In this document: one piece after another, positions 1-64,000 of the stretch | How the letters are laid out: each line of letters starts with the position of its first letter | Numbering within the stretch: position 1 is the first letter of the stretch | Source: Paenibacillus borealis | Lineage (GTDB): Bacteria > Bacillota > Bacilli > Paenibacillales > Paenibacillaceae | DNA: 64,000 bases | Assembly: GCF_000758665.1 (NCBI RefSeq) | Contig: NZ_CP009285.1 | Coordinates: 3,658,001 to 3,722,000, forward strand | Direction: 5' to 3' | Translations under genes and position numbers: made by a program | The notes under the pieces: generated by a model | Seen by the model: only the letters and a program-made list of their open reading frames with translations | What the model was told of the DNA's origin: nothing | The model's database searches: none

Positions 1-1
1 T

Positions 2-40
2 GCTTTCATCAAAGAAATCGCCGATGAGATCTGGAAGTAA
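2..40 (+). CDS. C-terminal end of an upstream gene (partial)
   Basis: The frame starting at base 2 is open and reads AFIKEIADEIWK followed by TAA at 38-40. Only the last 12 residues of the protein lie in the window, so the product cannot be identified. A perfect inverted repeat follows 30 bp downstream, as expected after a gene end. It could also be chance because the stretch is so short. Confidence 0.4.
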   Translation, partial: AFIKEIADEIWK

Positions 41-70
41 GCACTAAACTTCTAGTATAATAGAATCGAC

Positions 71-106
71 TAATAACCGTACGGATAGCCATCCGTACGG
101 TTATTA
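71..106. terminator. Perfect 16-bp inverted repeat, terminator-like
   Basis: Bases 71-86 and 91-106 are exact reverse complements around a 4-nt loop (AGCC). The stem is A/T-rich at its base and there is no clear T-run after it. It lies between the upstream partial gene and the kinase gene at 137, so it may be a transcript end or an mRNA stabiliser. Confidence 0.4.
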
Positions 107-136
107 GCGTCTGATGGGACGGAGGGGAGACGAGTA

Positions 137-643
137 ATGAAATTACATATTATAGGCGGCGGGGGAAGCGGGAAATCCTACATATCCGCATTAATGAGCC
201 GGAAACTGAATATTCCGCATTACGAATTAGATGATATTTTCTGGGATAATGAAGCGGATGTATATGGAGTGAAAGCGCCGGAGGAAGAGCGGGACCGTAA
301 GCTGAAAGAATTCGTCAGCCGTGAATCATGGATCATCGAAGGTGTATACCGTGCGTGGGTAGGGCCAAGTTTACTGGCTGCGGACAAAATCATCGTGCTT
401 ATGCCGCCGTTATCTCTACAAGAAGAGCGAATATGGAAAAGACATCAAGAACGTATATCTGGAGTGGCTGTAAGTAACAAACGTGAGACGCTTGAAAGCG
501 TTCGGGAGCTGATAGAGTGGAACAGGGACTATAATCTTGTGAAGCTTCCCCGGTTTATTGAAAGCTGTGAGTATAAGGATAAGCTGATTACCGTAAACAA
601 TAACCTGGATATTCTGGAGCTGCTGGCAGCCCTAACGGAGTAA
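137..643 (+). CDS. Small P-loop NTPase, adenylate kinase-like (FlaR/topology-modulation type)
   Basis: The 168-residue protein opens with a beta strand and a Walker A loop, IIGGGGSGKS (residues 5-14). A D-D-I-F-W segment follows at about residue 32, and a charged segment plus an Arg-rich lid-like region lie at about residues 110-125. This is the pattern of small nucleoside/adenylate-kinase-like proteins often annotated as DNA topology modulation protein FlaR. The family's real substrate is not established, so only cytoplasmic ATP/GTP-dependent phosphotransfer is suggested. A GGAGGGGAG ribosome site precedes the ATG. The gene stands alone between two hairpins. Confidence 0.75.
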   Translation: MKLHIIGGGGSGKSYISALMSRKLNIPHYELDDIFWDNEADVYGVKAPEEERDRKLKEFVSRESWIIEGVYRAWVGPSLLAADKIIVLMPPLSLQEERIWKRHQERISGVAVSNKRETLESVRELIEWNRDYNLVKLPRFIESCEYKDKLITVNNNLDILELLAALTE

Positions 644-679
644 GAGAGCAGGGGGTTATATACGGAAAATTACGGCAAA

Positions 680-728
680 TACAAAACAGTCTTTGGAAAG
701 ATTCCAAAGACTGTTTTGTATGCCGATT
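680..728. terminator. Rho-independent terminator
   Basis: An 18-bp perfect stem (680-697 with 703-720) and a 5-nt loop are followed by a T-rich stretch (ATTTTATT). It ends the kinase transcript. The A-rich left flank also allows function on the other strand. Confidence 0.7.
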
Positions 729-845
729 TTATTCAAGACCTAATTCAATATGATAACAGAACCGAAAGAAACAGTCTATATTTTTTCCGGGATTTATAAT
801 ACAGTGGGGTAGCCGGCAATAAATGAAGAAGCGGAGTGTTGTTCC

Positions 846-1832
846 TTGGAAATTTATTGTCATCTCGATCCTGCTGCCTTACAGGCGTATTTGGGGAAGG
901 TCTTTGGCACCGGTTATTCTGTTGCAATGGTTACAAAGATGCATGGAGGCGCGCAAAAGGTGGTCTATAAGATAGACTGCACTAATGGATTTTCTTGCGT
1001 TCTGTATGTGTGGGATATAACCATGAATTATTTTCAGGAAGAAATTGCAAATCAATATACGAATGCACAGTCCTACGGCAGCGAACTATTTGAAATCAAC
1101 AACAGATATTTAACCGGACACTCTATCCGGACTCCAATCCTTTATGATTTAAATAAGGAAAGGAATCATTATAATTTTGATTATGCGCTTGTGGAGTATG
1201 TAGCAGGGCAAGATGCCGAAGCTTATTTCAATCACCCCGATGCCAGGGTTAAGGATACTATCTTTCAACGCCTGGGAGACATGATTACGGGCATGCATGC
1301 GGGTGAAAGCGGAATCTACGGAAAGCCAAATCAAGCGGAGTCTAATACGGAGCAATGTCATCTTTTACAATTCGAAAACGCTAAAATTCAGTTGTCTTAT
1401 GCCTCCGAATATATTGACGTTATCCGCGAGAATCAAGGTAAGCTGCTTGATATGCTGCACAACCTTGAGTCCCAAATAGAACCCAGAAGCCGTTATGGAT
1501 ATATCCATGGCGAGCTTGGTCCTAATCATGTGCTGGTTACGGATCATCTGGAACCCTGTTTGATTGATATCGAAGGAGCTGAATTCTACGATATTGAGCA
1601 TGAGCACAGTTTCATGGAATTTCGTTTTGGCGATTTCTACCGGTATCTGAAGAATGATCATCTCGATGTTAACAGGAAGCTGTTCTATCAATATCATCAT
1701 CATCTGTCGTTGATCTCGGCTGGTCTAAAGCTGGTCCAGAGAGGTTATCCGGATCAGCAGACTGCGAAGGGAATCTCTGATTATCATACCAGACGTGCTT
1801 TGCAGTTTATAGAAGATGTAACCGAGAATTAA
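846..1832 (+). CDS. Aminoglycoside phosphotransferase (APH)-fold kinase
   Basis: The 328-residue cytoplasmic protein has the APH/choline-kinase pattern. An N-terminal lobe contains GGAQKVVYKID (about residues 34-44). The catalytic segment YIHGELGPNHVLV (about residues 218-230) is a variant of the usual H-G-D-x-x-x-x-N loop, with Glu in place of the catalytic Asp. The metal-binding segment LIDIEGAEFYD follows. The substrate is unknown. The family phosphorylates aminoglycosides, macrolides, homoserine, fructosamines and other small molecules, and resistance should not be assumed. The start used is TTG at 846 with a weak GCGGAG site upstream. No ATG lies in a better position. Confidence 0.7.
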   Translation: MEIYCHLDPAALQAYLGKVFGTGYSVAMVTKMHGGAQKVVYKIDCTNGFSCVLYVWDITMNYFQEEIANQYTNAQSYGSELFEINNRYLTGHSIRTPILYDLNKERNHYNFDYALVEYVAGQDAEAYFNHPDARVKDTIFQRLGDMITGMHAGESGIYGKPNQAESNTEQCHLLQFENAKIQLSYASEYIDVIRENQGKLLDMLHNLESQIEPRSRYGYIHGELGPNHVLVTDHLEPCLIDIEGAEFYDIEHEHSFMEFRFGDFYRYLKNDHLDVNRKLFYQYHHHLSLISAGLKLVQRGYPDQQTAKGISDYHTRRALQFIEDVTEN

Positions 1833-1854
1833 ATAATACTGCGGGACTTCAGAA

Positions 1855-1894
1855 AGAAAGTCTCTCTCCACGATGTGGATGGGGGGCTTTCTGT
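1855..1894 (+). terminator. Hairpin downstream of the APH-fold gene
   Basis: AGAAAGTCTCTC pairs with GGGGGGCTTTCT using several G-T pairs, and the stem extends through TCCA/TGGA. No clean T-run follows. It is probably the transcript end of the kinase gene. Confidence 0.35.
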
Positions 1895-1989
1895 GAGGAG
1901 TTTGTGACCGCGGCGGATTCGTCGTGTTTGGCAGCGCGCTTATGAGTAAATGAAGAAATGAAGCAGGACAGAACGGAGCCCATGGAAAA

Positions 1990-2177
1990 TAACTGTATTC
2001 TATACAATTAAAAGACGGCGAAAACCCCAATGTGCAGGAATAGCTGTATTCTGTACAATTAAAATAGAGAAAAGTGTTCTTCCCCGGCAAAGTAGTATTA
2101 TATAAGTGTACAGAGTGCAGTTAAATCTCCATCTGAGGCATATGGGCAAGCTTTAGTTGTACAAAATACAGTTAAAG
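1990..2177. repeat. Array of four 24-bp imperfect-palindromic repeats, ++-- orientation
   Basis: Units begin at about 1990, 2041, 2102 and 2152. The first two read roughly TAACTGTATT..GTACAATTAAA and the last two read as its reverse complement. Start-to-start spacing is 51, 61 and 50 bp. The same four-unit, ++-- layout with almost the same spacing recurs at 42362-42550. The intervening sequences are unrelated between loci. The rest of the 1833-2297 gap shows no gene. Confidence 0.6.
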
Positions 2178-2225
2178 CTTGATTATGTTTTTTGCCATAA
2201 TATCTGGCCTAAGCCAGTACAACAT

Positions 2226-2271
2226 AACAGCGGCAGCTCAGGACTTCTTCCCGTCCATGGCTGCCGCTGTT
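2226..2271 (-). terminator. Hairpin at the end of the HhH/phosphoesterase transcript
   Basis: AACAGCGGCAGC (2226-2237) and GCTGCCGCTGTT (2260-2271) are a perfect 12-bp inverted repeat with a 22-nt loop. It lies 26 bp beyond the stop codon of the minus-strand gene at 2298. The T-run is weak. Confidence 0.55.
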
Positions 2272-2297
2272 TAATTATTGCGTCACACTAGACCCGT

Positions 2298-2513
2298 TTA
2301 CTTGGCAAAATCCAGCCCTTTGTCTGCAAGCGCCTGGCGGAGAATCCGTACTCCCTTGGGACCCATGCCATGCAGCTTCAGCAGCTCCTCTTCTGTTATA
2401 TCGGTTAACTGCTCCAGGCGTACAATACCGGCTCCGGCCAGCGCCCGGTGCGCGGGCTTGGAGATTGTCTCAGGCAGGCTGCTGCCTTGCGGGGATTCAT
2501 GAGTATCTGTCAC
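2298..2513 (-). CDS. Small helix-hairpin-helix protein (RNAP alpha-CTD-like fold)
   Basis: The 71-residue protein contains PAHRALAGAGIVRLEQLTDITEEELLKLHGMGPKGVRILRQAL. This is the tandem helix-hairpin-helix pattern seen in small DNA-binding proteins and in the RNA polymerase alpha C-terminal domain (L-x-x-L-x-G-M-G-P-K-G). It is probably a non-specific DNA-binding protein. The start is taken as GTG at 2513, which lies 8 nt after GGAG; a TTG at 2531 would add 6 residues. It lies 29 bp downstream of the phosphoesterase gene on the same strand and is probably cotranscribed with it. Confidence 0.7.
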   Translation of the reverse strand: MTDTHESPQGSSLPETISKPAHRALAGAGIVRLEQLTDITEEELLKLHGMGPKGVRILRQALADKGLDFAK

Positions 2514-2542
2514 TGAGCATGCTCCTCTCAAAATAGTGCCTG

Positions 2543-3955
2543 TTACTGTGTGGTCAGAACCATCTCCAGCGATACATTACTTTGCCCGGAATGTTCGGCC
2601 ATGCTGCGGATATAGCCGGACATGAATCCGCCCTCCATACTCTCCCACAGCTTGTATCCCGGCATGGCTTTGATCTCATCCAGTGAGTCAGCGGCAGTAC
2701 CCGCGAAATACTTAATGTTCAGCTTGGACATGACCTCAGCCATTGACTGCTTCTGAGCTTCTGTAAAGGTGCTATCCTTCAGTCTGGTCATTGCCTTCTC
2801 ATATGATTCAGTTGCAAAGGTCTCTTCAGCATACGTTTTGAAGTTCAGCAGATGAGGATCCGTAATATCATTTGCCTGGGCCCAGCCCTCCACATCTACA
2901 GTAGACGTGATGTAGGTAAAAGCACGGGAGACCGGATCAAACGTCATCGCACCGTACTGATGGGGATTAACGGCCATTGCACTTGTAGCAATATCGTATA
3001 CAGGCATGGCCGGATCAATAGAATCCTCAGCGGGGTCCCGGCGGATATCCTGCATATGGATATGCCCGGATAAGACCAGATTGAGACCATCGTTGCGGAG
3101 CGTCTTCATGGTCTCCTGGCTGTTGTTAAGCTTGAAGCCGGATACCGCCATGGAGGTGTGGCTTAGCAGATTATGATGCATCACTGTAATAACCGAGACA
3201 TGCTCCTCTGCGGCCCTCTTCATATTGTCATCAATCCAGGACAAGGTAGAAGGTAAGATACGCCCGTCCGTCTGCGGGAAGTTATATTCTTCATTATGCG
3301 CATATTGGGCACTGTCAATCATCAGAAGCCAGAGGCCCGGAGCGGCCTTTACGACATAACTTAGGCTGTCAGTATCCCGGGATAGCGCCTCATCGTAACC
3401 GAAATCCTCATAGGTCGCGAGAAAATCCTCAACATTAATATGATCTGTGACCACCTGCTTGTCACCGTCAAAGGATCTGGCCCAGGGGTTATTGATATCG
3501 TGGTTGCCGGGAATAACATAAACGCTGGTCCCCAATGCCTCAATCCGGTGCAGCTTCGCGGCCAATTCCTTATGGCTGCTTGCTTCACCATTGTTGGTCA
3601 AATCGCCGCTCAGGATGAGGAATCCAGGTTTCTTCTGTTCCACATCATAGACAAGGGCTTCGGTTAATTCGTCGCTGTAGGGAAGCATCTTACCGTCTCC
3701 GCCCGTGACATAGGTCTGGAAGGCTTGGCCGCCATCCTCAAGCGCTTTATCCAGGTAATGTGTATCTGTAGCCACCCAGAAGGACACAGGCTCTGTAGAA
3801 TCTATAGGTGAATCACTTTCAGTAACAACGGCTGCTGCATTCAGTGATGGCGAAGCTGTGTCCTTGCAGCCTCCAAGAACCAGGGCAGAAGAAAGCAGTA
3901 TAAATAATGTGAATTTTATTGTTAATTTAGTGCCATTTATATGAGGGGAGCTCAT
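2543..3955 (-). CDS. Secreted lipoprotein metallophosphoesterase (calcineurin-like)
   Basis: The 470-residue protein begins with a lipoprotein signal peptide ending LVLGGC (lipidated Cys30). It then shows all the metal-binding blocks of calcineurin-like phosphoesterases in order: ATDTHY, LSGDLTNNG, PGNHD, VMHHN and LSGHIHM. It should be anchored outside the cytoplasmic membrane and cleave phosphate mono- or diesters; the substrate is unknown. The start at 3955 is chosen because GAAAGAAGG lies 7 nt upstream. A start at 3976 would put extra charged residues before the signal peptide. The gene precedes the small HhH gene on the same strand. Confidence 0.85.
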   Translation of the reverse strand: MSSPHINGTKLTIKFTLFILLSSALVLGGCKDTASPSLNAAAVVTESDSPIDSTEPVSFWVATDTHYLDKALEDGGQAFQTYVTGGDGKMLPYSDELTEALVYDVEQKKPGFLILSGDLTNNGEASSHKELAAKLHRIEALGTSVYVIPGNHDINNPWARSFDGDKQVVTDHINVEDFLATYEDFGYDEALSRDTDSLSYVVKAAPGLWLLMIDSAQYAHNEEYNFPQTDGRILPSTLSWIDDNMKRAAEEHVSVITVMHHNLLSHTSMAVSGFKLNNSQETMKTLRNDGLNLVLSGHIHMQDIRRDPAEDSIDPAMPVYDIATSAMAVNPHQYGAMTFDPVSRAFTYITSTVDVEGWAQANDITDPHLLNFKTYAEETFATESYEKAMTRLKDSTFTEAQKQSMAEVMSKLNIKYFAGTAADSLDEIKAMPGYKLWESMEGGFMSGYIRSMAEHSGQSNVSLEMVLTTQ

Positions 3956-4197
3956 GAATTGACCTTCTTTCTGCACTTTTGCTGAATCATTGTAGCGTAT
4001 TTCTTGTCAGATTGTATATACGAAAAGTTAGTGCCATGTTTCTAAACGGGGAGATCAGCTTATAGAAAATAGTGGAAGGCGTATAAATACTACGAATACT
4101 GCGACACTAAGAGCTGATATATACGCGTAAGATAGCGGGCAGGAAAAAGTTGTGAGTAAGTGTTGTATTCCAGTAGGAAAAGTGTTAAGATTTAAAA

Positions 4198-4210
4198 AAG
4201 TAAGTTACTT
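4198..4210. promoter_or_regulatory. Candidate operator AAGTAAGTTACTT
   Basis: A perfect 6+1+6 palindrome lies 24 bp upstream of the nitroreductase start and just before its ribosome site. Redox genes of this kind are often controlled by MarR/HxlR-type repressors that bind A/T-rich dyads. No regulator gene is adjacent. Confidence 0.3.
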
Positions 4211-4233
4211 AATTTAATGGAGGTAGTTATTTT

Positions 4234-4833
4234 ATGTCTAAAAACTTTTTCGAAGCGGTAAAAGGCAGACGTTCCGTATATGCGATCAGCAAAGAATCTC
4301 CAATCTCCGACGAACAAATCCAGAAGATCGTAGAAGAGGCGGTATTACATAGCCCGACTTCCTTCAACTCGCAAAGCTCAAGAGCTGTAGTTCTGCTGGG
4401 TGAACAACATGATAAGCTGTGGGACATTACCGCAGAAACCCTTCGCAAGATCGTTCCGACTGAACAATTCGAAGGCACTGCCCAGAAATTAGCTTCCTTC
4501 AAAGCCGGTTACGGCTCCGTGCTCTTCTTCGAAGATCAGGCGGTGGTGAAGCATCTTCAGGAAAACTTCGCGCTGTATGCAGAGAATTTCCCGATCTGGG
4601 CCAACCAGTCCTCCGGGATTCTGCAGTTCGTAGTGTGGACAGCTTTCGCAGAACAGGGTCTGGGCGCTTCGCTTCAGCACTACAATCCGTTGATTGACGA
4701 TGAAGTGAAAGAAACATTCGGCATTCCGGCAGAGTGGAAGCTGATTGCACAGCTGCCATTCGGCACAACTGTAACCCCTCCAGGAGAGAAGGAATTCCAG
4801 CCGATCGAAGACCGTGTGAAAGTCATTAAATAA
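4234..4833 (+). CDS. Nitroreductase-family oxidoreductase (Frm2-like)
   Basis: The 199-residue protein starts with KGRRSVYAISKESPISDEQIQKIVEEAVLHSPTSFNSQSSR. This is the FMN-binding N-terminus of the nitroreductase superfamily (R-R-S and S-P-T-S-F-N-S). It continues with a dimer-interface region and GLGASLQHYNP, typical of the Frm2/Hbn1-like subgroup. It is expected to be a cytoplasmic FMN- and NAD(P)H-dependent reductase of nitro or quinone compounds. A TGGAGGTAG ribosome site lies at a normal distance. The gene is transcribed alone, ending at the hairpin at 4859. Confidence 0.85.
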   Translation: MSKNFFEAVKGRRSVYAISKESPISDEQIQKIVEEAVLHSPTSFNSQSSRAVVLLGEQHDKLWDITAETLRKIVPTEQFEGTAQKLASFKAGYGSVLFFEDQAVVKHLQENFALYAENFPIWANQSSGILQFVVWTAFAEQGLGASLQHYNPLIDDEVKETFGIPAEWKLIAQLPFGTTVTPPGEKEFQPIEDRVKVIK

Positions 4834-4858
4834 GAAAACATTACAATAAGTGGTTTAG

Positions 4859-4910
4859 AACCTCCCTGATCCGGCTAAGTATGATTATAGTCAGATCAAG
4901 GAGGTTTTTG
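4859..4910 (+). terminator. Terminator hairpin that contains the next gene's ribosome site
   Basis: AACCTCCCTGATC (4859-4871) pairs with GATCAAGGAGGTT (4894-4906) with one mismatch, and TTTTTG follows. The right arm contains AAGGAGG, the Shine-Dalgarno sequence of the ATG at 4913. The hairpin can therefore both end the nitroreductase transcript and hide the ribosome site of the next gene. Confidence 0.55.
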
Positions 4911-4912
4911 TT

Positions 4913-5107
4913 ATGCCATGGAATAAAGAAGACTATCCGGATTCACTGAAGAACTTCACTGCGCCTGTGCGCAACAAGGCTGTGGAAATTGCCAACGCGC
5001 TGCTTGAGGATGGCTATGAGGAGGGGCGGGCGATTGCCATTGCAACCGCACAGGCCAAAGAGTGGGGCGAGAATCACGACAAACAGATTCGTAAAAAGAA
5101 CCATTGA
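4913..5107 (+). CDS. Small YdaT-like (DUF2188-type) protein
   Basis: This 64-residue hydrophilic protein begins MPWNKEDYPDSLKNF and contains VRNKAVEIANALL and EEGRAIAIATAQAKEW. The pattern matches the small proteins typified by Bacillus subtilis YdaT, a general-stress gene of unknown function; the family name is recalled, not checked. There is no signal peptide or membrane segment. The ribosome site AAGGAGG, 8 nt before the ATG, lies within the right arm of the preceding hairpin, so read-through from the nitroreductase gene might give untranslated RNA. Confidence 0.65.
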   Translation: MPWNKEDYPDSLKNFTAPVRNKAVEIANALLEDGYEEGRAIAIATAQAKEWGENHDKQIRKKNH

Positions 5108-5140
5108 CAGCTGCGCCCGGGCCAAGGGCCGGGCATAAAT

Positions 5141-5177
5141 AAAGAGGACAGGCGGGAATCCGCCTGTCCTCTTTGTA
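5141..5177. terminator. Bidirectional terminator
   Basis: A 15-bp perfect stem (5141-5155 with 5160-5174) has a 4-nt loop, with A-rich left and T-rich right flanks. It separates the convergent YdaT-like gene and the PPIase gene. A second GC-rich hairpin (GCCCGG..CCGGGC) lies just before it. Confidence 0.8.
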
Positions 5178-5190
5178 TAGATTATATATA

Positions 5191-6432
5191 TTACTTGGCT
5201 GGAGCTTCTGTTGCAGCTGCAGCAGGATCTGCACTGGCATCTGGTGCAGCAGATTCTGCAGGAGTAGCGGATGCATCAGGAGTATCGGTCAAAGTATTGG
5301 TGATGGTGGCGTTCTTGGTCAAATCAGCCAGCCACGTAGAAGACATTTCCGATACTTTCTGCGCTTTCAGAGTCTTGGTGATTTCCTCTTTCTTCTCAGC
5401 AAGTGTATATTCATGTGCTTCTTTACGGTCAGTAACTTTGATAATGTGGTAGCCGTAATCGGTCTTCACAGCACCACTGGTTTCGCCAACCTTGAGTTTG
5501 AAGGCAGCATCAGAGAATTCAGCAACCATATCGGCACGCTTGAAGAAGTCAAGATCGCCGCCGTTGTCCTTGGAGCCGGTATCTGCGGATTTTTCTTTGG
5601 CCAGTGTGGCGAAGTCTGCTCCGTCCTTCAGCTGTTGAACAATGGCGTCAGCTTCTTCTTTGGTTTCAACAAGGATGTGGGAAGCACGGACTTCTTCTTC
5701 CTGATTGAAGGTAGCTTTATTCTCGTCGTAATATTTGGAGATATCCTCATCCGTAACGGTAACCTTAGGTTCAACCAGCTTGCGGATCTCAACCTGCAGC
5801 GGCATTTGCTTCTTCAGGTCATCAAGAGTCATAGAGCTCTGCTGCAAAGCGGAATTCAGGGCTTCCTCACCGCCGAATTGGGTTGTCAGGTCTGCAATCT
5901 CCTGATTGATGTCTTCATCGGTAACGGTAATGTTGGCTTTCTTCGCTTCCTGATCTACGAGCGTAGTAGTAATCAGGTTCTGCAGTGTGGATTCGCCGCC
6001 TGCTTCAACCAGTTTATCGTATAGCTGTGCTTTCGTGATATCCGTTCCGTTAACGGTAGCAACAGCGATCTTGCTGTCGTCTTTCTTGAAAGGCTGCACA
6101 ATCAGAACTACGATTAATGCCGCCGCCAATATGATGGAAGCGATCATCCAGCCTTTGCCGCCCGCAGGTGCTGCCGGCTTGGAAGGAGGAGTGCCGTCGC
6201 CTACCTTATTCATCACGGGAACGCTTTCTTCAATGTTCGGAGACTGCACGCTGCTGGAGCGTTCTGTTGCAGCTTGTACAGGTTCTGCCGGAATAATTAC
6301 TTCTTCTTGAGGTTCAGATACAGCCTCAGCAGGTGCAATTCCATCTTCCGGGGTAATCACAGAAGCGTCGTTCTCATCCGGCGTTCCGCCGTTTTCGAGC
6401 TGTTCATTTTCGTTGAAATCTTTTTTGTCCAT
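5191..6432 (-). CDS. Membrane-anchored parvulin-type peptidyl-prolyl isomerase (PrsA/SurA-like)
   Basis: The 413-residue protein has a ~90-residue acidic cytoplasmic N-terminus and one membrane segment (about residues 94-112). A SurA/PrsA N-terminal-like helical domain (about 120-235) and a parvulin PPIase domain (about 245-338) follow, the latter with ASHILV, GGDLDFF and GYHIIKV. A low-complexity Ala/Pro/Asp tail ends it. It should assist folding of exported proteins outside the membrane. Unlike classical PrsA it is not a lipoprotein: there is no lipobox and the anchor is internal. The AAGGGAG site is 12-13 nt from the ATG, rather long. It is a single gene. Confidence 0.85.
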   Translation of the reverse strand: MDKKDFNENEQLENGGTPDENDASVITPEDGIAPAEAVSEPQEEVIIPAEPVQAATERSSSVQSPNIEESVPVMNKVGDGTPPSKPAAPAGGKGWMIASIILAAALIVVLIVQPFKKDDSKIAVATVNGTDITKAQLYDKLVEAGGESTLQNLITTTLVDQEAKKANITVTDEDINQEIADLTTQFGGEEALNSALQQSSMTLDDLKKQMPLQVEIRKLVEPKVTVTDEDISKYYDENKATFNQEEEVRASHILVETKEEADAIVQQLKDGADFATLAKEKSADTGSKDNGGDLDFFKRADMVAEFSDAAFKLKVGETSGAVKTDYGYHIIKVTDRKEAHEYTLAEKKEEITKTLKAQKVSEMSSTWLADLTKNATITNTLTDTPDASATPAESAAPDASADPAAAATEAPAK

Positions 6433-6661
6433 TATAATTAATGACTCCCTTCAATATAGGTGGTGCCTGTCTTTCTACAACTTTACCAGAAAACAGAATT
6501 CCAAACCTTAAGAAAGTATAAAAAAGCATAATAACTTTTTAATATTCCATTAAGAAACAGGAAAAAGCCGGAGCAGCAAAGGGTTGCCCCATGCTCACTC
6601 CGGCCCGGTTAGAGAGCTGTATTCTAAGGATGCTGCAGGCAGCGGCGGATAGGTATCCGCC

Positions 6662-6997
6662 TCAGGAGCTAAGTCCTCTCAGCAGATGGCGGATGCTTTC
6701 CTGTTTGCGTCTGGGAACGCGTACAGATTTCGCATACAAGCCCATTTCACCGAAATAGATACAGTCATCTTCAATGGAGCTGATCTTGTTCAGGTTAACG
6801 TAGCAGCCCCCGTACACATGATAATAGCTGTTGCTCGACAATAAGCGGTTCAGTTGCTCGGCAGTCATTCTCTTTTTAATGTTGTAGTTTCTGCCGTGAA
6901 AAATGACAAGGTCATGGTCCCCGACCTTAAAGAACAGAATGTCTGTCTCCACCTCGAAGTCCTCATATACATTTCTGGCTTCCAGCAGGCTGCTCAT
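6662..6997 (-). CDS. Stand-alone LytTR DNA-binding protein
   Basis: The 111-residue protein ends with a LytTR-type domain: HVYGGCYVNLNKISSIEDDCIYF followed by SVRVPRRKQESIRHLL. No receiver domain precedes it, only about 45 residues that may form a small ligand or dimerisation part. It is probably a transcription factor. The start at 6997 follows AAAGGGGGAAC; an upstream ATG at 7045 lacks a site. A TAACAT..ATGTTA dyad and a TATAAT box upstream suggest self-regulation. Confidence 0.75.
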   Translation of the reverse strand: MSSLLEARNVYEDFEVETDILFFKVGDHDLVIFHGRNYNIKKRMTAEQLNRLLSSNSYYHVYGGCYVNLNKISSIEDDCIYFGEMGLYAKSVRVPRRKQESIRHLLRGLSS

Positions 6998-7021
6998 TCG
7001 TGTTCCCCCTTTATACATAAT

Positions 7022-7072
7022 TAACATTGATGTTAGCGCTTTCATTATAGCATACTCTTTTTGCTTTGAGAA
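7022..7072 (-). promoter_or_regulatory. Promoter and dyad upstream of the LytTR gene
   Basis: On the minus strand, TTCTCA (7072-7067), a 17-bp spacer and TATAAT (7049-7044) form a sigma-A type promoter. A TAACAT-TG-ATGTTA dyad (7022-7035) lies where the transcript would start, a plausible self-binding site for the LytTR protein. Confidence 0.45.
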
Positions 7073-7114
7073 GTCTTATTTTTGAAATGTTTTTTGTCAT
7101 TTTTTCCGTTGCAT

Positions 7115-7143
7115 TTGTCATACCTCACGAAAAACTGTAAATT
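7115..7143 (+). promoter_or_regulatory. Predicted sigma-A promoter of pgl
   Basis: TTGTCA and TAAATT are separated by 17 bp and lie 54 bp before the start codon of the lactonase gene. This is a sequence match only. Confidence 0.4.
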
Positions 7144-7196
7144 ATATAGATGGCTGATATGCATCCATAACAACAACTTGGAGGAGGAGTACCCAG

Positions 7197-8303
7197 ATGA
7201 ATGAGAATACGAAGCTGCTGTTGTTTACCGGCTCTTATGCAACTGCAGAGGAGAGCGGAGTTCAGGTATATGCTTTTGACGGTGCAGCAGGAGGTACACT
7301 TGAGCGGCTGGATACAGCAGAAGGCATAACGAACCCGACGTTCGTAAATGTGGATCCTTCCGGGCTGAAGCTGTATGCGATTGGCGAGAAGCCGAATGGT
7401 GAGGGAGGCAAAGAGGGGGAAATTGTAACCTTTGCTATTGAGCCTAAGACCGGCAAGCTGACTGAATTGAAGCGGACTCCGACGATGCCTGCTGCAGGCA
7501 AGGGTCAAACTACGACCTGTAACATCAACAGAGATCCTGAAAGTGAACATATTGTAGTATGCAGCTATCACGGTGGATTTGTAGGACTGCTTACCCTGGA
7601 TGCAGACGGATTACCTGTAGGGCTGACGGATACTGCAGTACATACCGGACATAGAGATCTTCCGGGCAAGGACCGGCCGCATCCGCATTCGGCCATCTTC
7701 AGCCCGGATGAGCGTTTCCTGTTTGTGTCTGATCTGGGACTCGATCTGATCCGGACTTACCGGATCAATAAGGAAGCGAAGACACTTGAAGCGCTTGGAG
7801 ATACTGCTCTGCATGAAGGCGCAGGACCCCGCCATTTCGTATTTCATCCGGATGGCAAATCTGCATATGTGATCAATGAGCTGGATAGTACCGTTACATC
7901 TTTCCTGTATAATGCTGCCGAAGGGACTCTGCAGACGGCAATTACGGTATCGACACTTCCTGAGGGATATCCTTCAGAGAATAACAGCTGCGCTGAAATT
8001 GCATTTTCCAAGGATGGCAGATATCTGTACGGCTCTAACCGCGGACACGACAGTGTGGTGGTCTACGCTGTGAATCCTGCATCGGCTGAGCTTACTTTGG
8101 TGGAGCATGTATCAACAAGAGGGGGGCATCCGCGCCACTTCACGGTAACGCCGGACGGAGCGTATCTGATTGTTGCCAACCGGGACGGCAATAATCTGGT
8201 AGTCTTCTCGCTGGACACTGCCAGCGGGCGGTTAACCTTCACCGGAAATACGGCGGAATTGTCCAAGCCGGTCTGTGTCATGCCTGCTGTATTTGCGGGA
8301 TAA
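7197..8303 (+). CDS. pgl: 6-phosphogluconolactonase (beta-propeller type)
   Basis: The 368-residue protein matches the seven-bladed propeller lactonase family (YbhE/YkgB type). Motifs include FTGSYA, GITNPTFVNVDPSG, HPHSAIFSPDERFLFVSDLGLD, GAGPRHFVFHPDGKSAYVINE, CAEIAFSKDGRYLYGSNRGHDSVVVY and GGHPRHFTVTPDGAYLIVANRDGNNLVVF. It should hydrolyse 6-phosphoglucono-lactone in the oxidative pentose phosphate pathway in the cytoplasm. GGAGGAGGAG precedes the ATG. It is a single gene ending at a strong terminator. Transaldolase and rpiA of the same pathway lie 10-12 kb away. Confidence 0.88.
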   Translation: MNENTKLLLFTGSYATAEESGVQVYAFDGAAGGTLERLDTAEGITNPTFVNVDPSGLKLYAIGEKPNGEGGKEGEIVTFAIEPKTGKLTELKRTPTMPAAGKGQTTTCNINRDPESEHIVVCSYHGGFVGLLTLDADGLPVGLTDTAVHTGHRDLPGKDRPHPHSAIFSPDERFLFVSDLGLDLIRTYRINKEAKTLEALGDTALHEGAGPRHFVFHPDGKSAYVINELDSTVTSFLYNAAEGTLQTAITVSTLPEGYPSENNSCAEIAFSKDGRYLYGSNRGHDSVVVYAVNPASAELTLVEHVSTRGGHPRHFTVTPDGAYLIVANRDGNNLVVFSLDTASGRLTFTGNTAELSKPVCVMPAVFAG

Positions 8304-8361
8304 GTAATTGGGAGCGGACAACAACTGTTAAGCGGAGCTTGTCCTGACAGGCAACTATGGC

Positions 8362-8402
8362 AAAAGGAACACCGGAATGGCTTGCTCCGGTGTTCCTTTT
8401 GA
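8362..8402 (+). terminator. Rho-independent terminator of pgl
   Basis: A 15-bp perfect stem (8362-8376 with 8386-8400) ends in a T-run. The A-run on the left may also serve the convergent hfq-like gene. Confidence 0.8.
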
Positions 8403-8458
8403 ATTCGGGACGGTTAAATTGTCGGTGTTAGGCCCAGAGATGCGCCGGGCGGGGCTGC

Positions 8459-8680
8459 TTATTTGAGCGAGACGGGCTTCAGCGGCACTACCGTTGAGAC
8501 TGCCGATTTGAAGAGCACGTTCTGTCTGCCGTCACCTTGACCCTGCAAGGTGATTGTATAAGCGTCATAAGAGGTTACAAGTCCCTGCATTTTGACTCCG
8601 TTAGTTGTAAAAATCGTCACGGGCACTTTTGTTGAGATACACTGGTTCAACAAACGTTCCTGTAATTTTAGACTTTCCAC
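8459..8680 (-). CDS. hfq: Divergent Hfq-like RNA chaperone
   Basis: The 73-residue protein aligns along its length with Hfq: LQERLLNQ (helix), VPVTIFTTNGVKMQGLVTSYDAYTITL (Sm1) and VLFKSAVSTVVPLKPVSL (Sm2). The signature Y-K-H-A is FKSA here, so Ser59 replaces the conserved His of the proximal RNA-binding pore. The rim segment reads CISTK rather than the Arg-rich form. It should form a hexameric RNA-binding ring. It is not next to miaA, the common location of hfq, so it may be a second, specialised copy. The GTG start has GGAG 10 nt upstream. Confidence 0.85.
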   Translation of the reverse strand: MESLKLQERLLNQCISTKVPVTIFTTNGVKMQGLVTSYDAYTITLQGQGDGRQNVLFKSAVSTVVPLKPVSLK

Positions 8681-8790
8681 TTTGGCAGCACTCCATCTTT
8701 ATATGAATTAACTTCTTAGGCAATTATAACACGGGAGAGTCTCTCCCAGGAAATCGGTCATGTGGCGTGAAAATAGACAAGGGGGTAGTT

Positions 8791-9471
8791 ATGCTTTATT
8801 ATCATTACTGGTCCGGCGGATTTCGCCGTTTTATATGGTTTTTGCTGGGATTTATCCTGATCGCTGTATTGGTTAAGCTGGGCGGAACTGCCGGCTTTGA
8901 CCGTGCAGTTATACATATGGTGCAATCTATGGAATCACCGCCGCTGACAGCGCTGGCCAAAAGCTTATCGCTCGTAGGCTCCTCGAAGCTGGCCATCGGG
9001 ATTTCGCTGCTGACTATGGCGATATTGTTCTTCGCGCTGAAGCACCGGATGGAGCTAGCCCTGTTTCTGTGGGTAGGCATTGGCTCACAATTGCTGAATA
9101 CTCTTCTTAAGCTGTGGTTCCACCGGGAGCGTCCCACCATTCACAGGCTGATTGAACAGGCGGGATACAGCTTTCCGAGCGGACATTCCATGGCAGCCTT
9201 CTCATTGTATGGGGTGATTGCTTATCTGCTCTGGAGGCATATGCGCAACAGGCGTGAACGCCTCGTCCTGATCCTGTTCACCGTGCTGATGACCGGCGGG
9301 ATCGGCTGGAGCCGGATTTATCTGGGAGTGCATTATCCGAGTGATGTGATCGGCGGATACGCAGCCAGCGGGGCATGGCTCATGTTGTCAGCCGCCTGCT
9401 TCGAGGCTTACCGGAATTTCAGGGAGCGCAGAGGGGCAGACCCGCACAGAAAAAAGGATGCCCGCAAATAA
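8791..9471 (+). CDS. PAP2-family membrane phosphatase
   Basis: The 226-residue protein has about six membrane segments and the three PAP2/type 2 phosphatidic-acid phosphatase motifs: KLWFHRERP (K-x6-R-P), PSGHS and SRIYLGVHYPSDV. Proteins of this type dephosphorylate phosphatidylglycerol-phosphate or undecaprenyl-pyrophosphate at the outer face of the membrane, and sequence alone does not choose between them. The start at 8791 follows AGGGGG at 5 nt; a GTG at 8767 is an alternative. It is divergent from the Hfq-like gene. Confidence 0.85.
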   Translation: MLYYHYWSGGFRRFIWFLLGFILIAVLVKLGGTAGFDRAVIHMVQSMESPPLTALAKSLSLVGSSKLAIGISLLTMAILFFALKHRMELALFLWVGIGSQLLNTLLKLWFHRERPTIHRLIEQAGYSFPSGHSMAAFSLYGVIAYLLWRHMRNRRERLVLILFTVLMTGGIGWSRIYLGVHYPSDVIGGYAASGAWLMLSAACFEAYRNFRERRGADPHRKKDARK

Positions 9472-9485
9472 TCTGCAGGGCATCC
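9456..9485. terminator. Hairpin between convergent genes
   Basis: GGATGCCC-GCA and TGC-A-GGGCATCC form a stem with one bulge. The hairpin overlaps the last codons of the PAP2 gene and has an A-run on its left. Confidence 0.5.
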
Positions 9486-9503
9486 GCCTCATTGACTGGA
9501 GCT

Positions 9504-10004
9504 TTAGCGTGTCTTCGGCGCAGCAGGCTGCTGTGGAGGCTTGGCCTGGTGAAACTGTGCTGAACGGCTTAGGCTCAGCTTGATCATAACAGGCAGTCCG
9601 GCCTTCAGCTTATCGGCGTCCTCTTTCGTAATCCGGCCGTCCTTGACTGACTCGTCTACTTTGAGGCTGGCTGCTTCGCTCAGCTTCTGGATATACTGAT
9701 CTTCGCTCCAGCCCTTTTTCTCTTGGGCGAGGGCATAGAGTGTCTTGCCCGCCTTCAAGCTGTCTACCAGCTCTGAACGGTCCATCTCAAGCAGCTTGGC
9801 CGTTTCGTTGATGATGAAGTGGCCTCCGGCTCTGAAGTTCCTGTTGGCACCGTGAGGATGGCCATGCTCCTTACCGGCATGAATGGAATCCGGTGCGGAA
9901 GTAGGTGTGCTGGCGGACGGGTTCTCGGCAAATGCGGCAGCCGGTGCCATAGTAAGCATTACGGCTGCGGCCAGCGCGGTTAATCTTTTGATATTGTTGT
10001 TCAT
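9504..10004 (-). CDS. Secreted protein of unknown function
   Basis: The 166-residue protein has a clear Sec signal peptide (MNNNIKRLTALAAAVMLTMAPAAAFA) with likely cleavage at A-F-A. A short His-rich linker (HAGKEHGHPHGAN) is followed by two small helical modules: ETAKLLEMDRSELVDSLKAGKTLYALAQEKKGW and a KLSEAASLKVDESVKDGRITKEDADKLKAGL segment. Such modules occur in small Bacillales secreted proteins of unknown role. I do not recognise a named family with certainty. The His cluster could bind metal. It is a single gene, convergent with the PAP2 gene. Confidence 0.65.
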   Translation of the reverse strand: MNNNIKRLTALAAAVMLTMAPAAAFAENPSASTPTSAPDSIHAGKEHGHPHGANRNFRAGGHFIINETAKLLEMDRSELVDSLKAGKTLYALAQEKKGWSEDQYIQKLSEAASLKVDESVKDGRITKEDADKLKAGLPVMIKLSLSRSAQFHQAKPPQQPAAPKTR

Positions 10005-10233
10005 GATTCACCTCTTCTGAGTTGTGTATTAGCTGACAAGTACCCAGTATTCCCCGAAAGCTGAAAGAATCCTTAAACCCGGCTTAAGCCATACTAAAAT
10101 TCGCCAGCTTACTTCATGGGTAATAATGTGTGTGCAACTATTAGAGATTTACCGAATACCTTCAGGATATACATAAATATTTAATAGCAGCATTTATATT
10201 AGAATTAGATCAAGCTTTTTAGGAGGGATGGAT

Positions 10234-11283
10234 TTGGCTTTTGGTGCCCGCATACTCAAAACAGGAATGGCAGTCACGCTCGCACTTTATCTGTCCGTTC
10301 TATTCAATTTCGCTTCCCCTGTCGGTGCGGCCATAGCGGCAATTTTCGCAATGCAGCCATCCATATACAGATCATGGAGGTATTTCCTCGATCAGATTCA
10401 GACCAGCACCATGGGGGCTGTTATTGCACTGCTGGGCGGAATGCTGCTGTCCAATGAACCGATTGCGGTCGGGCTGGTATGTATTCTGGTGATTATGATC
10501 AGCATGAAAATGAACCGCGCCGATACGATCGGCCTGACGCTGGTTACCGTGATCTCCGTAATGGAGGCATCCGGACAGTGGCAATTCGCGCTTACCCGTT
10601 TTCTGCTGACGCTGACCGGTATCCTGTCGGCGTTCATTATTAATATCGCTGTCTTTCCGCCGAAGCCGCGCAAGCAGTACATCCAGCAGATTGAGAATGT
10701 GTTCACCAGCCTTTCACTGTTGCTAAGGACTGCGGTATCACATGAAATGAAGGAAAGTGTATTCCGGGATGAGAAGAATAGCCTGGAAGGCTCCATTAAA
10801 GCACTGGCTGATAAGTATGCATTGTTCGAAGAGGAGCAGAAACAGCTCAGAAGGGCCAAATACAGTCAGACCAGACAGATGGTGGTGTATAAGAATCTGC
10901 TGAATTCTCTGCAGAAGGGATATCAGGTGCTGGAGGCTATAGACCGTCATTACTTCCAGGCAGAGCGCACAGAGCGGACTGATGAGCTGTTTGACCGCCA
11001 TCTGGAGCAGCTGATTAAATATCATGAGTACATCCTGCTGAAATTCGAGGATAAGCTGAAGCCTGGCGCGAATGATTCCGAACTGCTTGCGGATGACAAC
11101 GACCGGTTCCTGGAGGCAGCAATCCACGGGTATGATCCAGAGAAATCCGGACAGCTGAGGCTGTCTGTGGTGGCGGCGGCCATTTATGATTACGGCTACC
11201 AGCTGGATCGTCTGGATAGGGTTGCTGATCAGATTAACCGGATGAACACAGACGAGAAGGATACCGCCGGCATGAATGAATAA
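10234..11283 (+). CDS. ArAE/FUSC-family membrane protein (aromatic acid exporter-like)
   Basis: The ~349-residue protein has an N-terminal half with about five to six membrane segments. This includes ASPVGAAIAAIFAMQPSIYRSW, the hallmark of the ArAE_1/FUSC family. A cytoplasmic alpha-helical half of about 190 residues follows. The family is linked to export of aromatic acids, but substrates are unproven in Gram-positives. The ribosome site AGGAGGG directly abuts an ATG at 10228; the TTG at 10234, 7 nt from it, is the better start. It is a single gene. Confidence 0.75.
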   Translation: MAFGARILKTGMAVTLALYLSVLFNFASPVGAAIAAIFAMQPSIYRSWRYFLDQIQTSTMGAVIALLGGMLLSNEPIAVGLVCILVIMISMKMNRADTIGLTLVTVISVMEASGQWQFALTRFLLTLTGILSAFIINIAVFPPKPRKQYIQQIENVFTSLSLLLRTAVSHEMKESVFRDEKNSLEGSIKALADKYALFEEEQKQLRRAKYSQTRQMVVYKNLLNSLQKGYQVLEAIDRHYFQAERTERTDELFDRHLEQLIKYHEYILLKFEDKLKPGANDSELLADDNDRFLEAAIHGYDPEKSGQLRLSVVAAAIYDYGYQLDRLDRVADQINRMNTDEKDTAGMNE

Positions 11284-11374
11284 GATAAAGAACAAAAAAT
11301 CCGGTCCCAGAGGGAGCGGATGAATATATACATGAGGTTCAGTAGTATGATTAGTAAATAAATTAAGCGGAAAC

Positions 11375-11403
11375 TTGTAAAAGCGCTAAAGACTTGGTAA
11401 TAT
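11375..11403 (+). promoter_or_regulatory. Predicted sigma-A promoter of helD
   Basis: TTGTAA and TAATAT are separated by 17 bp, about 100 bp before the helD start. This is a sequence match only. Confidence 0.35.
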
Positions 11404-11506
11404 AAAAAGATATCGAATAACATAAAACCCAAAAAAACATAGTTATTCAATTTAATTATAACACGGAGAATTATGAATGTCAACCTTCTGAAGGGGATGA
11501 AATGCA

Positions 11507-13864
11507 TTGGATAAACATGATCACGAGTGGCAAGAAGAACAGGAGCGGGTAACCGGAATTACCAGACAATTATCTACCCACATCCGGCTGCTGTCGGAGG
11601 AGCTGGGACTCCACCGCACGGATGTCGTGGATATGCGTAAAGACTTCTGGGAGGAAGTTACGGTGAACTTCAGCAGCCCCGATGATCTGGGCGAGACCTC
11701 TACCAGCCTGCGGCAGCAGGCGCAGATCCTGAACGAACGCGAGCGCCATCATCTGCAATCCAGTAAAGCACTCAAAAAATATAAAAAGCTGGTCGTATCC
11801 CCCTACTTCGGCCGGATAGATTTCTCGGAATCTGCGGATACGGCGGCAGAAAAAATCTACCTGGGCATCGGTTCACTGATGGAGGATAACGGGACCTTCC
11901 TGATCTACGACTGGCGGGCCCCGATATCGAGCCTGTATTACGACGGTGCGCCGGGCCCGGCGGCCTATGACACACCAGGCGGTTTAATTACGGGGAACAT
12001 GGAGCTCAAACGCCAGTTTGTAATCGATAATGGAGAGATCGAAGTCATGTTCGATACCGGCGTAACGATCGGCGATGAGCTGCTGCAGCAGGTGCTAAGC
12101 CACAGCGCCGATGACCGCATGAAGAGTATCGTTGCGACCATCCAGAAGGAACAGAATGCGGTAATCCGCAACGACAGAAGCCGGATGCTGGTTGTGCAGG
12201 GAGCGGCCGGGAGCGGCAAGACTTCAGCGGCGCTCCAGCGTGTAGCTTACCTGCTCTACAAATACCGCGAGGTGCTGCAGGCGGACCAGATGCTGCTCTT
12301 TTCACCGAACCCGCTGTTTAACAGCTATGTATCAACCGTTCTGCCTGAACTCGGTGAAGAGAATATGCAGCAGACCACCTTCCAGATGTATCTGGAGCAC
12401 CGGCTCGGACAGGAGTTTCAGCTGGAGGATGTGTTCAATCAAACAGAGAGCCTGCTGAACGCGCCGGATGGACCGGAAGCCTCCATACGAAGAGCAGGAA
12501 TTACCTATAAATCCTCCGTATCTTTCCTGGATGTCATCCGGCGGTATGTAAACCTGCTGGAACATGAAGGAATGATGTTTAAGCCGTTGATGTTCCAGGG
12601 TCGTGCGGTTGTGGGCAAAGAAGAGATGGAGCGCCAGTTCTACAGCTATGATCCGGGTATCAAGCTGGCTAACCGGATCGAGCTGATGACGGGCTGGCTG
12701 CTCAAAAGAATAGCTGCGTTCAGCATTGAGGAACGTACTGCATCATGGGTTGAAGACCAGATTGAGCTTATGGATAACAGCGATTATCAGCGTGCTTACA
12801 ATATGATGCGCCGCAAGGGTGGAGGGCATAATGAGAGTTTTGATGACTTTGATACGGAGAAAATCATGCTCGCCCGTTATATCGTCAGCCAGCGGCTTAA
12901 GCCGCTGCGCGGGTGGACCAAACGCGGGCGGTTCGTCGATGTAAAGGGGCTGTACAGCAGACTGTTTACGGACCGGGAGTTAATGGACAGCTTGAACAGC
13001 AGCCGGGATCTGCCTGAGGAATGGGATGACATCTGCGATTTCACGCTGGCCACCATTGCCGGGAATGAGCTGGCCTATGAAGATGCGACTCCGTTCTTGT
13101 ATTTGAAGGAGCTCAGTCAGGGTTTCCGGACGAATACGCTGATCCGGCATGTCATTGTCGATGAAGTCCAGGACTATTCCCCGTTCCAGCTGGAGTTCAT
13201 GCGCCGGTTGTTCCCAAGGGCCAAAATGACGGTGCTCGGCGATCTCAACCAGGCGATCTACGCCCAAGGTGAGGTGCTGGGAGATTTGGCAGGATTGGTC
13301 AGCATCTATGGTGCAGAGAACACGGAGGTAATCTCATTAACCCGCAGCTACCGCTCTACCTATGAGATTGTCGAGTTTACTCGGGCAATGATCCCCGGAG
13401 GGGAGAAGATCGTACCCTTTAACCGGCGCGGCGAGGAGCCTCTGCTGACGGTGGTGGACAGTGAAGCCGACTTGCTGGCTTCGGTGGAGCAGGATGTGCT
13501 GAATCTGCACGCACAGGGCTATCACTATGTAGCGGTTATCTGCAAAACAGCGGAAGAAAGTGCACGGGTGCATAGCGAACTGCAGAGCAGACTGCCGGTA
13601 AGGCTGGTTACGAAGGAGACGCCTAATTTCCAGAAGGGTACGTTGGTGTTGCCTGCATATCTGGCCAAAGGCGTGGAGTTCGACGCGGTAATTATCTACG
13701 ATGGCTCGGCAGAGAAATATGGCCGTGAGCATGAACGTAAGCTTTTCTATACCGCTTGTACCCGGGCGATGCATCTGCTTCATATCTACAGCCTGGGACA
13801 GCCTAATCCGTTCCTTCCGGCTGCGGTGCGTGAGACTGTATCGGCAGGGTCTTTGCAGGACTAA
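11507..13864 (+). CDS. helD: RNA polymerase recycling motor ATPase HelD (UvrD/Rep-like helicase)
   Basis: The 785-residue protein has an N-terminal coiled-coil arm (about residues 1-100, E/Q/R-rich). It is followed by an SF1 helicase core: QGAAGSGKTSAAL Walker A at about residue 232, HVIVDEVQDYSPFQLEFMRRL (motif II), GDLNQAIYAQ (motif III), LTRSYRSTYEI (motif IV) and KGVEFDAVII plus LFYTACTRAMHLL (motifs V and VI). The arm, the inserted domain and the overall length match Bacillus HelD, which removes RNA polymerase from stalled complexes. The start is TTG with AAGGGGA 9 nt upstream. It is a single gene ending at a strong terminator. Confidence 0.88.
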   Translation: MDKHDHEWQEEQERVTGITRQLSTHIRLLSEELGLHRTDVVDMRKDFWEEVTVNFSSPDDLGETSTSLRQQAQILNERERHHLQSSKALKKYKKLVVSPYFGRIDFSESADTAAEKIYLGIGSLMEDNGTFLIYDWRAPISSLYYDGAPGPAAYDTPGGLITGNMELKRQFVIDNGEIEVMFDTGVTIGDELLQQVLSHSADDRMKSIVATIQKEQNAVIRNDRSRMLVVQGAAGSGKTSAALQRVAYLLYKYREVLQADQMLLFSPNPLFNSYVSTVLPELGEENMQQTTFQMYLEHRLGQEFQLEDVFNQTESLLNAPDGPEASIRRAGITYKSSVSFLDVIRRYVNLLEHEGMMFKPLMFQGRAVVGKEEMERQFYSYDPGIKLANRIELMTGWLLKRIAAFSIEERTASWVEDQIELMDNSDYQRAYNMMRRKGGGHNESFDDFDTEKIMLARYIVSQRLKPLRGWTKRGRFVDVKGLYSRLFTDRELMDSLNSSRDLPEEWDDICDFTLATIAGNELAYEDATPFLYLKELSQGFRTNTLIRHVIVDEVQDYSPFQLEFMRRLFPRAKMTVLGDLNQAIYAQGEVLGDLAGLVSIYGAENTEVISLTRSYRSTYEIVEFTRAMIPGGEKIVPFNRRGEEPLLTVVDSEADLLASVEQDVLNLHAQGYHYVAVICKTAEESARVHSELQSRLPVRLVTKETPNFQKGTLVLPAYLAKGVEFDAVIIYDGSAEKYGREHERKLFYTACTRAMHLLHIYSLGQPNPFLPAAVRETVSAGSLQD

Positions 13865-13886
13865 GATAGCTATGGATTGTCTATAT

Positions 13887-13921
13887 AACCGTCTTTGCGT
13901 GTAACGCAGGACGGTTTTTTG
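13887..13921 (+). terminator. Rho-independent terminator of helD
   Basis: AACCGTC..GCGT-GTA-ACGC..GACGGTT forms a stem and is followed by TTTTTT. Confidence 0.8.
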
Positions 13922-14000
13922 GCGTTAGCGAATACCGGACCGCAGAAAAAACCACAATAAGAGGTGTTGTGAACAATGAACTCTTAAAGGTGGTCAATCC

Positions 14001-15275
14001 ATGAAAGACAAAAAATGGGATCTGGCAGCGCTGGCCTCCATTCCTCTGATTATGACGCTGGGCAATTCCATGCTCCTTCCTGTTCTGCCGCAGATCGCCC
14101 GCGAACTCCGGATCTCATCCTTCAAGGTCAGCATGCTGATCACGGTGTACGGGCTGATGGCCATCCTGATGATTCCGGTGGCAGGTTATTTATCGGACCG
14201 GTACGGCCGCAAAAAAGTGATTCTCCCCAGTCTGCTTATTGCCGCCGCCGGAGGGGCGGTGTGTGTAGCAGCCGCATGGTTCTCCGACGGAGCAGCGGCT
14301 TACGGCTTTATCATTGCCGGGCGTGTGCTGCAGGGGGTTGGGGCAGCAGGAGCTTTTCCCATCGTGCTCCCCTTTGTCGGGGACCTGTTCAAGGATGAGA
14401 AGATTGTCAGCAAAAGCCTTGGACTCATCGAAACCTCCAATACCTTCGGTAAGGTGCTGAGTCCCATTCTGGGCGCATATCTCGGGCTGGTGCTCTGGTA
14501 TGCTCCGTTTATCGCCATTCCGGTGTTATGCCTCATTTCATTTCTGCTTGTCCTGTTCCTGGTCCGCAAGCCGGAGCCTAAGGAAGAAACTGTAAATATG
14601 GGTATCCGTGAGTTCATGTCCTGCATCGCAGGTATTCTGCGTGAGAAAGGGAGATGGCTGTATGCGATCTTTGCGATTGGCGGGATATGTATGTTTGTTA
14701 CGTTTGGAGTGCTTTTTTACTTATCGGAGACGCTTGAAGCCAAATATAATATGCACGGGGCGATGAAAGGATATATCCTGGCGATACCGCTGGCGCTGTT
14801 ATGCCTCGCTTCTTTTGTTACGGGCAAAGTCATCGGGCAGAATAAAACCAGAATGAAATGGCTGGGGTTTGGCGGGATGCTGCTGCTTACCGGGGCGATG
14901 ATTATGGCCGGCTTCAATTCAGGGATCATTCTGCTTACCGGGTTCTTGAGTTTGAGCGGGGTTGGAATAGGAATCACATTACCCTGTATGGATGCATTGA
15001 TAACGGAAGGGATAGAGAAGGAGAACCGGGGAACCATTACCGCCCTGTACAGCAGCATGCGATTTATCGGAGTGGCACTTGGACCGCCGATGGTCTCGCT
15101 GCTGATGTCATGGGGGCACTGGAAAGTATTTGGAACGATGGCAGGTTTGGGTGTGGCTGGAGTACTATTAACTTTATTCGCAGTTCACCCCAGCCAAGAG
15201 AAAAAAGACGGTAAGACCAGCTCCAAACCCGGAGCCGCACGCCAGCTGAATATTTATAAGCAGAAGGCAAGGTGA
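14001..15275 (+). CDS. MFS drug/proton antiporter
   Basis: The 424-residue protein has 12 predicted membrane segments and the MFS loop motif GYLSDRYGRKKV after segment 2. RVLQGVGAAGAFPIVLPFVGDLF is the antiporter-type region, and ITEGIEKENRGTITALYSSMRFIGVALGPP lies in the second half. It probably exports drugs or metabolites with proton exchange; the substrate is unknown. AAAGGTGG precedes the ATG. Its stop lies only 8 bp from the stop of the convergent exporter at 15284, so the two transcripts probably overlap at their 3' ends. Confidence 0.82.
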   Translation: MKDKKWDLAALASIPLIMTLGNSMLLPVLPQIARELRISSFKVSMLITVYGLMAILMIPVAGYLSDRYGRKKVILPSLLIAAAGGAVCVAAAWFSDGAAAYGFIIAGRVLQGVGAAGAFPIVLPFVGDLFKDEKIVSKSLGLIETSNTFGKVLSPILGAYLGLVLWYAPFIAIPVLCLISFLLVLFLVRKPEPKEETVNMGIREFMSCIAGILREKGRWLYAIFAIGGICMFVTFGVLFYLSETLEAKYNMHGAMKGYILAIPLALLCLASFVTGKVIGQNKTRMKWLGFGGMLLLTGAMIMAGFNSGIILLTGFLSLSGVGIGITLPCMDALITEGIEKENRGTITALYSSMRFIGVALGPPMVSLLMSWGHWKVFGTMAGLGVAGVLLTLFAVHPSQEKKDGKTSSKPGAARQLNIYKQKAR

Positions 15276-15283
15276 TCCAGGCT

Positions 15284-16504
15284 TTAATTAACTGGAGTGC
15301 TGCCGATTACTCCCTGTGCATTGGAGTGGCGTCTTCTGCTCCGCTGTGATAAATACACAGGGAGGTAGACGGCGAGCAGCAGGACAGGTGCGGCTATGGA
15401 GTATCTGTACATGACAGCGTAGCTTGTGTATAAGGCGATTGCCCCAAGCAGCATAGAGCCGATGGCAACACCAAGATCAAGCGAATTGAAGAACATGCCG
15501 TTGGCCAGTCCGCGCTGGCGCGGTTCTACAGATTGGATCATCCAGGTCTGAAGCGCAGGCTGCATCGATCCGAAGCCGAAGCCGTAACATAATGCGGCAG
15601 GGAACAATGCAGCGGTCGATGAGGCAAAAGAGAGCAGCAACAGTCCGCCGATGATGAACAGGCTTCCCGGAAGGAGCAGTGCTGCCGGACCAAACCGGTC
15701 ATAAATCTTACCGGACAGCGGACGGATAATGACGATCGAAACGGCATTGAACAGGAAGAAGTAGGCTACATGCGACAAGTGCTTCTCAGCGCCGTAGAGT
15801 GCCAGGAAGCCAATCAATCCGCCATAGGTGATGGACAACAGGAAGTTAAGCAGGCAGGGGAGAAGCAGCCTGCGGTATGCTCCGCCTCCAGAGGCTGCAG
15901 CCGGTACACTTGCGGGCTCTTTGTGTTGTGCAGGCAGGGTCTTGGCCAGCCGGAAGCCGAGCGGGAAGATGACGGCCAGCACAGCTCCTGCACCGAGGAG
16001 CAGGGAGCCGAATCCGGGCCCTTGCAGCAGGCTGAGGCCGATCAGCGGACCGGCAGACATGGCCAGACTGGTGGACAGTCCGAAATAGCCCATGCCCTCA
16101 CCCATCCTGCGGATAGGAATGACATCGGAGGCCATAGTCGGGAAGGCGGTACTGGCCATCCCGAAGCCTACACCGAATAACATCCGGAGCAGCAGAAGGG
16201 CGGCGATACTGCCAGCGAAATAATAGCCGGCCACGGCCGCAAGTGAAACTGACAGGCCGAGGAAGATCAGCAGGTTGCGTCCGCCCTTCTCCATAGCTCT
16301 GGCTGAGAATAAGCGGGAAGCGATAGCACTGAGTGCGAACAGGCTGGTCACGAGGCTGACCTGCACGGAAGTTGCATGCAGCGTTCCTTCCGCATACGCC
16401 GGGAGGGTGGATAAAGTCATCTGCAGGCCGGTGAACAGCAGCAGATTGCATAGTGTGAGAGTAATAAAGGGTTTGGTCCATAGACGTTCAGTTGAATGGG
16501 TCAA
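15284..16504 (-). CDS. MFS exporter downstream of a MarR regulator
   Basis: The 406-residue protein has 12 predicted membrane segments and MFS features: SRLFSARAMEKGGRN in the 2-3 loop, RMLFGVGFGMASTAFPTMASDVIPIRRMGEGMGYFGLS and RPLSGKIYDRFGP. The substrate is unknown. It starts at TTG 16504 with AGGAG 9 nt upstream, 12 bp after the marR stop, so the two form an operon in which the MarR protein presumably represses the exporter. Confidence 0.82.
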   Translation of the reverse strand: MTHSTERLWTKPFITLTLCNLLLFTGLQMTLSTLPAYAEGTLHATSVQVSLVTSLFALSAIASRLFSARAMEKGGRNLLIFLGLSVSLAAVAGYYFAGSIAALLLLRMLFGVGFGMASTAFPTMASDVIPIRRMGEGMGYFGLSTSLAMSAGPLIGLSLLQGPGFGSLLLGAGAVLAVIFPLGFRLAKTLPAQHKEPASVPAAASGGGAYRRLLLPCLLNFLLSITYGGLIGFLALYGAEKHLSHVAYFFLFNAVSIVIIRPLSGKIYDRFGPAALLLPGSLFIIGGLLLLSFASSTAALFPAALCYGFGFGSMQPALQTWMIQSVEPRQRGLANGMFFNSLDLGVAIGSMLLGAIALYTSYAVMYRYSIAAPVLLLAVYLPVYLSQRSRRRHSNAQGVIGSTPVN

Positions 16505-16516
16505 GGGTGTGTGCTC

Positions 16517-16960
16517 CTATTCTTGATGTGTATTTCCGGTGTTGTGGTAGATAAGCTCCAGCATGCTGCGGAGCTCTTCAAGCTGTTCCGGATCCAGCCC
16601 GGCCACGGCAGTATTGATGGTCTGCTGCTCCAGTTCGAGCGTATTCCCGATTAATAATTGCCCTTCTTCGGTGGCGTAAAGCTGGAAGGCCCTGCGGTCA
16701 CCGGGATTCATCGACTTGCTGATGAAGCCCTTCTTGAGCAGAAGTTCTACGATGCGTGCAGTTGTCGGCTGGTCCTTGGCGGCAGCAGCGGCAACCTCCT
16801 TCTGGCTAATTCCGCTGCGGTCACAGATCATGAGCAGGACCGACCATTGCTCGGGAGTAATATCATAGGGCTTCAGAGCCCTGGCAAAGCCGGTTGAAAT
16901 TCTCCGGTGGGTGGAGCCCAGCAGAAAACCGAGGAATTGCTGTGGAGAGGAATGGGGCAT
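16517..16960 (-). CDS. MarR-family transcriptional regulator
   Basis: The 147-residue protein has the MarR winged helix: DITPEQWSVLLMICDRSGISQKEVAAAAAKDQPTTARIVELLLKKGFISKSMNPGDRRAFQLYATEEG. The wing contains the usual D-R-R. It is probably a dimeric repressor of its own operon and of the MFS exporter that follows 12 bp later. The start at 16960 is set by AAAGGAG 8 nt upstream; a longer frame to 17047 lacks a site. Confidence 0.88.
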   Translation of the reverse strand: MPHSSPQQFLGFLLGSTHRRISTGFARALKPYDITPEQWSVLLMICDRSGISQKEVAAAAAKDQPTTARIVELLLKKGFISKSMNPGDRRAFQLYATEEGQLLIGNTLELEQQTINTAVAGLDPEQLEELRSMLELIYHNTGNTHQE

Positions 16961-16983
16961 AAAGGTTGCTCCTTTAAATATAG

Positions 16984-17008
16984 TTGTTACAACAATTATA
17001 GTTATAAC
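16984..17008. promoter_or_regulatory. Candidate MarR operators
   Basis: TTGTT-AC-AACAA (16984-16995) and the perfect GTTATAAC (17001-17008) lie side by side 24 to 48 bp upstream of the marR start. Autoregulation is inferred. Confidence 0.4.
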
Positions 17009-17048
17009 AAGTAAATTGGTCAAGGTGTTTGCGGGACAGCAAAGCAAA

Positions 17049-17080
17049 AAGCCCCGCTCCGCGTTAGCGGAGAGGGGCTT
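17049..17080 (-). terminator. Hairpin between transaldolase and marR
   Basis: AAGCCCC-GCTCCGC..GCGGAGA-GGGGCTT forms a long stem with a mismatch. The minus-strand flank of the left arm is T-rich. It would be read through from the transaldolase side only if transcription were rightward, so its main role is unclear. Confidence 0.45.
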
Positions 17081-17106
17081 GAACTAAACCGTAATTACCT
17101 TAATTA

Positions 17107-17754
17107 TTATACTTGCGGCACTTTCTCCCAATCCTTCAGGAAACGTTCAATTCCGTTGTCTGTCAGCGGGTGCTTCCAGAGGGAAGGCAAGAGTGAACCC
17201 GGGATCGTAGCAATATGAGCTCCGGCAATGGCTGCTTGCTCTACGTGAGCGATGTTACGGATGCTGGCTGCAATAATTTCCGATTTCAGGCCGTAGTTGG
17301 TCAGAATGGTCTTCAGATCCTTGATCAGCTTCATGCCGTCAACACCGATATCGTCCAGACGTCCGACGAACGGGCTGATATAAGTAGCTCCCGCTTTGGC
17401 TGCCATGAGGCCTTGAGCAGCGGAGAATACGAGCGTAACGTTAGTTTTGATGCCTTTCTTAGTCAGTTCATAACAGGCTTCAAGACCATCTTCAGTCATT
17501 GGCAGCTTGATTACAACGTTCGGAGCCCATTCAGCGATTTCGTAAGCTTCTTTCAGCATTTCTTCCGCTGTGAGACCGATAACTTCGGCACTGACCGGAC
17601 CGGGAACAATCGCCACGATCTCTTTGATTACATCTTTAAACAATCTGCCTTCCTTGGCGATCAGCGACGGGTTCGTCGTTACGCCATCCACTAATCCGAG
17701 GCGGGTAATACGTTTGATTTCCTCAATATTTCCTGTATCCAAGAAAAATTTCAT
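17107..17754 (-). CDS. tal: Transaldolase (small, fructose-6-phosphate aldolase/TalC type)
   Basis: The 215-residue protein matches the short transaldolase subfamily: [39 protein letters not shown] with Schiff-base Lys83, [32 protein letters not shown] and IIAASIRN. It should transfer the dihydroxyacetone unit between sugar phosphates in the non-oxidative pentose phosphate pathway in the cytoplasm. The family also includes fructose-6-phosphate aldolases, so activity should be assigned with care. GGGAGGATATCTGGAA precedes the ATG. It is a single gene. Confidence 0.88.
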
Positions 17755-17873
17755 TTCCAGATATCCTCCCTTGATTTCGTATGGATTGACAAATCAGTTT
17801 GCTCCACTTCATTATGAGACATGCTAGGGCAAGTTTCAACTGTTAATTTGAATATCTCAAAATAACTTTATAG

Positions 17874-18431
17874 ATGAAGCGCTTAAATAAACATTTCTTA
17901 CCTCAGGACCATTCCCGGCGGACTTCTCTCCATGATAATATAGAAGCGGTATTGTCCATTTCATGCGATTGGCGGGTGAAAGGAATATTTACTTTAATTG
18001 GAAGTGCGGTATTGTTTCTGCTGTTCGCCGCCGGGATTATTGCCTTTCAGAACAGCAGAATGCTTGCTGAGCGGGAGAATGATGCATCCAGAGCATATAC
18101 CGGCCATCTGATGTATTCTGTATATCATCAGGATTTCGCTCCGAATGGGGAGTTGCCGGAAGCCGTCCCTTTATTTCAGTTCACTCTGTTTGACGGGATG
18201 GACGGAACGACGAATGCGCTGTGCAGGGTTGCTGCCGGAAGAGGCGAGATGGTATTGTCCGACGCGCAGAATTATATGCTCAGCAATCTCCGCCAGGCGG
18301 CGCTCCAGGGAGTCCGGTTTGAATATTTATCTTTTCCGGGCAAGGCTGCACGCAGGGGGGAGAAGGAAATGATCAAGGCGCTGGAGACTGTGGCGAAACA
18401 GGAGGCCGAATATGCAAATCACAGTGAATAA
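17874..18431 (+). CDS. Membrane protein of unknown function
   Basis: The 185-residue protein has one membrane segment (about residues 38-58, IFTLIGSAVLFLLFAAGIIAF) after a basic N-terminus. An outside or peripheral domain of about 120 residues follows, with no motif that I recognise. There is no good ribosome site before the ATG at 17874. Its last 20 bp overlap the start of the macro-domain gene, so the two are translationally coupled. It may modulate or anchor the macro protein's process, but nothing in the sequence proves that. Confidence 0.5.
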   Translation: MKRLNKHFLPQDHSRRTSLHDNIEAVLSISCDWRVKGIFTLIGSAVLFLLFAAGIIAFQNSRMLAERENDASRAYTGHLMYSVYHQDFAPNGELPEAVPLFQFTLFDGMDGTTNALCRVAAGRGEMVLSDAQNYMLSNLRQAALQGVRFEYLSFPGKAARRGEKEMIKALETVAKQEAEYANHSE

Positions 18432-18966
18432 TGTAGTCATTTCAGTAAGTGAAGGCAATATTACCGTCTGGCAAGGTGAGATGATCGTGAATGCATCCAA
18501 CTCAGGCCTCTATGGAGGCGGGGGAGTGGACGGGGCGATTCACCGGGCGGGCGGACCCCGGATTGCTGAAGAATGCGCAGTGATCCGGCAGAAGCAGGGC
18601 GGGATACTTCCCGGTGAAGCAGCGTTAACGACTGCTGGTCTCCTCCCGTTCCGGGGAGTCATTCATACCGTAGGACCGATTTGGAAAGGGGGCTCCGCTG
18701 GCGAGACTGCTATTTTAAGCAAATGTTATCTCAGCAGCCTCGATCTGGCATGCTCTCATGGAGCCCGGAGTGTTGCTTTTCCGAACATCAGTACAGGGGT
18801 CTATAACTTCCCCAAAGATCTGGCCTGCAGGACAGCGCTGGATTCAGTCATCACATATGTGCGTGAACGGAAATCAGCGGAACTCCCGCTGCAGCGGATT
18901 GAATTCATCTGCTTTGAACATGACAATGCCGAGTTGTATGAGGCCATGCTCAAAGATTATAGCTGA
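18412..18966 (+). CDS. Macro-domain ADP-ribose hydrolase (YmdB-like)
   Basis: The 184-residue protein is a single macro domain: DMIVNASNS-type segment EMIVNASNSGLYGGGGVDGAIHRAGG (about residues 23-48), GVIHTVGPIW, and ARSVAFPNISTGVYNFPKDLA. These are the ADP-ribose binding loops of the O-acetyl-ADP-ribose deacetylase / mono-ADP-ribosyl hydrolase class. It is cytoplasmic. AGGAGG lies 6 nt before the ATG, inside the preceding gene. Cotranscription with the membrane protein at 17874 is nearly certain from the 20-bp overlap. Confidence 0.85.
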   Translation: MQITVNNVVISVSEGNITVWQGEMIVNASNSGLYGGGGVDGAIHRAGGPRIAEECAVIRQKQGGILPGEAALTTAGLLPFRGVIHTVGPIWKGGSAGETAILSKCYLSSLDLACSHGARSVAFPNISTGVYNFPKDLACRTALDSVITYVRERKSAELPLQRIEFICFEHDNAELYEAMLKDYS

Positions 18967-19062
18967 GCTAACAGTGTAGACCAGCCTATTGATTTGTTCG
19001 GGCCTTACATAGTGGATCCGGGGTTAGTATGTGTTACGGCAAAATAATGTCCTAACCCGGCA

Positions 19063-19260
19063 TCAGGCGTGATATTTGCCTGTGGGTGCGTTCAGTACCC
19101 ATTCCAGCATCATCATCATATCTTCCAGCCGGGTTAACTGGGCGTCCAGTGCCGCCCGCTGCGGATCATCAGCGGATAAGGGTGCCAGCCGCGACTCCAG
19201 AGATCTGCGCTGAAGCGTCAATTCGTTGATTTTGGATTGAATCTGATTTTCGGTTCTCAT
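19063..19260 (-). CDS. Small coiled-coil protein of unknown function
   Basis: The 65-residue protein is nearly all helix: MRTENQIQSKINELTLQRR.. followed by LESRLAPL, then DAQLTRLEDMMMMLEWVLNAP. Heptad-like Leu spacing suggests a two-helix coiled coil. There is no membrane segment or known family. The start has AGGAGGATTCCGG upstream, a good ribosome site, which supports a real gene. It is divergent from rpiA. Confidence 0.6.
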   Translation of the reverse strand: MRTENQIQSKINELTLQRRSLESRLAPLSADDPQRAALDAQLTRLEDMMMMLEWVLNAPTGKYHA

Positions 19261-19326
19261 CCGGAATCCTCCTGGTGTGTATTATTGTACTTGGTTCATT
19301 ATAACGGATAACATGGGGGTAATAAA

Positions 19327-20013
19327 ATGAGTATCAATGTTAAGCAGCTGGCAGCGGAGAAGGCCGTCGAGTATGTGCGGGACGGAATGAAGGTAGGACT
19401 GGGTACCGGTTCTACCGCTTACTGGGCGATCCGCAAGCTGGGTGAACGGGTAAGTGAGGGCCTGAACATCACAGCAGTGGCTACCTCGCAGGCTTCAGAG
19501 GATCAGGCCCGTGAGCTGGGGATTCCGCTGGTTGCTTTTGGCGATGTCGATCATCTGGATCTGACCATTGACGGTGCGGATGAACTTGACGGTTCGCTGC
19601 AGCTGATCAAAGGCGGAGGCGGCGCGCTTCTCCGTGAGAAAATTGTCGCTATGGGCAGCACCCGTATGATTGTGGTAGCAGATGAGAGCAAGGCAGTAAC
19701 CACACTGGGCAAATTCCCTTTGCCGGTTGAGATCGTGCCCTTTGCCTGGGAGTGGACCGTCGCTGATCTGGCCAAGCTTGGCTGCAAGCCGGAGCTGCGC
19801 CGCAGCGGCGGGGAGCTGTATAAGACGGATAACGGCAACTATATTGCCGACTGCCGCTTCGAAGCTATTGACTCCGCTGCTGATCTGGCGCTTGCCCTCC
19901 AGCGTATACCGGGCGTAGTGGAGCATGGGCTGTTCATCGGCATTGCCGATATGGCAGTGATCGGCAAGAATGACGGCACCATTGAAATTATTGAAGGTGA
20001 GAGCGATCTCTAA
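19327..20013 (+). CDS. rpiA: Ribose-5-phosphate isomerase A
   Basis: The 228-residue protein has all RpiA signatures: VGLGTGSTAYWAI (phosphate loop, about residues 22-35), LTIDGADELDGSLQLIKGGGGALLREK (catalytic region, about 78-104) and the C-terminal GVVEHGLFIGIADMAVIG. It interconverts ribose-5-phosphate and ribulose-5-phosphate in the cytoplasm. GGGGGTAATAAA precedes the ATG. The end of the gene overlaps the start of a VanZ-like gene. Confidence 0.95.
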   Translation: MSINVKQLAAEKAVEYVRDGMKVGLGTGSTAYWAIRKLGERVSEGLNITAVATSQASEDQARELGIPLVAFGDVDHLDLTIDGADELDGSLQLIKGGGGALLREKIVAMGSTRMIVVADESKAVTTLGKFPLPVEIVPFAWEWTVADLAKLGCKPELRRSGGELYKTDNGNYIADCRFEAIDSAADLALALQRIPGVVEHGLFIGIADMAVIGKNDGTIEIIEGESDL

Positions 20014-20488
20014 GACGCGCAAGCACCACCGGAAAGGGAGAACGTCAGCAGACAGGCAGATGCTGCCGCCGGGGAGGCGAATACTGGCCTGGCTGCTGCT
20101 GATCATATACAGCGCAGTGCTGATCTACTGGATGTTTCTCGGTTTCGGGCGGACGGTTCAGACGGAGGGGCCGCTCCGCTACAATCTGGAGCCGCTGCGC
20201 ACCATGCGTCTGTACTTTGACATGAATAACGGGGTGTCTTATTCGGGCAGGCTGGTTAACCTGCTGGGTAATGTAGCCGTGTTTGTTCCTTTTGGCATCC
20301 TGCTGCCGCTGGTTAGCGCCGGTTACCGCTCATTACTGCGGTTAACGCTTGTATCCGTTCTATGTATAATGCTGCTTGAGCTGATGCAGATGCTGCTGCG
20401 GGTGGGCAGCCTGGATATTGATGATCTGCTGCTTAACCTGCTGGGGGTATGGATTGGATATGCGCTGCTGCGGCTGGTGCGGGGATAG
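19970..20488 (+). CDS. VanZ-like membrane protein
   Basis: The ORF of 172 residues has a basic N-terminus and about four membrane segments with the VanZ pattern: YNLEPLRTMRLYF, VNLLGNVAVFVPFGILLPL and LELMQMLLRVGSLDIDDLLLNLLGVWIGY. VanZ-family proteins are linked to low-level teicoplanin resistance in one operon, but most have no known role. The exact start is uncertain. The ATG at 19970 lies 44 bp inside rpiA, and the next in-frame ATG is at 20060, before the first membrane segment; neither has a strong site. Translation coupling to rpiA is likely. Confidence 0.75.
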   Translation: MTAPLKLLKVRAISKTRKHHRKGRTSADRQMLPPGRRILAWLLLIIYSAVLIYWMFLGFGRTVQTEGPLRYNLEPLRTMRLYFDMNNGVSYSGRLVNLLGNVAVFVPFGILLPLVSAGYRSLLRLTLVSVLCIMLLELMQMLLRVGSLDIDDLLLNLLGVWIGYALLRLVRG

Positions 20489-20576
20489 CAGAGGCGGATG
20501 AGCTAATGCTTACGTAGCGTGTTTGTGAAGTGATATCAAGAAGCATGTGCTATTTAACTTATTAGGAGGTCAAATA

Positions 20577-21017
20577 ATGTTGATTGATTTGAAGCCGCTT
20601 GTCGGAACCCCTGAGGTGAACGAACTGCTGGCTTATGCAGTTATAGATGATCCGGATGCGCTTGAGCGCACTTCGGCAGAATACCGGGAGCAAGCGGCAC
20701 TGCAGCTATGCGGCTGGGAAGAGGAAGGGCTGCTGCTCGGCCTCACCGGCTTCGAAGAGACTGAAGACGGTTCGCTGGATATCCGCCATATCGCGGTGCT
20801 GCCGGAGAACCGGGGCAAGGGATATGCGCGCGGCATGATTCTTGAGCTGGTAACGACCCGTCAGCCGCGTTATCTGGTGGCGGAGACCGAAGATGAGATT
20901 GCCGCAGATTTCTACCGCAGCCTTGGATTTATGGTATACAGCCTGGGCGAGAATGCAGCCGGAATTGAAATGTTCCGCTGTGTGTACGAGGTTGAAGAGA
21001 CTGAGGACGAGGAATAA
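20577..21017 (+). CDS. GNAT-family N-acetyltransferase
   Basis: The 146-residue protein has the acetyl-CoA binding motif DIRHIAVLPENRGKGYARGMILELV (R/Q-x-x-G-x-G/A form) and a C-terminal YRSLGFMVYSLGE strand-helix typical of GNAT enzymes. The acceptor substrate is unknown. The start is fixed by AGGAGGT 6 nt upstream. It sits 88 bp after the VanZ-like gene and may share its transcript. Confidence 0.8.
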   Translation: MLIDLKPLVGTPEVNELLAYAVIDDPDALERTSAEYREQAALQLCGWEEEGLLLGLTGFEETEDGSLDIRHIAVLPENRGKGYARGMILELVTTRQPRYLVAETEDEIAADFYRSLGFMVYSLGENAAGIEMFRCVYEVEETEDEE

Positions 21018-21039
21018 GGCTAGCGGGCTGGAACACAAC

Positions 21040-21096
21040 AAAACATAGCATACAAAACATAGCGTACAGAACATCCCGGACAGGACATAGCGGTAC
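21040..21096 (+). repeat. Four degenerate 14-15-bp tandem repeats
   Basis: Units AAAACATAGCATAC, AAAACATAGCGTAC, AGAACATCCCGGAC and AGGACATAGCGGTAC lie head to tail just after the GNAT stop codon and just before a terminator. The first two differ at one base and later units diverge more. Confidence 0.6.
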
Positions 21097-21099
21097 AGA

Positions 21100-21137
21100 T
21101 CAGCCATTCAGCACTTTACGTGCAGGGTGGCTGTTTT
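21100..21137 (+). terminator. Terminator after the GNAT gene
   Basis: CAGCCA..GCAC-TTTAC-GTGC..TGGCTG forms a stem with small internal mismatches and is followed by TTTTT. Confidence 0.65.
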
Positions 21138-21177
21138 TGCGTCCGGGAACTTATGCAGGAAAATTTCTGAAAAGCGG

Positions 21178-21220
21178 TTGACTTTTTAAGAAATGGACAA
21201 TATAGTTTTACAGTGAAACT
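21178..21220 (+). promoter_or_regulatory. Sigma-A promoter with overlapping dyad, MarR-MMPL operon
   Basis: TTGACT (21178-21183), a 17-bp spacer and TATAGT (21201-21206) form a near-consensus promoter. AGTTT-TACAGTG-AAACT (21204-21220) overlaps the -10 end and the start point, where a MarR repressor would block transcription. Confidence 0.65.
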
Positions 21221-21261
21221 GTTCTACACGTGAACTATTATTTGAAAAGGAGGAACCAGCA

Positions 21262-21714
21262 TTGAAGAAGGATGCAGAGGAATGGATCAACCGCTACGTG
21301 GACGCTTATATGGTTGTGACCAGGCAGATTAACGCCAGACTCAGGGATATTTTTGGCGAAGGGCTCACGAATGACCAGTTCCTGATCCTCCGGCTGATTG
21401 CCGGACAGGAGAAGTGTACCTCCACCTATTTGGCTGAGGCAGTGGCGGTGGGCAAGAGCTCAATTACGGCTATTATCAACCGGCTGGATGAAGCGGGAAT
21501 GATTGAACGGACCCGTGATGAGAATGACCGCCGGCAGGTGTATCTGACGATGACGGAGCATGGCAAGAGTGTCTACAGCACTTCTGAGAAGCAGATGCAG
21601 GAGGTTATCTCCCCCTACTTGTTCCACTTCGAGGATAACGATATCGAGCGGTTCATCACGATGTTTGAGAAGCTGGCATTTCTGATGCAGGAACCAGGAG
21701 GTAGAAACAATTGA
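21262..21714 (+). CDS. MarR-family regulator of the adjacent MMPL transporter
   Basis: The 150-residue protein has the MarR winged helix: LTNDQFLILRLIAGQEKCTSTYLAEAVAVGKSSITAIINRLDEAGMIERTRDENDRRQVYLTMTEHGKS, with the wing D-R-R. It starts at TTG 21262 with AAAGGAGG 8 nt upstream. Its stop overlaps the TTG start of the transporter gene by 4 bp (TTGA), so the two are translationally coupled. It probably represses the operon through the dyad on the promoter. Confidence 0.88.
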   Translation: MKKDAEEWINRYVDAYMVVTRQINARLRDIFGEGLTNDQFLILRLIAGQEKCTSTYLAEAVAVGKSSITAIINRLDEAGMIERTRDENDRRQVYLTMTEHGKSVYSTSEKQMQEVISPYLFHFEDNDIERFITMFEKLAFLMQEPGGRNN

Positions 21715-24700
21715 GAACCGTATTGAAGGCAAGATGGGCAATTATCGCTGTATGGCTGGCGGTCGCGGTAGTGTTATTCCTGACCGCACCGGCTATGTCC
21801 GATCTGGTCCGGGAGAAGGGGCAAATCTCGGTACCGGCCGGATACACTTCGTCTAAGGCTGCCGAAATCATGAAGGAAGTGGCAGAAGCCAAGGACGGGG
21901 AAACGCTACACCAGGTTGCACTTGTGTTCAACAAGCCAGAGGGCCTGGAGGCTGCGGATACTGAGAGTATTAGACAAGGTGTTGAGCAGCTGGCCGCGAA
22001 TAAGGATTCCCTGAATCTGAGCTCAATTACGGATCCTTTTACACAGCCTGAACTTAAGGATACGCTGATTGCCGAAGACGGTAATACGATCATGGTCGCT
22101 TTGTCGGTACAGGGCGGCGAAGAAGAAGTGAAAGAGCTGCCTGCCAAGACAGAGGCGCTGCTGGGTGACGTCACTGCTGATCATTATATGACCAGTGAAG
22201 GGCTGATCACAGAAGATACGATTGCCAGCTCGGAAGCAGGGCTGAAGAAGTCGGAATACATTACAGTTGTCTTTATTCTGCTAATTCTGTTCGTTGTGTT
22301 CCGTTCGTTCGTAGCGCCGTTTGTGCCGCTGCTTACCGTGGGGCTGAGTTATATCGTGTCCCAGTCAATTGTAGCTTTTCTGGTGGACCGATTTGATTTC
22401 CCGCTGTCGACCTTCACACAGATCTTTATGGTCGCGGTTATGTTCGGGATCGGGACGGATTACTGTATTCTGCTGATCAGCCGGTTCAAGGAAGAGCTTG
22501 CCCATTCCGAGGATACGAAAAGTGCTATTATCTCTACTTACCGCAAAGCAGGCGGAACTGTATTCTATTCAGGGCTGGCGGTATTCGTCGGATTCCTGGC
22601 GATCGGCCTGTCCAAATTCATGCTCTACCGTTCGGCGGTGGCTGTGGCTGTCGGGATATTCGTGATGCTGCTGGCGCTGGTAACGATTGTACCCTTCTTC
22701 ATGGCGGTGCTGGGTCACAAGATGTTCTGGCCGTCGCGCGGCAAGCTGGAGCATAGCGAGAGCCGGATTTGGGGGGCGGCGGGTTCGTTCTCCCTGAAGA
22801 GACCCTGGGCTGCGCTGCTGATTGTGGCCGTCATCGTTGTGCCGTTCCTGCTTACATACAGCGGGAAGCTGAGCTTCAACAGCATGGATGAAATAGGATC
22901 GGATTACGCGTCGGTCAAAGGCTTCAATATTATCTCGGAGAGCTTCGGTCCGGGTGAGTCGATGCCGGGCAAGATTGTGATCAGGAACGATGACCGGATG
23001 GATACGGCTGAATATATGGGCCTGGCGGAGAAAATCAGCCGTGAGCTCGAAAAGGTGGACGGAGTAAAAGCTGTACGCAGCATGTCCCGTCCGACCGGGG
23101 AGCAAATTAATGATTTCCTGATTCCTACACAGGTCGCTACGCTCGCTGACGGGCTGGATCAGAGCAATGAAGGCTTAAGCAAAATTCAGAGCGGACTTGC
23201 AGAAGCAAGCGAACAGCTGAAGGTAAATGAGCCGAAGCTCGCCGAGGCCGCTTCAGGCAGCGCTAAGCTGACAGAAGGCACGGCTGAGCTCAAGAAAGGC
23301 ATCGATACGCTGGGCGCTGGCTTGTCGAAGATCGAGAGCGGCATCCGCAGCGGTTCTGCCGGAGCCGGAGAGATTAAGGCAGGACTCGCGCAGGCGGCGG
23401 CAAGTGCGAAACAGCTGGCAGATGCCAATACGGCACTGCTCGAAGGATATAAGAAGATCGGCAGCGGTCTGACGGCGCTGGACGGAGGACTTGCCGGCCT
23501 GCAGACACAGCTTCAAGGCGTAGCCGATGCACTGACAGGTCTGGAAGGCTCTTTCGCAGGACTTGAGACTGCACATCCGGAGCTGCTGCAGGATATCAAT
23601 TACCAGACGATCAAAGGCACGGTGTCGCAGAGCGGCGCTGGAGCTGCGGGGCTGGCCGGAGGGCTGGGCCAGATCTCAGATCAGCTCAAAGGTGCTGCAG
23701 CCGGACTGAGTGAAGCCAATGCCGGCTATGCCAAAGCGGCAGCAGGCCAATCCGCGCTGGCGAAGGGGCTGGATCAGCTGGTGGCCGGTATCGGCCAGCT
23801 GCAGTCAGGCCTGAATCAGGCCGCTGACGGGCAGGGGCAGATTGTCGGCAAGATTCCGTCCATCACCAGCGGGCTGGATCAGCTGCAGGGCGGACAGCAG
23901 CAGCTCGCTGACGGTTTCGGTGAGCTTACAGGCCAGCTCGGCCAGCTGACAGATGGACTGACCCAAAGTGCGGATGGCCTGGGACAAATCACAGGCGGCC
24001 TCAGTTCCGCACAGGATTACCTCAAGCAGATTCAGGATGCCAAGGATGACGAGCTGAGCGGGTTCTTCGTGCCGGCGGAAGCACTTGAAGCTGACGGTAT
24101 TCAGCAGGTATTCGACACCTATCTGTCCGGAGACCGCAAGGTTATGACGCTGGATGTAGTATTCGCTGAGAATCCTTACAGCGCAGAAGCCATAGACAGC
24201 GTAGGTGATATCCAGGCTGCGGTAGACCGTGCCGTGGCCGGAACGAAGCTGGAGAATGCGGAAACCGCCATGAGCGGCGTTACCAGCACCTACAGCGACT
24301 TACAGGCCATCTCTAATGAGGATTACACGCGTACAGTAATTCTGATGCTGGGCGGTATTTTTATCATACTGGTCTTACTGCTGCGCTCCATCATTATGCC
24401 GCTGTATCTGATTATCTCATTGCTGATTACCTACTTTACAGCACTGGGCGTAACGGAGGCGATCTTCGTTCATCTCCTGAACTATTCCGGGATCACCTGG
24501 ACGACTCCGTTCTTCAGCTTCGTTATGCTGATTGCCCTCGGGGTAGACTACAGTATTTTCCTGATGGCCCGTTTCAATGAGAATAAAACCTGGGATGTAC
24601 GCGAAGCGATTCTGCATGCCATGCGTAATATGGGAACTGTAATTCTGTCAGCTGTTGTTATCCTCGGCGGAACCTTCGCTTCGATGTATCCTTCCGGGGT

Positions 24701-24869
24701 ACTGTCGATGATGCAGATTGCTACAGTGGTTCTCTCCGGTCTCGCCTTGTACGCGCTGCTGTTCCTTCCGTTCTTCGTGCCGGTCATGGTGCGGATGTTC
24801 GGGCGGGCGAACTGGTGGCCGTTCAGCACGGCAGCGGCGGAAGAGCAGCCCAAATCACTGGATGTATAA
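21711..24869 (+). CDS. MMPL/RND-family exporter with long glycine-rich coiled region
   Basis: The 1052-residue protein has two blocks of about six membrane segments, at roughly residues 180-400 and 860-1040. Each contains an MMPL signature (FMVAVMFGIGTDYCILLISRFKEEL and FVMLIALGVDYSIFLMARFNEN). Between them lies a long extracytoplasmic region of Gly-Leu-x-x-L repeats (about 470-780) of the YhgE/X-Gly helix type. It resembles Bacillus YdfJ-like proteins and probably exports lipids, peptides or drugs using the proton gradient. The TTG start has AGGAGG upstream inside marR. Confidence 0.88.
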   Translation: MRTVLKARWAIIAVWLAVAVVLFLTAPAMSDLVREKGQISVPAGYTSSKAAEIMKEVAEAKDGETLHQVALVFNKPEGLEAADTESIRQGVEQLAANKDSLNLSSITDPFTQPELKDTLIAEDGNTIMVALSVQGGEEEVKELPAKTEALLGDVTADHYMTSEGLITEDTIASSEAGLKKSEYITVVFILLILFVVFRSFVAPFVPLLTVGLSYIVSQSIVAFLVDRFDFPLSTFTQIFMVAVMFGIGTDYCILLISRFKEELAHSEDTKSAIISTYRKAGGTVFYSGLAVFVGFLAIGLSKFMLYRSAVAVAVGIFVMLLALVTIVPFFMAVLGHKMFWPSRGKLEHSESRIWGAAGSFSLKRPWAALLIVAVIVVPFLLTYSGKLSFNSMDEIGSDYASVKGFNIISESFGPGESMPGKIVIRNDDRMDTAEYMGLAEKISRELEKVDGVKAVRSMSRPTGEQINDFLIPTQVATLADGLDQSNEGLSKIQSGLAEASEQLKVNEPKLAEAASGSAKLTEGTAELKKGIDTLGAGLSKIESGIRSGSAGAGEIKAGLAQAAASAKQLADANTALLEGYKKIGSGLTALDGGLAGLQTQLQGVADALTGLEGSFAGLETAHPELLQDINYQTIKGTVSQSGAGAAGLAGGLGQISDQLKGAAAGLSEANAGYAKAAAGQSALAKGLDQLVAGIGQLQSGLNQAADGQGQIVGKIPSITSGLDQLQGGQQQLADGFGELTGQLGQLTDGLTQSADGLGQITGGLSSAQDYLKQIQDAKDDELSGFFVPAEALEADGIQQVFDTYLSGDRKVMTLDVVFAENPYSAEAIDSVGDIQAAVDRAVAGTKLENAETAMSGVTSTYSDLQAISNEDYTRTVILMLGGIFIILVLLLRSIIMPLYLIISLLITYFTALGVTEAIFVHLLNYSGITWTTPFFSFVMLIALGVDYSIFLMARFNENKTWDVREAILHAMRNMGTVILSAVVILGGTFASMYPSGVLSMMQIATVVLSGLALYALLFLPFFVPVMVRMFGRANWWPFSTAAAEEQPKSLDV

Positions 24870-24898
24870 CTCACAGCATTACATGATATGAAACAGCA

Positions 24899-24935
24899 AA
24901 GAGCAGGCCTCCGGTTGAGTGGAGCCTGCTCTTAC
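24899..24935. terminator. Terminator between convergent MMPL and TPR genes
   Basis: AAGAGCAGGC-CTCC and GGAG-CCTGCTCTT pair with one bulge and are followed by TACTGTT. The A-rich left flank allows use by both strands. Confidence 0.6.
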
Positions 24936-24991
24936 TGTTCTATGCTTCTGTATAATAGGACAAACATCCTGGAAAATATGTAACTGCAGGG

Positions 24992-25666
24992 TTAGCGCAG
25001 TCTCGCGAAGTAGCTGCGCAGTGCCCAGCCGCGTTCCTGGCGTTTCTTGTATTTGGGTAATGAACGGTACACTGCAAGCGATTCGGTAAAAGCCCGTTTG
25101 GCCTCTTCCGTGCGGCCCAGTGCCTTGAACATGGAACCCGCCAGATAATAAGCTTCACTGGAGGAGGTCTGAATCTCCTGAAATTGGCTCACATAATAGA
25201 GCGCCTTGTCATGGTCTGCATGCCTGAAGGTCTCGGCGAGACGAAGGTAGGGCTGCCCGTATTGGGCTCTGCGGTTGATTTCAAGGCCTTTGAGCATTTG
25301 GGCTTCTCCTTCAGGAAGAATGCCCAGCTTCAGGTTAGCATACCCGAGCTCCACCCAATACTCAGCTGAGGTCTCATAGCGGTCAGCGATTTCGGTCAGA
25401 AGCTCTTTGGACTCGCTGTAGCGTTTGCGCTCTGTCAGCAGCCGGGCCAGATCGAACTTGGCGGATACATCATTCGGGTTCAGAGCAATCGTCGTCCGCA
25501 GCTTGGAAATCTGGCGTCTGCGGCGGAAAGGCTTGGTAAGACTGGGGAATATGCCGACATAACGGCGGTCCAGGAAGTACAGGATGGCGAGCAGAATGAT
25601 CAGGGCCAGAAAAGGATTACCCACCAGCTGGGACAGCAGCAGATAGCCGAAAAAAAGTTTAAACAT
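24992..25666 (-). CDS. Membrane-anchored TPR protein
   Basis: The 224-residue protein starts with one or two hydrophobic segments (about residues 5-32) and a basic stretch (FRRRRQISK). Four or so tetratricopeptide repeats follow: NDVSAKFDLARLLTERKRYSESKELL, AEYWVELGYANLKLGILPEGEAQML and SSEAYYLAGSMFKALGRTEEAKRAF. TPRs mediate protein-protein contacts, probably here on the cytoplasmic side. There is no enzymatic domain, and partners are unknown. GGAGGGAATTC precedes the ATG. It is a single gene. Confidence 0.75.
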   Translation of the reverse strand: MFKLFFGYLLLSQLVGNPFLALIILLAILYFLDRRYVGIFPSLTKPFRRRRQISKLRTTIALNPNDVSAKFDLARLLTERKRYSESKELLTEIADRYETSAEYWVELGYANLKLGILPEGEAQMLKGLEINRRAQYGQPYLRLAETFRHADHDKALYYVSQFQEIQTSSSEAYYLAGSMFKALGRTEEAKRAFTESLAVYRSLPKYKKRQERGWALRSYFARLR

Positions 25667-25905
25667 GAATTCCCTCCGTTATGATGTGTTCGTTGAGCAT
25701 CCTGCAACAGCTAGAGCAGTATGGCAGGGCAATTATACCATATCATCCTTTTATAGGGCCATGGCGTATTATGCAATTTGGTTCCGGCATTACAATTGAC
25801 AGTCCGTAAGGGAAGACTTAAGCTTTGTGTACAGTTATATTGTCTCATAGCTATTTAAGCTCTTACATATTGTATTCAATTAATTCTCTGAGAGAAGGAT
25901 GAAAT

Positions 25906-26907
25906 ATGGAGACAACGGCAAGCAAGGTCAATTTACGCCCGCTGGGGCAATCAGATTTATCTGTATCGGCGCTTGGACTCGGCTGCTGGCAGTTCAGCAG
26001 GGGAAGCGGCATTGTAGGCCGCTATTGGAGTAATCTTACGGATACGGATATTCTGGAGATCGTGAAGATCAGCCTGGAAGGCGGCATGAACTGGGTGGAT
26101 ACGGCAGAAATCTACGGAGGGGGCAAATCCGAAGAGGCGCTGGCTCATGTATTGGATCAGCTCCGGAAGGAAGGCAGTCCGCATGCCGCACCGCTGATTG
26201 CCACCAAGTGGTGGCCGCTGCTGCGCACAGCCGGATCGATCCCCGCAACGATTGATCAGCGTATCGCCTGTCTGGGCGGAAGAGGAATTGATCTGTATCA
26301 GATTCACCAGCCGTTCTCCTTATCCTCCATTGCCAGCGAGATGAAGGCCATGGCGGGACTTGTGGAGGCTGGCAAAATCCGTTATGTAGGCGTGAGCAAC
26401 TATTCGGCCAAGCAGATGGTAGAGGCACACCGGCTGTTGAAAACCTACGGGCTCCCGCTGGTATCCAACCAGGTCAAATACAATCTGCTGCACCGCAATA
26501 TCGATCAGAACGGGACGCTGGCTGCTGCCAAGGAGCTGGGGATTTCCATTATCGCCTACTCTCCGCTCCAGCAGGGGATCCTGACCGGACGCTTCCACAA
26601 TGATCCGTCACAGATTGCCGCAGTCTCCCGGATACGGCGGATGCAATCGGGTCTGGACGGTGCCAGCCTGGCCCGCAGCAAACCGCTGATTGATTCTCTG
26701 GCTAAACTGGCAGAGAAATATAAGGCAACACCGGGCCAGGTTGCACTTAACTGGCTGATTCACTATCATGGCGACACCGTAGTCGCCATTCCTGGAGCCT
26801 CTAAAGCCCGCCATGCCCGGGAGAATATTGGCGCCATGACCTTCCGGCTGAACCCGGAGGAGCTGGAGCTGCTGAATGAAGCTTCCTGGGCAGCACTGAA
26901 GAAATAA
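25906..26907 (+). CDS. Aldo/keto reductase
   Basis: The 333-residue protein carries the AKR catalytic tetrad: WVDTAEIYGGGKSE (Asp and Tyr), IATKWW (Lys) and DLYQIHQP (His). The barrel strands GKIRYVGVSNYS and IIAYSPLQQGILTG and the NADPH-binding IPGASKARHARENIGAM also fit. It should reduce carbonyl compounds with NADPH in the cytoplasm; the substrate is unknown. GAGAGAAGGATGAAAT precedes the ATG. It is a single gene ending at a strong terminator. Confidence 0.85.
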   Translation: METTASKVNLRPLGQSDLSVSALGLGCWQFSRGSGIVGRYWSNLTDTDILEIVKISLEGGMNWVDTAEIYGGGKSEEALAHVLDQLRKEGSPHAAPLIATKWWPLLRTAGSIPATIDQRIACLGGRGIDLYQIHQPFSLSSIASEMKAMAGLVEAGKIRYVGVSNYSAKQMVEAHRLLKTYGLPLVSNQVKYNLLHRNIDQNGTLAAAKELGISIIAYSPLQQGILTGRFHNDPSQIAAVSRIRRMQSGLDGASLARSKPLIDSLAKLAEKYKATPGQVALNWLIHYHGDTVVAIPGASKARHARENIGAMTFRLNPEELELLNEASWAALKK

Positions 26908-26932
26908 ACGGAAATTGCGCGTTTGCACATTG

Positions 26933-26970
26933 CCTCCGGCCGGATTAGCGGCCTGGAGGTTATTTTTTTT
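26933..26970 (+). terminator. Rho-independent terminator of the aldo/keto reductase gene
   Basis: CCTCC-GGCC and GGCC-T-GGAGG form a stem with one bulge, followed by a run of eight T. Confidence 0.8.
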
Positions 26971-27083
26971 ACTTTAATTGAGAAATAAATGTTTAGGACT
27001 GGAAAGAGCGGGTTATATAAGGGATAAGATATTTCGCACTCACGCAAACAAAGGTGAAGATTATAGAAGGAGGTTGAACTTCA

Positions 27084-27242
27084 ATGAGTATGAGCGTACA
27101 TAATCTTATGGCTTTTAATCATCAGTTTTTTAGACCTCAGCCCGTTCTTAATCCTAAGCCGCAGAAATCAGAAGACAAAGTCCAGAGCTTTCAGGAAGTT
27201 CTCAATGAGAAGCTGAGCACTTACGGCGATAAGAAGAAATGA
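27084..27242 (+). CDS. 52-residue protein of unknown function
   Basis: A short frame reads MSMSVHNLMAFNHQFF.., then a Pro/Lys-rich stretch, then SFQEVLNEKLSTYGDKKK. It has GAAGGAGG 10 nt before the ATG and a perfect strong terminator 59 bp after the stop, so it is a complete transcription unit. The C-terminal helix F-Q-E-V-L-N-E-K-L is amphipathic. I recognise no family with confidence. There is no signal peptide or membrane segment. Confidence 0.6.
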   Translation: MSMSVHNLMAFNHQFFRPQPVLNPKPQKSEDKVQSFQEVLNEKLSTYGDKKK

Positions 27243-27300
27243 ACTATAACCGTTAACCATCAGATGCAGAATATATCGCAGCAAACTATAGAACCGGCAG

Positions 27301-27341
27301 AAACAGGTGCCTTCCATCATAGGAAGGCACCTGTTTTTTTT
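27301..27341 (+). terminator. Strong terminator of the 52-residue gene
   Basis: A 15-bp perfect stem (27301-27315 with 27322-27336) is followed by a run of eight T. Confidence 0.88.
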
Positions 27342-27365
27342 GTGCAATATTTATCTGTTTAATGC

Positions 27366-28268
27366 CTATTCTCTTATATTGGCTGCCGACTGCAGACGTG
27401 CGGCAATAGCCAGGAATTCCTCTTCGGAGAATCCAGGTGCGAATTCTTCCGGTACGTCAGGTGCATCGGGAACCGGGAATCCCTTAGGCGAGCCTTCGAT
27501 GACTTCAAGCGGCTGGCCGTCCTCCGGATGCGGCCCCTTCCAGATCTGCTTAATCGCCGTGAAATCACCTTCGCTGTTCGTGTACAGCTTCGTGTGCAGT
27601 CCGCGTGATTCGTATTTGCGTGTCTCGTTGAAGGCCTTGTTGCTGAGGGAAGGGATGGGGACGAGTTTGCTTACATCAACTCCCGTAGCCATCTCCAGCG
27701 CTTTGGCATAAGCCACAACATGGACTCCACCCCGAACGAGCAGATAACCTACTACTTCACGTGCTGCCGGATGATCAGTTAATTCGTATACCTTCATCTT
27801 ATGCGCGCGGGCCCCGCATTCGAGGAAGAAGTTATGCAGCAGATCGAGAATCAGGTTCCCGCTGTTGAACACATATTCCCCGCTCCAGGGGCGGCCCATA
27901 GAGTCAAAGGGCATAGACGACTGCGCACCGCCGAGCGCAAAATAGGTATTTCGCGCATCCTTGAAAGGTTCCAGCGGAGTCTGATCAGGATCCTTATACG
28001 ATGTCGATCCGAACAGGCATTTATTGACCGCATGCGACACCAGCTCTACATGCCCCAGCTCTTCCGCAGTGATGCTCGTCACGAGGTCGTAAAAGGGCTT
28101 GAGCTTTTTTTTGCCGCGGAAATTGAAGGATTGGAACAGATAGTTGTTCAGAGTCGACATCTCGCCGAATTTACCGCCCATCAGCTCTTGAACTGCGGCC
28201 GCGGCATTCGGGTCTGGACGCTCTACTTCGGGAATCTCAATGGCAATTTCGTCAAAACGCTTGAACAT
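27366..28268 (-). CDS. Manganese catalase
   Basis: The 300-residue protein has the dimanganese four-helix bundle of non-haem catalases: GGKFGEMSTLNNYLFQSF (Glu36), ITAEELGHVELVSHAVN (E-x-x-H, about 70-73), LLHNFFLECGARAHKMKVY and VRGGVHVVAYAKALEMATG (His ligand). It should disproportionate hydrogen peroxide in the cytoplasm or spore coat, where related Bacillus proteins occur. The start at 28268 gives the family's usual MFKR beginning. A frame to 28313 would add 15 residues with no good site. Confidence 0.9.
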   Translation of the reverse strand: MFKRFDEIAIEIPEVERPDPNAAAAVQELMGGKFGEMSTLNNYLFQSFNFRGKKKLKPFYDLVTSITAEELGHVELVSHAVNKCLFGSTSYKDPDQTPLEPFKDARNTYFALGGAQSSMPFDSMGRPWSGEYVFNSGNLILDLLHNFFLECGARAHKMKVYELTDHPAAREVVGYLLVRGGVHVVAYAKALEMATGVDVSKLVPIPSLSNKAFNETRKYESRGLHTKLYTNSEGDFTAIKQIWKGPHPEDGQPLEVIEGSPKGFPVPDAPDVPEEFAPGFSEEEFLAIAARLQSAANIRE

Positions 28269-28372
28269 AGATGCACCAGCCTCACTATAGATTAATGTTG
28301 GCCTATCGGCCATTCTCCGCTCTATAGTGTCTCTATATCAGGTAATCTATACATGCGTTAAGAGCAGCGGGA

Positions 28373-28678
28373 CTAACGTCCGCCCCGCACATGTTTGGAT
28401 TTACGAAGCTTAGGTTCGGAACCGGGCGGCTGTCTGGAGATCCATTTGAGATACGCGGCAATTTGTGAATCGCGCCTTAAGTTGTCCAGCGTGGTCAGGT
28501 CAAGAAGAACCAGATCGCTGTTGGTATACAGGGCATGAATCTGCCGGTGGCAAGCCTTGCAGAGAAGTGCGGTGGGCAGCAGCGCTCCGCCTTTCTCACG
28601 GGGAGTCAGATGGTGGACGGTGGTTGCGAGAGGGGAACGGCCGCATAGCTCACACTTGCCCAAGGCTTGTTCTTTCAT
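28373..28678 (-). CDS. Small HNH-fold protein
   Basis: The 101-residue protein is a compact HNH domain: zinc ligands C9-x2-C12 and C40-x2-C43, with VHHLTPREKGG (His22/His23) and CHRQIHALY (His44, His48). HNH domains cut or nick DNA, but small chromosomal versions like this are mostly uncharacterised. The tail is basic (KLRKSKHVRGGR). It begins 3 bp after the stop of the gene at 28682, so the two form an operon. Confidence 0.8.
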   Translation of the reverse strand: MKEQALGKCELCGRSPLATTVHHLTPREKGGALLPTALLCKACHRQIHALYTNSDLVLLDLTTLDNLRRDSQIAAYLKWISRQPPGSEPKLRKSKHVRGGR

Positions 28679-28681
28679 AGG

Positions 28682-28894
28682 CTAGGGCCGGACTTCGAAG
28701 AATTCGCAGCGGCTGCGCGAATAATAGGTTAAATCGCTGACCCGGGACTGGATGACGACATCCGAGTCTGTGAAGCGGACTACCGTCGCTCCGGAATTCA
28801 CCAGATGGTCATCCTGGAATACCCGGACGGGCAGCTTGCGGTCAATCGCTTCCTGCAGATCGCTGTCGGTCAGCAAAGGACGGTTGATGGGCAT
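28682..28894 (-). CDS. 70-residue protein of unknown function
   Basis: The protein (MPINRPLLTDSDLQEAIDRK.. then a beta-rich middle, ending RSRCEFFEVRP) alternates short strands and a helix, with no known motif. It could be a small beta-barrel of RNA/DNA-binding type (SFTDSDVVIQSRV-like strands), but that is a guess. The start at 28894 is set by AAGGAGA 8 nt upstream. It is the first gene of a two-gene operon with the HNH protein. Confidence 0.65.
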   Translation of the reverse strand: MPINRPLLTDSDLQEAIDRKLPVRVFQDDHLVNSGATVVRFTDSDVVIQSRVSDLTYYSRSRCEFFEVRP

Positions 28895-28985
28895 GGAATA
28901 TTTCTCCTTTATATCGGGATAACTGCTGTACAGCAAATACAATTAGTATACCTGGGTCCAGGCTTCAAATCCACTTCGGCAGCTT

Positions 28986-29114
28986 CAGTCACCGGATTTC
29001 CACCGCGAACAGCGGATGAGATGAAGAAATCTGGGGGCGGGCAGCGGCCGGAAGTCCAAATGTTCACCGCAGTGACGATGAAGCTTCAAGTTCAAACTTA
29101 AGTGCGTCTTATAT
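28986..29114. repeat. Truncated copy of the MITE-like intergenic repeat
   Basis: This 129-bp stretch matches 42681-42811 almost base for base (shared CAGTCACCGGATTTC, GGGCAGCGGCCGGAAGTC, CAAATGTTCACCGCAGTGAC and AGTGCGTCTTATAT). It keeps the right terminal inverted repeat but lacks the left ~100 bp. It fills much of the 330-bp gap before the sugar-binding protein gene. No gene is seen in the gap. Confidence 0.7.
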
Positions 29115-29223
29115 GAATCATAAATATTTCCACCATAAACCGGGAGTTTGCCTCCTCAAAAAAAATATCAGCCTACTGTACACTAAATCTTGTAAGAGAA
29201 ACCTTTGAGAGGGGTACAGAGGA

Positions 29224-30585
29224 ATGAAAAAAGTAAAAAACCTGGCGCTGACGCTGGTTTCCATCATGCTCATGAGTTCGCTTGCAGCATGCGGAGGAAA
29301 CAACAACGGCGGCAACAAGGCTGCAGAAGGAAATACAGGTAACAACGCAGCAAGCACAAATGCACCGGCAACTGAAGGGGCTAATACAGAGCCTGCAGAG
29401 AAGGTAGAGCTGTCCTTCTGGACACTGGGCAACGTGAACTATGAAGAGCTGGCAACTGAATACACTAAGGAACACCCGAATGTAACCATCAAGGTACAGA
29501 ACACCGGTGACCAGACGGCCCACCACAACAACCTGACAACAGCCTTGTCGGCCGGTTCGGGAGCACCTGATATTTTCCAACTTGAAATCGGTTTCATGGA
29601 ACGTTTCCTGGGCGCACAGGACAAATTCTACAACCTGAACGATCTGGGTGCCAAAGACATTCAAGCCAACTATCTGGACTGGAAATGGAAACAGGCCTCT
29701 TCGATTGACGGCAGCTTCCAGCTTGGACTTCCGACAGATATCGGACCAACTGTAGTCTACTACCGTACCGATCTGGCTGAGGCAGCCGGCCTGCCAAGCG
29801 ATCCTGAAGGATTCAGCGCAGCGATCGATACCTGGGATAAATTTGCTACTGTAGCCAAAGCCTTCAAAGAAAAAACCGGCAAGTACTTCTCCGATCTGAC
29901 GGATCTCACGTACAATGCGCTGCGTGACCAGTCTGCTGACGAAATCTACTTCAGCAAGGCGGACGGCACCTTCATCGGTGACACTAATCCGCAAGTGAAG
30001 AAAGCATATGACTTTACTGTAAAAGGCATTCAAGAGGGCTGGATCAGCAATGTTATGCTCTGGTCGCCTGAATGGGGCCAAGGCATGAACGACGGTTCGT
30101 TCGCAGTGGTTATGGGCCCGGCATGGATGGCTGGTAACATCAAGAGCAACGCACCTGATTCCTCCGGCAAATGGAAAATTGCCCAGCTTCCTGAAGGCGC
30201 CGGCAACTGGGGCGGTTCATTCATCACCCTTCCTAAGGAAGGCAAGCATCCGAAAGAAGCTTATGATTTCATCCAATGGCTTGTTAACAAAGACAACCAG
30301 CTGGAATCCTTCAAGACCAAGGGCCTGATGCCTTCTATCCCTGCACTGTATGAAGATCCTGCATTCGTAGACTTCAAGGATGACTTCTTCGGCGGTCAGC
30401 AGACGGCAGTTGAATTCGGTAAAGCGGCTAACCGCGTAAAACCGGTATATTATGGACCGCTGCATGACCAGACGGATACCTTCTTCAAGAATGCGCTCAA
30501 GAACGTACTTGAGAAGAAAGCTGATCCGGCAAAAGAGTGGGAAGATGCTGTAAAGCAGTCGAAAACTCTTGCAGAGCGCGGCTAA
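29224..30585 (+). CDS. Carbohydrate ABC transporter substrate-binding lipoprotein
   Basis: The 453-residue protein has a lipoprotein signal peptide with lipobox SLAAC (Cys23). A Gly/Asn/Ala-rich linker and a family-1 solute-binding fold follow: SFWTLGNVNYEELATEYTKEHPNVTIKVQNTG, GAPDIFQLEIGF and WNGKW-like GKWKIAQLPEGAGNWGGSFITLPKEGKHPKEAYDFIQWL. It captures a sugar or oligosaccharide outside the cell; the substrate is unknown. It is the first gene of the 29-37 kb transport/sensor operon. A 220-bp spacer with stem-loops separates it from the permease genes, as is common when a binding protein is made in excess. Confidence 0.9.
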   Translation: MKKVKNLALTLVSIMLMSSLAACGGNNNGGNKAAEGNTGNNAASTNAPATEGANTEPAEKVELSFWTLGNVNYEELATEYTKEHPNVTIKVQNTGDQTAHHNNLTTALSAGSGAPDIFQLEIGFMERFLGAQDKFYNLNDLGAKDIQANYLDWKWKQASSIDGSFQLGLPTDIGPTVVYYRTDLAEAAGLPSDPEGFSAAIDTWDKFATVAKAFKEKTGKYFSDLTDLTYNALRDQSADEIYFSKADGTFIGDTNPQVKKAYDFTVKGIQEGWISNVMLWSPEWGQGMNDGSFAVVMGPAWMAGNIKSNAPDSSGKWKIAQLPEGAGNWGGSFITLPKEGKHPKEAYDFIQWLVNKDNQLESFKTKGLMPSIPALYEDPAFVDFKDDFFGGQQTAVEFGKAANRVKPVYYGPLHDQTDTFFKNALKNVLEKKADPAKEWEDAVKQSKTLAERG

Positions 30586-30614
30586 ATTCTTACTGCAGTT
30601 AAACTTAGTCTAAT

Positions 30615-30679
30615 GAGGAAGCCGATTCCTCTAAAGTCCGGATTCATGGAGAGCTTCATCCTCTGTGAGTCCGGATTTA
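30615..30679 (+). promoter_or_regulatory. Intercistronic stem-loops after the binding-protein gene
   Basis: A small GAGGAA-GCCGA-TTCCTC hairpin (30615-30631) and a larger 13-14-bp stem (30633-30646 with 30666-30679, built around TCCGGA) lie 30 bp after the stop codon. There is no strong T-run, so partial termination or mRNA protection is likelier than a full stop. Confidence 0.5.
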
Positions 30680-30682
30680 TAG

Positions 30683-30780
30683 AATATAGGAAAGTATATT
30701 ATCACGCTGTACTTTATCCTTCTATTCCCCGCTGAAACGGATACCGTCCTAGAGAGGGCGGCATAGCCGTTTCTGCTTGC
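30683..30780 (+). repeat. Dispersed ~100-bp element with nested hairpin (copy 1)
   Basis: It shares TCCTTCTATT, CTGAAACGG, CCGTCCT, GGCAT and CCGTTTC in the same order with 52629-52730. GAAACGG pairs with CCGTTTC, and inside it CCGTCCT pairs with AGGGCGG (one G-T pair). It lies upstream of the permease gene in the same direction. Confidence 0.6.
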
Positions 30781-30805
30781 GTTACGAATTCACTGGAGGT
30801 GTGAC

Positions 30806-31759
30806 ATGGCTGAGCCCGTATTAGCGAGTCCGCATGCCGAGAGCAAACGTCCTTTTTTGACCGAACAAAGACGGAGCCGCTTCACTGCGTATACATTTAT
30901 TTCACCGTTCTTTATTCTGTTCTCGATATTCGGACTGTATCCGATCTTCTTCACATTCTATTTATCGTTCTTCAAGTGGGATGCACTGGGTCCCATGAAA
31001 TACGTGGGCTTCAAAAACTACGATCTGATTACCAGCGATCCGACCTTCTGGATCTCATTCAGCAACACGCTGATCATGGGTCTGATGGGTACCGTGCCGC
31101 AGGTGTTCCTGGCGCTGCTTCTGGCTGTGCTGCTGCATTCAGGCATGACCCGGTTCAAAAAGACTTTCCGCATTCTCTATTTCATGCCGAATATCACTTC
31201 CATCGTGGCTGTTACGCTCGTATTCAGCACCCTGTTCGGCAACAACGGGATGATCAATTGGCTGCTTAACGGAATCGGTGTAGAGAGCATGGCCTTCAAC
31301 TCCGGCTGGTGGGGAGTCAAAATCGCCATTTCAACGATGGTGATGTGGCGCTGGACGGGCTATAACGCGATTCTGTTCCTCTCCGGACTGCAGAGTATTC
31401 CGATGGATCTGTATGAATCGGCCCGGATCGACGGGGCTAACCGCAGACAGCAGCTGTTCTCCATTACCTTGCCGCTGCTCAAGCCGTTTATTATTTTCGT
31501 AACCCTGCAATCGACGATTGGTGCCCTGCAGCTCTTCACAGAGCCGTATGTCTTCCTCGGCCAATCCGGAACCGGATCTACCCGGCAGGAAGGGATTACG
31601 ATGGTTACCTATTTGTATAGCGAAGCATTCCGCAACGGATTCTTCGGTACAGCGGCGGCTACAGCAGTTCTGCTGTTCCTCGTTACGATTCTGTTCTCTG
31701 TTCTGAACATGCTGATTTCCAGAAGCGGCAGCAGAGAGACTGGAGGGAAAAAAGCGTGA
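30806..31759 (+). CDS. Carbohydrate ABC transporter permease 1 (MalF-like)
   Basis: The 317-residue protein has six membrane segments and the inner-membrane permease loop DLYESARIDGANRRQQLFSITLPLLKP (EAA motif), which contacts the ATPase. FTLYPIFFTFYLSFFKWD-like first segments are typical of CUT1 sugar systems. It works with the next permease and the binding protein at 29224. No ATPase gene is present; Bacillales often share one MsmX-type ATPase among such systems. GGAGGTGTGAC precedes the ATG. Confidence 0.9.
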   Translation: MAEPVLASPHAESKRPFLTEQRRSRFTAYTFISPFFILFSIFGLYPIFFTFYLSFFKWDALGPMKYVGFKNYDLITSDPTFWISFSNTLIMGLMGTVPQVFLALLLAVLLHSGMTRFKKTFRILYFMPNITSIVAVTLVFSTLFGNNGMINWLLNGIGVESMAFNSGWWGVKIAISTMVMWRWTGYNAILFLSGLQSIPMDLYESARIDGANRRQQLFSITLPLLKPFIIFVTLQSTIGALQLFTEPYVFLGQSGTGSTRQEGITMVTYLYSEAFRNGFFGTAAATAVLLFLVTILFSVLNMLISRSGSRETGGKKA

Positions 31760-32619
31760 GCACACTTCGTATGTTTAGAAAAAAACCGGATGATCTCGGC
31801 TTTTTCGGCAAGCTGGGCTTCTATTGTCTGCTGATCCTCGGGGCGCTGGTCTCTATCTTCCCGTTCTATTGGATGTTCGTCGTCGGCACGAATGATAAAG
31901 GAGCTGTCTTCCATGTACCGCCGCTATTGACGATTGGAGACCAGTTCTTCGATAACTTCAAGCGTGTGCTGGAAAAATCGGACTTCTTCCAGGCGCTCGG
32001 TAACTCGCTGTTCGTATCGTCCATGGTGACGATCTCGGTCGTGTTCTTCTGTACACTGGCCGGTTATGCGTTCGCCAAATATGAATTCCCGGGCAAAAAT
32101 ATGCTGTTTGTATTCGTAATCGCTACACTGATTGTTCCGCAGCAGCTCGGGGTATTGCCGACCTATGTTATTATGGCTAAGCTGCACTGGATTGACAGCT
32201 TCAAGGCGCTGATTGTGCCGGCGATGGTTAATGCCTTTGGGATTTTCTGGATGCGCCAGTACATATCCGCTGCAGTTCCAACCGAGCTGATTGAAGCCGG
32301 ACGGATCGACGGCGGCGGGCACTTCAGAATTTTCTGGAAAATTGCCGTGCCGGTAATTACACCTGCAATGGCTACACTGGGTATTCTCAACTTCATGACC
32401 GTATGGAATGATTTCTTCTGGCCGCTGGTGGTGCTGAAGAACAAGGAGCATTATACAATACAGATTGCTCTGCAGCAGCTGTTCACTACCCGTGACGGTC
32501 TGGATTATGGAATGATTATGTCCGCAACCTTCACGGCAACCTTGCCGCTGCTGATCGTATTCCTGCTGTTCAGCCGCTGGGTTATTGCCGGTCTGACCTC
32601 AGGTGCAATTAAGAGCTGA
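31756..32619 (+). CDS. Carbohydrate ABC transporter permease 2 (MalG-like)
   Basis: The 287-residue protein has six membrane segments and the EAA loop ELIEAGRIDGGGHFRIFWKIAVPVITPA, typical of the MalG half of CUT1 systems. It starts with GTG overlapping the previous stop by 4 bp, so the two permeases are coupled and probably form a heterodimeric channel in the membrane. Confidence 0.9.
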   Translation: MSTLRMFRKKPDDLGFFGKLGFYCLLILGALVSIFPFYWMFVVGTNDKGAVFHVPPLLTIGDQFFDNFKRVLEKSDFFQALGNSLFVSSMVTISVVFFCTLAGYAFAKYEFPGKNMLFVFVIATLIVPQQLGVLPTYVIMAKLHWIDSFKALIVPAMVNAFGIFWMRQYISAAVPTELIEAGRIDGGGHFRIFWKIAVPVITPAMATLGILNFMTVWNDFFWPLVVLKNKEHYTIQIALQQLFTTRDGLDYGMIMSATFTATLPLLIVFLLFSRWVIAGLTSGAIKS

Positions 32620-32703
32620 TGAACTGTTATTTGCTGTAACAGGAAATATAGAATGCTGTGAAGAATAATAATGGACAGAGTCAGCAGGAGGAAGGGACCA
32701 TAC

Positions 32704-34431
32704 ATGAAGCTCCGCCGCAAGATCTTGTTCGCTATTATTCTTCTCGTATTCATTCCCGTGATTGCCATGGGGATTGTTACGTATGTCAATTTCTCCAATG
32801 CAATGGAGAAGAAATCAAGCAATTTCTACTGGATTTCACTGCTGGAGACGGACCGCAAGCTGAAGTTCGCGCTCAGCGAGATTTCATCGATTACCAATTC
32901 TGCGATCACGCAGCCGGCGATTCAGCAATCGCTCAAGCAGCAGAACTTTGTGCTTACCTATGACCGCAAGCAGGAGATTAACAATCTGCTGATCAATCAT
33001 CCCATGGTTACTTCCTTCAGTCTGTACGGCAAAGACCGGCTGCTCTATCAATACAATGCGCCGATGTCTTTTGCCGATATGCATAAACAGGTCTGGTTTG
33101 GGGCGATGGAAAGCGCCGAAGGGCGTCCCGTCTGGTCGGGACCCGGAGAGAACGGCTCGGCAAGCGCGGGCAAACCGGTGCTTGTACAGGCCAGAGTGAT
33201 TAAAGACTATTATTCACTGGAGGATATCGGCTATCTGGTAGTGTATGTCAAGCCGGATTTGCTCGATCAGATCTTCTGGGAAGCGGCAACCCTGAAAGAA
33301 GGGGATATTTTGCTGGTGAACAAGCAGGGCAATATCGTCTTCAACAAGTCCGGTGAGTATATCGGACAGCGTACAGATTTTCCTTTTTTGCAGGAGAATT
33401 ATACCCAGGAACAGGACTATTACATTGACAATTATCAAGGGGAGCGGTCGCTGATCACTTTTCTGCCTTCACATAATACAGACTGGTATCTGGCTGCGAT
33501 TACCCCGATGAATCTGATTTCATCGGAATCCGTATCGATCCGCAATATCGCAATTATTCTTGGCATGGTGTCCTTGCTGTCCGCTTTTCTGTTCGACCGC
33601 TATTTCATCCGCAGGCTAGTCCGCAGCATTAACAGTGCGGTGAACGGGATGAAGCGGGTTAAGCAGGGGATATTCATGCCGATCACGGTTCCGCTCCGTG
33701 CCAATGATGAGAGCGATTCGCTGATCGACGGCTTCAACCGGATGAGCTCGCAGATCAATGAGCTGATCGAGCAGGTGCAGACGGAGCAGGGACGCAAGAA
33801 GGAAGCGGAGATGCAGGCGCTGATGGCGCAGATTAACCCGCATTTCATCTATAATTCTCTGGAATCCATTAACTCGATGGCGGTGCTGGCCGGCAACAGG
33901 GATATCAGCAAGATGGTCATCTCGCTCGGCAGGCTGCTGCGCATCAGCATCAGCCAGAATCAGGAGCTGATTCCGCTGCAAATGGAGTTCGAGCATGTCC
34001 GCCACTATCTTGATATTCAGAAGTTCCGTTTCGAAGAGAAATTCTCCTATGAGCTGGACCTGCCCGATTCCCTGAAGATGGTGATGACCCAGAAGCTGAT
34101 TGTCCAGCCCATCGTAGAAAACGCTTTATATCATGCCATTGAGCAGATGGAGGAGCACGGCACCATAACGGTCAAAGCCCAGGAGAACGGCAAGGATATC
34201 ATCATTATCGTCAAGGATAACGGCCCGGGCTTTGACCTTGCGGTGCTGATGAGCCAGTGGAACAAGGAACGAGCCAATCCCAAAAAATACAGCGACAGCG
34301 GGGTGGGGCTGAAGAATGTACATGAACGCCTGAACATCCGGTTCGGCAATCCTTATGGCATTCTGGTCTGCTCCTCCCCCGGTTTCGGATCAGCGGTTTG
34401 TATCCGGATTCCGAAGATTCAGCCATCATGA
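32704..34431 (+). CDS. YesM-type sensor histidine kinase
   Basis: The 575-residue protein has two membrane segments (about residues 6-26 and 280-300) flanking a large extracellular Cache-like sensor. A HAMP linker, the His-kinase domain with ALMAQINPHFIYNSLESINSM (phospho-acceptor near His380) and an ATPase domain with IIIVKDNGPGFD and GVGLKNVHERL follow. It should phosphorylate the YesN-type regulator at 35834. The start at 32704 is set by AGGAGGAAGGG; an upstream ATG at 32671 has none. It follows the permease genes in the same direction. Confidence 0.88.
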   Translation: MKLRRKILFAIILLVFIPVIAMGIVTYVNFSNAMEKKSSNFYWISLLETDRKLKFALSEISSITNSAITQPAIQQSLKQQNFVLTYDRKQEINNLLINHPMVTSFSLYGKDRLLYQYNAPMSFADMHKQVWFGAMESAEGRPVWSGPGENGSASAGKPVLVQARVIKDYYSLEDIGYLVVYVKPDLLDQIFWEAATLKEGDILLVNKQGNIVFNKSGEYIGQRTDFPFLQENYTQEQDYYIDNYQGERSLITFLPSHNTDWYLAAITPMNLISSESVSIRNIAIILGMVSLLSAFLFDRYFIRRLVRSINSAVNGMKRVKQGIFMPITVPLRANDESDSLIDGFNRMSSQINELIEQVQTEQGRKKEAEMQALMAQINPHFIYNSLESINSMAVLAGNRDISKMVISLGRLLRISISQNQELIPLQMEFEHVRHYLDIQKFRFEEKFSYELDLPDSLKMVMTQKLIVQPIVENALYHAIEQMEEHGTITVKAQENGKDIIIIVKDNGPGFDLAVLMSQWNKERANPKKYSDSGVGLKNVHERLNIRFGNPYGILVCSSPGFGSAVCIRIPKIQPS

Positions 34432-34445
34432 GAAGGAGACAGGGA

Positions 34446-35813
34446 ATGAAGGACCAGCGGAACGTTGCGAAATGGTTGACCAATTGGGGTTGGATTCTGC
34501 TCTACATCGTGCTGATGGCCGGTGCGGTCTGGTTCATTATGCAGGAGGACCGGGAGCCGATTGAAGATAATTCTCCCGAGAAAATCACCTTGACCTTCCG
34601 GCATTTCTGGATCAAGGAGCATGACCGGCCGCTGCTGGCCATCTTCGAGGAGGTTGTGCAGAGCTACCAGGAGAGTCATCCGAACGTGAAGGTGAACTTC
34701 GAAGGACTCGACCAGAACATTCACCGGGAACAGAAGCTGAAGAGCGAGATGGTGACGGGCACACCGCCGGATATGTTCGTTTTGTTCGGCGGGGCGGAGA
34801 TAGAGCCCTATGTCCGTTCGAACCGGCTGATGGATCTGACCGAGTTCGCTGACCAGAACGGGCTAACCAATCAGTTCAAGGACCTGCATCTGTGGACCTT
34901 TAACAAACATATCTATGGACTGCCCATTGAAGGCAATGCAGAGCCGCTCTATTACAACAAAACTATTTTTCATAAGCTTGGACTGGGAATTCCGGCAACA
35001 GTGGCGGAACTGGATGAGACAATTGTCAAGCTGAAGCAGGCGGGGTATATCCCGTTTGCCTTAGGGAATGAGGACCGCTGGCCTGCCGGGATCTTCGCCC
35101 ATTACTTAATGGACCGTTATGCCGGTCCGGAGCTGATTCAGGAGCTGGTGACAGGCGAGAGTGATGCGGGCTTTCAGAACAGCGGCTATTTGCAGGCCTT
35201 CCAGCATCTGAACCGGTGGATCGGCGAAGGCGCGTTTAGCAGCGAATCCAATGATACGTCAACCGAGAATGCAGTGCGCCTGTTCACTGACGGGAAGGCG
35301 GCGATGTATCTTAACGGAAACTGGGACATCAATCTATTCTCAGGCCAGACAGCTCCGGCGGAATTTCAGAACCAGGTGGGTGTGATTCCTTTTCCGGCGC
35401 TGGTCAAAGGGGCGGAGCCGTCGATTGCCGGCGGCTATACCATGGGGATCGGGCTCTCATCGAGCCTCACCGGTGCGAAACGGGAAGCTGCGCTGGAGCT
35501 GATGAAAGGCTTTTATACCAAGGAAATACAGACGCGTATTGTGTATGAAGGTCTGAGAATACCTTCAATGCGGATTGCCTTCGATCCGGATAAGACCGGA
35601 CCGGTATTCGCCCAGGTGATGGATCTGATGGAGGAGAGTCACCAGAGCTTCGTTCCTTACGATAATCTGTTGTCGCCTGAAGTGAAGAAGACATTCTTAA
35701 GTGTAATTGAAGAGATGATCGGCGGAGGCATGCAGGCCGATCAGGCTTTGCGGGAGCTGCAAGATGCGTCGAAGCAATACTGGAATCTGATCCGGAGTTC
35801 GGACGTTCAATAA
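34446..35813 (+). CDS. Membrane-anchored solute-binding protein within the sensor operon
   Basis: The 455-residue protein has an N-terminal membrane segment (WGWILLYIVLMAGAVWFIM, about residues 14-32) with no lipobox, then a family-1 solute-binding fold: KITLTFRHFWIKEHDRPLLAIFEEVVQSYQESHPNVKVNFEG, GTPPDMFVLFGGAEIEPYV, GNAEPLYYNKTIF and AVRLFTDGKAAMYLNGNWDI. It lies between the kinase and its regulator, 14 bp after the kinase stop and 20 bp before the regulator, not beside the permeases. That position and the permanent anchor suggest it presents the sugar to the kinase rather than to the transporter. Confidence 0.82.
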   Translation: MKDQRNVAKWLTNWGWILLYIVLMAGAVWFIMQEDREPIEDNSPEKITLTFRHFWIKEHDRPLLAIFEEVVQSYQESHPNVKVNFEGLDQNIHREQKLKSEMVTGTPPDMFVLFGGAEIEPYVRSNRLMDLTEFADQNGLTNQFKDLHLWTFNKHIYGLPIEGNAEPLYYNKTIFHKLGLGIPATVAELDETIVKLKQAGYIPFALGNEDRWPAGIFAHYLMDRYAGPELIQELVTGESDAGFQNSGYLQAFQHLNRWIGEGAFSSESNDTSTENAVRLFTDGKAAMYLNGNWDINLFSGQTAPAEFQNQVGVIPFPALVKGAEPSIAGGYTMGIGLSSSLTGAKREAALELMKGFYTKEIQTRIVYEGLRIPSMRIAFDPDKTGPVFAQVMDLMEESHQSFVPYDNLLSPEVKKTFLSVIEEMIGGGMQADQALRELQDASKQYWNLIRSSDVQ

Positions 35814-35833
35814 ACCCTGGGGGGTGCAATAAG

Positions 35834-37429
35834 ATGAGTGAGCATCAGGAGAAATACAAAGTACTGCTCGTGGATGATGAGCCGATTATTCTGCGCAGCC
35901 TGAAGGTTGCGATTCCTTGGGAAGAGCTGGGTATGACTATTGTTGGTGAAGCAAAGAACGGTGAGGCCGCTCTGCAGCTGATTCAGGAGACCTCACCGCA
36001 GATCATAATCAGTGATATCCGCATGCCGGTCATAGACGGGATTGCTCTGATGAAAGAGGTGCTGCCGCGCAGCTCCAAGCTGATCTTCATCTTCATCAGC
36101 GGCTACGGTGAGTTCGAATATGCCAGGGAAGCCTTGCGGCTTGGTGCGTTTGATTACCTGCTGAAGCCGATTGATCATGAGGAGCTGGCGGTGATGCTCA
36201 CCCGGGCCAGAGAGCGGCTTGACCGCCAGAAGGAGAACGAGCAGCTGATGCTCTCCGTACAGACCTTGTCGCTGCTTGCCCGCGAGCGGATGCTGGCCGA
36301 GTTCACGCTTGGCAATCCGCGCCCGCTGCAGCATCTGAAGTGGCTGGAGAACAGTGAGCTCGAGGAAGAATATTTCATGGCCGTAGTCCGTCTGGATGAC
36401 TATGCCGGGCTTACCGCCAAGTGGAGTGCAGAAGAGAAGCATCTGTGGCTGTTCGCGGTCCGCAATATTCTGGAGGAATGGTCGCTGGAGAATGGGGCAT
36501 TGTCGATCTTCCCGTTCTATAACGGGGAATGGATACTGCTCTTCCCGGCCGCCATTAGCACCGGCAAAAGAGAGCTCGGTGAACAGCTGATCGCCGGCAT
36601 CAAGCGTTACTCCAAGCTGAACTGCTCTGTGGGTATCAGCCGCACCACCCGGGGGATTGATCAGTTAAGCACGGTCTACCCTTTAGCGGCTCATGCCCTG
36701 TATCAGCGCTTCTATTCAGGCCAGGCGGGTGTGTTCATCGAAGAGGAGACGGCGGCAGCCGGCAGCCGTGAGGTGAAATATCCAAAGGAGCTGGAGCTCT
36801 CACTGATTGAGAGTATCCGCACACTAAATCTGGAGCGCATGCTTGCCCTGTTTGATGAGATGTCTGTCTTCATCGAATCCCAGGCCCTTCCGCAGCAGCT
36901 GGCGGAACGCCTAATTATAGAGATGAGTGTGGTGCTGTACCGGCAGTTCGAGCATCTGAACACGCATAATGAATGGACAGTAGAGATTCTGCTAAGCAAG
37001 CTGCACGGCTTAGGAACGCTGTCGGATATGATTGAAGTGCTTAAGGCGGAATTCCGTGATTGGCTGCAGCAGAATCACAGCACAGCAGCCCGCGAAGACG
37101 GGCGCAGCATCATTGAGAAAGCCAAACGGTATATTGAATCCAATTACCATAAGGATCTCAGCATCGAGGAAGTGTCCGAGGTGGCCGATCTCAGCATCAG
37201 CCATTTCTGCACTCTGTTCAAACAAATCTCGGGCTACACCTTCCTGGAGTTCGTCACCCACTGCCGGATGGAGAACGCCAAGTACATTCTGCTGAACAGC
37301 ACGGTGAAGGTCTATCAGGTGGCTCCGATGGTCGGCTATCAGGACCCGCGATATTTCACGCAAGTGTTCAAGAAGGCCACGGGCAAGACGCCGACGGAGT
37401 ATCGTGAGGAGCATGTGAAGCAGGCTTGA
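35834..37429 (+). CDS. YesN-type response regulator (receiver + AraC DNA-binding domain)
   Basis: The 531-residue protein has an N-terminal receiver (KVLLVDDEPIIL, phosphorylated Asp61 in IISDIRMPVIDG, Lys in LLKPIDH) and a middle region of about 270 residues. A C-terminal AraC/XylS domain follows (YIESNYHKDLSIEEVSEVADLSISHFCTLFKQISGYTFLEFVTHCRMENAK.. YQDPRYFTQVFKKATGKTPTEYR). It is the partner of the kinase at 32704 and probably activates the transport operon or linked glycoside-use genes. GGGGGGTGCAATAAG precedes the ATG. A strong terminator follows. Confidence 0.9.
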   Translation: MSEHQEKYKVLLVDDEPIILRSLKVAIPWEELGMTIVGEAKNGEAALQLIQETSPQIIISDIRMPVIDGIALMKEVLPRSSKLIFIFISGYGEFEYAREALRLGAFDYLLKPIDHEELAVMLTRARERLDRQKENEQLMLSVQTLSLLARERMLAEFTLGNPRPLQHLKWLENSELEEEYFMAVVRLDDYAGLTAKWSAEEKHLWLFAVRNILEEWSLENGALSIFPFYNGEWILLFPAAISTGKRELGEQLIAGIKRYSKLNCSVGISRTTRGIDQLSTVYPLAAHALYQRFYSGQAGVFIEEETAAAGSREVKYPKELELSLIESIRTLNLERMLALFDEMSVFIESQALPQQLAERLIIEMSVVLYRQFEHLNTHNEWTVEILLSKLHGLGTLSDMIEVLKAEFRDWLQQNHSTAAREDGRSIIEKAKRYIESNYHKDLSIEEVSEVADLSISHFCTLFKQISGYTFLEFVTHCRMENAKYILLNSTVKVYQVAPMVGYQDPRYFTQVFKKATGKTPTEYREEHVKQA

Positions 37430-37480
37430 CGCAGCGGGGCGGATCAAACTGTGAAGAGCAGATAAGGGAATAAACGTACG

Positions 37481-37504
37481 AGCACCTTCGGGTGCTTTTT
37501 TTTA
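37481..37504 (+). terminator. Rho-independent terminator of the sugar transport/sensor operon
   Basis: AGCACC-TTCG-GGTGCT has a stable UUCG tetraloop in RNA and is followed by eight T. Confidence 0.88.
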
Positions 37505-37711
37505 TGGCCATAGAAATGATGATACCTCGTCAGTAACCCCTCTGATTTCACCGGACGCGAGCCAAAGGAGAGGCGATGTATGCGAAAAACCGAATACAAT
37601 GTGCTATTGCGGAAGAAATGGGGAACATATGTGCACTTGGCGGCCCAGAATTAGTCTGAATGAAGTAATGTGCGGCGGCCTTAATATCTATAAAAGCCCC
37701 GTAAGCCCCAT

Positions 37712-37750
37712 AAGCCCCAGCATCATTCACTTGATCGGGGGCTTTTTTTA
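37712..37750 (+). terminator. Second terminator-like hairpin, with repeated AAGCCCC
   Basis: AAGCCCC (37712-37718) pairs with GGGGCTT (37738-37744), supported by ATCA..TGAT inside, and TTTTTTT follows. AAGCCCC also occurs twice just upstream (from 37694), giving alternative left arms. No convincing gene lies in 37505-37838. Confidence 0.6.
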
Positions 37751-37838
37751 TGGAACAGTGTTCATTCGTAACGTGAAAGAATTGAGTCGCGTTCATCGAG
37801 ATAAATTAGATGTATTGAATAATAATCTATTTAAAAAC

Positions 37839-37901
37839 TAGACTAAATAAATTAAAGTCTATATATTAATAGACAGATTAGATATATATCTATTTAGTCT
37901 A
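37839..37901. promoter_or_regulatory. A/T-rich nested palindromes upstream of an MFS gene
   Basis: TAGACT (37839-37844) is mirrored by AGTCTA (37856-37861). TAGAC (37870-37874) is mirrored by GTCTA (37897-37901) around a perfect TAGATATATATCTA (37879-37892). They lie 25-87 bp before the transporter start and look like regulator-binding sites, although no regulator gene is adjacent. Confidence 0.5.
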
Positions 37902-37925
37902 TATTAATATATGGGGGATATGACC

Positions 37926-39131
37926 GTGTTAAGGAACAAGTATGTAAGAACGATTATTATGTCAAGGGTATTGCTGCAACTCGGGGTGTGGGTGAGGAAT
38001 TTTGCGATTCTGCTGTATGTGACGGATATTACGCATAATGATCCCTTCTATGTCTCGCTCATTTCGGTGGCCGAATATGCTCCGATCTTTCTGTTTGCAA
38101 TTATTGGCGGTACCTTCGCGGACCGGTGGCTGCCCAAGCGGACGATGATGATCAGTGATGCGTTATCGGCATGTTCTGTCTTTGTTGTGCTGCTGGTTGT
38201 CATGTCCGGATCATGGAGAGCTCTGCTGTTGGCAACGCTGGTATCGGCTATATTGTCACAGTTCTCACAGCCTTCTGCGATGAAGCTGTTCAAACAGCAT
38301 GTGCCTGAAGATCAGCTGCAGAGTGTGATGGCCATGTTCCAGTCGCTGTCTGCGTTCTTTATGGTCATTGGCCCGGTAATTGGCGCTTTTATCTATAATC
38401 ATTACGGGATTGAGGTATCGCTTATCGTGATGATCGGTATGTTCACCGGCTCTGCGCTCATTCTGGGTCTGCTGCCCAAAGACGCGCCGGAGCAGGCCGG
38501 AAAGAGCCGGAACGGAATCATGGCTGAGATGAAATCCGGACTGGATTATGTGCGTTCAAGCCGGGTGCTGCGGAATCTCGGGTTGGCATTTGCGTTTGCG
38601 GGACTTGCCGCAGGGCTGATCCAGCCGCTTAGTGTATTCGTAATTATTGAGAATCTAGGTAAGGACAGAGGTTTCCTGCAGTGGATCATGATGGCGAACG
38701 GGGCAGCGATGCTGCTTGGCGGAATGCTGATTATGAGCAAAGGCAAAGCCGTGAAACCACAGACAATGCTCGCATTCGGCCTGTTGGTCAGCGCGGCCGG
38801 GACAGTCGGCGTGGGCTGGTCGCATCATACAGCACTGACGATCACGCTGCAGACCCTGACCGGATTCTTTTATCCGTGTATCCATATCGGCATCAACACA
38901 CTGATTCTGCGGAATACCGAGGCTGGCTATATGGGCAGAGTCGGCGGAATTATGGGTCCAATGTTCATGGGCTTCATGGTGATCGGGATGTCTGCAGCCG
39001 GCTATCTGAAAGGAGTCTTCTCGCTGTTCGCGGTATTCACCGGAAGCGGCGTACTGTTCCTGATCGCTATGCTGATTCTGCTGCCGCTGGTCAGAGCGAA
39101 GGAGTCTGGACGGCAATCTCTTCAGGGGTAA
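37926..39131 (+). CDS. MFS transporter (MFS_3/enterobactin-exporter-like)
   Basis: The ~401-residue protein has 12 predicted membrane segments. It resembles the MFS_3 group: RNFAILLYVTDITHNDPFYVSLISVAEYAPIFLFAIIGGTFADRWLPKRTMMISD, LVSAILSQFSQPSAMKLFKQHVPEDQLQSVMAM and PVIGAFIYNHYG. It probably exports a small molecule such as a drug or siderophore. The GTG at 37926 lies 7 nt after GGGGGA; ATGs at 37911 and 37920 are too close to that site but remain possible. Its stop lies 2 bp before the DesR-like palindrome. Confidence 0.82.
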   Translation: MLRNKYVRTIIMSRVLLQLGVWVRNFAILLYVTDITHNDPFYVSLISVAEYAPIFLFAIIGGTFADRWLPKRTMMISDALSACSVFVVLLVVMSGSWRALLLATLVSAILSQFSQPSAMKLFKQHVPEDQLQSVMAMFQSLSAFFMVIGPVIGAFIYNHYGIEVSLIVMIGMFTGSALILGLLPKDAPEQAGKSRNGIMAEMKSGLDYVRSSRVLRNLGLAFAFAGLAAGLIQPLSVFVIIENLGKDRGFLQWIMMANGAAMLLGGMLIMSKGKAVKPQTMLAFGLLVSAAGTVGVGWSHHTALTITLQTLTGFFYPCIHIGINTLILRNTEAGYMGRVGGIMGPMFMGFMVIGMSAAGYLKGVFSLFAVFTGSGVLFLIAMLILLPLVRAKESGRQSLQG

Positions 39132-39132
39132 C

Positions 39133-39148
39133 TATGACATATGTCATA
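39133..39148. promoter_or_regulatory. Perfect 16-bp palindrome, candidate DesR operator
   Basis: TATGACATATGTCATA is self-complementary and lies about 60-75 bp before the inferred transcript start of des. In Bacillus, phosphorylated DesR activates des from sites in this region of the promoter. Binding here is inferred. Confidence 0.6.
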
Positions 39149-39171
39149 CATGAGGGTTGATGTTTATGACT

Positions 39172-39200
39172 TACAAGGGTGACACTTTCTTCTCTATAAT
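39172..39200 (+). promoter_or_regulatory. Predicted promoter of des, weak -35
   Basis: TATAAT (39195-39200) is consensus, but the -35 position (TACAAG) is poor, as expected for a promoter that needs an activator such as DesR. Confidence 0.45.
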
Positions 39201-39252
39201 GTAGATAGATAAGTATCCTTGAATGGATGCATCCGAGGAGGAAACGATCCCG

Positions 39253-40320
39253 ATGACTACAAACCAGACATCCCAGCTCTCCAGCTTGAAGAAAAGCGTA
39301 GCCCCTTACGAAAAAACAGACCGTAAAGCGAGCATCTACCAGCTCATAAATACACTTGGACCGTTAGTGCTGTTATGGACAGCCGCTTATTTCAGCTTAT
39401 CCGTTTCCTACTGGCTGACACTGCTGTTCGCCGTTCCGGCTGCAGGTTTCGTCATCCGTACCTTTATTATTTTTCATGACTGCTGCCACGGGTCATTCTT
39501 CAAGAACCGCAAAGCGAACGATATTCTCGGAACGATTACTGGTGTGCTTACCCTGGTCCCTTACCGTCAGTGGAAGCACAGCCATTCCATACATCACGCC
39601 GGAAGCAGCAACCTCGACAAAAGAGGCATCGGCGACATTTGGATCATGACCGTGGATGAATACGAGGCGGCGAAACCGATGCAGCGTCTGTACTACCGGA
39701 TTTACCGCAACCCGCTGGTAATGTTCGTAATAGGTCCGATTGCCGTCTTCCTGATCCAGTACCGCTTCAACGCCAAAGGAGCCAGACGCAAGGAACGCAT
39801 GAATACGTACCTGACGAATTTCTCCATCGTAGCGCTGTATAGCGGACTGATTATGCTCATCGGCTGGCAGGCGTTCCTGCTGGTGCAGCTGCCGATTGTG
39901 TTTGTATCCGGGTTCCTCGGCATTTGGCTGTTCTATGTGCAGCATCAGTTCGAGGATACCTACTTCGAGCATGATGAGGAATGGAGTTATGTCAATGCCG
40001 CAGTAGAAGGAAGCTCATATTACAAGCTGCCGAAGCTGCTGCAGTGGATTACCGGCAATATCGGTTTTCATCATGTGCATCATTTAAGCCCGAAGGTGCC
40101 TAACTATAATCTGGAATTGGCCCACAATGCCACTCCGCCGCTGCAAAAAGCTACAACGATTACACTCAGCACAAGTCTGCAGGCCTTGAAGTACCGTCTG
40201 TGGGATGAGGAGCACAAAACGTTCGTCAGCTTCAAGGAAATGAAGCAGCGGCTGCAGCAGAAGAAGCCTGCGGCGGCCGAGGTGCTGAAGGTGATCAAAC
40301 CAGGATTCCAGAGTAAATAG
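39253..40320 (+). CDS. des: Acyl-lipid fatty-acid desaturase
   Basis: The 355-residue membrane protein has the three His boxes of acyl-lipid desaturases: FHDCCHGSFF (H-x3-H), WKHSHSIHHAG (H-x2-HH) and GFHHVHHLSP (H-x2-HH), with about four to six membrane segments between them. In Bacillus, Des puts double bonds into phospholipid acyl chains upon cold shock to restore fluidity. The start at 39253 follows GAGGAGG at 11 nt; the frame could extend to 39223. It lies directly upstream of the DesK/DesR pair in the same direction. Confidence 0.92.
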   Translation: MTTNQTSQLSSLKKSVAPYEKTDRKASIYQLINTLGPLVLLWTAAYFSLSVSYWLTLLFAVPAAGFVIRTFIIFHDCCHGSFFKNRKANDILGTITGVLTLVPYRQWKHSHSIHHAGSSNLDKRGIGDIWIMTVDEYEAAKPMQRLYYRIYRNPLVMFVIGPIAVFLIQYRFNAKGARRKERMNTYLTNFSIVALYSGLIMLIGWQAFLLVQLPIVFVSGFLGIWLFYVQHQFEDTYFEHDEEWSYVNAAVEGSSYYKLPKLLQWITGNIGFHHVHHLSPKVPNYNLELAHNATPPLQKATTITLSTSLQALKYRLWDEEHKTFVSFKEMKQRLQQKKPAAAEVLKVIKPGFQSK

Positions 40321-40471
40321 AAGCCGTCATAGAAGAGAAAGGCAGGACCGGGAGATCACGCCACAGGTTCTGTTCTTTCTTTTTGTCCAAATCATTCTGC
40401 AGAATTGCCGGTTTACATAAGCTTTGTGCTAAAATGGGGGTATAATCTTGCTGGCAAAAAGGATGGCTAAC

Positions 40472-41608
40472 ATGCAGAAGTGGCATCATATTTTTCATAA
40501 AAGCACGGGTCTGAGCCCTTATGTATGGGTCGTTTTTTACATTCTCCCGTTCTATTCCATCTTCCGTTCGGCTTCGGCAGGCCGCTGGGTATACGGAATC
40601 CTGATGATTATTGTCTTCTTCGCCTGCTATGTGCTGGCGTTCAAGTCGAAAGGATGGGTAGTCTATTTCTGGACCAGTGTGCAGATTGTTGTCTCGATAA
40701 CGATGACGCTGCTCTTCGGGTATATGTACTTTGCGCTGTTCCTGGCTTTTTTCATCGGGAATATCCAGAAACGGGCTGCTTTCTTCACCCTGTACTCGAT
40801 TCATCTGCTGACAACGATTGTGGCCATCAACTATGAGCTGATTACGCGTAATCCCGTGTTCCTCTCGCAGCTTCCGTTCGTGCTGGTCAGTATCATTGCC
40901 GTGGTGCTGCTGCCGGTAACGACCTATAACCGCAACAATCAGGATAAGCTGCAGGGACAGCTGGAGGATGCCAACAAACGGATCTCCGAGCTGGTTATTA
41001 TGGAGGAGCGCCAGCGGATCTCCCGTGATCTGCATGATACGCTGGGGCAGCGGCTGTCGCTGATTGGCCTTAAGAGTGACCTGGCAGGCAAGCTGATCAC
41101 CAAGAATCCGGCGCAGGCCCTGATCGAAATTAATGATGTCCGGATGACGGCCCGCAGCGCCCTCAAGGAAGTCCGGGAAATGATTACCCAGATGCGGGGC
41201 ATCCGGCTTGAAGATGAGCTGGTCCGTATCCGGCAATTACTCCAGGCAGCAGAGATTGGCTACATGCTGGAGGGTGACCCTAACCTGACCAACACTTCCC
41301 TGATTACCGAGAATGTGCTGAGCATGTGTATGAAGGAGGCCGTGAACAATGTGGTCAAACATAGCGGTGCCTCGCTGTGCCTGATTCAGATCGAACCTTC
41401 CCGGACCGACCTGGTCATCAAGGTGAAGGATAACGGCGCGGGAATTGAAGGGACTAATCACTACCATAAAGGTCATGGGCTGCAGGGGATGAGGGAACGG
41501 CTTGAATTCGTCAACGGCAGCATGGAAGTGGTGCGTGACGAAGGAACAACAATTGTCATTAAGGTGCCCAATGTTGCACAGCGGCCGGAAATGGAGGTAA
41601 ACGTGTAA
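40472..41608 (+). CDS. desK: Membrane thermosensor histidine kinase DesK
   Basis: The 378-residue protein has about five membrane segments (residues ~15-150), a short coiled linker (QGQLEDANKRISELVIMEERQ) and a HisKA_3 domain with RISRDLHDTLGQRL. Its phospho-acceptor falls at His188, the same number as in Bacillus subtilis DesK. An ATPase domain with VIKVKDNGAGIE and GHGLQGMRERLEF follows. It senses membrane order and controls DesR. The start at 40472 is chosen from AAGGA 8 nt upstream and from the His188 match; a TTG at 40448 is the alternative. Confidence 0.9.
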   Translation: MQKWHHIFHKSTGLSPYVWVVFYILPFYSIFRSASAGRWVYGILMIIVFFACYVLAFKSKGWVVYFWTSVQIVVSITMTLLFGYMYFALFLAFFIGNIQKRAAFFTLYSIHLLTTIVAINYELITRNPVFLSQLPFVLVSIIAVVLLPVTTYNRNNQDKLQGQLEDANKRISELVIMEERQRISRDLHDTLGQRLSLIGLKSDLAGKLITKNPAQALIEINDVRMTARSALKEVREMITQMRGIRLEDELVRIRQLLQAAEIGYMLEGDPNLTNTSLITENVLSMCMKEAVNNVVKHSGASLCLIQIEPSRTDLVIKVKDNGAGIEGTNHYHKGHGLQGMRERLEFVNGSMEVVRDEGTTIVIKVPNVAQRPEMEVNV

Positions 41609-42210
41609 TGATTACAATAGTGATTGCCGAAGATCAGCGCATGCTGCTGGGGGCGCTCGCTGCTCTCCTGGATCTGGAGGAGGATATGAAGGTTGTGGGC
41701 CGGGCAGGCAACGGGGAAGAGGCCGTGAAGCTGGTGAAGCAGCATCAGCCGGATATCTGCATTATGGATATTGAAATGCCGGCCATGACCGGCCTGGAGG
41801 CAGCGGAAGCACTGAAGGGTTCAGGCTGCAAAATTATGATCCTGACCACGTTTGCCCGGACCGGTTATTTCGAACGTGCAGTTAAGGCCGGTGTCGATGC
41901 TTATCTGCTTAAAGACAGTCCAAGCGAAGAACTGGCGCTGTCGATCCGCAATGTGGTGGATGGCAGACGGATATACGCGCCGGAGCTAATGGACGAGGCC
42001 TACAGCAGCGAAGCCAATCCGCTGACGCAGCGCGAGAAGGAGGTCCTGGGACTGATCGCGGATGGCAAGAACACGAAGGAGATCGCCAGCCAGCTGTATA
42101 TTACGACCGGAACGGTCCGCAATTACATCTCTGTCATTCTGGACAAGCTGGATGTAGGCAACCGGATTGAGGCGATCACGCGGTTTAAGGAGAAGGGCTG
42201 GTTCAAATAA
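41608..42210 (+). CDS. desR: NarL-type response regulator DesR
   Basis: The 200-residue protein has a receiver domain with phospho-acceptor Asp54 (CIMDIEMPAM), LLKDSPS switch Lys and a LuxR/NarL helix-turn-helix (LTQREKEVLGLIADGKNTKEIASQLYITTGTVRNYISVILDKLDVGNRIEAI). Asp54 equals the Bacillus DesR position. It activates des, probably through the palindrome at 39133. Its ATG overlaps the desK stop (TAATG), so the two are coupled. A terminator follows. Confidence 0.92.
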   Translation: MITIVIAEDQRMLLGALAALLDLEEDMKVVGRAGNGEEAVKLVKQHQPDICIMDIEMPAMTGLEAAEALKGSGCKIMILTTFARTGYFERAVKAGVDAYLLKDSPSEELALSIRNVVDGRRIYAPELMDEAYSSEANPLTQREKEVLGLIADGKNTKEIASQLYITTGTVRNYISVILDKLDVGNRIEAITRFKEKGWFK

Positions 42211-42220
42211 TTAACTATAG

Positions 42221-42263
42221 GAACGGCAGCTGTCATTTGTGACAGTGGGCCGTTTCTTTTTTT
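42221..42263 (+). terminator. Terminator of the des operon
   Basis: GAACGGC..CTGTCA-TTTG-TGACAG..GGCCGTTT forms a stem followed by TTTTTTTT. Confidence 0.75.
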
Positions 42264-42361
42264 TGCAGATAGAAGGCTTATTCTTAGGAACCGGCAGACC
42301 GGCAGACCTAAGGACCGGAGCAGAACCGGACTTTGCTTGAAGCAGAGGGCCCGCCAGGCTC

Positions 42362-42550
42362 TAACTGTATTTAGTGCAACTAAAATCGCCTGACGGTACG
42401 GGTTAAGCAGGATAACTGCATTTTATACACTTATATAGACTGCCTTTCGTTTATTGATCGCTTTTCGTGATTTTTAGTTGTACAGAATACAATTAACGGA
42501 ATAAATCCGCTGGAAAGTTTGTTTTTAACTGTACGAAATACACTTATTCC
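42362..42550. repeat. Second array of four 24-bp repeats, ++-- orientation
   Basis: Units begin at about 42362, 42412, 42475 and 42526 (intervals 50, 63 and 51 bp). The first two are in the TAACTGTATT.. orientation and the last two in the TGTAC..AATAC orientation. This matches the array at 1990-2177 in unit number, order, direction and spacing. No gene is seen in 42264-42997. Confidence 0.6.
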
Positions 42551-42580
42551 CTGTATACGTTCTCTAGATAAGTTTACCTA

Positions 42581-42811
42581 ATATAAGACGCACTAAAGAA
42601 ACTAACAAATTTGGAACTGTAGGAGAGGATAGCGGTCGCCCGAGAGCTTTCCGCAGGAAAGCTAGCTTCAGAAGCATCAGCAGTCACCGGATTTCACCGC
42701 GAACAGCAGCAAATAATCAAGAAATCTGGGGGGCGGGCAGCGGCCGGAAGTCCAAATGTTCACCGCAGTGACGACTAAGCTTCAAGTTCAAATCTTAAGT
42801 GCGTCTTATAT
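42581..42811. mobile_element. MITE-like element with 14-bp terminal inverted repeats
   Basis: ATATAAGACGCACT (42581-42594) and AGTGCGTCTTATAT (42798-42811) are exact inverted repeats bounding 231 bp with no coding frame. The right 131 bp match 28986-29114. The element has an internal AGCTTTCC..GGAAAGCT hairpin. Non-autonomous transposable elements look like this, but no clear target-site duplication can be assigned because the ends are A/T palindromes. Confidence 0.65.
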
Positions 42812-42997
42812 AGCTAGGTCATATTTACTATTTTTCCCACGGAGCACCCTCCTGGATTGGATCGGTGGAATATTTTTGCTAAGATAAATGCAAACATGTG
42901 ATCTTATCCGCGAGAAGTTGGGTAATAACTTGCATGTATCATAACCGCAGTGCTATTTATGCCGCTTATATCCTATTTCAGCCGGGAGGAATCTGAT

Positions 42998-44443
42998 TTG
43001 CCTGAACTTACTTCATCATACGTTGATTCACTTGCGCCCAATGCTGCAGCTATCAAGAACGGCCAAGGCCTGGTCCGCAAAAAGAGCTTCATAGAGCTCC
43101 ATCAGTCGGAGAACGGAGAGCTGCTGTTTGGTAAATGTGCAGGGAGCGGCAAGACTCCATATGAGTGTTCTGTGGATTTCATCGTGCCGGACAGTCCGGT
43201 ATTCCGCTGCAGCTGCCCCAGCCGCCAGTTCCCCTGCAAGCATGCGCTGGGCCTGCTCTATGCCCGTGTCGAAGGCCAGACGTTCAGCCCTGCTCCCGTC
43301 CCTGAGGACATAGCCTCCAAGCGTGAGAATGCTGAGAAGCGGGAAGAGAATAAGGTGAAACAGGCGGCCGAGGGTGCTGAGCCTAAGCCGAAGAAGATTA
43401 ATAAATCCGCGCTCAAGAAAAAAATCACCGCACAGCTTGAAGGGCTCGATATGCTCGAGAAGCTGGTGCTGGGGTTCGTCCGCGGCGGGCTGTCCACCAT
43501 TGACCGTTCGAGCATGAAGACGATACAGGAGCAGGTGAAGCAGCTTGGCAACTATTATCTGTCAGGTGCGCAGATTGAGCTGCGCCGGTTCACTATCCTA
43601 ATGTCCGGCGGCAATGACCAGGAGCAGAACTATACATATGCGATGGAGCAGCTGTCACGGCTTCATGCATTTATTAAGAAGGGCCGGGCGTATCTGCTGG
43701 CCCGGAGCGAGGACCCTGAGCTTGCGCTCGACCATGAATCGACCATCGATGAGTGGCTGGGACATGCCTGGCAGCTGAGCGAACTGAAGGAATACGGCCT
43801 GGTGAAGGAAGGGGCCGAGCTGCTGCAGCTGGCCTTCTACAGCTTCAATGATATGGCGCGGCTGGAATATGTGGATCTCGGGTATTGGGTGGACCTCACT
43901 GCAGAAGGCGGGAAGATCCACCGGACGGTCAATTACCGGCCGTATAAGGCAGCTAAGCTGATGCGGGAGGAAGACAGCTTCTTTGAGATTGCCGTGGTCC
44001 CTCAGCTATATACTTATCCGGGGGATATGAATGCGCGGGTCCGTTTTGAAGCGATGACTCCAAGGACAGTGCAGGGCCCGGATATAGAACGGGCTACTGC
44101 CCAGGCTCACCATTCCTACGCTGAAGCTGTCAAAAAAGTGAAGAATCAGATCAAGAATCCGCTCAGTGACAAGCTGCCGGTGATGCTGCTGCATGCCGCC
44201 AGCCTGGGTGTTACGGAGAGCGGCCAATATGTTATTACAGATGAATCCGGCAGCAGCCTGGTTCTGGAGGATATTCCGTCTCTGCCGCAGGGAACCGTGC
44301 ATATGCTGCCGTTTGTGCCAGCTGCCGCTCATACGGACTGCTTCCTGCTGGTGATGTTCGAGCATAACCTGGACAAGGGAAGGCTCACTGCCCAGCCGCT
44401 GACAGTCATTAAGAATGATGATATCATCCGCTTGCTGTACTAG
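42998..44443 (+). CDS. SWIM zinc-finger protein (YehQ-like)
   Basis: The 481-residue protein has a SWIM motif near the N-terminus, FRCSCPSRQFPCKHALGLLY, with Cys71-x-Cys73-x6-Cys80-x-His82. A Lys/Glu-rich hinge (about 105-145) and a long helical remainder without known motifs follow. SWIM domains bind DNA or proteins. The TTG start at 42998 follows GGGAGGA at 7 nt; the frame could begin at 42950 without a site. It is the first gene of the five-gene cluster ending with the VWA protein and resembles E. coli YehQ by domain and neighbourhood. Confidence 0.82.
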   Translation: MPELTSSYVDSLAPNAAAIKNGQGLVRKKSFIELHQSENGELLFGKCAGSGKTPYECSVDFIVPDSPVFRCSCPSRQFPCKHALGLLYARVEGQTFSPAPVPEDIASKRENAEKREENKVKQAAEGAEPKPKKINKSALKKKITAQLEGLDMLEKLVLGFVRGGLSTIDRSSMKTIQEQVKQLGNYYLSGAQIELRRFTILMSGGNDQEQNYTYAMEQLSRLHAFIKKGRAYLLARSEDPELALDHESTIDEWLGHAWQLSELKEYGLVKEGAELLQLAFYSFNDMARLEYVDLGYWVDLTAEGGKIHRTVNYRPYKAAKLMREEDSFFEIAVVPQLYTYPGDMNARVRFEAMTPRTVQGPDIERATAQAHHSYAEAVKKVKNQIKNPLSDKLPVMLLHAASLGVTESGQYVITDESGSSLVLEDIPSLPQGTVHMLPFVPAAAHTDCFLLVMFEHNLDKGRLTAQPLTVIKNDDIIRLLY

Positions 44444-44479
44444 AATACACTCAAGTTCATTCACATAGGAGGACAGTCC

Positions 44480-46327
44480 ATGAGCACAGCGTTATTACAG
44501 GAGCTGCATCAGGAGATTAGAAGACTGTATATTGCCGGAAGCGAGCTGGCGGCTGGAGACTTCCGCCTGAAACGCCTGCTTCCGCAGTTTCAGCAGCTGG
44601 GGGAACGTGCCCCGGTCTTTAAGAAGCTGGGCGAGGGCGTAGCTTCATTACTGGAGCCTGGCGGCGCAGAAGGGACCGCTCCCGGCTTTCAATTGCAGGA
44701 GCTTACGCTGCTGCTGGAGTCGGTGCTGTATACCCAGGGGACTACAGCAGCTGACGGAACTCCCGGTCCTTTGAAGGCCTTGAGCTTTGCCCTGAAGACG
44801 AATCAGCCTTACCGTAAGATTGGTGCCGTTCAGCAGGCGCTCAGCACAACCGGAAGCGGCAGATACGAAATTGTAATTGATGCCTTTAAGGAAGGTGTTT
44901 TTCAGGATTTACGGCTGCTGCCATCGGCAATCTCGGCGCTGAACGATCCGTATTCAGAACTTGCGGATTTTGCAATGAACGATATTCTTCCGTCTTATGG
45001 ACCGGACATTGCCGGGTACCTGCTGGACAGCTTTGATCCTGCCGGCGGCCGGGCTGAGGTCCGCAAGCTTGAGGTGATCGGCAAGGTGGGGGGAGACCGG
45101 TATCTGGAAGAGATCTTCCGTGCCGCCGGAAGCGGCAGTGAAGACATCCGGGTAACCGCTATGAAATGGCTCGCCGGTCATGAGCAATATATCGGTGCAC
45201 TGCTGGAGTGGACAACAGATAAGAAGAAGGCTATCCGTGAAGGCGCATTCTCGGCACTGGCTGCGGGCGGTTCACCGCAGGGCGGAGAGCGTCTTGTGGA
45301 AGCTTTCACTGCGAAGAAGGACCGTGAGATGGTCGCCGGTGTACTGGCGGGCAGAGCCTCCGCAGAGGTCTCTGCCAAGCTGGCGGTACTGTTCATGGAA
45401 GAACTGCAACAAGCGCCGCAGAATAATGAAGACAAGAAGCTGACGGAGACCGCATGGAATGCTCTTCTCCCGTTCGTGACCGCTCTGCGCCATGTGCGGA
45501 GCCCGCAGCTGGATGAAATCTACAGCTATGTCCTTCAGGAGTATGCCCGTTTCTCCCCGCTGGGCTGGATTCCGCTCATTGACCAGGCAGCCTGGTACAA
45601 AGAGAACACTCCGGGCGGAGCTGCACTGGCAGAGCTGGAGGCGCTGGAGAAGCGGAGTGTGCGTTTCCTGCCGAATTACTTCCATGCCGCCCAGCGGGTG
45701 ATGACTCCCAAGGAGCTGTTCAACCGGTTCGGCGGAACCTTTATGGATAAATTGAAGGCGCTGGTGGGCAAGGATGCCAAAGATGCGGCTCAGCGCGCCC
45801 AACTGCTGATTAATACGATTGAGGAGCAGGTCGTAGATATCCGCCGCAGGGCGTATGAAGTGGAGTGGGATGCTTCGGGAATCAGGCAGCCGTACAGCAG
45901 GGAAATGCTGCCAGCCGGGGAGATTGCGGCAGCCTGGGATCCGCGCTGGCTGGACTGGTTCATTCAGCATGATGCGGTTAACCTGGCAAGCGCTTTTGCC
46001 CGGCCGGGCCATAAGGGCGTACGGGACTACCTGCTTGGCAAGCTGCAGGAGCCGTTTAAACGCCAGACTTATGATCTCATTTCTAATATTTTCAAAGGTC
46101 TGGAAAGGGCCGGGGTGCCGGAGCCTGAGCGTCTTGAGCTGCTGATGACAGCACTGGAGAATAAAAATGCTCATACGCCTTATACGTTTGAGTTCTACTT
46201 ATTTAAACTGATGGAGCGCTTCCCGGCCAGCTATGCAGGCCGTCTGGAAGCAATAATCCCTAAATATAGATATGAATGCAGGCAGCAGCTGGAGTATGTA
46301 CTGAACAGCTTGAAGAGTGCGCAATAA
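44480..46327 (+). CDS. HEAT-like helical repeat protein (DUF5691-type?)
   Basis: The 615-residue cytoplasmic protein is almost all helix with HEAT-like units, for example VRKLEVIGKVGGDRYLEEIFRAAGSGSEDIRVTAMKWLAG and AIREGAFSALAAGG. It has no catalytic motif. It probably serves as a scaffold. AGGAGGACAGTCC precedes the ATG, 36 bp after the SWIM gene. Comparable genes lie in MoxR/VWA/SWIM clusters of other bacteria. The DUF name is from memory and unverified. Confidence 0.68.
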   Translation: MSTALLQELHQEIRRLYIAGSELAAGDFRLKRLLPQFQQLGERAPVFKKLGEGVASLLEPGGAEGTAPGFQLQELTLLLESVLYTQGTTAADGTPGPLKALSFALKTNQPYRKIGAVQQALSTTGSGRYEIVIDAFKEGVFQDLRLLPSAISALNDPYSELADFAMNDILPSYGPDIAGYLLDSFDPAGGRAEVRKLEVIGKVGGDRYLEEIFRAAGSGSEDIRVTAMKWLAGHEQYIGALLEWTTDKKKAIREGAFSALAAGGSPQGGERLVEAFTAKKDREMVAGVLAGRASAEVSAKLAVLFMEELQQAPQNNEDKKLTETAWNALLPFVTALRHVRSPQLDEIYSYVLQEYARFSPLGWIPLIDQAAWYKENTPGGAALAELEALEKRSVRFLPNYFHAAQRVMTPKELFNRFGGTFMDKLKALVGKDAKDAAQRAQLLINTIEEQVVDIRRRAYEVEWDASGIRQPYSREMLPAGEIAAAWDPRWLDWFIQHDAVNLASAFARPGHKGVRDYLLGKLQEPFKRQTYDLISNIFKGLERAGVPEPERLELLMTALENKNAHTPYTFEFYLFKLMERFPASYAGRLEAIIPKYRYECRQQLEYVLNSLKSAQ

Positions 46328-46387
46328 TCCAAGGCGGATTTAACTTGAGCAATGTATTAGAAGAGTATCTATAAAGGAGAGGTGTTC

Positions 46388-47491
46388 ATGTCGACGGAAC
46401 AAAGCCAGCTTCAGGATTACATGCGTCTGCCAGCCGAGGTTCTATACCGTGAGGAACTGGAGGCATTACGCAGGGAAGATACAGGACGTATCCCTGCCGG
46501 GTGGCAGATGTCCCCGCGATCGGTGTTAACCTTCATTGCCGGAGGCAAGGCGGGCAAGACCGTGATTACCCCGAAATATATCGGCAACACGCGGCTGATT
46601 GAGATGGCGGTCGCCACGCTGGTGACCGACCGTGCCCTGCTGCTGATCGGGGAGCCGGGAACGGCGAAGTCCTGGCTGTCCGAGAATCTGGCGGCTGCGA
46701 TCTACGGCAACTCGGGTCTGGTTGTGCAAGGGACTGCCGGAACCAGTGAAGAGCATGTACGCTACTCGTGGAACTATGCCATGCTCCTGGCGAACGGCCC
46801 TACACCGGAGGCGCTGGTCAAGAGCCCGATCATGCGGGCGATGGAGGACGGCGGCATAGCCCGGTTTGAGGAGATCTCCCGCTGCGCTTCCGAGGTGCAG
46901 GATGCACTGATCTCCATTCTCTCGGAGAAGACGATCTCCGTCCCGGAGCTGGGCAAGGAGACCAGTGCCCGCAAAGGCTTCTCCATTATTGCCACCGCCA
47001 ATACGCGTGACCGCGGCGTGAATGAGATGTCAGCGGCGCTCAAGCGCCGGTTCAATATCATCGTGCTGCCGGCACCGTCCGATCTGGAGACGGAGCTGTC
47101 GATCGTGAAGAAGCGGGTTGCGGAGATTGCTTCTTCGTATGAGCTTCAGGCTTCCGTTCCGGCGGATGAAGCACTGCTGAAGGTAGTGACGATCTTCCGC
47201 GAGCTGCGCAGCGGCATGACGCTCGATAAGAAGGAGAAGGTGAAGACACCGGCGGGTGTAATCTCCACGGCGGAAGCCATCTCACTGCTGACGAACAGCA
47301 TGGCCCTGGCAGCCAGCTTCGGCAGCGGAGAATTGACCGACGGGGATCTGGCTGCCGGCCTTCAGGGGGCTATCGTCAAGGATGACGACAAGGATAAGCT
47401 GGTCTGGAAGGAATACCTCGACAATGTTATGAAGAAAAAAGGAGCGGACTGGCGCGGACTGTATCAAGCCTGCAAGGAGATGAACGAGTGA
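46388..47491 (+). CDS. MoxR-family AAA+ ATPase (YehL-like)
   Basis: The 367-residue protein has a complete AAA+ core: Walker A LIGEPGTAKSWL (about residues 87-98), a Walker B-type GGIARFEEISR (about 155-165, D/E-E form), sensor 1 IIATANTRDRGVNEMS and Arg finger ALKRRFN. MoxR ATPases act with VWA proteins to remodel partner proteins or load metals. The start at 46388 follows AAAGGAGAGG. Its end overlaps the next gene by 4 bp. It is the motor of the cluster. Confidence 0.9.
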   Translation: MSTEQSQLQDYMRLPAEVLYREELEALRREDTGRIPAGWQMSPRSVLTFIAGGKAGKTVITPKYIGNTRLIEMAVATLVTDRALLLIGEPGTAKSWLSENLAAAIYGNSGLVVQGTAGTSEEHVRYSWNYAMLLANGPTPEALVKSPIMRAMEDGGIARFEEISRCASEVQDALISILSEKTISVPELGKETSARKGFSIIATANTRDRGVNEMSAALKRRFNIIVLPAPSDLETELSIVKKRVAEIASSYELQASVPADEALLKVVTIFRELRSGMTLDKKEKVKTPAGVISTAEAISLLTNSMALAASFGSGELTDGDLAAGLQGAIVKDDDKDKLVWKEYLDNVMKKKGADWRGLYQACKEMNE

Positions 47492-49836
47492 GTGGCGCGG
47501 CGGTTGCGGCCGGTGTGAATATTTTTGGGGTACGCCATTTGTCTCCGGGCGGTGCAAAGCATCTGCTGGAATACTTGAATGAGCTTCAGCCGACGGCTGT
47601 CCTGATCGAAGGACCCGGAGATGCGTCTGACGAGATTCGTCATTTGACCCACACCGTCACGAAACCTCCGGTTGCGATTCTGGCCTTTACTGAGGATTTG
47701 CCTGTACGGACGGTGCTGTGGCCCTTTGCTGTCTACTCCCCGGAATACCAGGGAATGCGCTGGGCGAAGGATCATGGGGCGGAGGCGGAATTCATCGATC
47801 TTCCCTCCTCTGTAACCCTTGGTCTGCAGGATGCCCTGCGGCATGAATCCGGGAGCAGGCCGGTGCTCAAGCCTGCGGCGGATGAACAAGGCGAGCCTAC
47901 GGATGATGAACTGCAGGAGCAGGAATCGGTGTATAGCCGGATTGCCCGGCTCGCCGGTGAACCCGACTATGATATGTATTGGGAACGCAATTACGAGCAT
48001 AACGCCAGCAGCGGAGCATACCGTGCGGCGATACTGGCGTTCTCTGCACAGATGCGTGAGCTGTCAGGGTCCCGCGAGCGGATTGAGCAGCCCCGTGAAT
48101 ATGCCTATAACGCGCTGCGCGAAGCTTACATGCGGCGCCAGATCCGGAAGAAGATTGAATCCGGACATCAGCCGGAGAAGATTGTAGTGATCTGCGGCGC
48201 TTACCATGCTGCTGCACTGGCCGACCTTACAGATGTAATGACCGACAGCGAGCTGGCGACCCTGCCTTCACGCAGCACGAAGCTGACGCTGATGCCGTAT
48301 TCGTATTATAAGCTCTCCACGATGTCCGGCTATGGTGCAGGCAACGGGGCTCCGCATTACTTCGAGCTGATGTGGGAGCTGATGGAGTCCGGACGGGCTG
48401 CGGATCTGCCGCATCTCTACCTGTCATCCGTGGCAAGACAGGTACGCGGCCATGGTACGCACCGTTCCACCGCCGAAGTGATTGAAGCGGTCCGGCTGGC
48501 AGAGTCACTGGCAGCTCTGCACGGCGGGAGCGCGCCTACGCTGCGTGATCTGCGCGATGCCGCCCAGACGCTGCTCGGCCACGGTGATCTCTCCATAGTT
48601 GCCGAATCACTGGCACGGGTGGATGTCGGTACGGCAATCGGCAGCCTGGCCGAAGGTGTCAGCCAGACACCGATCCAGGATGACCTGAACCGGCTGCTGA
48701 AGCAGTATAAGCTGGAGAAATACAAGTCCACAGTAGCCAGCGACCTGGCGCTCGATCTGCGCGAGAACCGACGGGTGTCAAGCAGCGAAGCGGCCTACCT
48801 GGATCTGCACCGTTCCGTGCTGTTTCACAGGCTTGCGCTGCTGGGCATTTCCTTCGCGCGGAATGTGCCAAGCGGCCAATCCGGGGCGACCTGGGCAGAG
48901 CACTGGATTATCCAGTGGTCACCGGAGGTAGAGATCCAGGTGGTTGAATCCACCCTTCTGGGCGAGACCATTGAAGTCGCTGCAGCCTATGTGCTCCGTG
49001 AGAAGCTGCTGGAATGCCGCTCGATTACTGATGCGTCTGCACTGATCCGCATCGCCTGCCAGTGCGCGATGACCTCGCAGATGGAGGAGGGCAGCCGGGT
49101 GCTGCAGAGCCTCGCGGTGGACAGCCGCGATGTAGTTGCTATTGCCGCTGCTGCCCGGGAGCTGGCGACCATCATCGGCTATGGCGATATCCGCAAGGTG
49201 GATACCGCTCCGCTTGTGCCGCTGCTGGAGGAGCTGTTCCGGCGCGGCTGTCTGTTCTTGCTGGATGCGAGCGGCTGTAATGATGAAGCGGCTGCGTATA
49301 TGATCAGCGCGATGAATGAGCTGAACGGCATTGCGCTTGAGCACAGCGAAACGCTGGATACTGCCTTGTGGCTGCAGGAGCTGCTGCTGCTCTCCCAGCG
49401 GGATGACCGTAATCCCCGGCTGTCCGGCTTCGCCTGCGCCATCCTGATGGAGCGGGCTGCGGTCTCTGCGGAAGATGTAGCCGCAGAGGTATCCCGCCGT
49501 CTGTCTCCGGGTATCCCTGCTGATCTGGGGGCGGGCTGGTTCGAAGGATTGTCTATGCGTAACCGCTACGGCCTGTTGTCGAGGATGAGCCTGTGGGAGC
49601 AGTTGAATGATTATATCAATGCCCTGGATGATGAGGAATTCAAGCGCGCCCTGGTCTTTCTGCGCCGGGCGTTCAGCACCTTCTCGCCAAGAGAGAAGAC
49701 GATGATTGCCGAGCTGCTGGGTGAGCTGTGGGGTGTGAACACAGAACAGGCTGCTGAGATTCTGACAGGCGAGCTGAAGGAGGAGGAAGCCAAGATGCTG
49801 GATGAGCTGAATGATTTTGACTTCGGTGACCTATAG
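47488..49836 (+). CDS. DUF5682 protein (YehM-like), TIKI/TraB-like N-terminal region
   Basis: The 782-residue protein begins with NIFGVRHLSPGGAKHLLEYL and AVLIEGPGD, and later has REAYMRRQIRKKIESG and KIVVICGAYHAAAL. Two G-x-x-H motifs (G14-H17 and G237-H240), a Glu41-Gly-Pro and a helix ahead of the second motif match the pattern of the TIKI/TraB/EreA-type hydrolase superfamily. Residues 260-782 are helical with no known motif. It is cytoplasmic. The start overlaps the ATPase stop by 4 bp and the stop abuts the VWA start. Family name and superfamily link are inference. Confidence 0.78.
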   Translation: MSGAAVAAGVNIFGVRHLSPGGAKHLLEYLNELQPTAVLIEGPGDASDEIRHLTHTVTKPPVAILAFTEDLPVRTVLWPFAVYSPEYQGMRWAKDHGAEAEFIDLPSSVTLGLQDALRHESGSRPVLKPAADEQGEPTDDELQEQESVYSRIARLAGEPDYDMYWERNYEHNASSGAYRAAILAFSAQMRELSGSRERIEQPREYAYNALREAYMRRQIRKKIESGHQPEKIVVICGAYHAAALADLTDVMTDSELATLPSRSTKLTLMPYSYYKLSTMSGYGAGNGAPHYFELMWELMESGRAADLPHLYLSSVARQVRGHGTHRSTAEVIEAVRLAESLAALHGGSAPTLRDLRDAAQTLLGHGDLSIVAESLARVDVGTAIGSLAEGVSQTPIQDDLNRLLKQYKLEKYKSTVASDLALDLRENRRVSSSEAAYLDLHRSVLFHRLALLGISFARNVPSGQSGATWAEHWIIQWSPEVEIQVVESTLLGETIEVAAAYVLREKLLECRSITDASALIRIACQCAMTSQMEEGSRVLQSLAVDSRDVVAIAAAARELATIIGYGDIRKVDTAPLVPLLEELFRRGCLFLLDASGCNDEAAAYMISAMNELNGIALEHSETLDTALWLQELLLLSQRDDRNPRLSGFACAILMERAAVSAEDVAAEVSRRLSPGIPADLGAGWFEGLSMRNRYGLLSRMSLWEQLNDYINALDDEEFKRALVFLRRAFSTFSPREKTMIAELLGELWGVNTEQAAEILTGELKEEEAKMLDELNDFDFGDL

Positions 49837-51063
49837 ATGGGGGAGGATATTAAGGATAACGTACGGAACGGCGCTGTATCGCGCTGGAGGCTGATTCTGG
49901 GTCAGGAAGCAGAGGAAGCTTTATCCGGTTACGGGGCAGGCGGCGGGACAGCACTCAGCGAGGAAGAGCTGATTATGGATGCTGCGCTGGCTGCGATCTA
50001 TAATGAAGCAGGTGCAGGCGGAGCTGACGGAAATTCACAAACAAGTTCAAAGGGCAGAGGTGCGGGATCGGGGCATGCCGCCATTAATCTGTCCAAGTGG
50101 CTTGGGGATGTGCGCACGTTCTTCCCGGAGGATGTTGTCTCGATTATCCAGAGTGATGCCATGGAGCGCAAAGGCTGGAAGCAGCTGTTGTTCGAGCCGG
50201 AGCTGCTGGCGGCAGTGAAGCCGGATATACAGCTGGTCGGTACACTTCTGGCGCTCAAAGGCAAGATTCCCGAGAAAACAAAGGACACGGCAAGAATGCT
50301 TGTCCAGGCACTGGTTGACGAGCTGGTCAAGCTGCTGGAGACGGACATCCGCCGTGCCGTCACAGGCGCGCTGAACAAGCGGCAGCATTCCCCGCTGCCA
50401 TCGCTGAGCGGGCTGGACTGGAAGCGGACCATTGAGCGCAATCTGAAGCATTATGATGCGGACCGGCGGATGATTATCCCCGAGCGGTTCTTTTATTTCG
50501 ACCGGGCCCGCCGCAGCAAGGAGTGGACTGTGATCGTGGACATTGACCAGAGTGGATCGATGGCCAGCTCCGTCATTTGGGCTTCGGTTATCGGCTCGAT
50601 CTTTGCCAGCATTCCGGCACTGAGCACGCGTGTGGTCGCTTTTGACACCGAGGTTGTAGATTTGACTGAGCAATGTGCCAATGATCCCGTTGACATGCTC
50701 TTCGGCATTCAGCTTGGCGGCGGTACGGATATCCACAAGTCAGTGAAGTACTGTGAGCAGTTCATCGAGGAGCCGAAGAAAACACTGTTCATCATCGTTT
50801 CCGATCTGTATGAGAACGGCAACCAGGCCGGACTGGTCCGGCGGATGCGTGAGCTGCGTGAATCCGGTGTGCGTACAATGACACTGCTGGCCCTGTCGGA
50901 TGAAGGGAAGCCATCCTATGATGAGCGCCTGGCCGCCCAGCTCACCCGTGACGGAACCCCTTGTTTTGCCTGTACTCCGGCGTTGCTGCCCGCTCTGGTT
51001 GAAGGGGCGCTGAAGGGCCAGGATCTTGGCGAATTGTCCAAGCGGCTGGGGATGACGCGATAA
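49837..51063 (+). CDS. VWA-domain protein (YehP-like)
   Basis: The 408-residue protein has an N-terminal helical part (~1-210) and a C-terminal von Willebrand A domain with a metal-ion site WTVIVDIDQSGSMASSV (D-x-S-x-S), LGGGTDIHKSV and LFIIVSDLYENG. VWA proteins next to MoxR ATPases act as its adaptor or substrate partner. The ATG follows the DUF5682 stop directly with no good ribosome site, so it is made by coupled translation. It is the last gene of the five-gene cluster. Confidence 0.88.
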   Translation: MGEDIKDNVRNGAVSRWRLILGQEAEEALSGYGAGGGTALSEEELIMDAALAAIYNEAGAGGADGNSQTSSKGRGAGSGHAAINLSKWLGDVRTFFPEDVVSIIQSDAMERKGWKQLLFEPELLAAVKPDIQLVGTLLALKGKIPEKTKDTARMLVQALVDELVKLLETDIRRAVTGALNKRQHSPLPSLSGLDWKRTIERNLKHYDADRRMIIPERFFYFDRARRSKEWTVIVDIDQSGSMASSVIWASVIGSIFASIPALSTRVVAFDTEVVDLTEQCANDPVDMLFGIQLGGGTDIHKSVKYCEQFIEEPKKTLFIIVSDLYENGNQAGLVRRMRELRESGVRTMTLLALSDEGKPSYDERLAAQLTRDGTPCFACTPALLPALVEGALKGQDLGELSKRLGMTR

Positions 51064-51185
51064 TTTCTTCGTACAGGAAACACTTACTTTACAATCACAT
51101 ATTGTGTAACATGCATATATCATTTATAATCGGTTATTAAAAAGCACCTATCGATGGGCGCTGCTTGAAAGGAAATGAATTTCTT

Positions 51186-52271
51186 ATGTCAAGTAAGTTG
51201 AGAGCGGGTATTGTTGGCGGCACCGGTATGGTGGGCCAGCGTTTCATTGCACTTCTTGAGAATCATCCATGGTTTCAGGTAACAGCTATTGCTGCTAGCG
51301 CCAATTCGGCCGGCAAAACGTATGAAGAGTCCGTCAAAGGCAGATGGAAGCTGTCCACACCGATGCCTGAGGCCGTTAAGAGCATCATGGTCCAGGACGC
51401 GTCCAAGGTGGAGGAAGTGTCAGCGGATGTGGATCTGATCTTCTGCGCTGTCGATATGAAGAAAGAAGAAATCAAGGCACTGGAAGAAGCCTATGCACGC
51501 ACCGGCACTCCGGTCATTTCGAACAATTCGGCACACCGCTGGACGCCGGATGTTCCGATGGTGATTCCTGAGATCAACCCTGAGCATCTTGAGGTCATTG
51601 CCCAGCAGCGCAAACGTCTGGGAACAGAAACCGGATTTATCGCTGTTAAACCAAACTGTTCTATTCAGAGCTACATGCCTACACTGCATGCACTTCATGA
51701 TTTCAAGCCTTCGAAGGTTGTCGTGACGACCTATCAGGCGATTTCCGGGGCAGGCAAAACCTTTGCCGACTGGCCGGACATGGTGGATAACGTGATTCCC
51801 TTCATCGGCGGCGAAGAAGAGAAGAGCGAGCAGGAGCCGCTGCGGATCTGGGGTAAAGTAACAGACGAGGGTATTGTCAAAAGCGAACAGCCTGTGATCA
51901 CAACCCAGTGTATTCGTGTGCCTGTCGCTGACGGCCATTTGGCTGCGGTATTCGCCTCCTTTGAGCAGAAGCCTTCGAAGGAAGAAATTCTGGAACGCTG
52001 GAGCAGCTTCCAGGGACGTCCACAGCAGCTGGGATTGCCGAGTGCGCCTAAGCAGTTCATCACCTATTTCGAAGAAGAGAACCGTCCGCAGACCCGACTG
52101 GACCGTGATATCGAGAATGGCATGGGAATCTCGGCCGGCAGACTCCGTGAAGATTCACTGTATGACTACAAATTCGTCAGCCTGTCCCACAACACTGTAC
52201 GCGGTGCTGCCGGCGGTGCTGTACTGATCGCTGAGCTGCTGAAGGCTGAAGGTTATATTCAGCCGAAATAA
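51186..52271 (+). CDS. asd: Aspartate-semialdehyde dehydrogenase (archaeal/fungal-like type)
   Basis: The 361-residue protein has the NADP loop GIVGGTGMVGQRF (about residues 8-20), AVKPNCSIQSYMPTL with catalytic Cys158, and YQAISGAGKTF. The ~360 length and NCSIQ site fit the archaeal/fungal-type enzyme rather than the ~335-residue bacterial type. It makes aspartate semialdehyde for lysine, threonine, methionine and diaminopimelate. The start at 51186 has AAAGGAA 11 nt upstream; the frame extends to a TTG at 51165. It is a single gene. Confidence 0.88.
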   Translation: MSSKLRAGIVGGTGMVGQRFIALLENHPWFQVTAIAASANSAGKTYEESVKGRWKLSTPMPEAVKSIMVQDASKVEEVSADVDLIFCAVDMKKEEIKALEEAYARTGTPVISNNSAHRWTPDVPMVIPEINPEHLEVIAQQRKRLGTETGFIAVKPNCSIQSYMPTLHALHDFKPSKVVVTTYQAISGAGKTFADWPDMVDNVIPFIGGEEEKSEQEPLRIWGKVTDEGIVKSEQPVITTQCIRVPVADGHLAAVFASFEQKPSKEEILERWSSFQGRPQQLGLPSAPKQFITYFEEENRPQTRLDRDIENGMGISAGRLREDSLYDYKFVSLSHNTVRGAAGGAVLIAELLKAEGYIQPK

Positions 52272-52420
52272 GCAGCGGGAACACCTTCATTTAGGCCCGT
52301 GATGCAGCCTGCCGGATATTCTCCGTGCAGGTTGTTTGCGCTTTTACCTGACATAACCCCCGGAATAATGGTAAGATAGAGGAATGCATGACGAAAACTG
52401 AATACTGACGGAGTGATATT

Positions 52421-52600
52421 GTGGCAAAAAGTAAAGGCGGCGGCACAGGCAGAGGAACAGGGAGCAAGGGCTGGACCCGCTGGAATAAGACGGCGAAACC
52501 CGTGAAGCCGGCCAAAAGCGGACCTCCCGGAAGCCAGGGAAGCAAGGGCGCAGGCGCAGCTAAGGGCAGCAGCGGAAACAAAACCGGAGGCAGTAAATAA
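52421..52600 (+). CDS. 59-residue basic Gly/Lys-rich protein (DUF3934-like)
   Basis: This short frame reads MAKSKGGGTGRGTGSKGWTR.. followed by WNKTAKPVKPAKSGPPG and an Ala/Gly/Ser/Lys-rich tail. The opening GGTGRGTGxKGWxRW resembles small Bacillales proteins named DUF3934 (from memory). It starts at GTG with GGAG 7 nt upstream. The strong positive charge suggests nucleic-acid binding. There is no signal peptide. Confidence 0.65.
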   Translation: MAKSKGGGTGRGTGSKGWTRWNKTAKPVKPAKSGPPGSQGSKGAGAAKGSSGNKTGGSK

Positions 52601-52628
52601 GGCGGCCATGTGCCCATAATAGTTTCAA

Positions 52629-52730
52629 AATATAAGGGTTTATATGTTCACCTGATAACTAATCCTTCTATTTCTCACTGAAACGGAACCGTCCTAATTC
52701 AAGGACGGCATAACCGTTTCCACTTGGCAA
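52629..52730 (+). repeat. Dispersed ~100-bp element with nested hairpin (copy 2)
   Basis: It matches 30683-30780 in order and spacing. GAAACGG pairs with CCGTTTC, and CCGTCCT with AGGACGG around a 6-nt loop (AATTCA). The inner stem pair that is G-T in copy 1 is A-T here, so the fold is kept. It lies 63 bp before rluF in the same direction. Confidence 0.6.
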
Positions 52731-52792
52731 CATCTGATTTGTAAGTGAATCAGGTGTTCTTTAATATGTAGGGCAGGAAAGCGGGTAACCTC

Positions 52793-53488
52793 ATGAGAAT
52801 TAATAAATATATAAGTGAGACAGGTGTATATCCGCGCAGAGAGACGGACCGGCTGATTGCAGCGGGACGGATAACCATTAACGGTATGGTATGTGCCGCG
52901 GGGGCCAGTGTTGAGCCTGGAGATACGGTGGCCGTTGACGGCGTTACACTCAGTCCGGACCGGGAAGAACGGGTCTATCTGGCTCTTAATAAGCCGGTAG
53001 GGATTACCTGCACTGCTGCCCGGCAGGTGAAGGGGAACATCATTGACTATGTCGGTTATCCTTCCCGGATCTTTGCCGTCGGCAGGCTGGATAAACAGTC
53101 CGAAGGGCTGATACTCATGACCAATGACGGAGCAGTGGTTAACCGGATGATGCGCTCCGAGCATGGTCATGAGAAGGAGTACAGGGTTACGGTGGACAAG
53201 CAGGTAACCGGATTATTTTTGCAGGAGATGTCAGCCGGTGTGGATATTCTGGAGACCCGGACCAAACCTTGCGTCACCCGCATGATCTCGGATCATGAAT
53301 TTGCGATTATTCTGACTCAAGGGCTGAATTTACAAATCCGCCGGATGTGCAAAGCACTGGGCTACCGTGTGCTCCGGTTAGAGCGTGTACGGATCATGCA
53401 TATTACGCTCAGCGGACTAGCGCGTGGGCAGTGGAGGCATCTGACCGGGGATGAGCTGGCCGAGCTCCATTCGAGACTAGGAGGATAA
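52793..53488 (+). CDS. rluF: 23S rRNA pseudouridine synthase (RluF type)
   Basis: The 231-residue protein has an S4 RNA-binding domain (INKYISETGVYPRRETDRLIAAGRITING, about residues 3-31) and a RsuA/RluF catalytic domain with VGRLDKQSEGLIL (catalytic Asp), HEKEYRVTV and LTQGLNLQIRRMCKALGYRV. The overall pattern fits RluF, which modifies a uridine of 23S rRNA. The lipoprotein gene begins 6 bp after its stop. Confidence 0.88.
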   Translation: MRINKYISETGVYPRRETDRLIAAGRITINGMVCAAGASVEPGDTVAVDGVTLSPDREERVYLALNKPVGITCTAARQVKGNIIDYVGYPSRIFAVGRLDKQSEGLILMTNDGAVVNRMMRSEHGHEKEYRVTVDKQVTGLFLQEMSAGVDILETRTKPCVTRMISDHEFAIILTQGLNLQIRRMCKALGYRVLRLERVRIMHITLSGLARGQWRHLTGDELAELHSRLGG

Positions 53489-53494
53489 GAAGAA

Positions 53495-54430
53495 ATGCGA
53501 ATATTAAGCTTACTGTTAGCGTTAGCGGTTATAGCAGGTTGTTCAAGCAGCGCGGGTACTGAATCCGCAGAGCCGGCAGCAACACCGGTCTCATCATCAG
53601 TATCGCCGTCCTCTGATCCGCAGGCATCAGCGGAAGAGGCAGCACCTGCCGGAGAATTGCCCGAAGTCTCCCCGGAGATTGCAGATAAGTATTCTGATTT
53701 CGTACATATGGATGCCGTTCAGTTGAACGGGCAGATCTTCGAGGTATACTACTGGAACAAAGGGGAGTTTACGTATACGCAGTTTGCGATTGTGAAGGAC
53801 GGGAAGATTGTCTTTGACAGCAAGCAGGCCGGAATTAAGATTGAAGGCGGCAATATCTGGAGTGAGGAAGATGATCTCTGGGCGGAAGCGCTTGTGCAGA
53901 ATAACCATGCCACCTTTTTGTTCAGTCTGATGGATAACCGTCCTGAATCCTCCTATATTGTCGTGGAGGAAATCGACGGAGTCATGCAGTTGACCGTTAA
54001 AGATAATGTCTCGGTGAACTATGAGGATACGGATCAGGACGGAGATGAGGATTTGCTTGCAAGTCCCTTCTCCGGGCAGTTGCCGCTTGGTCCAGCGTTG
54101 GTAGGCGTGTATGAGCTTCAGGGAACGCGGTATGTACCGGATAAGACCCTCACCAAGCAATATGCCGAAGACCAGCTGCGGCTTAGTGAGCAGGAGTACA
54201 AAAATAACCCTACAGACCTGACATTGGACAGCTTACTCAGTGCCTATCTGATTCTGGAGCAGCGTAGCTTTGCATTGACGCGGTTTGAAGAATTCTATGA
54301 GTGGGCAGGACAGCGTGCCGGAGACGGCGGTTTTGTGGACGAATATTATGCCCGCTTGAAGAAGAATGAGACGCCGGAATACTTCAGCGGCTGGATGGAC
54401 AAGCTGGAGCCATTGCATACAGAGAGATAA
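53495..54430 (+). CDS. Lipoprotein of unknown function with a Ca2+-loop-like motif
   Basis: The 311-residue protein has a lipoprotein signal (lipobox VIAGC, Cys16), a Ser/Pro/Ala-rich linker to about residue 60 and an extracellular beta-rich domain. A D-T-D-Q-D-G-D-E-D stretch (about 178-186) resembles an EF-hand or dockerin calcium loop, and a helical C-terminal part ends it. I recognise no family. AGGAGGATAAGAAGAA precedes the ATG, 6 bp after rluF, so it is cotranscribed. A strong terminator follows. Confidence 0.7.
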   Translation: MRILSLLLALAVIAGCSSSAGTESAEPAATPVSSSVSPSSDPQASAEEAAPAGELPEVSPEIADKYSDFVHMDAVQLNGQIFEVYYWNKGEFTYTQFAIVKDGKIVFDSKQAGIKIEGGNIWSEEDDLWAEALVQNNHATFLFSLMDNRPESSYIVVEEIDGVMQLTVKDNVSVNYEDTDQDGDEDLLASPFSGQLPLGPALVGVYELQGTRYVPDKTLTKQYAEDQLRLSEQEYKNNPTDLTLDSLLSAYLILEQRSFALTRFEEFYEWAGQRAGDGGFVDEYYARLKKNETPEYFSGWMDKLEPLHTER

Positions 54431-54455
54431 ACCTGGACTTATCTGTTCAATTATA

Positions 54456-54505
54456 AAAGAGGGATTCCCAAGCAGCCGTTATGGCTTCCGGGAATCCCTT
54501 TTTTC
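54456..54505. terminator. Bidirectional terminator between the lipoprotein and ABC exporter genes
   Basis: GAGGGATTCCC and GGGAATCCCTT form a stem, with A-rich left and TTTTTT right flanks. Confidence 0.82.
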
Positions 54506-54519
54506 AATTCTATACAATA

Positions 54520-56352
54520 TCAGGTTGCGGATGCTTTCTCCTGAAACTGCTTATTATACAAATCCCTGTACATCCCGTTGTCCGCCAGAAGTGAATCATG
54601 TTGTCCTGACTCTACGATAGCGCCGTCCTGAACGACGAGAATAGTGTCGGCAGCCATTATAGTGGATAGCCTGTGGGCGATAACGATGCTGGTCTTGCCC
54701 AGCAGCAGCTGATGCATCGCTTGCTGGATATAGAATTCCGATACCGTATCCAATGACGAAGTGGCTTCATCCATGATGATAACCGGCGGATTCTTAAGCA
54801 GCACGCGGGCGATCGAGATCCGCTGCTTCTCTCCACCGGAGAGCTTGATCCCCCGGTTACCGACTACTGTGCTGTAGCCTTCAGGCAGCTTCATAATGAA
54901 ATCATGGATATAGGCTGCTTCGCAGGCGGCAATCATCTCAGCTTCGGTGGCACCGGCGCTTGCATAGAGCAGATTCTCTTTAATTGTCCCGTTGAACAGG
55001 TATGTGTCCTGGGTAACCAAGCCAATCTGGGAGCGGAGCGAATGTAACGTGAATTCACGGATGTCCTTGCCGCCGATGCGGATCACACCCGAATCCAGTT
55101 CATAGAGTCTGGGGATGAGGCTGGTAATGGTTGTTTTACCCGCTCCGCTGGGGCCGACCAGCGCAGTCAATGATCCGGCGGCAGCCGTGAAGGAAATCCC
55201 CTGCAGGGCCGGTTTGTCCGGCTGATATGCGAAATTTACATTTTCGAAGACGATATCCTGACCTTCAGCACTGCTCGGCAGGGCCAGCGGTGAATCCACA
55301 ATCAGCGGGTCCATATCGAAATAGTCAAAAATCCGTTCAAACAGCGCCACCGAACGGTTCACATCCACATACAGATTAGTCATTTGCATGACCGGCCCGT
55401 ATAATCTGCCCAGCAGCGCCACAAAGGTGATAATCGCACCAACCGTCAGCTCTCCCTGGATAAATAGATAACCGCCGTACAGATATATCAGCATTGGCCC
55501 GATACTGGTGAAGGTGGTGAGGACCAGCATAAACCAGCGGCCGGCCATTGATTCCCTGATCTGCAGGCGTGTCGCCTGGGCATTAACGGTTCTGAAGTTT
55601 GTCAGCTCGGTGTCTTCCTTGGTGAACAGCTTCATGAGCATATATCCGCTGAGACTGAGCGTTTCCTGGATGATCTGATTTTGCTCGGAGATTTTCTCCT
55701 GGGTTTCCTTGGCCAGCTTCCAGCGCACATTGCCCATTTTGCGGGTTGGCATAATGAACAGGGGGACGACCACGATGCCCAGCAGCGCCAGCTTCCAGTT
55801 CATGATAAACAGAGTTACTGCCGTAGTGGTAAGAATGAACAGGTTGCTGGCAAAATTGACGATAGTGCTGTTGAACACCCCTTGTATTCCGGCAATATCA
55901 CTGGTCATCCGGGTGATGACTTCACCCTGCTTGACACCTGAGAAGAACTGCAGCGGCATGCCCTGCAGATGGCGGTACATCTGATTCTTCATATCATGGA
56001 CAATGTTTTGGGAGATAAAAGAGTTGAGATAATTCTGCACTACTCCCAGCAGGCCGGACACTACAGTCGTCCCCAGTGAGGCAAGGACGAGCAGAACCAG
56101 CAGCTGCAGATTTTTATCCGGGAGCGCGCGGTCAATAATATGCTGAATAAGGATGGGAGGGAGCAGCCCGAGCACTGCGGAAATGCAGAGCACAATCATT
56201 ACCAGCAGGGTCTGCTTCCAGTAAGGCAGGAAATATTTCACGATGCGGAGCAGGAGCGCCTTGGATATATCCGGCTTCGCTTCATCATCATCGAACTTTA
56301 ATTTGCCATGCCCGGGTCCGCCGAATCCCATTGGACCGAAACCTCTGGACAT
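54520..56352 (-). CDS. ABC exporter half-transporter (fused membrane and ATPase domains)
   Basis: The 610-residue protein has a Gly-rich N-terminus, an exporter-type membrane domain with six segments (about 40-330) and an ATPase domain: Walker A LVGPSGAGKTTI, signature LSGGEKQRISIARVLL, Walker B PVIIMDEATSSLD and H-loop IVIAHRLSTI. It forms a homo- or heterodimer and probably exports a lipid or drug. It begins 6 bp after the MarR gene stop. Confidence 0.9.
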   Translation of the reverse strand: MSRGFGPMGFGGPGHGKLKFDDDEAKPDISKALLLRIVKYFLPYWKQTLLVMIVLCISAVLGLLPPILIQHIIDRALPDKNLQLLVLLVLASLGTTVVSGLLGVVQNYLNSFISQNIVHDMKNQMYRHLQGMPLQFFSGVKQGEVITRMTSDIAGIQGVFNSTIVNFASNLFILTTTAVTLFIMNWKLALLGIVVVPLFIMPTRKMGNVRWKLAKETQEKISEQNQIIQETLSLSGYMLMKLFTKEDTELTNFRTVNAQATRLQIRESMAGRWFMLVLTTFTSIGPMLIYLYGGYLFIQGELTVGAIITFVALLGRLYGPVMQMTNLYVDVNRSVALFERIFDYFDMDPLIVDSPLALPSSAEGQDIVFENVNFAYQPDKPALQGISFTAAAGSLTALVGPSGAGKTTITSLIPRLYELDSGVIRIGGKDIREFTLHSLRSQIGLVTQDTYLFNGTIKENLLYASAGATEAEMIAACEAAYIHDFIMKLPEGYSTVVGNRGIKLSGGEKQRISIARVLLKNPPVIIMDEATSSLDTVSEFYIQQAMHQLLLGKTSIVIAHRLSTIMAADTILVVQDGAIVESGQHDSLLADNGMYRDLYNKQFQEKASAT

Positions 56353-56358
56353 TATTCA

Positions 56359-56829
56359 TCACCAGCTTTGTGTGTTATTTAAGTGATCCTGATTCCGGGT
56401 CAGCTGTTCGAGCAGCTGTGAATGCATTTGAATGAGCGACTGAACCTCTTCTCCGGAAAAATGGTCCAGCGCCGCTCCCAGCATTTTGTAAGAGTAGGCG
56501 TCTTCATTATATTGTCTGCACAGCGCTTCGCCTGCCGGTGTGAGATTCAGCTTCGTCTCCCTGCGGTCTGCCGCGGAGGCGGCACGGGTTACCAGCTCCT
56601 TCTCGACCAGAGCATCGATATGCAGGCTTACACGGCTCTTGGCAAACACCAGGCGTTCTGTTACTTCCTTCTGCGATTGTCCGGGATGCTTGCGAAGTGA
56701 TTCCAGTATGCCGACCTGATGCACGGTTAATCCGAGATCCGCTGCGCTCTGGTGGGCCAGCTTACGGAGCTGGCGGGCAACGGCGAGCAAGGAATGATAC
56801 ACCTCTATCGTCTGCGCCGGATCTGTCAT
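56359..56829 (-). CDS. MarR-family regulator of the ABC exporter
   Basis: The 156-residue protein has the MarR winged helix: LTVHQVGILESLRKHPGQSQKEVTERLVFAKSRVSLHIDALVEKELVTRAASAADRRETKLNLTPAGEAL, with D-R-R in the wing. GAGGAGG lies 7 nt before the ATG. It precedes the ABC exporter by 6 bp and probably represses the operon by binding the perfect dyad at 56863. Confidence 0.9.
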   Translation of the reverse strand: MTDPAQTIEVYHSLLAVARQLRKLAHQSAADLGLTVHQVGILESLRKHPGQSQKEVTERLVFAKSRVSLHIDALVEKELVTRAASAADRRETKLNLTPAGEALCRQYNEDAYSYKMLGAALDHFSGEEVQSLIQMHSQLLEQLTRNQDHLNNTQSW

Positions 56830-56862
56830 GAAAGGACCTCCTCTGAATTGAAATAGTTTCTC

Positions 56863-56879
56863 TTGTAAACAGTTTACAA
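56863..56879. promoter_or_regulatory. Perfect dyad TTGTAAACAGTTTACAA, candidate MarR operator
   Basis: The 8+1+8 palindrome lies 34 bp upstream of the marR start, and a further GTAAAC half-site adjoins it. A TTTACA -35-like box for the minus strand also overlaps this stretch, so a bound repressor would block the promoter. Confidence 0.6.
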
Positions 56880-56961
56880 TGTAAACCGAATATACGCCTG
56901 ATTATTCCAAATGTAAATGTTATGTTGAAATCGCGATAGACAAGTTGCACCGCAATGCATA

Positions 56962-57006
56962 AATAACACCCGCAGCGCTTGTGTGAGGGCAGCTGCGGGT
57001 GTTATT
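56962..57006 (-). terminator. Terminator-like hairpin at the end of the thiamine operon
   Basis: AATAACACCCGCAGC and GCTGCGGGTGTTATT are a perfect 15-bp inverted repeat, just beyond the thiE stop. No clear T-run is seen on either side. Confidence 0.55.
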
Positions 57007-57021
57007 GAAACAGATAAATTC

Positions 57022-57675
57022 TTAATCATTAATCCAGCCGAACTTCCTCGCGGTCTCCCGGATATCCTCCGCTCCGGCAATAGCCGAGATTACGGAGATT
57101 CCGTCTGCTCCAGCCCGGAGCACCGGCAGGGCGTTATCCAGGGTTATTCCACCGATCCCTACCAGGGGAATATTAAGACCGCTGCGGCGAAGCTCTTCTA
57201 TGACAGCTGTTCCTTGAACGGCTTCGGCATCGTCCTTGGAGGAGGTGGGGTATACCGGACCGATCCCAAGATAATCGGCTCCGTCAGCAATAGCCTGCTG
57301 AGCTTCTGCGAGATTATGGGCGGAAACGCCGATAATCTTATGCTCGCCGAGCCGCTGGCGGATCGTCCGGGCCGGCAGATCATCCTGGCCGGCATGGACC
57401 CCGTCTGCATCTAGGGCAACCGCCAGCTCCAGATCGTCATTGACGATGAATGGGATACGATGGGCCCGGCAGATTGCCCGGAGCTGCTGTCCAAGCTCAA
57501 GCAGAGCGGCGCCGGTCAGAGCACCGGGACCCTTTTCACGGAACTGAAATAAGGTGATTCCCCCGTCTGCCGCCGCAGATAAGGTTTCGGCTGGAGAGAG
57601 GCGGCAGTTCACGCTGCCCATAATGAAATATACCTTCAGGAGCTTGCGCATATCCACACTGTTAATCCGCTTCAT
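57022..57675 (-). CDS. thiE: Thiamine-phosphate synthase
   Basis: The 217-residue TIM-barrel protein has ThiE motifs: GGITLFQFREKGPG, IPFIVNDDLELAVALDADGVHAGQDDLPA and GADYLGIGPVYPTSSKDDA.. VGIGGI. It joins HMP-pyrophosphate and THZ-phosphate to form thiamine phosphate. Its ATG overlaps the thiD stop by 4 bp (ATGA). It is the last gene of the operon behind the TPP riboswitch. Confidence 0.93.
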   Translation of the reverse strand: MKRINSVDMRKLLKVYFIMGSVNCRLSPAETLSAAADGGITLFQFREKGPGALTGAALLELGQQLRAICRAHRIPFIVNDDLELAVALDADGVHAGQDDLPARTIRQRLGEHKIIGVSAHNLAEAQQAIADGADYLGIGPVYPTSSKDDAEAVQGTAVIEELRRSGLNIPLVGIGGITLDNALPVLRAGADGISVISAIAGAEDIRETARKFGWIND

Positions 57676-58499
57676 AGCTGCTGCCCCCCTGATCTGATAC
57701 GGTTCCCGTAAGCAAAATGATTGGTCGGCCCATGTCCTGCCCCGATGTTCAGACTGTCCTCAATGGCTGCCTGAATGAAGGCTTTGGCTGTATGAACCGC
57801 TTCATTTATAGAATGGCCGAGCGCAAGGCCTGCCGCCACCGCCGCCGAGAAAGTACAGCCGGTTCCATGGGTATGCCTGGTCTCGATCCGCGGACTGGTC
57901 ATATATTGAAATTCCCGGCCGTCATAGAACAGGTCTACAAGCTCATCGCCCTCCGGACCATGCCCGCCTTTAAGAACAATGTACTGCGGCCCCATCTGAT
58001 GCAGGAGTCTCGCAGCCTGTTCTCTGTCTGCCATACGCTTGATCTTCATCCCGGTGAGAATCTCAGCTTCGGGAAGATTGGGGGTAACCACAAGTGCCAG
58101 AGGCAGCAGTCCGTTAATTAGCGCCTGCACGGCTTCCTGCAGCAGCAGAGCAGACCCGCCCTTGGCGACCATTACCGGGTCGATTACCAGCCGCTGCTGC
58201 CAGCCGTATTCAGACACCTTATCCGCGACAACACTGATAATTTCACTGCTGAACAGCATGCCGGTCTTAATGGCATCGGGCAGCAAATCATTGCCAATAG
58301 AATTCAGCTGCGCAGAAACAGCGTCTGTGCTCAGCGGATAAACACCTTGAACCCCTAAGGTATTCTGTGCCGTAACTGCAGTGAGCGCGGACATTCCATA
58401 GACTCCCAGCTCCTGAAAGGTCTTCAGATCAGCCTGAATGCCGGCACCGCCGCCACTGTCGGAGCCGGCAATCGTTAACGCTTTACGTATACGGGTCAT
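57672..58499 (-). CDS. thiD: Hydroxymethylpyrimidine kinase / phosphomethylpyrimidine kinase
   Basis: The 275-residue ribokinase-fold protein has IAGSDSGGGAGIQADLKTF at the N-terminus (HMP pocket), DPVMVAKGG and the anion-hole segment HTHGTGCTFSAAVAAGLALG. It phosphorylates HMP and HMP-P. It lies between thiM and thiE in the operon, 27 bp after thiM. Confidence 0.94.
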   Translation of the reverse strand: MTRIRKALTIAGSDSGGGAGIQADLKTFQELGVYGMSALTAVTAQNTLGVQGVYPLSTDAVSAQLNSIGNDLLPDAIKTGMLFSSEIISVVADKVSEYGWQQRLVIDPVMVAKGGSALLLQEAVQALINGLLPLALVVTPNLPEAEILTGMKIKRMADREQAARLLHQMGPQYIVLKGGHGPEGDELVDLFYDGREFQYMTSPRIETRHTHGTGCTFSAAVAAGLALGHSINEAVHTAKAFIQAAIEDSLNIGAGHGPTNHFAYGNRIRSGGQQL

Positions 58500-58526
58500 C
58501 GGGTATTCTCCTTTAGGTTGTCAGGT

Positions 58527-59324
58527 TTATGGTTCAAGCAGCTGTAAGCGTGACCGGCTGCTGTAGATGTCAGGGGTCACCAGGGTTAATTGATTCAGGA
58601 ACTCCACCTGGAAGCTGCCGGGTCCTTGTCCTTCTGCGGCATCAGCTGCAATCTCGGCTGCCACACCATAGAACGAGAGGGCTTCGGCAGCTGCCTCAAG
58701 CATGTGTCCGCTGCTAACAGCAAGAAATGCGCCAACTACGGCACTGAGCAGACAGCCGGTTCCTGTCACTTTGGTCAGAATGGAGTGGCCGTTGCTGGCG
58801 ATGTAAGTGCGGGTGCCGTTGCTAATGATATCCTCCTTACCTGTGATGATCACCACACAGTTCAGCTTCCGCGCTGCCTTGTTCGCCAAGGTGATCACAT
58901 CACCTTCGCCTGCTCCGGCATCGACGCCTTTGCTCGCCCAGCTCTCTCCGGCGACATTGGCAACCTCGGCCACATTGCCGCGCAGAGCGGTCAGCTGCAG
59001 CTCTCCCAGCAGCTTCGCGGTAACCTCGGTGCGGTACGGTGTAGCGCCTGCTCCAACGGGATCAAGTACAAGCGGGACGCCATGCCGGTTCGCGGCTTGT
59101 CCGGCCTTCACCATTGAAGCGATGGCCGCTTCATTCAGTGTGCCGATGTTCAGCACGACCGCCCCGGACATTGCAGCAACATCCTCCACTTCTTCGGGCG
59201 CATCCGCCATGAACGGGGAAGCCCCCAGCGCCAGCAGTCCATTAGCGGTGAAATTAGCCACTACAATGTTGGTAATGTTATGTACGAGCGGATTTGCCTG
59301 CCGTACCTTGGATAGAAAAGACAT
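58527..59324 (-). CDS. thiM: Hydroxyethylthiazole kinase
   Basis: The 265-residue protein has [59 protein letters not shown] and the catalytic [16 protein letters not shown]. It phosphorylates salvaged THZ. The start at 59324 follows AGGAGG at 7 nt; the frame's extension to 59468 is not used. It lies 85 bp after thiY and before thiD. Confidence 0.94.
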
Positions 59325-59409
59325 GATTATTCCTCCTGAAAGTTTTGATAGCATAAGCACCCTTGAGATCACTTCGCAAAACTCACTTCGAAAGCATGTA
59401 AAGCATGTT

Positions 59410-60498
59410 CTATAAATTAATAAAAGCATCCGCACTTTCGATATCCTCTGCCAGCAGACCGCTCTCACTCAGCCATTTGCGGACATTCTCCCAGGAGGCG
59501 GTATCCTGATAACCGAAGGGCTGTTCGCCGGCATCCATCAGCGGCAGCAGAATCTCCAGGCTGCGCTTCTCGATGGCTTCATCAAGCGGTGCCGTCGTAT
59601 CCTGATGCTCCAGCAGAAGCTTCAGTGCCTGCTCCGGCTGCTGAGCGGCGAATTGCTGGCCCTTGCGCGCAGCATTCATGAACTTTTGGAAATATTCCCG
59701 GGATTCCTGCAGACCTTGATCACTTGCGACCAGCACCAGCTCATAATAATCAGGAACCCCGTAGTCTACCGGATTAAACGAACGTACAGGATGGCCTTCC
59801 TGTTCTAATATCAGCTGTTCATGGTTGATGAAGCCGCCCATAATTCCGTCCACGCGTCCCGTCGAGAGGGCAGGGATAAGTTCGAACCCAACGTCAATCA
59901 GCTTCAGGGAGCCGGGATCACCACCGTCGTTTTTGACCATGGTATGCAGCATGGCTTCGTACAGCGGAATGGAAGAGTAACCGGCCTGCTTGCCGGAGAG
60001 CTCGCCCGGGCGGGTTATTCCACTGTCCGCGGATACCATGAGATGGTTCAGGGGGTGCCGCACCAGAGCAGCAACGGATTTGACCGGAATCTGCTCTCCC
60101 CGGGCCATCAGCACCTGCGGCTGGTAGCTTAGGGCCAGGTCAACTTGTCCGGCAGCCACGAGCTTCAGTGCGTCGTTGCTGTCGGCAGGCATCTGAATCT
60201 CAACATCAAGCCCTTCTTCAGCGAAATACCCATTACTCTGTGCCGCATACAAAAAGGAGTGAACAGCGTTCGGGTACCAGTCGAGCATAATCGTCAGCTT
60301 ATGGGCTTTACTACTTTCGGCGCCTGCCGCCGGAGCGGATGATGTAGATGGTGATGATGAGCCGGAGCCAGCCGGTCCGTTATTGGCACCGCAGCCTGAT
60401 AGAACCAAAAGAACAGACAGGAGCAATAAATAAGGCAGTAATTTATAAGGTTGAGCACTACGGGTGTAGAGATAACGGTTATAGCGGATCGGAGTCAT
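59410..60498 (-). CDS. thiY: Thiamine-precursor ABC binding lipoprotein (ThiY, NMT1/THI5-like)
   Basis: The 362-residue protein has a lipoprotein signal (lipobox VLSGC) and an NMT1/THI5-like binding fold: [75 protein letters not shown]. In Bacillus ThiXYZ imports a formylaminopyrimidine precursor of HMP. The start at 60498 overlaps the permease stop by 4 bp. Confidence 0.9.
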
Positions 60499-61271
60499 GA
60501 ATAGCGTCCTCTTTTCTTCAGAAATAACTTCTCCAGCATGGCAATACAAAGGAATAGTGTGATACCCAGTACGGACAGCAGCACAACAGCGGCAAACATC
60601 TCGGCACTCTGCAGATTGCCGGCCATTCTCCGGCTGAAGTAACCCAGCCCCCGGCTGCCTCCAAGCCATTCACCGATGGTAGCGCCAATGACACAGTACA
60701 CAACCGACAGCTTCAGTCCGGAGAAAAAGGACGGCAGGGCCAGCGGAACAGCAGCCTTGCGGAGAATCTGCCAGCGGTTCGCGCCAAGCGTCAGCAGCAG
60801 CTCGCGGTACTGCTCGGTATTCTTGCCCAGCCCGTCATAGGTGCCGACAACTACCGGGAAGAAGGCGGTCAGGAACACTACGGCAACCTTGCTCCACAGG
60901 GTGTAGCCGAACCACATGATAAACAGGGGAGAGAGCGCAACCAGCGGAATTGTCTGGCTGATGATCAGCAGCGGATACAGCGCTGTGGCCAGCGGCCTGA
61001 ACAGATGCATGCCTGTTCCCAGCAGGCTTCCGCAGAAGACGGACAGAGCGAAGCCTGTGAGTACCTCAAGCAGTGTTGCGGGCAGGTGGACGCCGAAGAG
61101 TAAACGCCTGTCTTCCATCAGAGCGTTCCAGATGGCAGTGGGAGCCGGCAGGATGAACGGGGGGATCAGCCCCAGCCGGGATACGGTTTCCCAGGCCGCC
61201 AGGATCACCACTACAAGCAGGGTGGCTGGTCCGTATTCCCGCAGCAAGCCCCTATAGAAGACGGTTGTCAT
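60495..61271 (-). CDS. thiX: Thiamine-precursor ABC permease (ThiX)
   Basis: The 258-residue protein has about six membrane segments and the permease EAA loop region (REL-LLTLGANRWQILRKAAVPLALPSFFSGLKL). It is the channel of the ThiXYZ importer. Its start overlaps the ATPase gene by 20 bp. It is cotranscribed with the other thiamine genes. Confidence 0.9.
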   Translation of the reverse strand: MTTVFYRGLLREYGPATLLVVVILAAWETVSRLGLIPPFILPAPTAIWNALMEDRRLLFGVHLPATLLEVLTGFALSVFCGSLLGTGMHLFRPLATALYPLLIISQTIPLVALSPLFIMWFGYTLWSKVAVVFLTAFFPVVVGTYDGLGKNTEQYRELLLTLGANRWQILRKAAVPLALPSFFSGLKLSVVYCVIGATIGEWLGGSRGLGYFSRRMAGNLQSAEMFAAVVLLSVLGITLFLCIAMLEKLFLKKRGRYS

Positions 61272-62019
61272 ACAGCTTCAGCTCCAAATCCTTCCGCAGG
61301 GCCGTAAACTGCGGTTCATAGTTCAGACTGTGATGTCTGGGACGGGGAAGACCGGTAATGAATTCCTGCATGCCGCCCCCGGCACCGCCGGTCATCAGAT
61401 AGATGCGGTCACTGAGCAGAAGCGCTTCCTCAAGGTCATGGGTGATGAATAGTACAGTCTTGTCCAGTCCCGACCATAATTCCAGCAGCCAGCGGTGCAG
61501 GTCCCGTTTGGTGATGGCGTCCAGTGCTCCGAACGGCTCGTCCAGCAAGAGCAGCTCATTCCCGGAGGCAATTGTGCGGAGTAATGCTACCCGCTGGCGC
61601 ATGCCGCCCGACAGCTCATGCGGATACGCTGCCCCGGTCTCACCAAGGCCGAACTGCTGCAGCATGGTGCGGATTTGAATAACAGCTTCCTCTTTGGAGC
61701 AGCCCCGCTTCAGTTCCCAGGGCAGCAGGCAATTGTCCAGCACGGTTCTCCAGGGCAGCAGGAGATCCTGCTGCGGCATATAGCCGACATGACCGAGCCG
61801 CTGTGATGCGGAATATGAGGGTAGCCCGTGCAGTGCAACCTCGCCGCTGCCGGGTTCCAGCAGGCCGGCGATAATCTTGAACAGCGTGCTTTTGCCGCAG
61901 CCGCTGGCACCCACGACTGAGATGAACTCCCCGCGGCGGACCTTCATCGAGATTCCGGAGAAGACAGGAGCCTTTGGCGCAGCTGCGAAGGAATAGGTCA
62001 GATTGGTAATGTTGATCAT
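61252..62019 (-). CDS. thiZ: Thiamine-precursor ABC ATPase (ThiZ)
   Basis: The 255-residue protein has Walker A VVGASGCGKSTLFKI, Q-loop YMPQQDLLLPW, signature HELSGGMRQRVALLRTI and Walker B LLLLDEPFGALD. It powers the ThiXYZ importer. The start at 62019 gives MINITNLTYSF, a normal beginning for this ATPase group. It is the first gene after the TPP riboswitch. Confidence 0.9.
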   Translation of the reverse strand: MINITNLTYSFAAAPKAPVFSGISMKVRRGEFISVVGASGCGKSTLFKIIAGLLEPGSGEVALHGLPSYSASQRLGHVGYMPQQDLLLPWRTVLDNCLLPWELKRGCSKEEAVIQIRTMLQQFGLGETGAAYPHELSGGMRQRVALLRTIASGNELLLLDEPFGALDAITKRDLHRWLLELWSGLDKTVLFITHDLEEALLLSDRIYLMTGGAGGGMQEFITGLPRPRHHSLNYEPQFTALRKDLELKLYDNRLL

Positions 62020-62063
62020 TGGTTGGTGAAGCAAGCCTCCTTGGGGAAAGATATTTACGATAC

Positions 62064-62106
62064 GAAAACAAGAAAGACCCATCCATTTCCGGAGGAAATG
62101 AATGGG
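62064..62106 (-). terminator. Riboswitch-linked terminator
   Basis: On the minus strand, CCCATTCATTTCC pairs with GGAAATGGATGGG (one mismatch) and TCTTTCTTGTTTT follows. It sits between the TPP aptamer and thiZ, as for a transcription-attenuating riboswitch. Confidence 0.78.
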
Positions 62107-62154
62107 CCTGAAGGTACAGTCAGTTTGCAAAGACGCGGAACCGCTGATACATTC

Positions 62155-62245
62155 TGCTCCACTTCCCTCCGCTGGTATGATCCAGATCAGGTTCCAAGGG
62201 TCCGGAGCTTAAGCTCCGTCTCAGTCGGCCGACTCCCCTAGTGAA
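62155..62245 (-). ncRNA. TPP riboswitch (THI box)
   Basis: The minus strand contains the conserved CTGAGA, ACCCTTGGAACCTGATC, GGATCATACCAGCG and GGGAAG segments in the order and spacing of the TPP aptamer, with a variable P3-type stem (CGGAGCTTAAGCTCCG) and a closing CACT/AGTG helix. Bound TPP should favour the terminator at 62064 and switch off the thi operon. Confidence 0.95.
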
Positions 62246-62279
62246 ATAACAGGTGCTATTGAATTCGTAATTGCTACTT

Positions 62280-62307
62280 AATATACCATATTTTCCCCGC
62301 TTGTAAA
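62280..62307 (-). promoter_or_regulatory. Predicted promoter of the thiamine operon
   Basis: On the minus strand TTTACA (62307-62302), a 16-bp spacer and TATATT (62285-62280) precede the aptamer by about 35 bp. Confidence 0.5.
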
Positions 62308-62317
62308 GAGCTGCTTG

Positions 62318-62983
62318 TCATCGCTTAGAGAGGCCGGTTATGAACAATACAACAATTCCCCGGGAGATTTCCTCCTTAGTAGAGCCGTTCCGTTTCTGTT
62401 CATACAGGTAAAGATCGGGACTAAGGATAGAGATCAGCGCAGTGGCTGCGAAGCGGGGATCAATCCCGATAATCTCTCCGTTGGCGGACGCGCGGTGCAG
62501 AAGTTCAGTCATAACAATTCCGAGCCGCTGGAAAAAAGGATGTTCGAACTGGGTAAGCTGCTTCTTGCCGGTGAATTCGGATTTGATCATATTCAGGAGC
62601 TCCGCATATTGCTCAACGAAACCAACGACCTGCTCAATGCTGCTCTGCAGATGAGCCAGGGCAGCCGTTTCACCGGCGCTGGCAGCAAGCTGATGCTCCA
62701 TCCCGGACAGAAACTGCTCAGTGCTGTCCAGCAGCAGCGCGGAGCAGATTTCGCCCTTATCGGTGAAGCGGCGATACAGCGAGCCCTGTCCTATGCCTGC
62801 CCGTTTGGCAATGCCGTACATGCTGACGGCCTCCAGACCGCTCTCGGTGAACAGCTGGCGGGCGGCTTCGAGAATCCGCTGCACATAAGGGTCGGCGGGT
62901 TCCTTTGCAGCATTGTCTCTGTTCTCTGTGTTCTTTGGAGCTGCTGATGTTACAGGCTCAACTTCCGTTTCTATTTTTTTCAT
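62318..62983 (-). CDS. TetR-family regulator
   Basis: The 221-residue protein has an N-terminal TetR helix-turn-helix (ILEAARQLFTESGLEAVSMYGIAKRAGIGQGSLYRRFTDKGEI, about residues 37-80) after a 30-residue polar leader. A helical ligand-binding domain follows. It is divergent from the DHA2 exporter at 63209. Two identical palindromes in the 225-bp gap are its likely operators. It probably represses the exporter, and itself, until a substrate binds. Confidence 0.88.
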   Translation of the reverse strand: MKKIETEVEPVTSAAPKNTENRDNAAKEPADPYVQRILEAARQLFTESGLEAVSMYGIAKRAGIGQGSLYRRFTDKGEICSALLLDSTEQFLSGMEHQLAASAGETAALAHLQSSIEQVVGFVEQYAELLNMIKSEFTGKKQLTQFEHPFFQRLGIVMTELLHRASANGEIIGIDPRFAATALISILSPDLYLYEQKRNGSTKEEISRGIVVLFITGLSKR

Positions 62984-63077
62984 GATGTCCCCTTTCAGAA
63001 ATTATGCCTACAATGCATTTAAGAAGTCTCTATTCTCCAGGTAACGAATCAAGTTTGCAGAAAATCATATAAATCAT

Positions 63078-63135
63078 TTGACACAACGGACAATTGTCCG
63101 TAGACTATGAAATGCGAACACGGACAATTGTCCGT
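63078..63135. promoter_or_regulatory. Exporter promoter with twin TetR operators
   Basis: TTGACA (63078-63083) and TAGACT (63101-63106) are 17 bp apart. ACGGACAATTGTCCGT occurs twice as a perfect 16-bp palindrome, at 63086-63101 (between -35 and -10) and at 63120-63135 (over the early transcript), 34 bp centre to centre. Confidence 0.72.
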
Positions 63136-63208
63136 TCACTAATTATATAGACATATCTGCCCGCAGGTCAACGTAGATGACAGCGGACAGTTAAGGAGGA
63201 GAAGGAGT

Positions 63209-64000
63209 ATGGATCAGACCTTGAAGCAGGATGCCGATTTCCGGTTATCCGGCATTCTAGTTCCGCTGCTGGCGATTATTGCCGGCGTATTTATGGTTGT
63301 CCTGGACAGTACAGCAATGAATGTGGCTTTATCCAGGCTGGTCGTGGATTTCAAAACAGATCTGCACACGCTGCAGTGGGTAGTAACCGGATATATGCTC
63401 GCGCAGGCTTCCGTCATTCCGTTGTCGGGCTGGCTGTCTGACCGGTTCGGGGCTAAGAATGTCTTTTTGACAGCCGTTATTGTGTTTACGGTTGGCTCGA
63501 TTCTGTGTGCAACGCCAAGCCGTGCAGAATGGCTGGTTGCTTTCCGTGTATTGCAGGGACTCGGCGGAGGCTGTGTGCTACCGGTCGGGATGGCGTATGT
63601 CTACAGACTGGCTCCGAAGAATAAAGTGGGCGTCGTCATGGGTATTATGGGAATTCCGGTGCTGTTCGCTCCGGCGATTGGTCCTGTACTGTCCGGCTGG
63701 CTGGTGGAGTATCACTCCTGGCGCTGGATCTTCCTGATTAATATTCCTATCGGCATTATCTGTGTGCTGATCGGGCTGCGGAAGCTGCCGAATGCGGCGA
63801 AGAACTCCGTACCCGGCATGGATAAATTCGGAATGGTCCTCGGACCGCTGGCTTTTGCTTCACTCACTTACGGAGTAAGTCAGGGGGCGCAGAGCTGGAC
63901 CTCTGACAAAACTCTAATCGGGCTGTCTCTGGGAGCTGTTGCTCTGATTGCCTTTGTCATTGCCGAGCTTCGTTCCAGGACCCCTCTACTGGAGCTGCGG
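63209..64000 (+). CDS. DHA2-type MFS exporter (partial, runs off the window)
   Basis: The frame from ATG 63209 is open to the last base (264 codons). It reads as the first half of a 14-segment EmrB/QacA-type antiporter: VFMVVLDSTAMNVAL (motif D1), GWLSDRFGAKNVF (motif A), RVLQGLGGGCVLP (motif B) and GIPVLFAPAIGPVLSGWLVEYHSWRWIFLINIP (motif C). It probably exports drugs. AAGGAGGAGAAGGAG precedes the ATG. Divergent TetR control is likely. Confidence 0.88.
   Translation, partial: MDQTLKQDADFRLSGILVPLLAIIAGVFMVVLDSTAMNVALSRLVVDFKTDLHTLQWVVTGYMLAQASVIPLSGWLSDRFGAKNVFLTAVIVFTVGSILCATPSRAEWLVAFRVLQGLGGGCVLPVGMAYVYRLAPKNKVGVVMGIMGIPVLFAPAIGPVLSGWLVEYHSWRWIFLINIPIGIICVLIGLRKLPNAAKNSVPGMDKFGMVLGPLAFASLTYGVSQGAQSWTSDKTLIGLSLGAVALIAFVIAELRSRTPLLELR

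What the first reader, a model, noticed from the sequence alone, without database searches (positions are those of the whole stretch)
42998..51063. Five-gene SWIM / HEAT / MoxR / DUF5682 / VWA operon resembling the uncharacterised yehLMPQ cluster
Five genes lie head to tail with gaps of 36 and 60 bp, a 4-bp overlap and one abutting pair. They encode a SWIM zinc finger, a HEAT-like scaffold, a MoxR AAA+ ATPase, a DUF5682 protein and a VWA protein. Established: MoxR ATPases work with VWA partners as remodelling machines, and E. coli carries a similar yehL/M/P/Q set of unknown function. Inference: the operon encodes one complex that senses, remodels or cleaves a target. The SWIM and HEAT proteins may provide target recognition. 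No DUF4132 (YehI-like) gene is present here.
Basis: partly seen in the sequence, partly recalled or inferred. Interest (0 to 1): 0.82.

Follow-up and report, generated by a model that had tools for sequence, protein, structure and literature searches.

The report
Undescribed five-part MoxR/TIKI-fold machine
The five neighbouring genes are an intact copy of a widely shared but undescribed bacterial protein machine that probably couples an ATP-driven motor to a putative bond-cutting enzyme, and a sister version sits in E. coli, where its job is also unknown.

Summary
In detail: five intact head-to-tail genes at 42998-51063 (SWIM, HEAT, MoxR, DUF5682, VWA_CoxE). Three products are full-length relatives of E. 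coli YehL, YehM and YehP (43, 25, 32% identity); SWIM matches YehQ only around the zinc finger. Of the 80 best loci found by DUF5682 similarity, 72 hold SWIM, DUF5691, MoxR, DUF5682 and VWA. The scaffold slot varies: HEAT here, DUF5691 in most fetched loci, DUF4132 in the E. coli type. New here: the DUF5682 N-terminal domain has, on a predicted model, the TIKI/TraB/ChaN/erythromycin-esterase fold; its 15 best-aligned PDB entries fit that superfamily, then comes a gap. His17, Glu41, Arg211 and His240 are in 55 of 55 aligned proteins, with TraB-like spacing. Best reading: a MoxR-VWA motor tied to a TIKI-type hydrolase, with SWIM and HEAT as recruiters. Hydrolysis, substrate and role are inferred. 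Defence and molybdoenzyme readings got no support but are not excluded. No held paper names DUF5682 or DUF5691.

The parts
42998..44443 (+). SWIM zinc-finger protein, 481 aa (finger C71-x-C73...C80-x-H82); C-terminal region of unknown fold; likely recruiter/adaptor
   Evidence: PF04434 25 bits; Zn ligands in all rows that cover them, 99 of 104, the other 5 gapped; a SWIM protein in 72 of 80 loci with the other four
44480..46327 (+). HEAT-repeat scaffold, 615 aa; fills the slot held by DUF5691 or DUF4132 elsewhere
   Evidence: HEAT_2 E 3.4e-5, below the curated cut-off; profile does not match DUF5691; DUF5691 found in 0 of 60 related genomes
46388..47491 (+). MoxR AAA+ ATPase of the YehL subfamily, 367 aa; Walker A GEPGTAKS, Walker B with EE, sensor-1 N, arginine finger
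   Evidence: 43% to YehL (E 1e-91) versus 20% over 94 aa to RavA (E 0.013); motif residues in 115-116 of 116 rows, Walker A last residue S or T
47488..49836 (+). DUF5682 (YehM-like), 782 aa: N-terminal TIKI/TraB/ChaN/Ere-fold domain (about residues 1-300) plus mainly helical region to the C terminus
   Evidence: PF18934 503 bits; models pLDDT 88 and 86; fold matches
47527..47616 (+). First putative active-site block of DUF5682: G14-V-R16-H17-x-x-P20 and E41-G-P43
   Evidence: R16, H17, P20, E41 in 55 of 55, G14 in 52 with 3 gapped; spacing fits GxxH and E of TraB proteins
48118..48207 (+). Second putative active-site block of DUF5682: R211-E212..M215 and C236-G237-A-Y-H240
   Evidence: R211, E212, M215, C236, G237, H240 in 55 of 55; hhalign puts it in register with TraB R...GAxH
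49837..51063 (+). VWA_CoxE protein, 408 aa, with intact MIDAS (D237-x-S-x-S, T297, D323); MoxR partner, fused to DUF5682 in Streptomyces atratus
   Evidence: VWA_CoxE 166 bits; MIDAS residues in 116-120 of 122 rows; fusion in L068

Best explanation
The operon encodes one complex, a MoxR-vWA machine with a TIKI-superfamily hydrolase as its working part. Shown here: gene co-conservation across phyla; VWA-DUF5682 and SWIM-DUF5691 fusions; intact ATPase, MIDAS and zinc-finger motifs; and, on a predicted model, a TIKI/TraB-type fold with invariant His/Glu/Arg/His positions in DUF5682. Inferred: the MoxR ring, bound through the VWA protein to DUF5682, uses ATP to remodel a target brought in by the SWIM and HEAT proteins, so that the DUF5682 N-terminal domain can hydrolyse a bond in it (peptide, or another ester or amide). 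DUF5691 and DUF4132 proteins do the HEAT protein's job in sister subtypes, E. coli yehI-yehLMPQ among them. The identity of the target is not known.
Confidence: 0.5

Rival explanations
1. Maturation chaperone: MoxR-VWA loads a cofactor (metal or haem) into DUF5682 or a distant client, and the TIKI-type fold binds the cofactor or peptide rather than cutting, as ChaN binds haem.
Against: No neighbour family recurs in more than 12 of 95 loci. ChaN-like haem ligands were not tested. Active-site-like His/Glu residues are invariant, more than a binding pocket would seem to need.
Confidence: 0.25
2. Conflict/antiphage system of the MoxR-vWA ternary kind described by Kaur et al. 2020, with DUF5682 as third component.
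For: Same MoxR-vWA core logic. 38 of 72,556 plasmid records have DUF5682, several of them chromosome-sized; one lies next to a type I restriction set and transposases (L066). PHROGs, built from virus proteins, holds unknown-function families that match DUF5682 (E 5.6e-29) and VWA (E 6.5e-60). Patchy in the window's phylum: 5 of 299 genomes over the cut-off.
Against: PADLOC gives only two weak hits, on generic HEAT and AAA domains. No recurrent neighbour family beyond 12 of 95 loci; swapping effectors were not looked for family by family. Stable site beside a semialdehyde dehydrogenase gene in 13 of 21 relatives. At least 80% of the yehLMPQ stretch in 5162 of 5426 E. coli genomes, frames not checked. 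One phage record of 50,697, an unverified scaffold.
Confidence: 0.12
3. Molybdenum metabolism: the system serves Mo enzymes, following the old molR name of the DUF4132/WGR genes next to yehL.
For: molR reported as a molybdate-utilisation gene (Lee 1990, seen only as a reference in PMC8533742 and PMC4245954; that molR is these genes is recalled). The CoxE kinship of the VWA. The genome has MoaC and one PF00174 protein.
Against: The complete own genome has no PF02738 and no PF00384 match at E <= 0.001. In 37 same-genus genomes the system does not go with PF02738 (6 of 23 with, 8 of 14 without, p 0.085, wrong direction) or PF00384 (20 of 23, 12 of 14, p 1.0).
Confidence: 0.05

Closest known systems
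E. coli yehI-yehK-yehLMPQ (YehL subfamily of MoxR)
   Same: MoxR, DUF5682, VWA in that order, all near full-length relatives; a SWIM protein in the operon
   Different: DUF4132 (YehI) instead of HEAT; SWIM protein has two finger-like CxC...CxH stretches (by eye), sits last, and matches only near the finger; on the DUF4132 side of the tree
SWIM-DUF5691-MoxR-DUF5682-VWA operons of other phyla (annotated as such in Rhizobium, and Deinococcus)
   Same: Same gene order; relatives of SWIM, MoxR, DUF5682 and VWA
   Different: DUF5691 replaces HEAT, with no detectable sequence kinship; Deinococcus has a small extra gene
TIKI superfamily (TraB/PrgY/GumN, ChaN, erythromycin esterases, HopBA1, RRSP)
   Same: Fold of the DUF5682 N-terminal domain; GxxH, Glu and GxxH motif positions with TraB-like spacing
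   Different: Long helical C-terminal region, encoded with an AAA+ ATPase and a VWA protein; lacks the Glu two residues before the first His
MoxR-vWA ternary conflict systems (VMAP, iSTAND, FtsH, beta-propeller; PMC7159879, passages)
   Same: MoxR AAA+ plus vWA core with extra components
   Different: Extra components here are SWIM, HEAT and DUF5682; 'SWIM' and 'yeh' do not occur in that paper's text; effectors were not compared one by one
RavA-ViaA and CoxD-CoxE
   Same: MoxR-VWA logic; VWA of CoxE family
   Different: RavA is only 20% identical over 94 aa; five-gene setting; TIKI-type subunit

Membership tests
DUF5682 (PF18934) | Match over the curated cut-off along the whole model | tested here: met
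   503.2 bits against 26, positions 3-717 of 727
yehLMPQ-type system | YehL-, YehM- and YehP-like proteins encoded together | tested here: met
   43%, 25% and 32% identity over nearly full length; adjacent genes
yehLMPQ-type system | YehQ-like SWIM protein | tested here: inconclusive
   No pairwise hit; profile match over 83 columns around the finger only, probability 75%
yehLMPQ-type system | DUF4132 (YehI) protein in the operon | tested here: not met
   Absent from the operon; one copy 2.7 Mb away
MoxR AAA+, YehL subfamily | Closer to YehL than to other MoxR groups; Walker A/B, sensor, Arg finger | tested here: met
   YehL 43% versus RavA 20%; motifs intact. Only these two references were compared
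VWA_CoxE | Family match and intact MIDAS | tested here: met
   166.4 bits against 26.4; DxSxS, T, D present
TIKI superfamily | Common alpha/beta core fold | tested here: met
TIKI superfamily | Conserved His-Glu pair and second His | tested here: met
   H17, E41, H240 in 55 of 55 and at weighted frequency 1.0 in the wider set of 40
TIKI superfamily | Second Glu (ExH in RRSP, GExxH in Ere) | tested here: not met
   V15-R16-H17 here; the TraB set A10 has S at that place, so the Glu is not general to the superfamily
TIKI superfamily | Hydrolase or peptidase activity | not testable with these tools
   Needs purified protein
MoxR-vWA ternary conflict systems | VMAP, iSTAND, FtsH or beta-propeller component | tested here: inconclusive
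   None named by Pfam in the five genes and three neighbours, but whether Pfam models VMAP and iSTAND was not checked; a 30-bit bpMoxR match covers 50 of 205 positions of that ATPase model
Known defence systems (PADLOC) | Model match | tested here: inconclusive
   Two weak hits: HEAT-ARM_XIII E 0.01 and mad8 E 4e-4, on generic domains; NCBIfam names the ATPase only far below cut-offs, best MadB 53.7 bits against 475

The most novel reading that the evidence does not exclude
A previously unrecognised class of ATP-dependent hydrolase: a MoxR AAA+ ring and VWA adaptor that feed targets, selected by a SWIM/alpha-solenoid pair, to a TIKI-superfamily peptidase (DUF5682), spread over at least 14 phylum labels and including E. 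coli YehLMPQ. It would be an AAA+ protease whose proteolytic part is unlike that of Lon, Clp, FtsH or the proteasome.
Probability: 0.33. Interest if true: 0.88.

Novelty: new variant of a known kind. Interest (0 to 1): 0.68.

Why it matters
The yehLMPQ stretch is kept (at least 80% of it) in 5162 of 5426 E. coli genomes, yet the searches made here showed no account of what the set does (the listing was capped at 40 of 155 papers). Assigning a TIKI-type fold and candidate active-site residues to YehM/DUF5682, and showing that the machine is a five-part module with an exchangeable scaffold, turns an open question (what does the second MoxR ATPase of E. coli do?) into a direct test: purify, mutate three residues, look for a cleaved partner. 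If confirmed it adds a new AAA+/hydrolase pairing used across bacteria.

Tried and rejected
Defence reading: PADLOC scan, recurrent-neighbour search over 4054 flanking ORFs of the 95 loci L058-L152 (45 largest families printed; the largest, 12 loci, looks by eye like short-chain dehydrogenases and lies a median 3.6 kb away), phage collection. Not supported, but PHROGs families match DUF5682 and VWA.

Molybdenum reading: phyletic comparison and own-genome checks. No positive link, but PF00174 and MoaC are present, so not excluded.

SOS link: a Bacillus-type LexA box gave 20 matches against 21.9 expected in the window, none upstream of the operon. The E. coli-type box in L001 gave 10 against 5.9 expected, none with fewer than two mismatches. 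The promoter/terminator scan showed no sigma-70-like site just upstream of SWIM on the + strand.

Genes between MoxR and DUF5682 in L089, L121, L124 and L149 looked by eye unrelated to each other.

Full report
OBSERVATION. The window lies in a closed 8.16-Mb Paenibacillus-type genome (G000:C1:3658001-3722000; the genus is inferred from the names of the closest proteins). Pfam names them SWIM, HEAT_2 (24.5 bits, under its 27.7 cut-off), AAA_5/MoxR, DUF5682 and VWA_CoxE. Upstream lie a DesK-type kinase and a response regulator; downstream lies a semialdehyde dehydrogenase gene (asd-like).

RELATION TO YEH. Against E. coli K-12 (L001): MoxR-YehL 43% over 366 aa, DUF5682-YehM 25% over 773 aa, VWA-YehP 32% over 380 aa; SWIM and HEAT have no significant hit. 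A profile of SWIM proteins meets the YehQ profile over 83 columns around the zinc finger (probability 75%). HEAT meets neither DUF5691 nor DUF4132. The MoxR is far closer to YehL than to RavA (43% against 20% over 94 aa).

CONSERVATION NEARBY. In the genus and order, 26 of 60 genomes have DUF5682: 23 of the 37 same-genus genomes (own included) and three others. From 24 of them 26 stretches were fetched (the short contig of G023 was not). 21 carry the five genes in the window's order (L053 with DUF5682 in two frames), 2 carry MoxR-DUF5682-VWA-DUF4132-SWIM, and 3 are cut by contig ends. One genome, G010, has both types.

72 of 80 have SWIM, DUF5691, MoxR, DUF5682 and VWA within the locus: 53 with SWIM on the DUF5682 strand in a separate frame, 13 with SWIM on the other strand, 6 with SWIM and DUF5691 in one frame. 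The 8 others: L091, L094, L096 and L110 are cut by contig ends. L076 (cut upstream, none of the other four downstream), L087 (VWA, but no MoxR, DUF5691 or SWIM in the 4.9 kb upstream, where its contig ends) and L143 (none of the four) are cyanobacterial. L092 lacks SWIM. These loci were chosen by DUF5682 similarity, confirmed with a Deinococcus protein, so they are not a random sample. Counting only loci with all five, the labels are Planctomycetota, Pseudomonadota, Cyanobacteriota, Chloroflexota, Actinomycetota, Bacteroidota, Verrucomicrobiota, Armatimonadota, Candidatus Melainabacteria, Thermomicrobiota and Thermodesulfobacteriota, plus Deinococcota and, with HEAT, Fusobacteriota (L058) and the window's own phylum, taken as Bacillota: 14 labels. 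In a draw of 299 genomes of the window's own phylum only 5 exceed the family cut-off.

TYPES AND FUSIONS. A tree of 87 DUF5682 domains puts HEAT-type (support 100), DUF5691-type (97) and DUF4132-type (92) proteins each on one side of a branch. Limits: 36 loci, mostly near-copies, and frames under 650 aa were left out beforehand; 'DUF5691' was the default label, so it covers some loci where no scaffold gene is in view (L076, L087, L096, L110, L143); L069 was called HEAT type without a HEAT gene in view; the label 'fusedVWA' covers L068 and L072, but the fusion is shown only for L068; it is a quick tree with long-branch warnings for L068, L072 and the DUF4132 rows. In Streptomyces atratus DUF5682 and VWA_CoxE form one 1255-aa protein, which argues for direct contact. 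The Niastella operon (L107) has DUF5691 and, after VWA, a 984-aa protein with HEAT_2 repeats (40.7 bits) followed by DUF4132 (137 bits); it meets the pure HEAT profile at E 5e-5. So at least one DUF4132 protein is a HEAT protein, which fits one exchangeable alpha-solenoid slot. DUF5691 was found in 0 of 60 related genomes.

ACTIVE-SITE RESIDUES. R16, H17, P20, E41, E86, D104, E170, R190, R211, E212, C236, G237 and H240 are in 55 of 55 aligned proteins, G14 in 52 with 3 gapped. H17, E41 and H240 have weighted frequency 1.0 also in a set of 40 with the DUF4132 type and both Streptomycetaceae outliers. H17-E41-R211-H240 have nearly the spacing of TraB H19-E45-R216-H244. The Glu two residues before the first His, essential in RRSP, is Val here; the TraB set has Ser there.

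MECHANISM. Shown: an intact motor (Walker A, EE Walker B, sensor, Arg finger in 115-116 of 116 rows), an intact MIDAS, and the Zn finger. Inferred: MoxR-VWA remodels a target delivered by SWIM and HEAT so that the TIKI domain of DUF5682 can hydrolyse it. A parallel in print is a MoxR-vWA pair of jumbo phages with a metallopeptidase fused to the vWA (PMC7824862 passages). The main rival is cofactor loading into DUF5682, as ChaN and CoxDE suggest.

TESTS OF OTHER READINGS. Defence: weak PADLOC hits only, no neighbour family in more than 12 of 95 loci, the semialdehyde dehydrogenase gene at 375 bp or less downstream in 13 of 21 relatives, and at least 80% of the yehLMPQ stretch in 5162 of 5426 E. 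coli genomes. Against this, some copies sit on plasmids and PHROGs has matching families. Molybdenum: no positive association, and no PF02738 or PF00384 match in the complete own genome, but PF00174 and MoaC are present. DNA damage: a DUF4132 gene of D. radiodurans (drA0166) rises on DdrO depletion (PMC8533742 passages), but no LexA-type box lies upstream here.

LITERATURE. No held paper names DUF5682, DUF5691, PF18934 or PF18944. Six papers hold two or more of yehL, yehM, yehP, yehQ, yehLMPQ and MoxR; passages of two were read, the other four seen as listing only. Scattered phenotypes: a yehQ deletion and plasmids with wild-type or mutated yehQ were built in a butanol-tolerance study (PMC6442406, strain-table passages; outcome not seen); yehM was mutated in copper-exposed E. 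coli populations (PMC12409786 passages); a molR1 deletion grows slowly together with a lepA deletion (PMC4245954 passages). Sanchez-Pulido and Ponting 2013 and Lee et al. 1990 were seen only as references. The library holds open-licence papers only.

Noticed in passing
window 42581-42811: MITE-like element (19-nt terminal inverted repeats, 95% complementary, 193 nt between) upstream of the SWIM gene; the own genome gives 44 matches to this stretch, itself and fragments included.
   Followed up: partly
window 63087-63100 and 63121-63134: Two copies of the perfect palindrome CGGACAATTGTCCG between a TetR-like gene (minus strand, 62318-62983) and an MFS-type transporter gene (63209 on): a likely operator pair (gene names by eye).
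   Followed up: partly
G000:C1:1046553-1047080 (outside the window): A DUF4132 domain in a 1661-aa frame elsewhere in the same genome, longer than the YehI type; 11 of 60 related genomes have DUF4132.
   Followed up: no
L053 8371-10657: In relative G009 the DUF5682 gene is broken into frames of 657 and 146 aa while frames of the other four are found.
   Followed up: no
L051 and L049 (genome G010): One genome carries both the HEAT type and the DUF4132 type at different places, so the two are not mutually exclusive in a cell.
   Followed up: partly
L069: The only phage-collection hit (MT835988, 'UNVERIFIED' faecal scaffold) carries MoxR-DUF5682-VWA on the HEAT side of the tree and is probably bacterial DNA.
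   Followed up: partly
L070: On a clinical E. coli plasmid the yehI-yehQ-btsRS-mlrA segment sits between IS26 copies near CTX-M-15: a chromosomal segment caught by a plasmid.
   Followed up: no
E. coli/Shigella: A deletion of about 7 kb holding yehM and yehL is fixed in Shigella sonnei lineages 2 and 3 (PMC12795559 passage).
   Followed up: no
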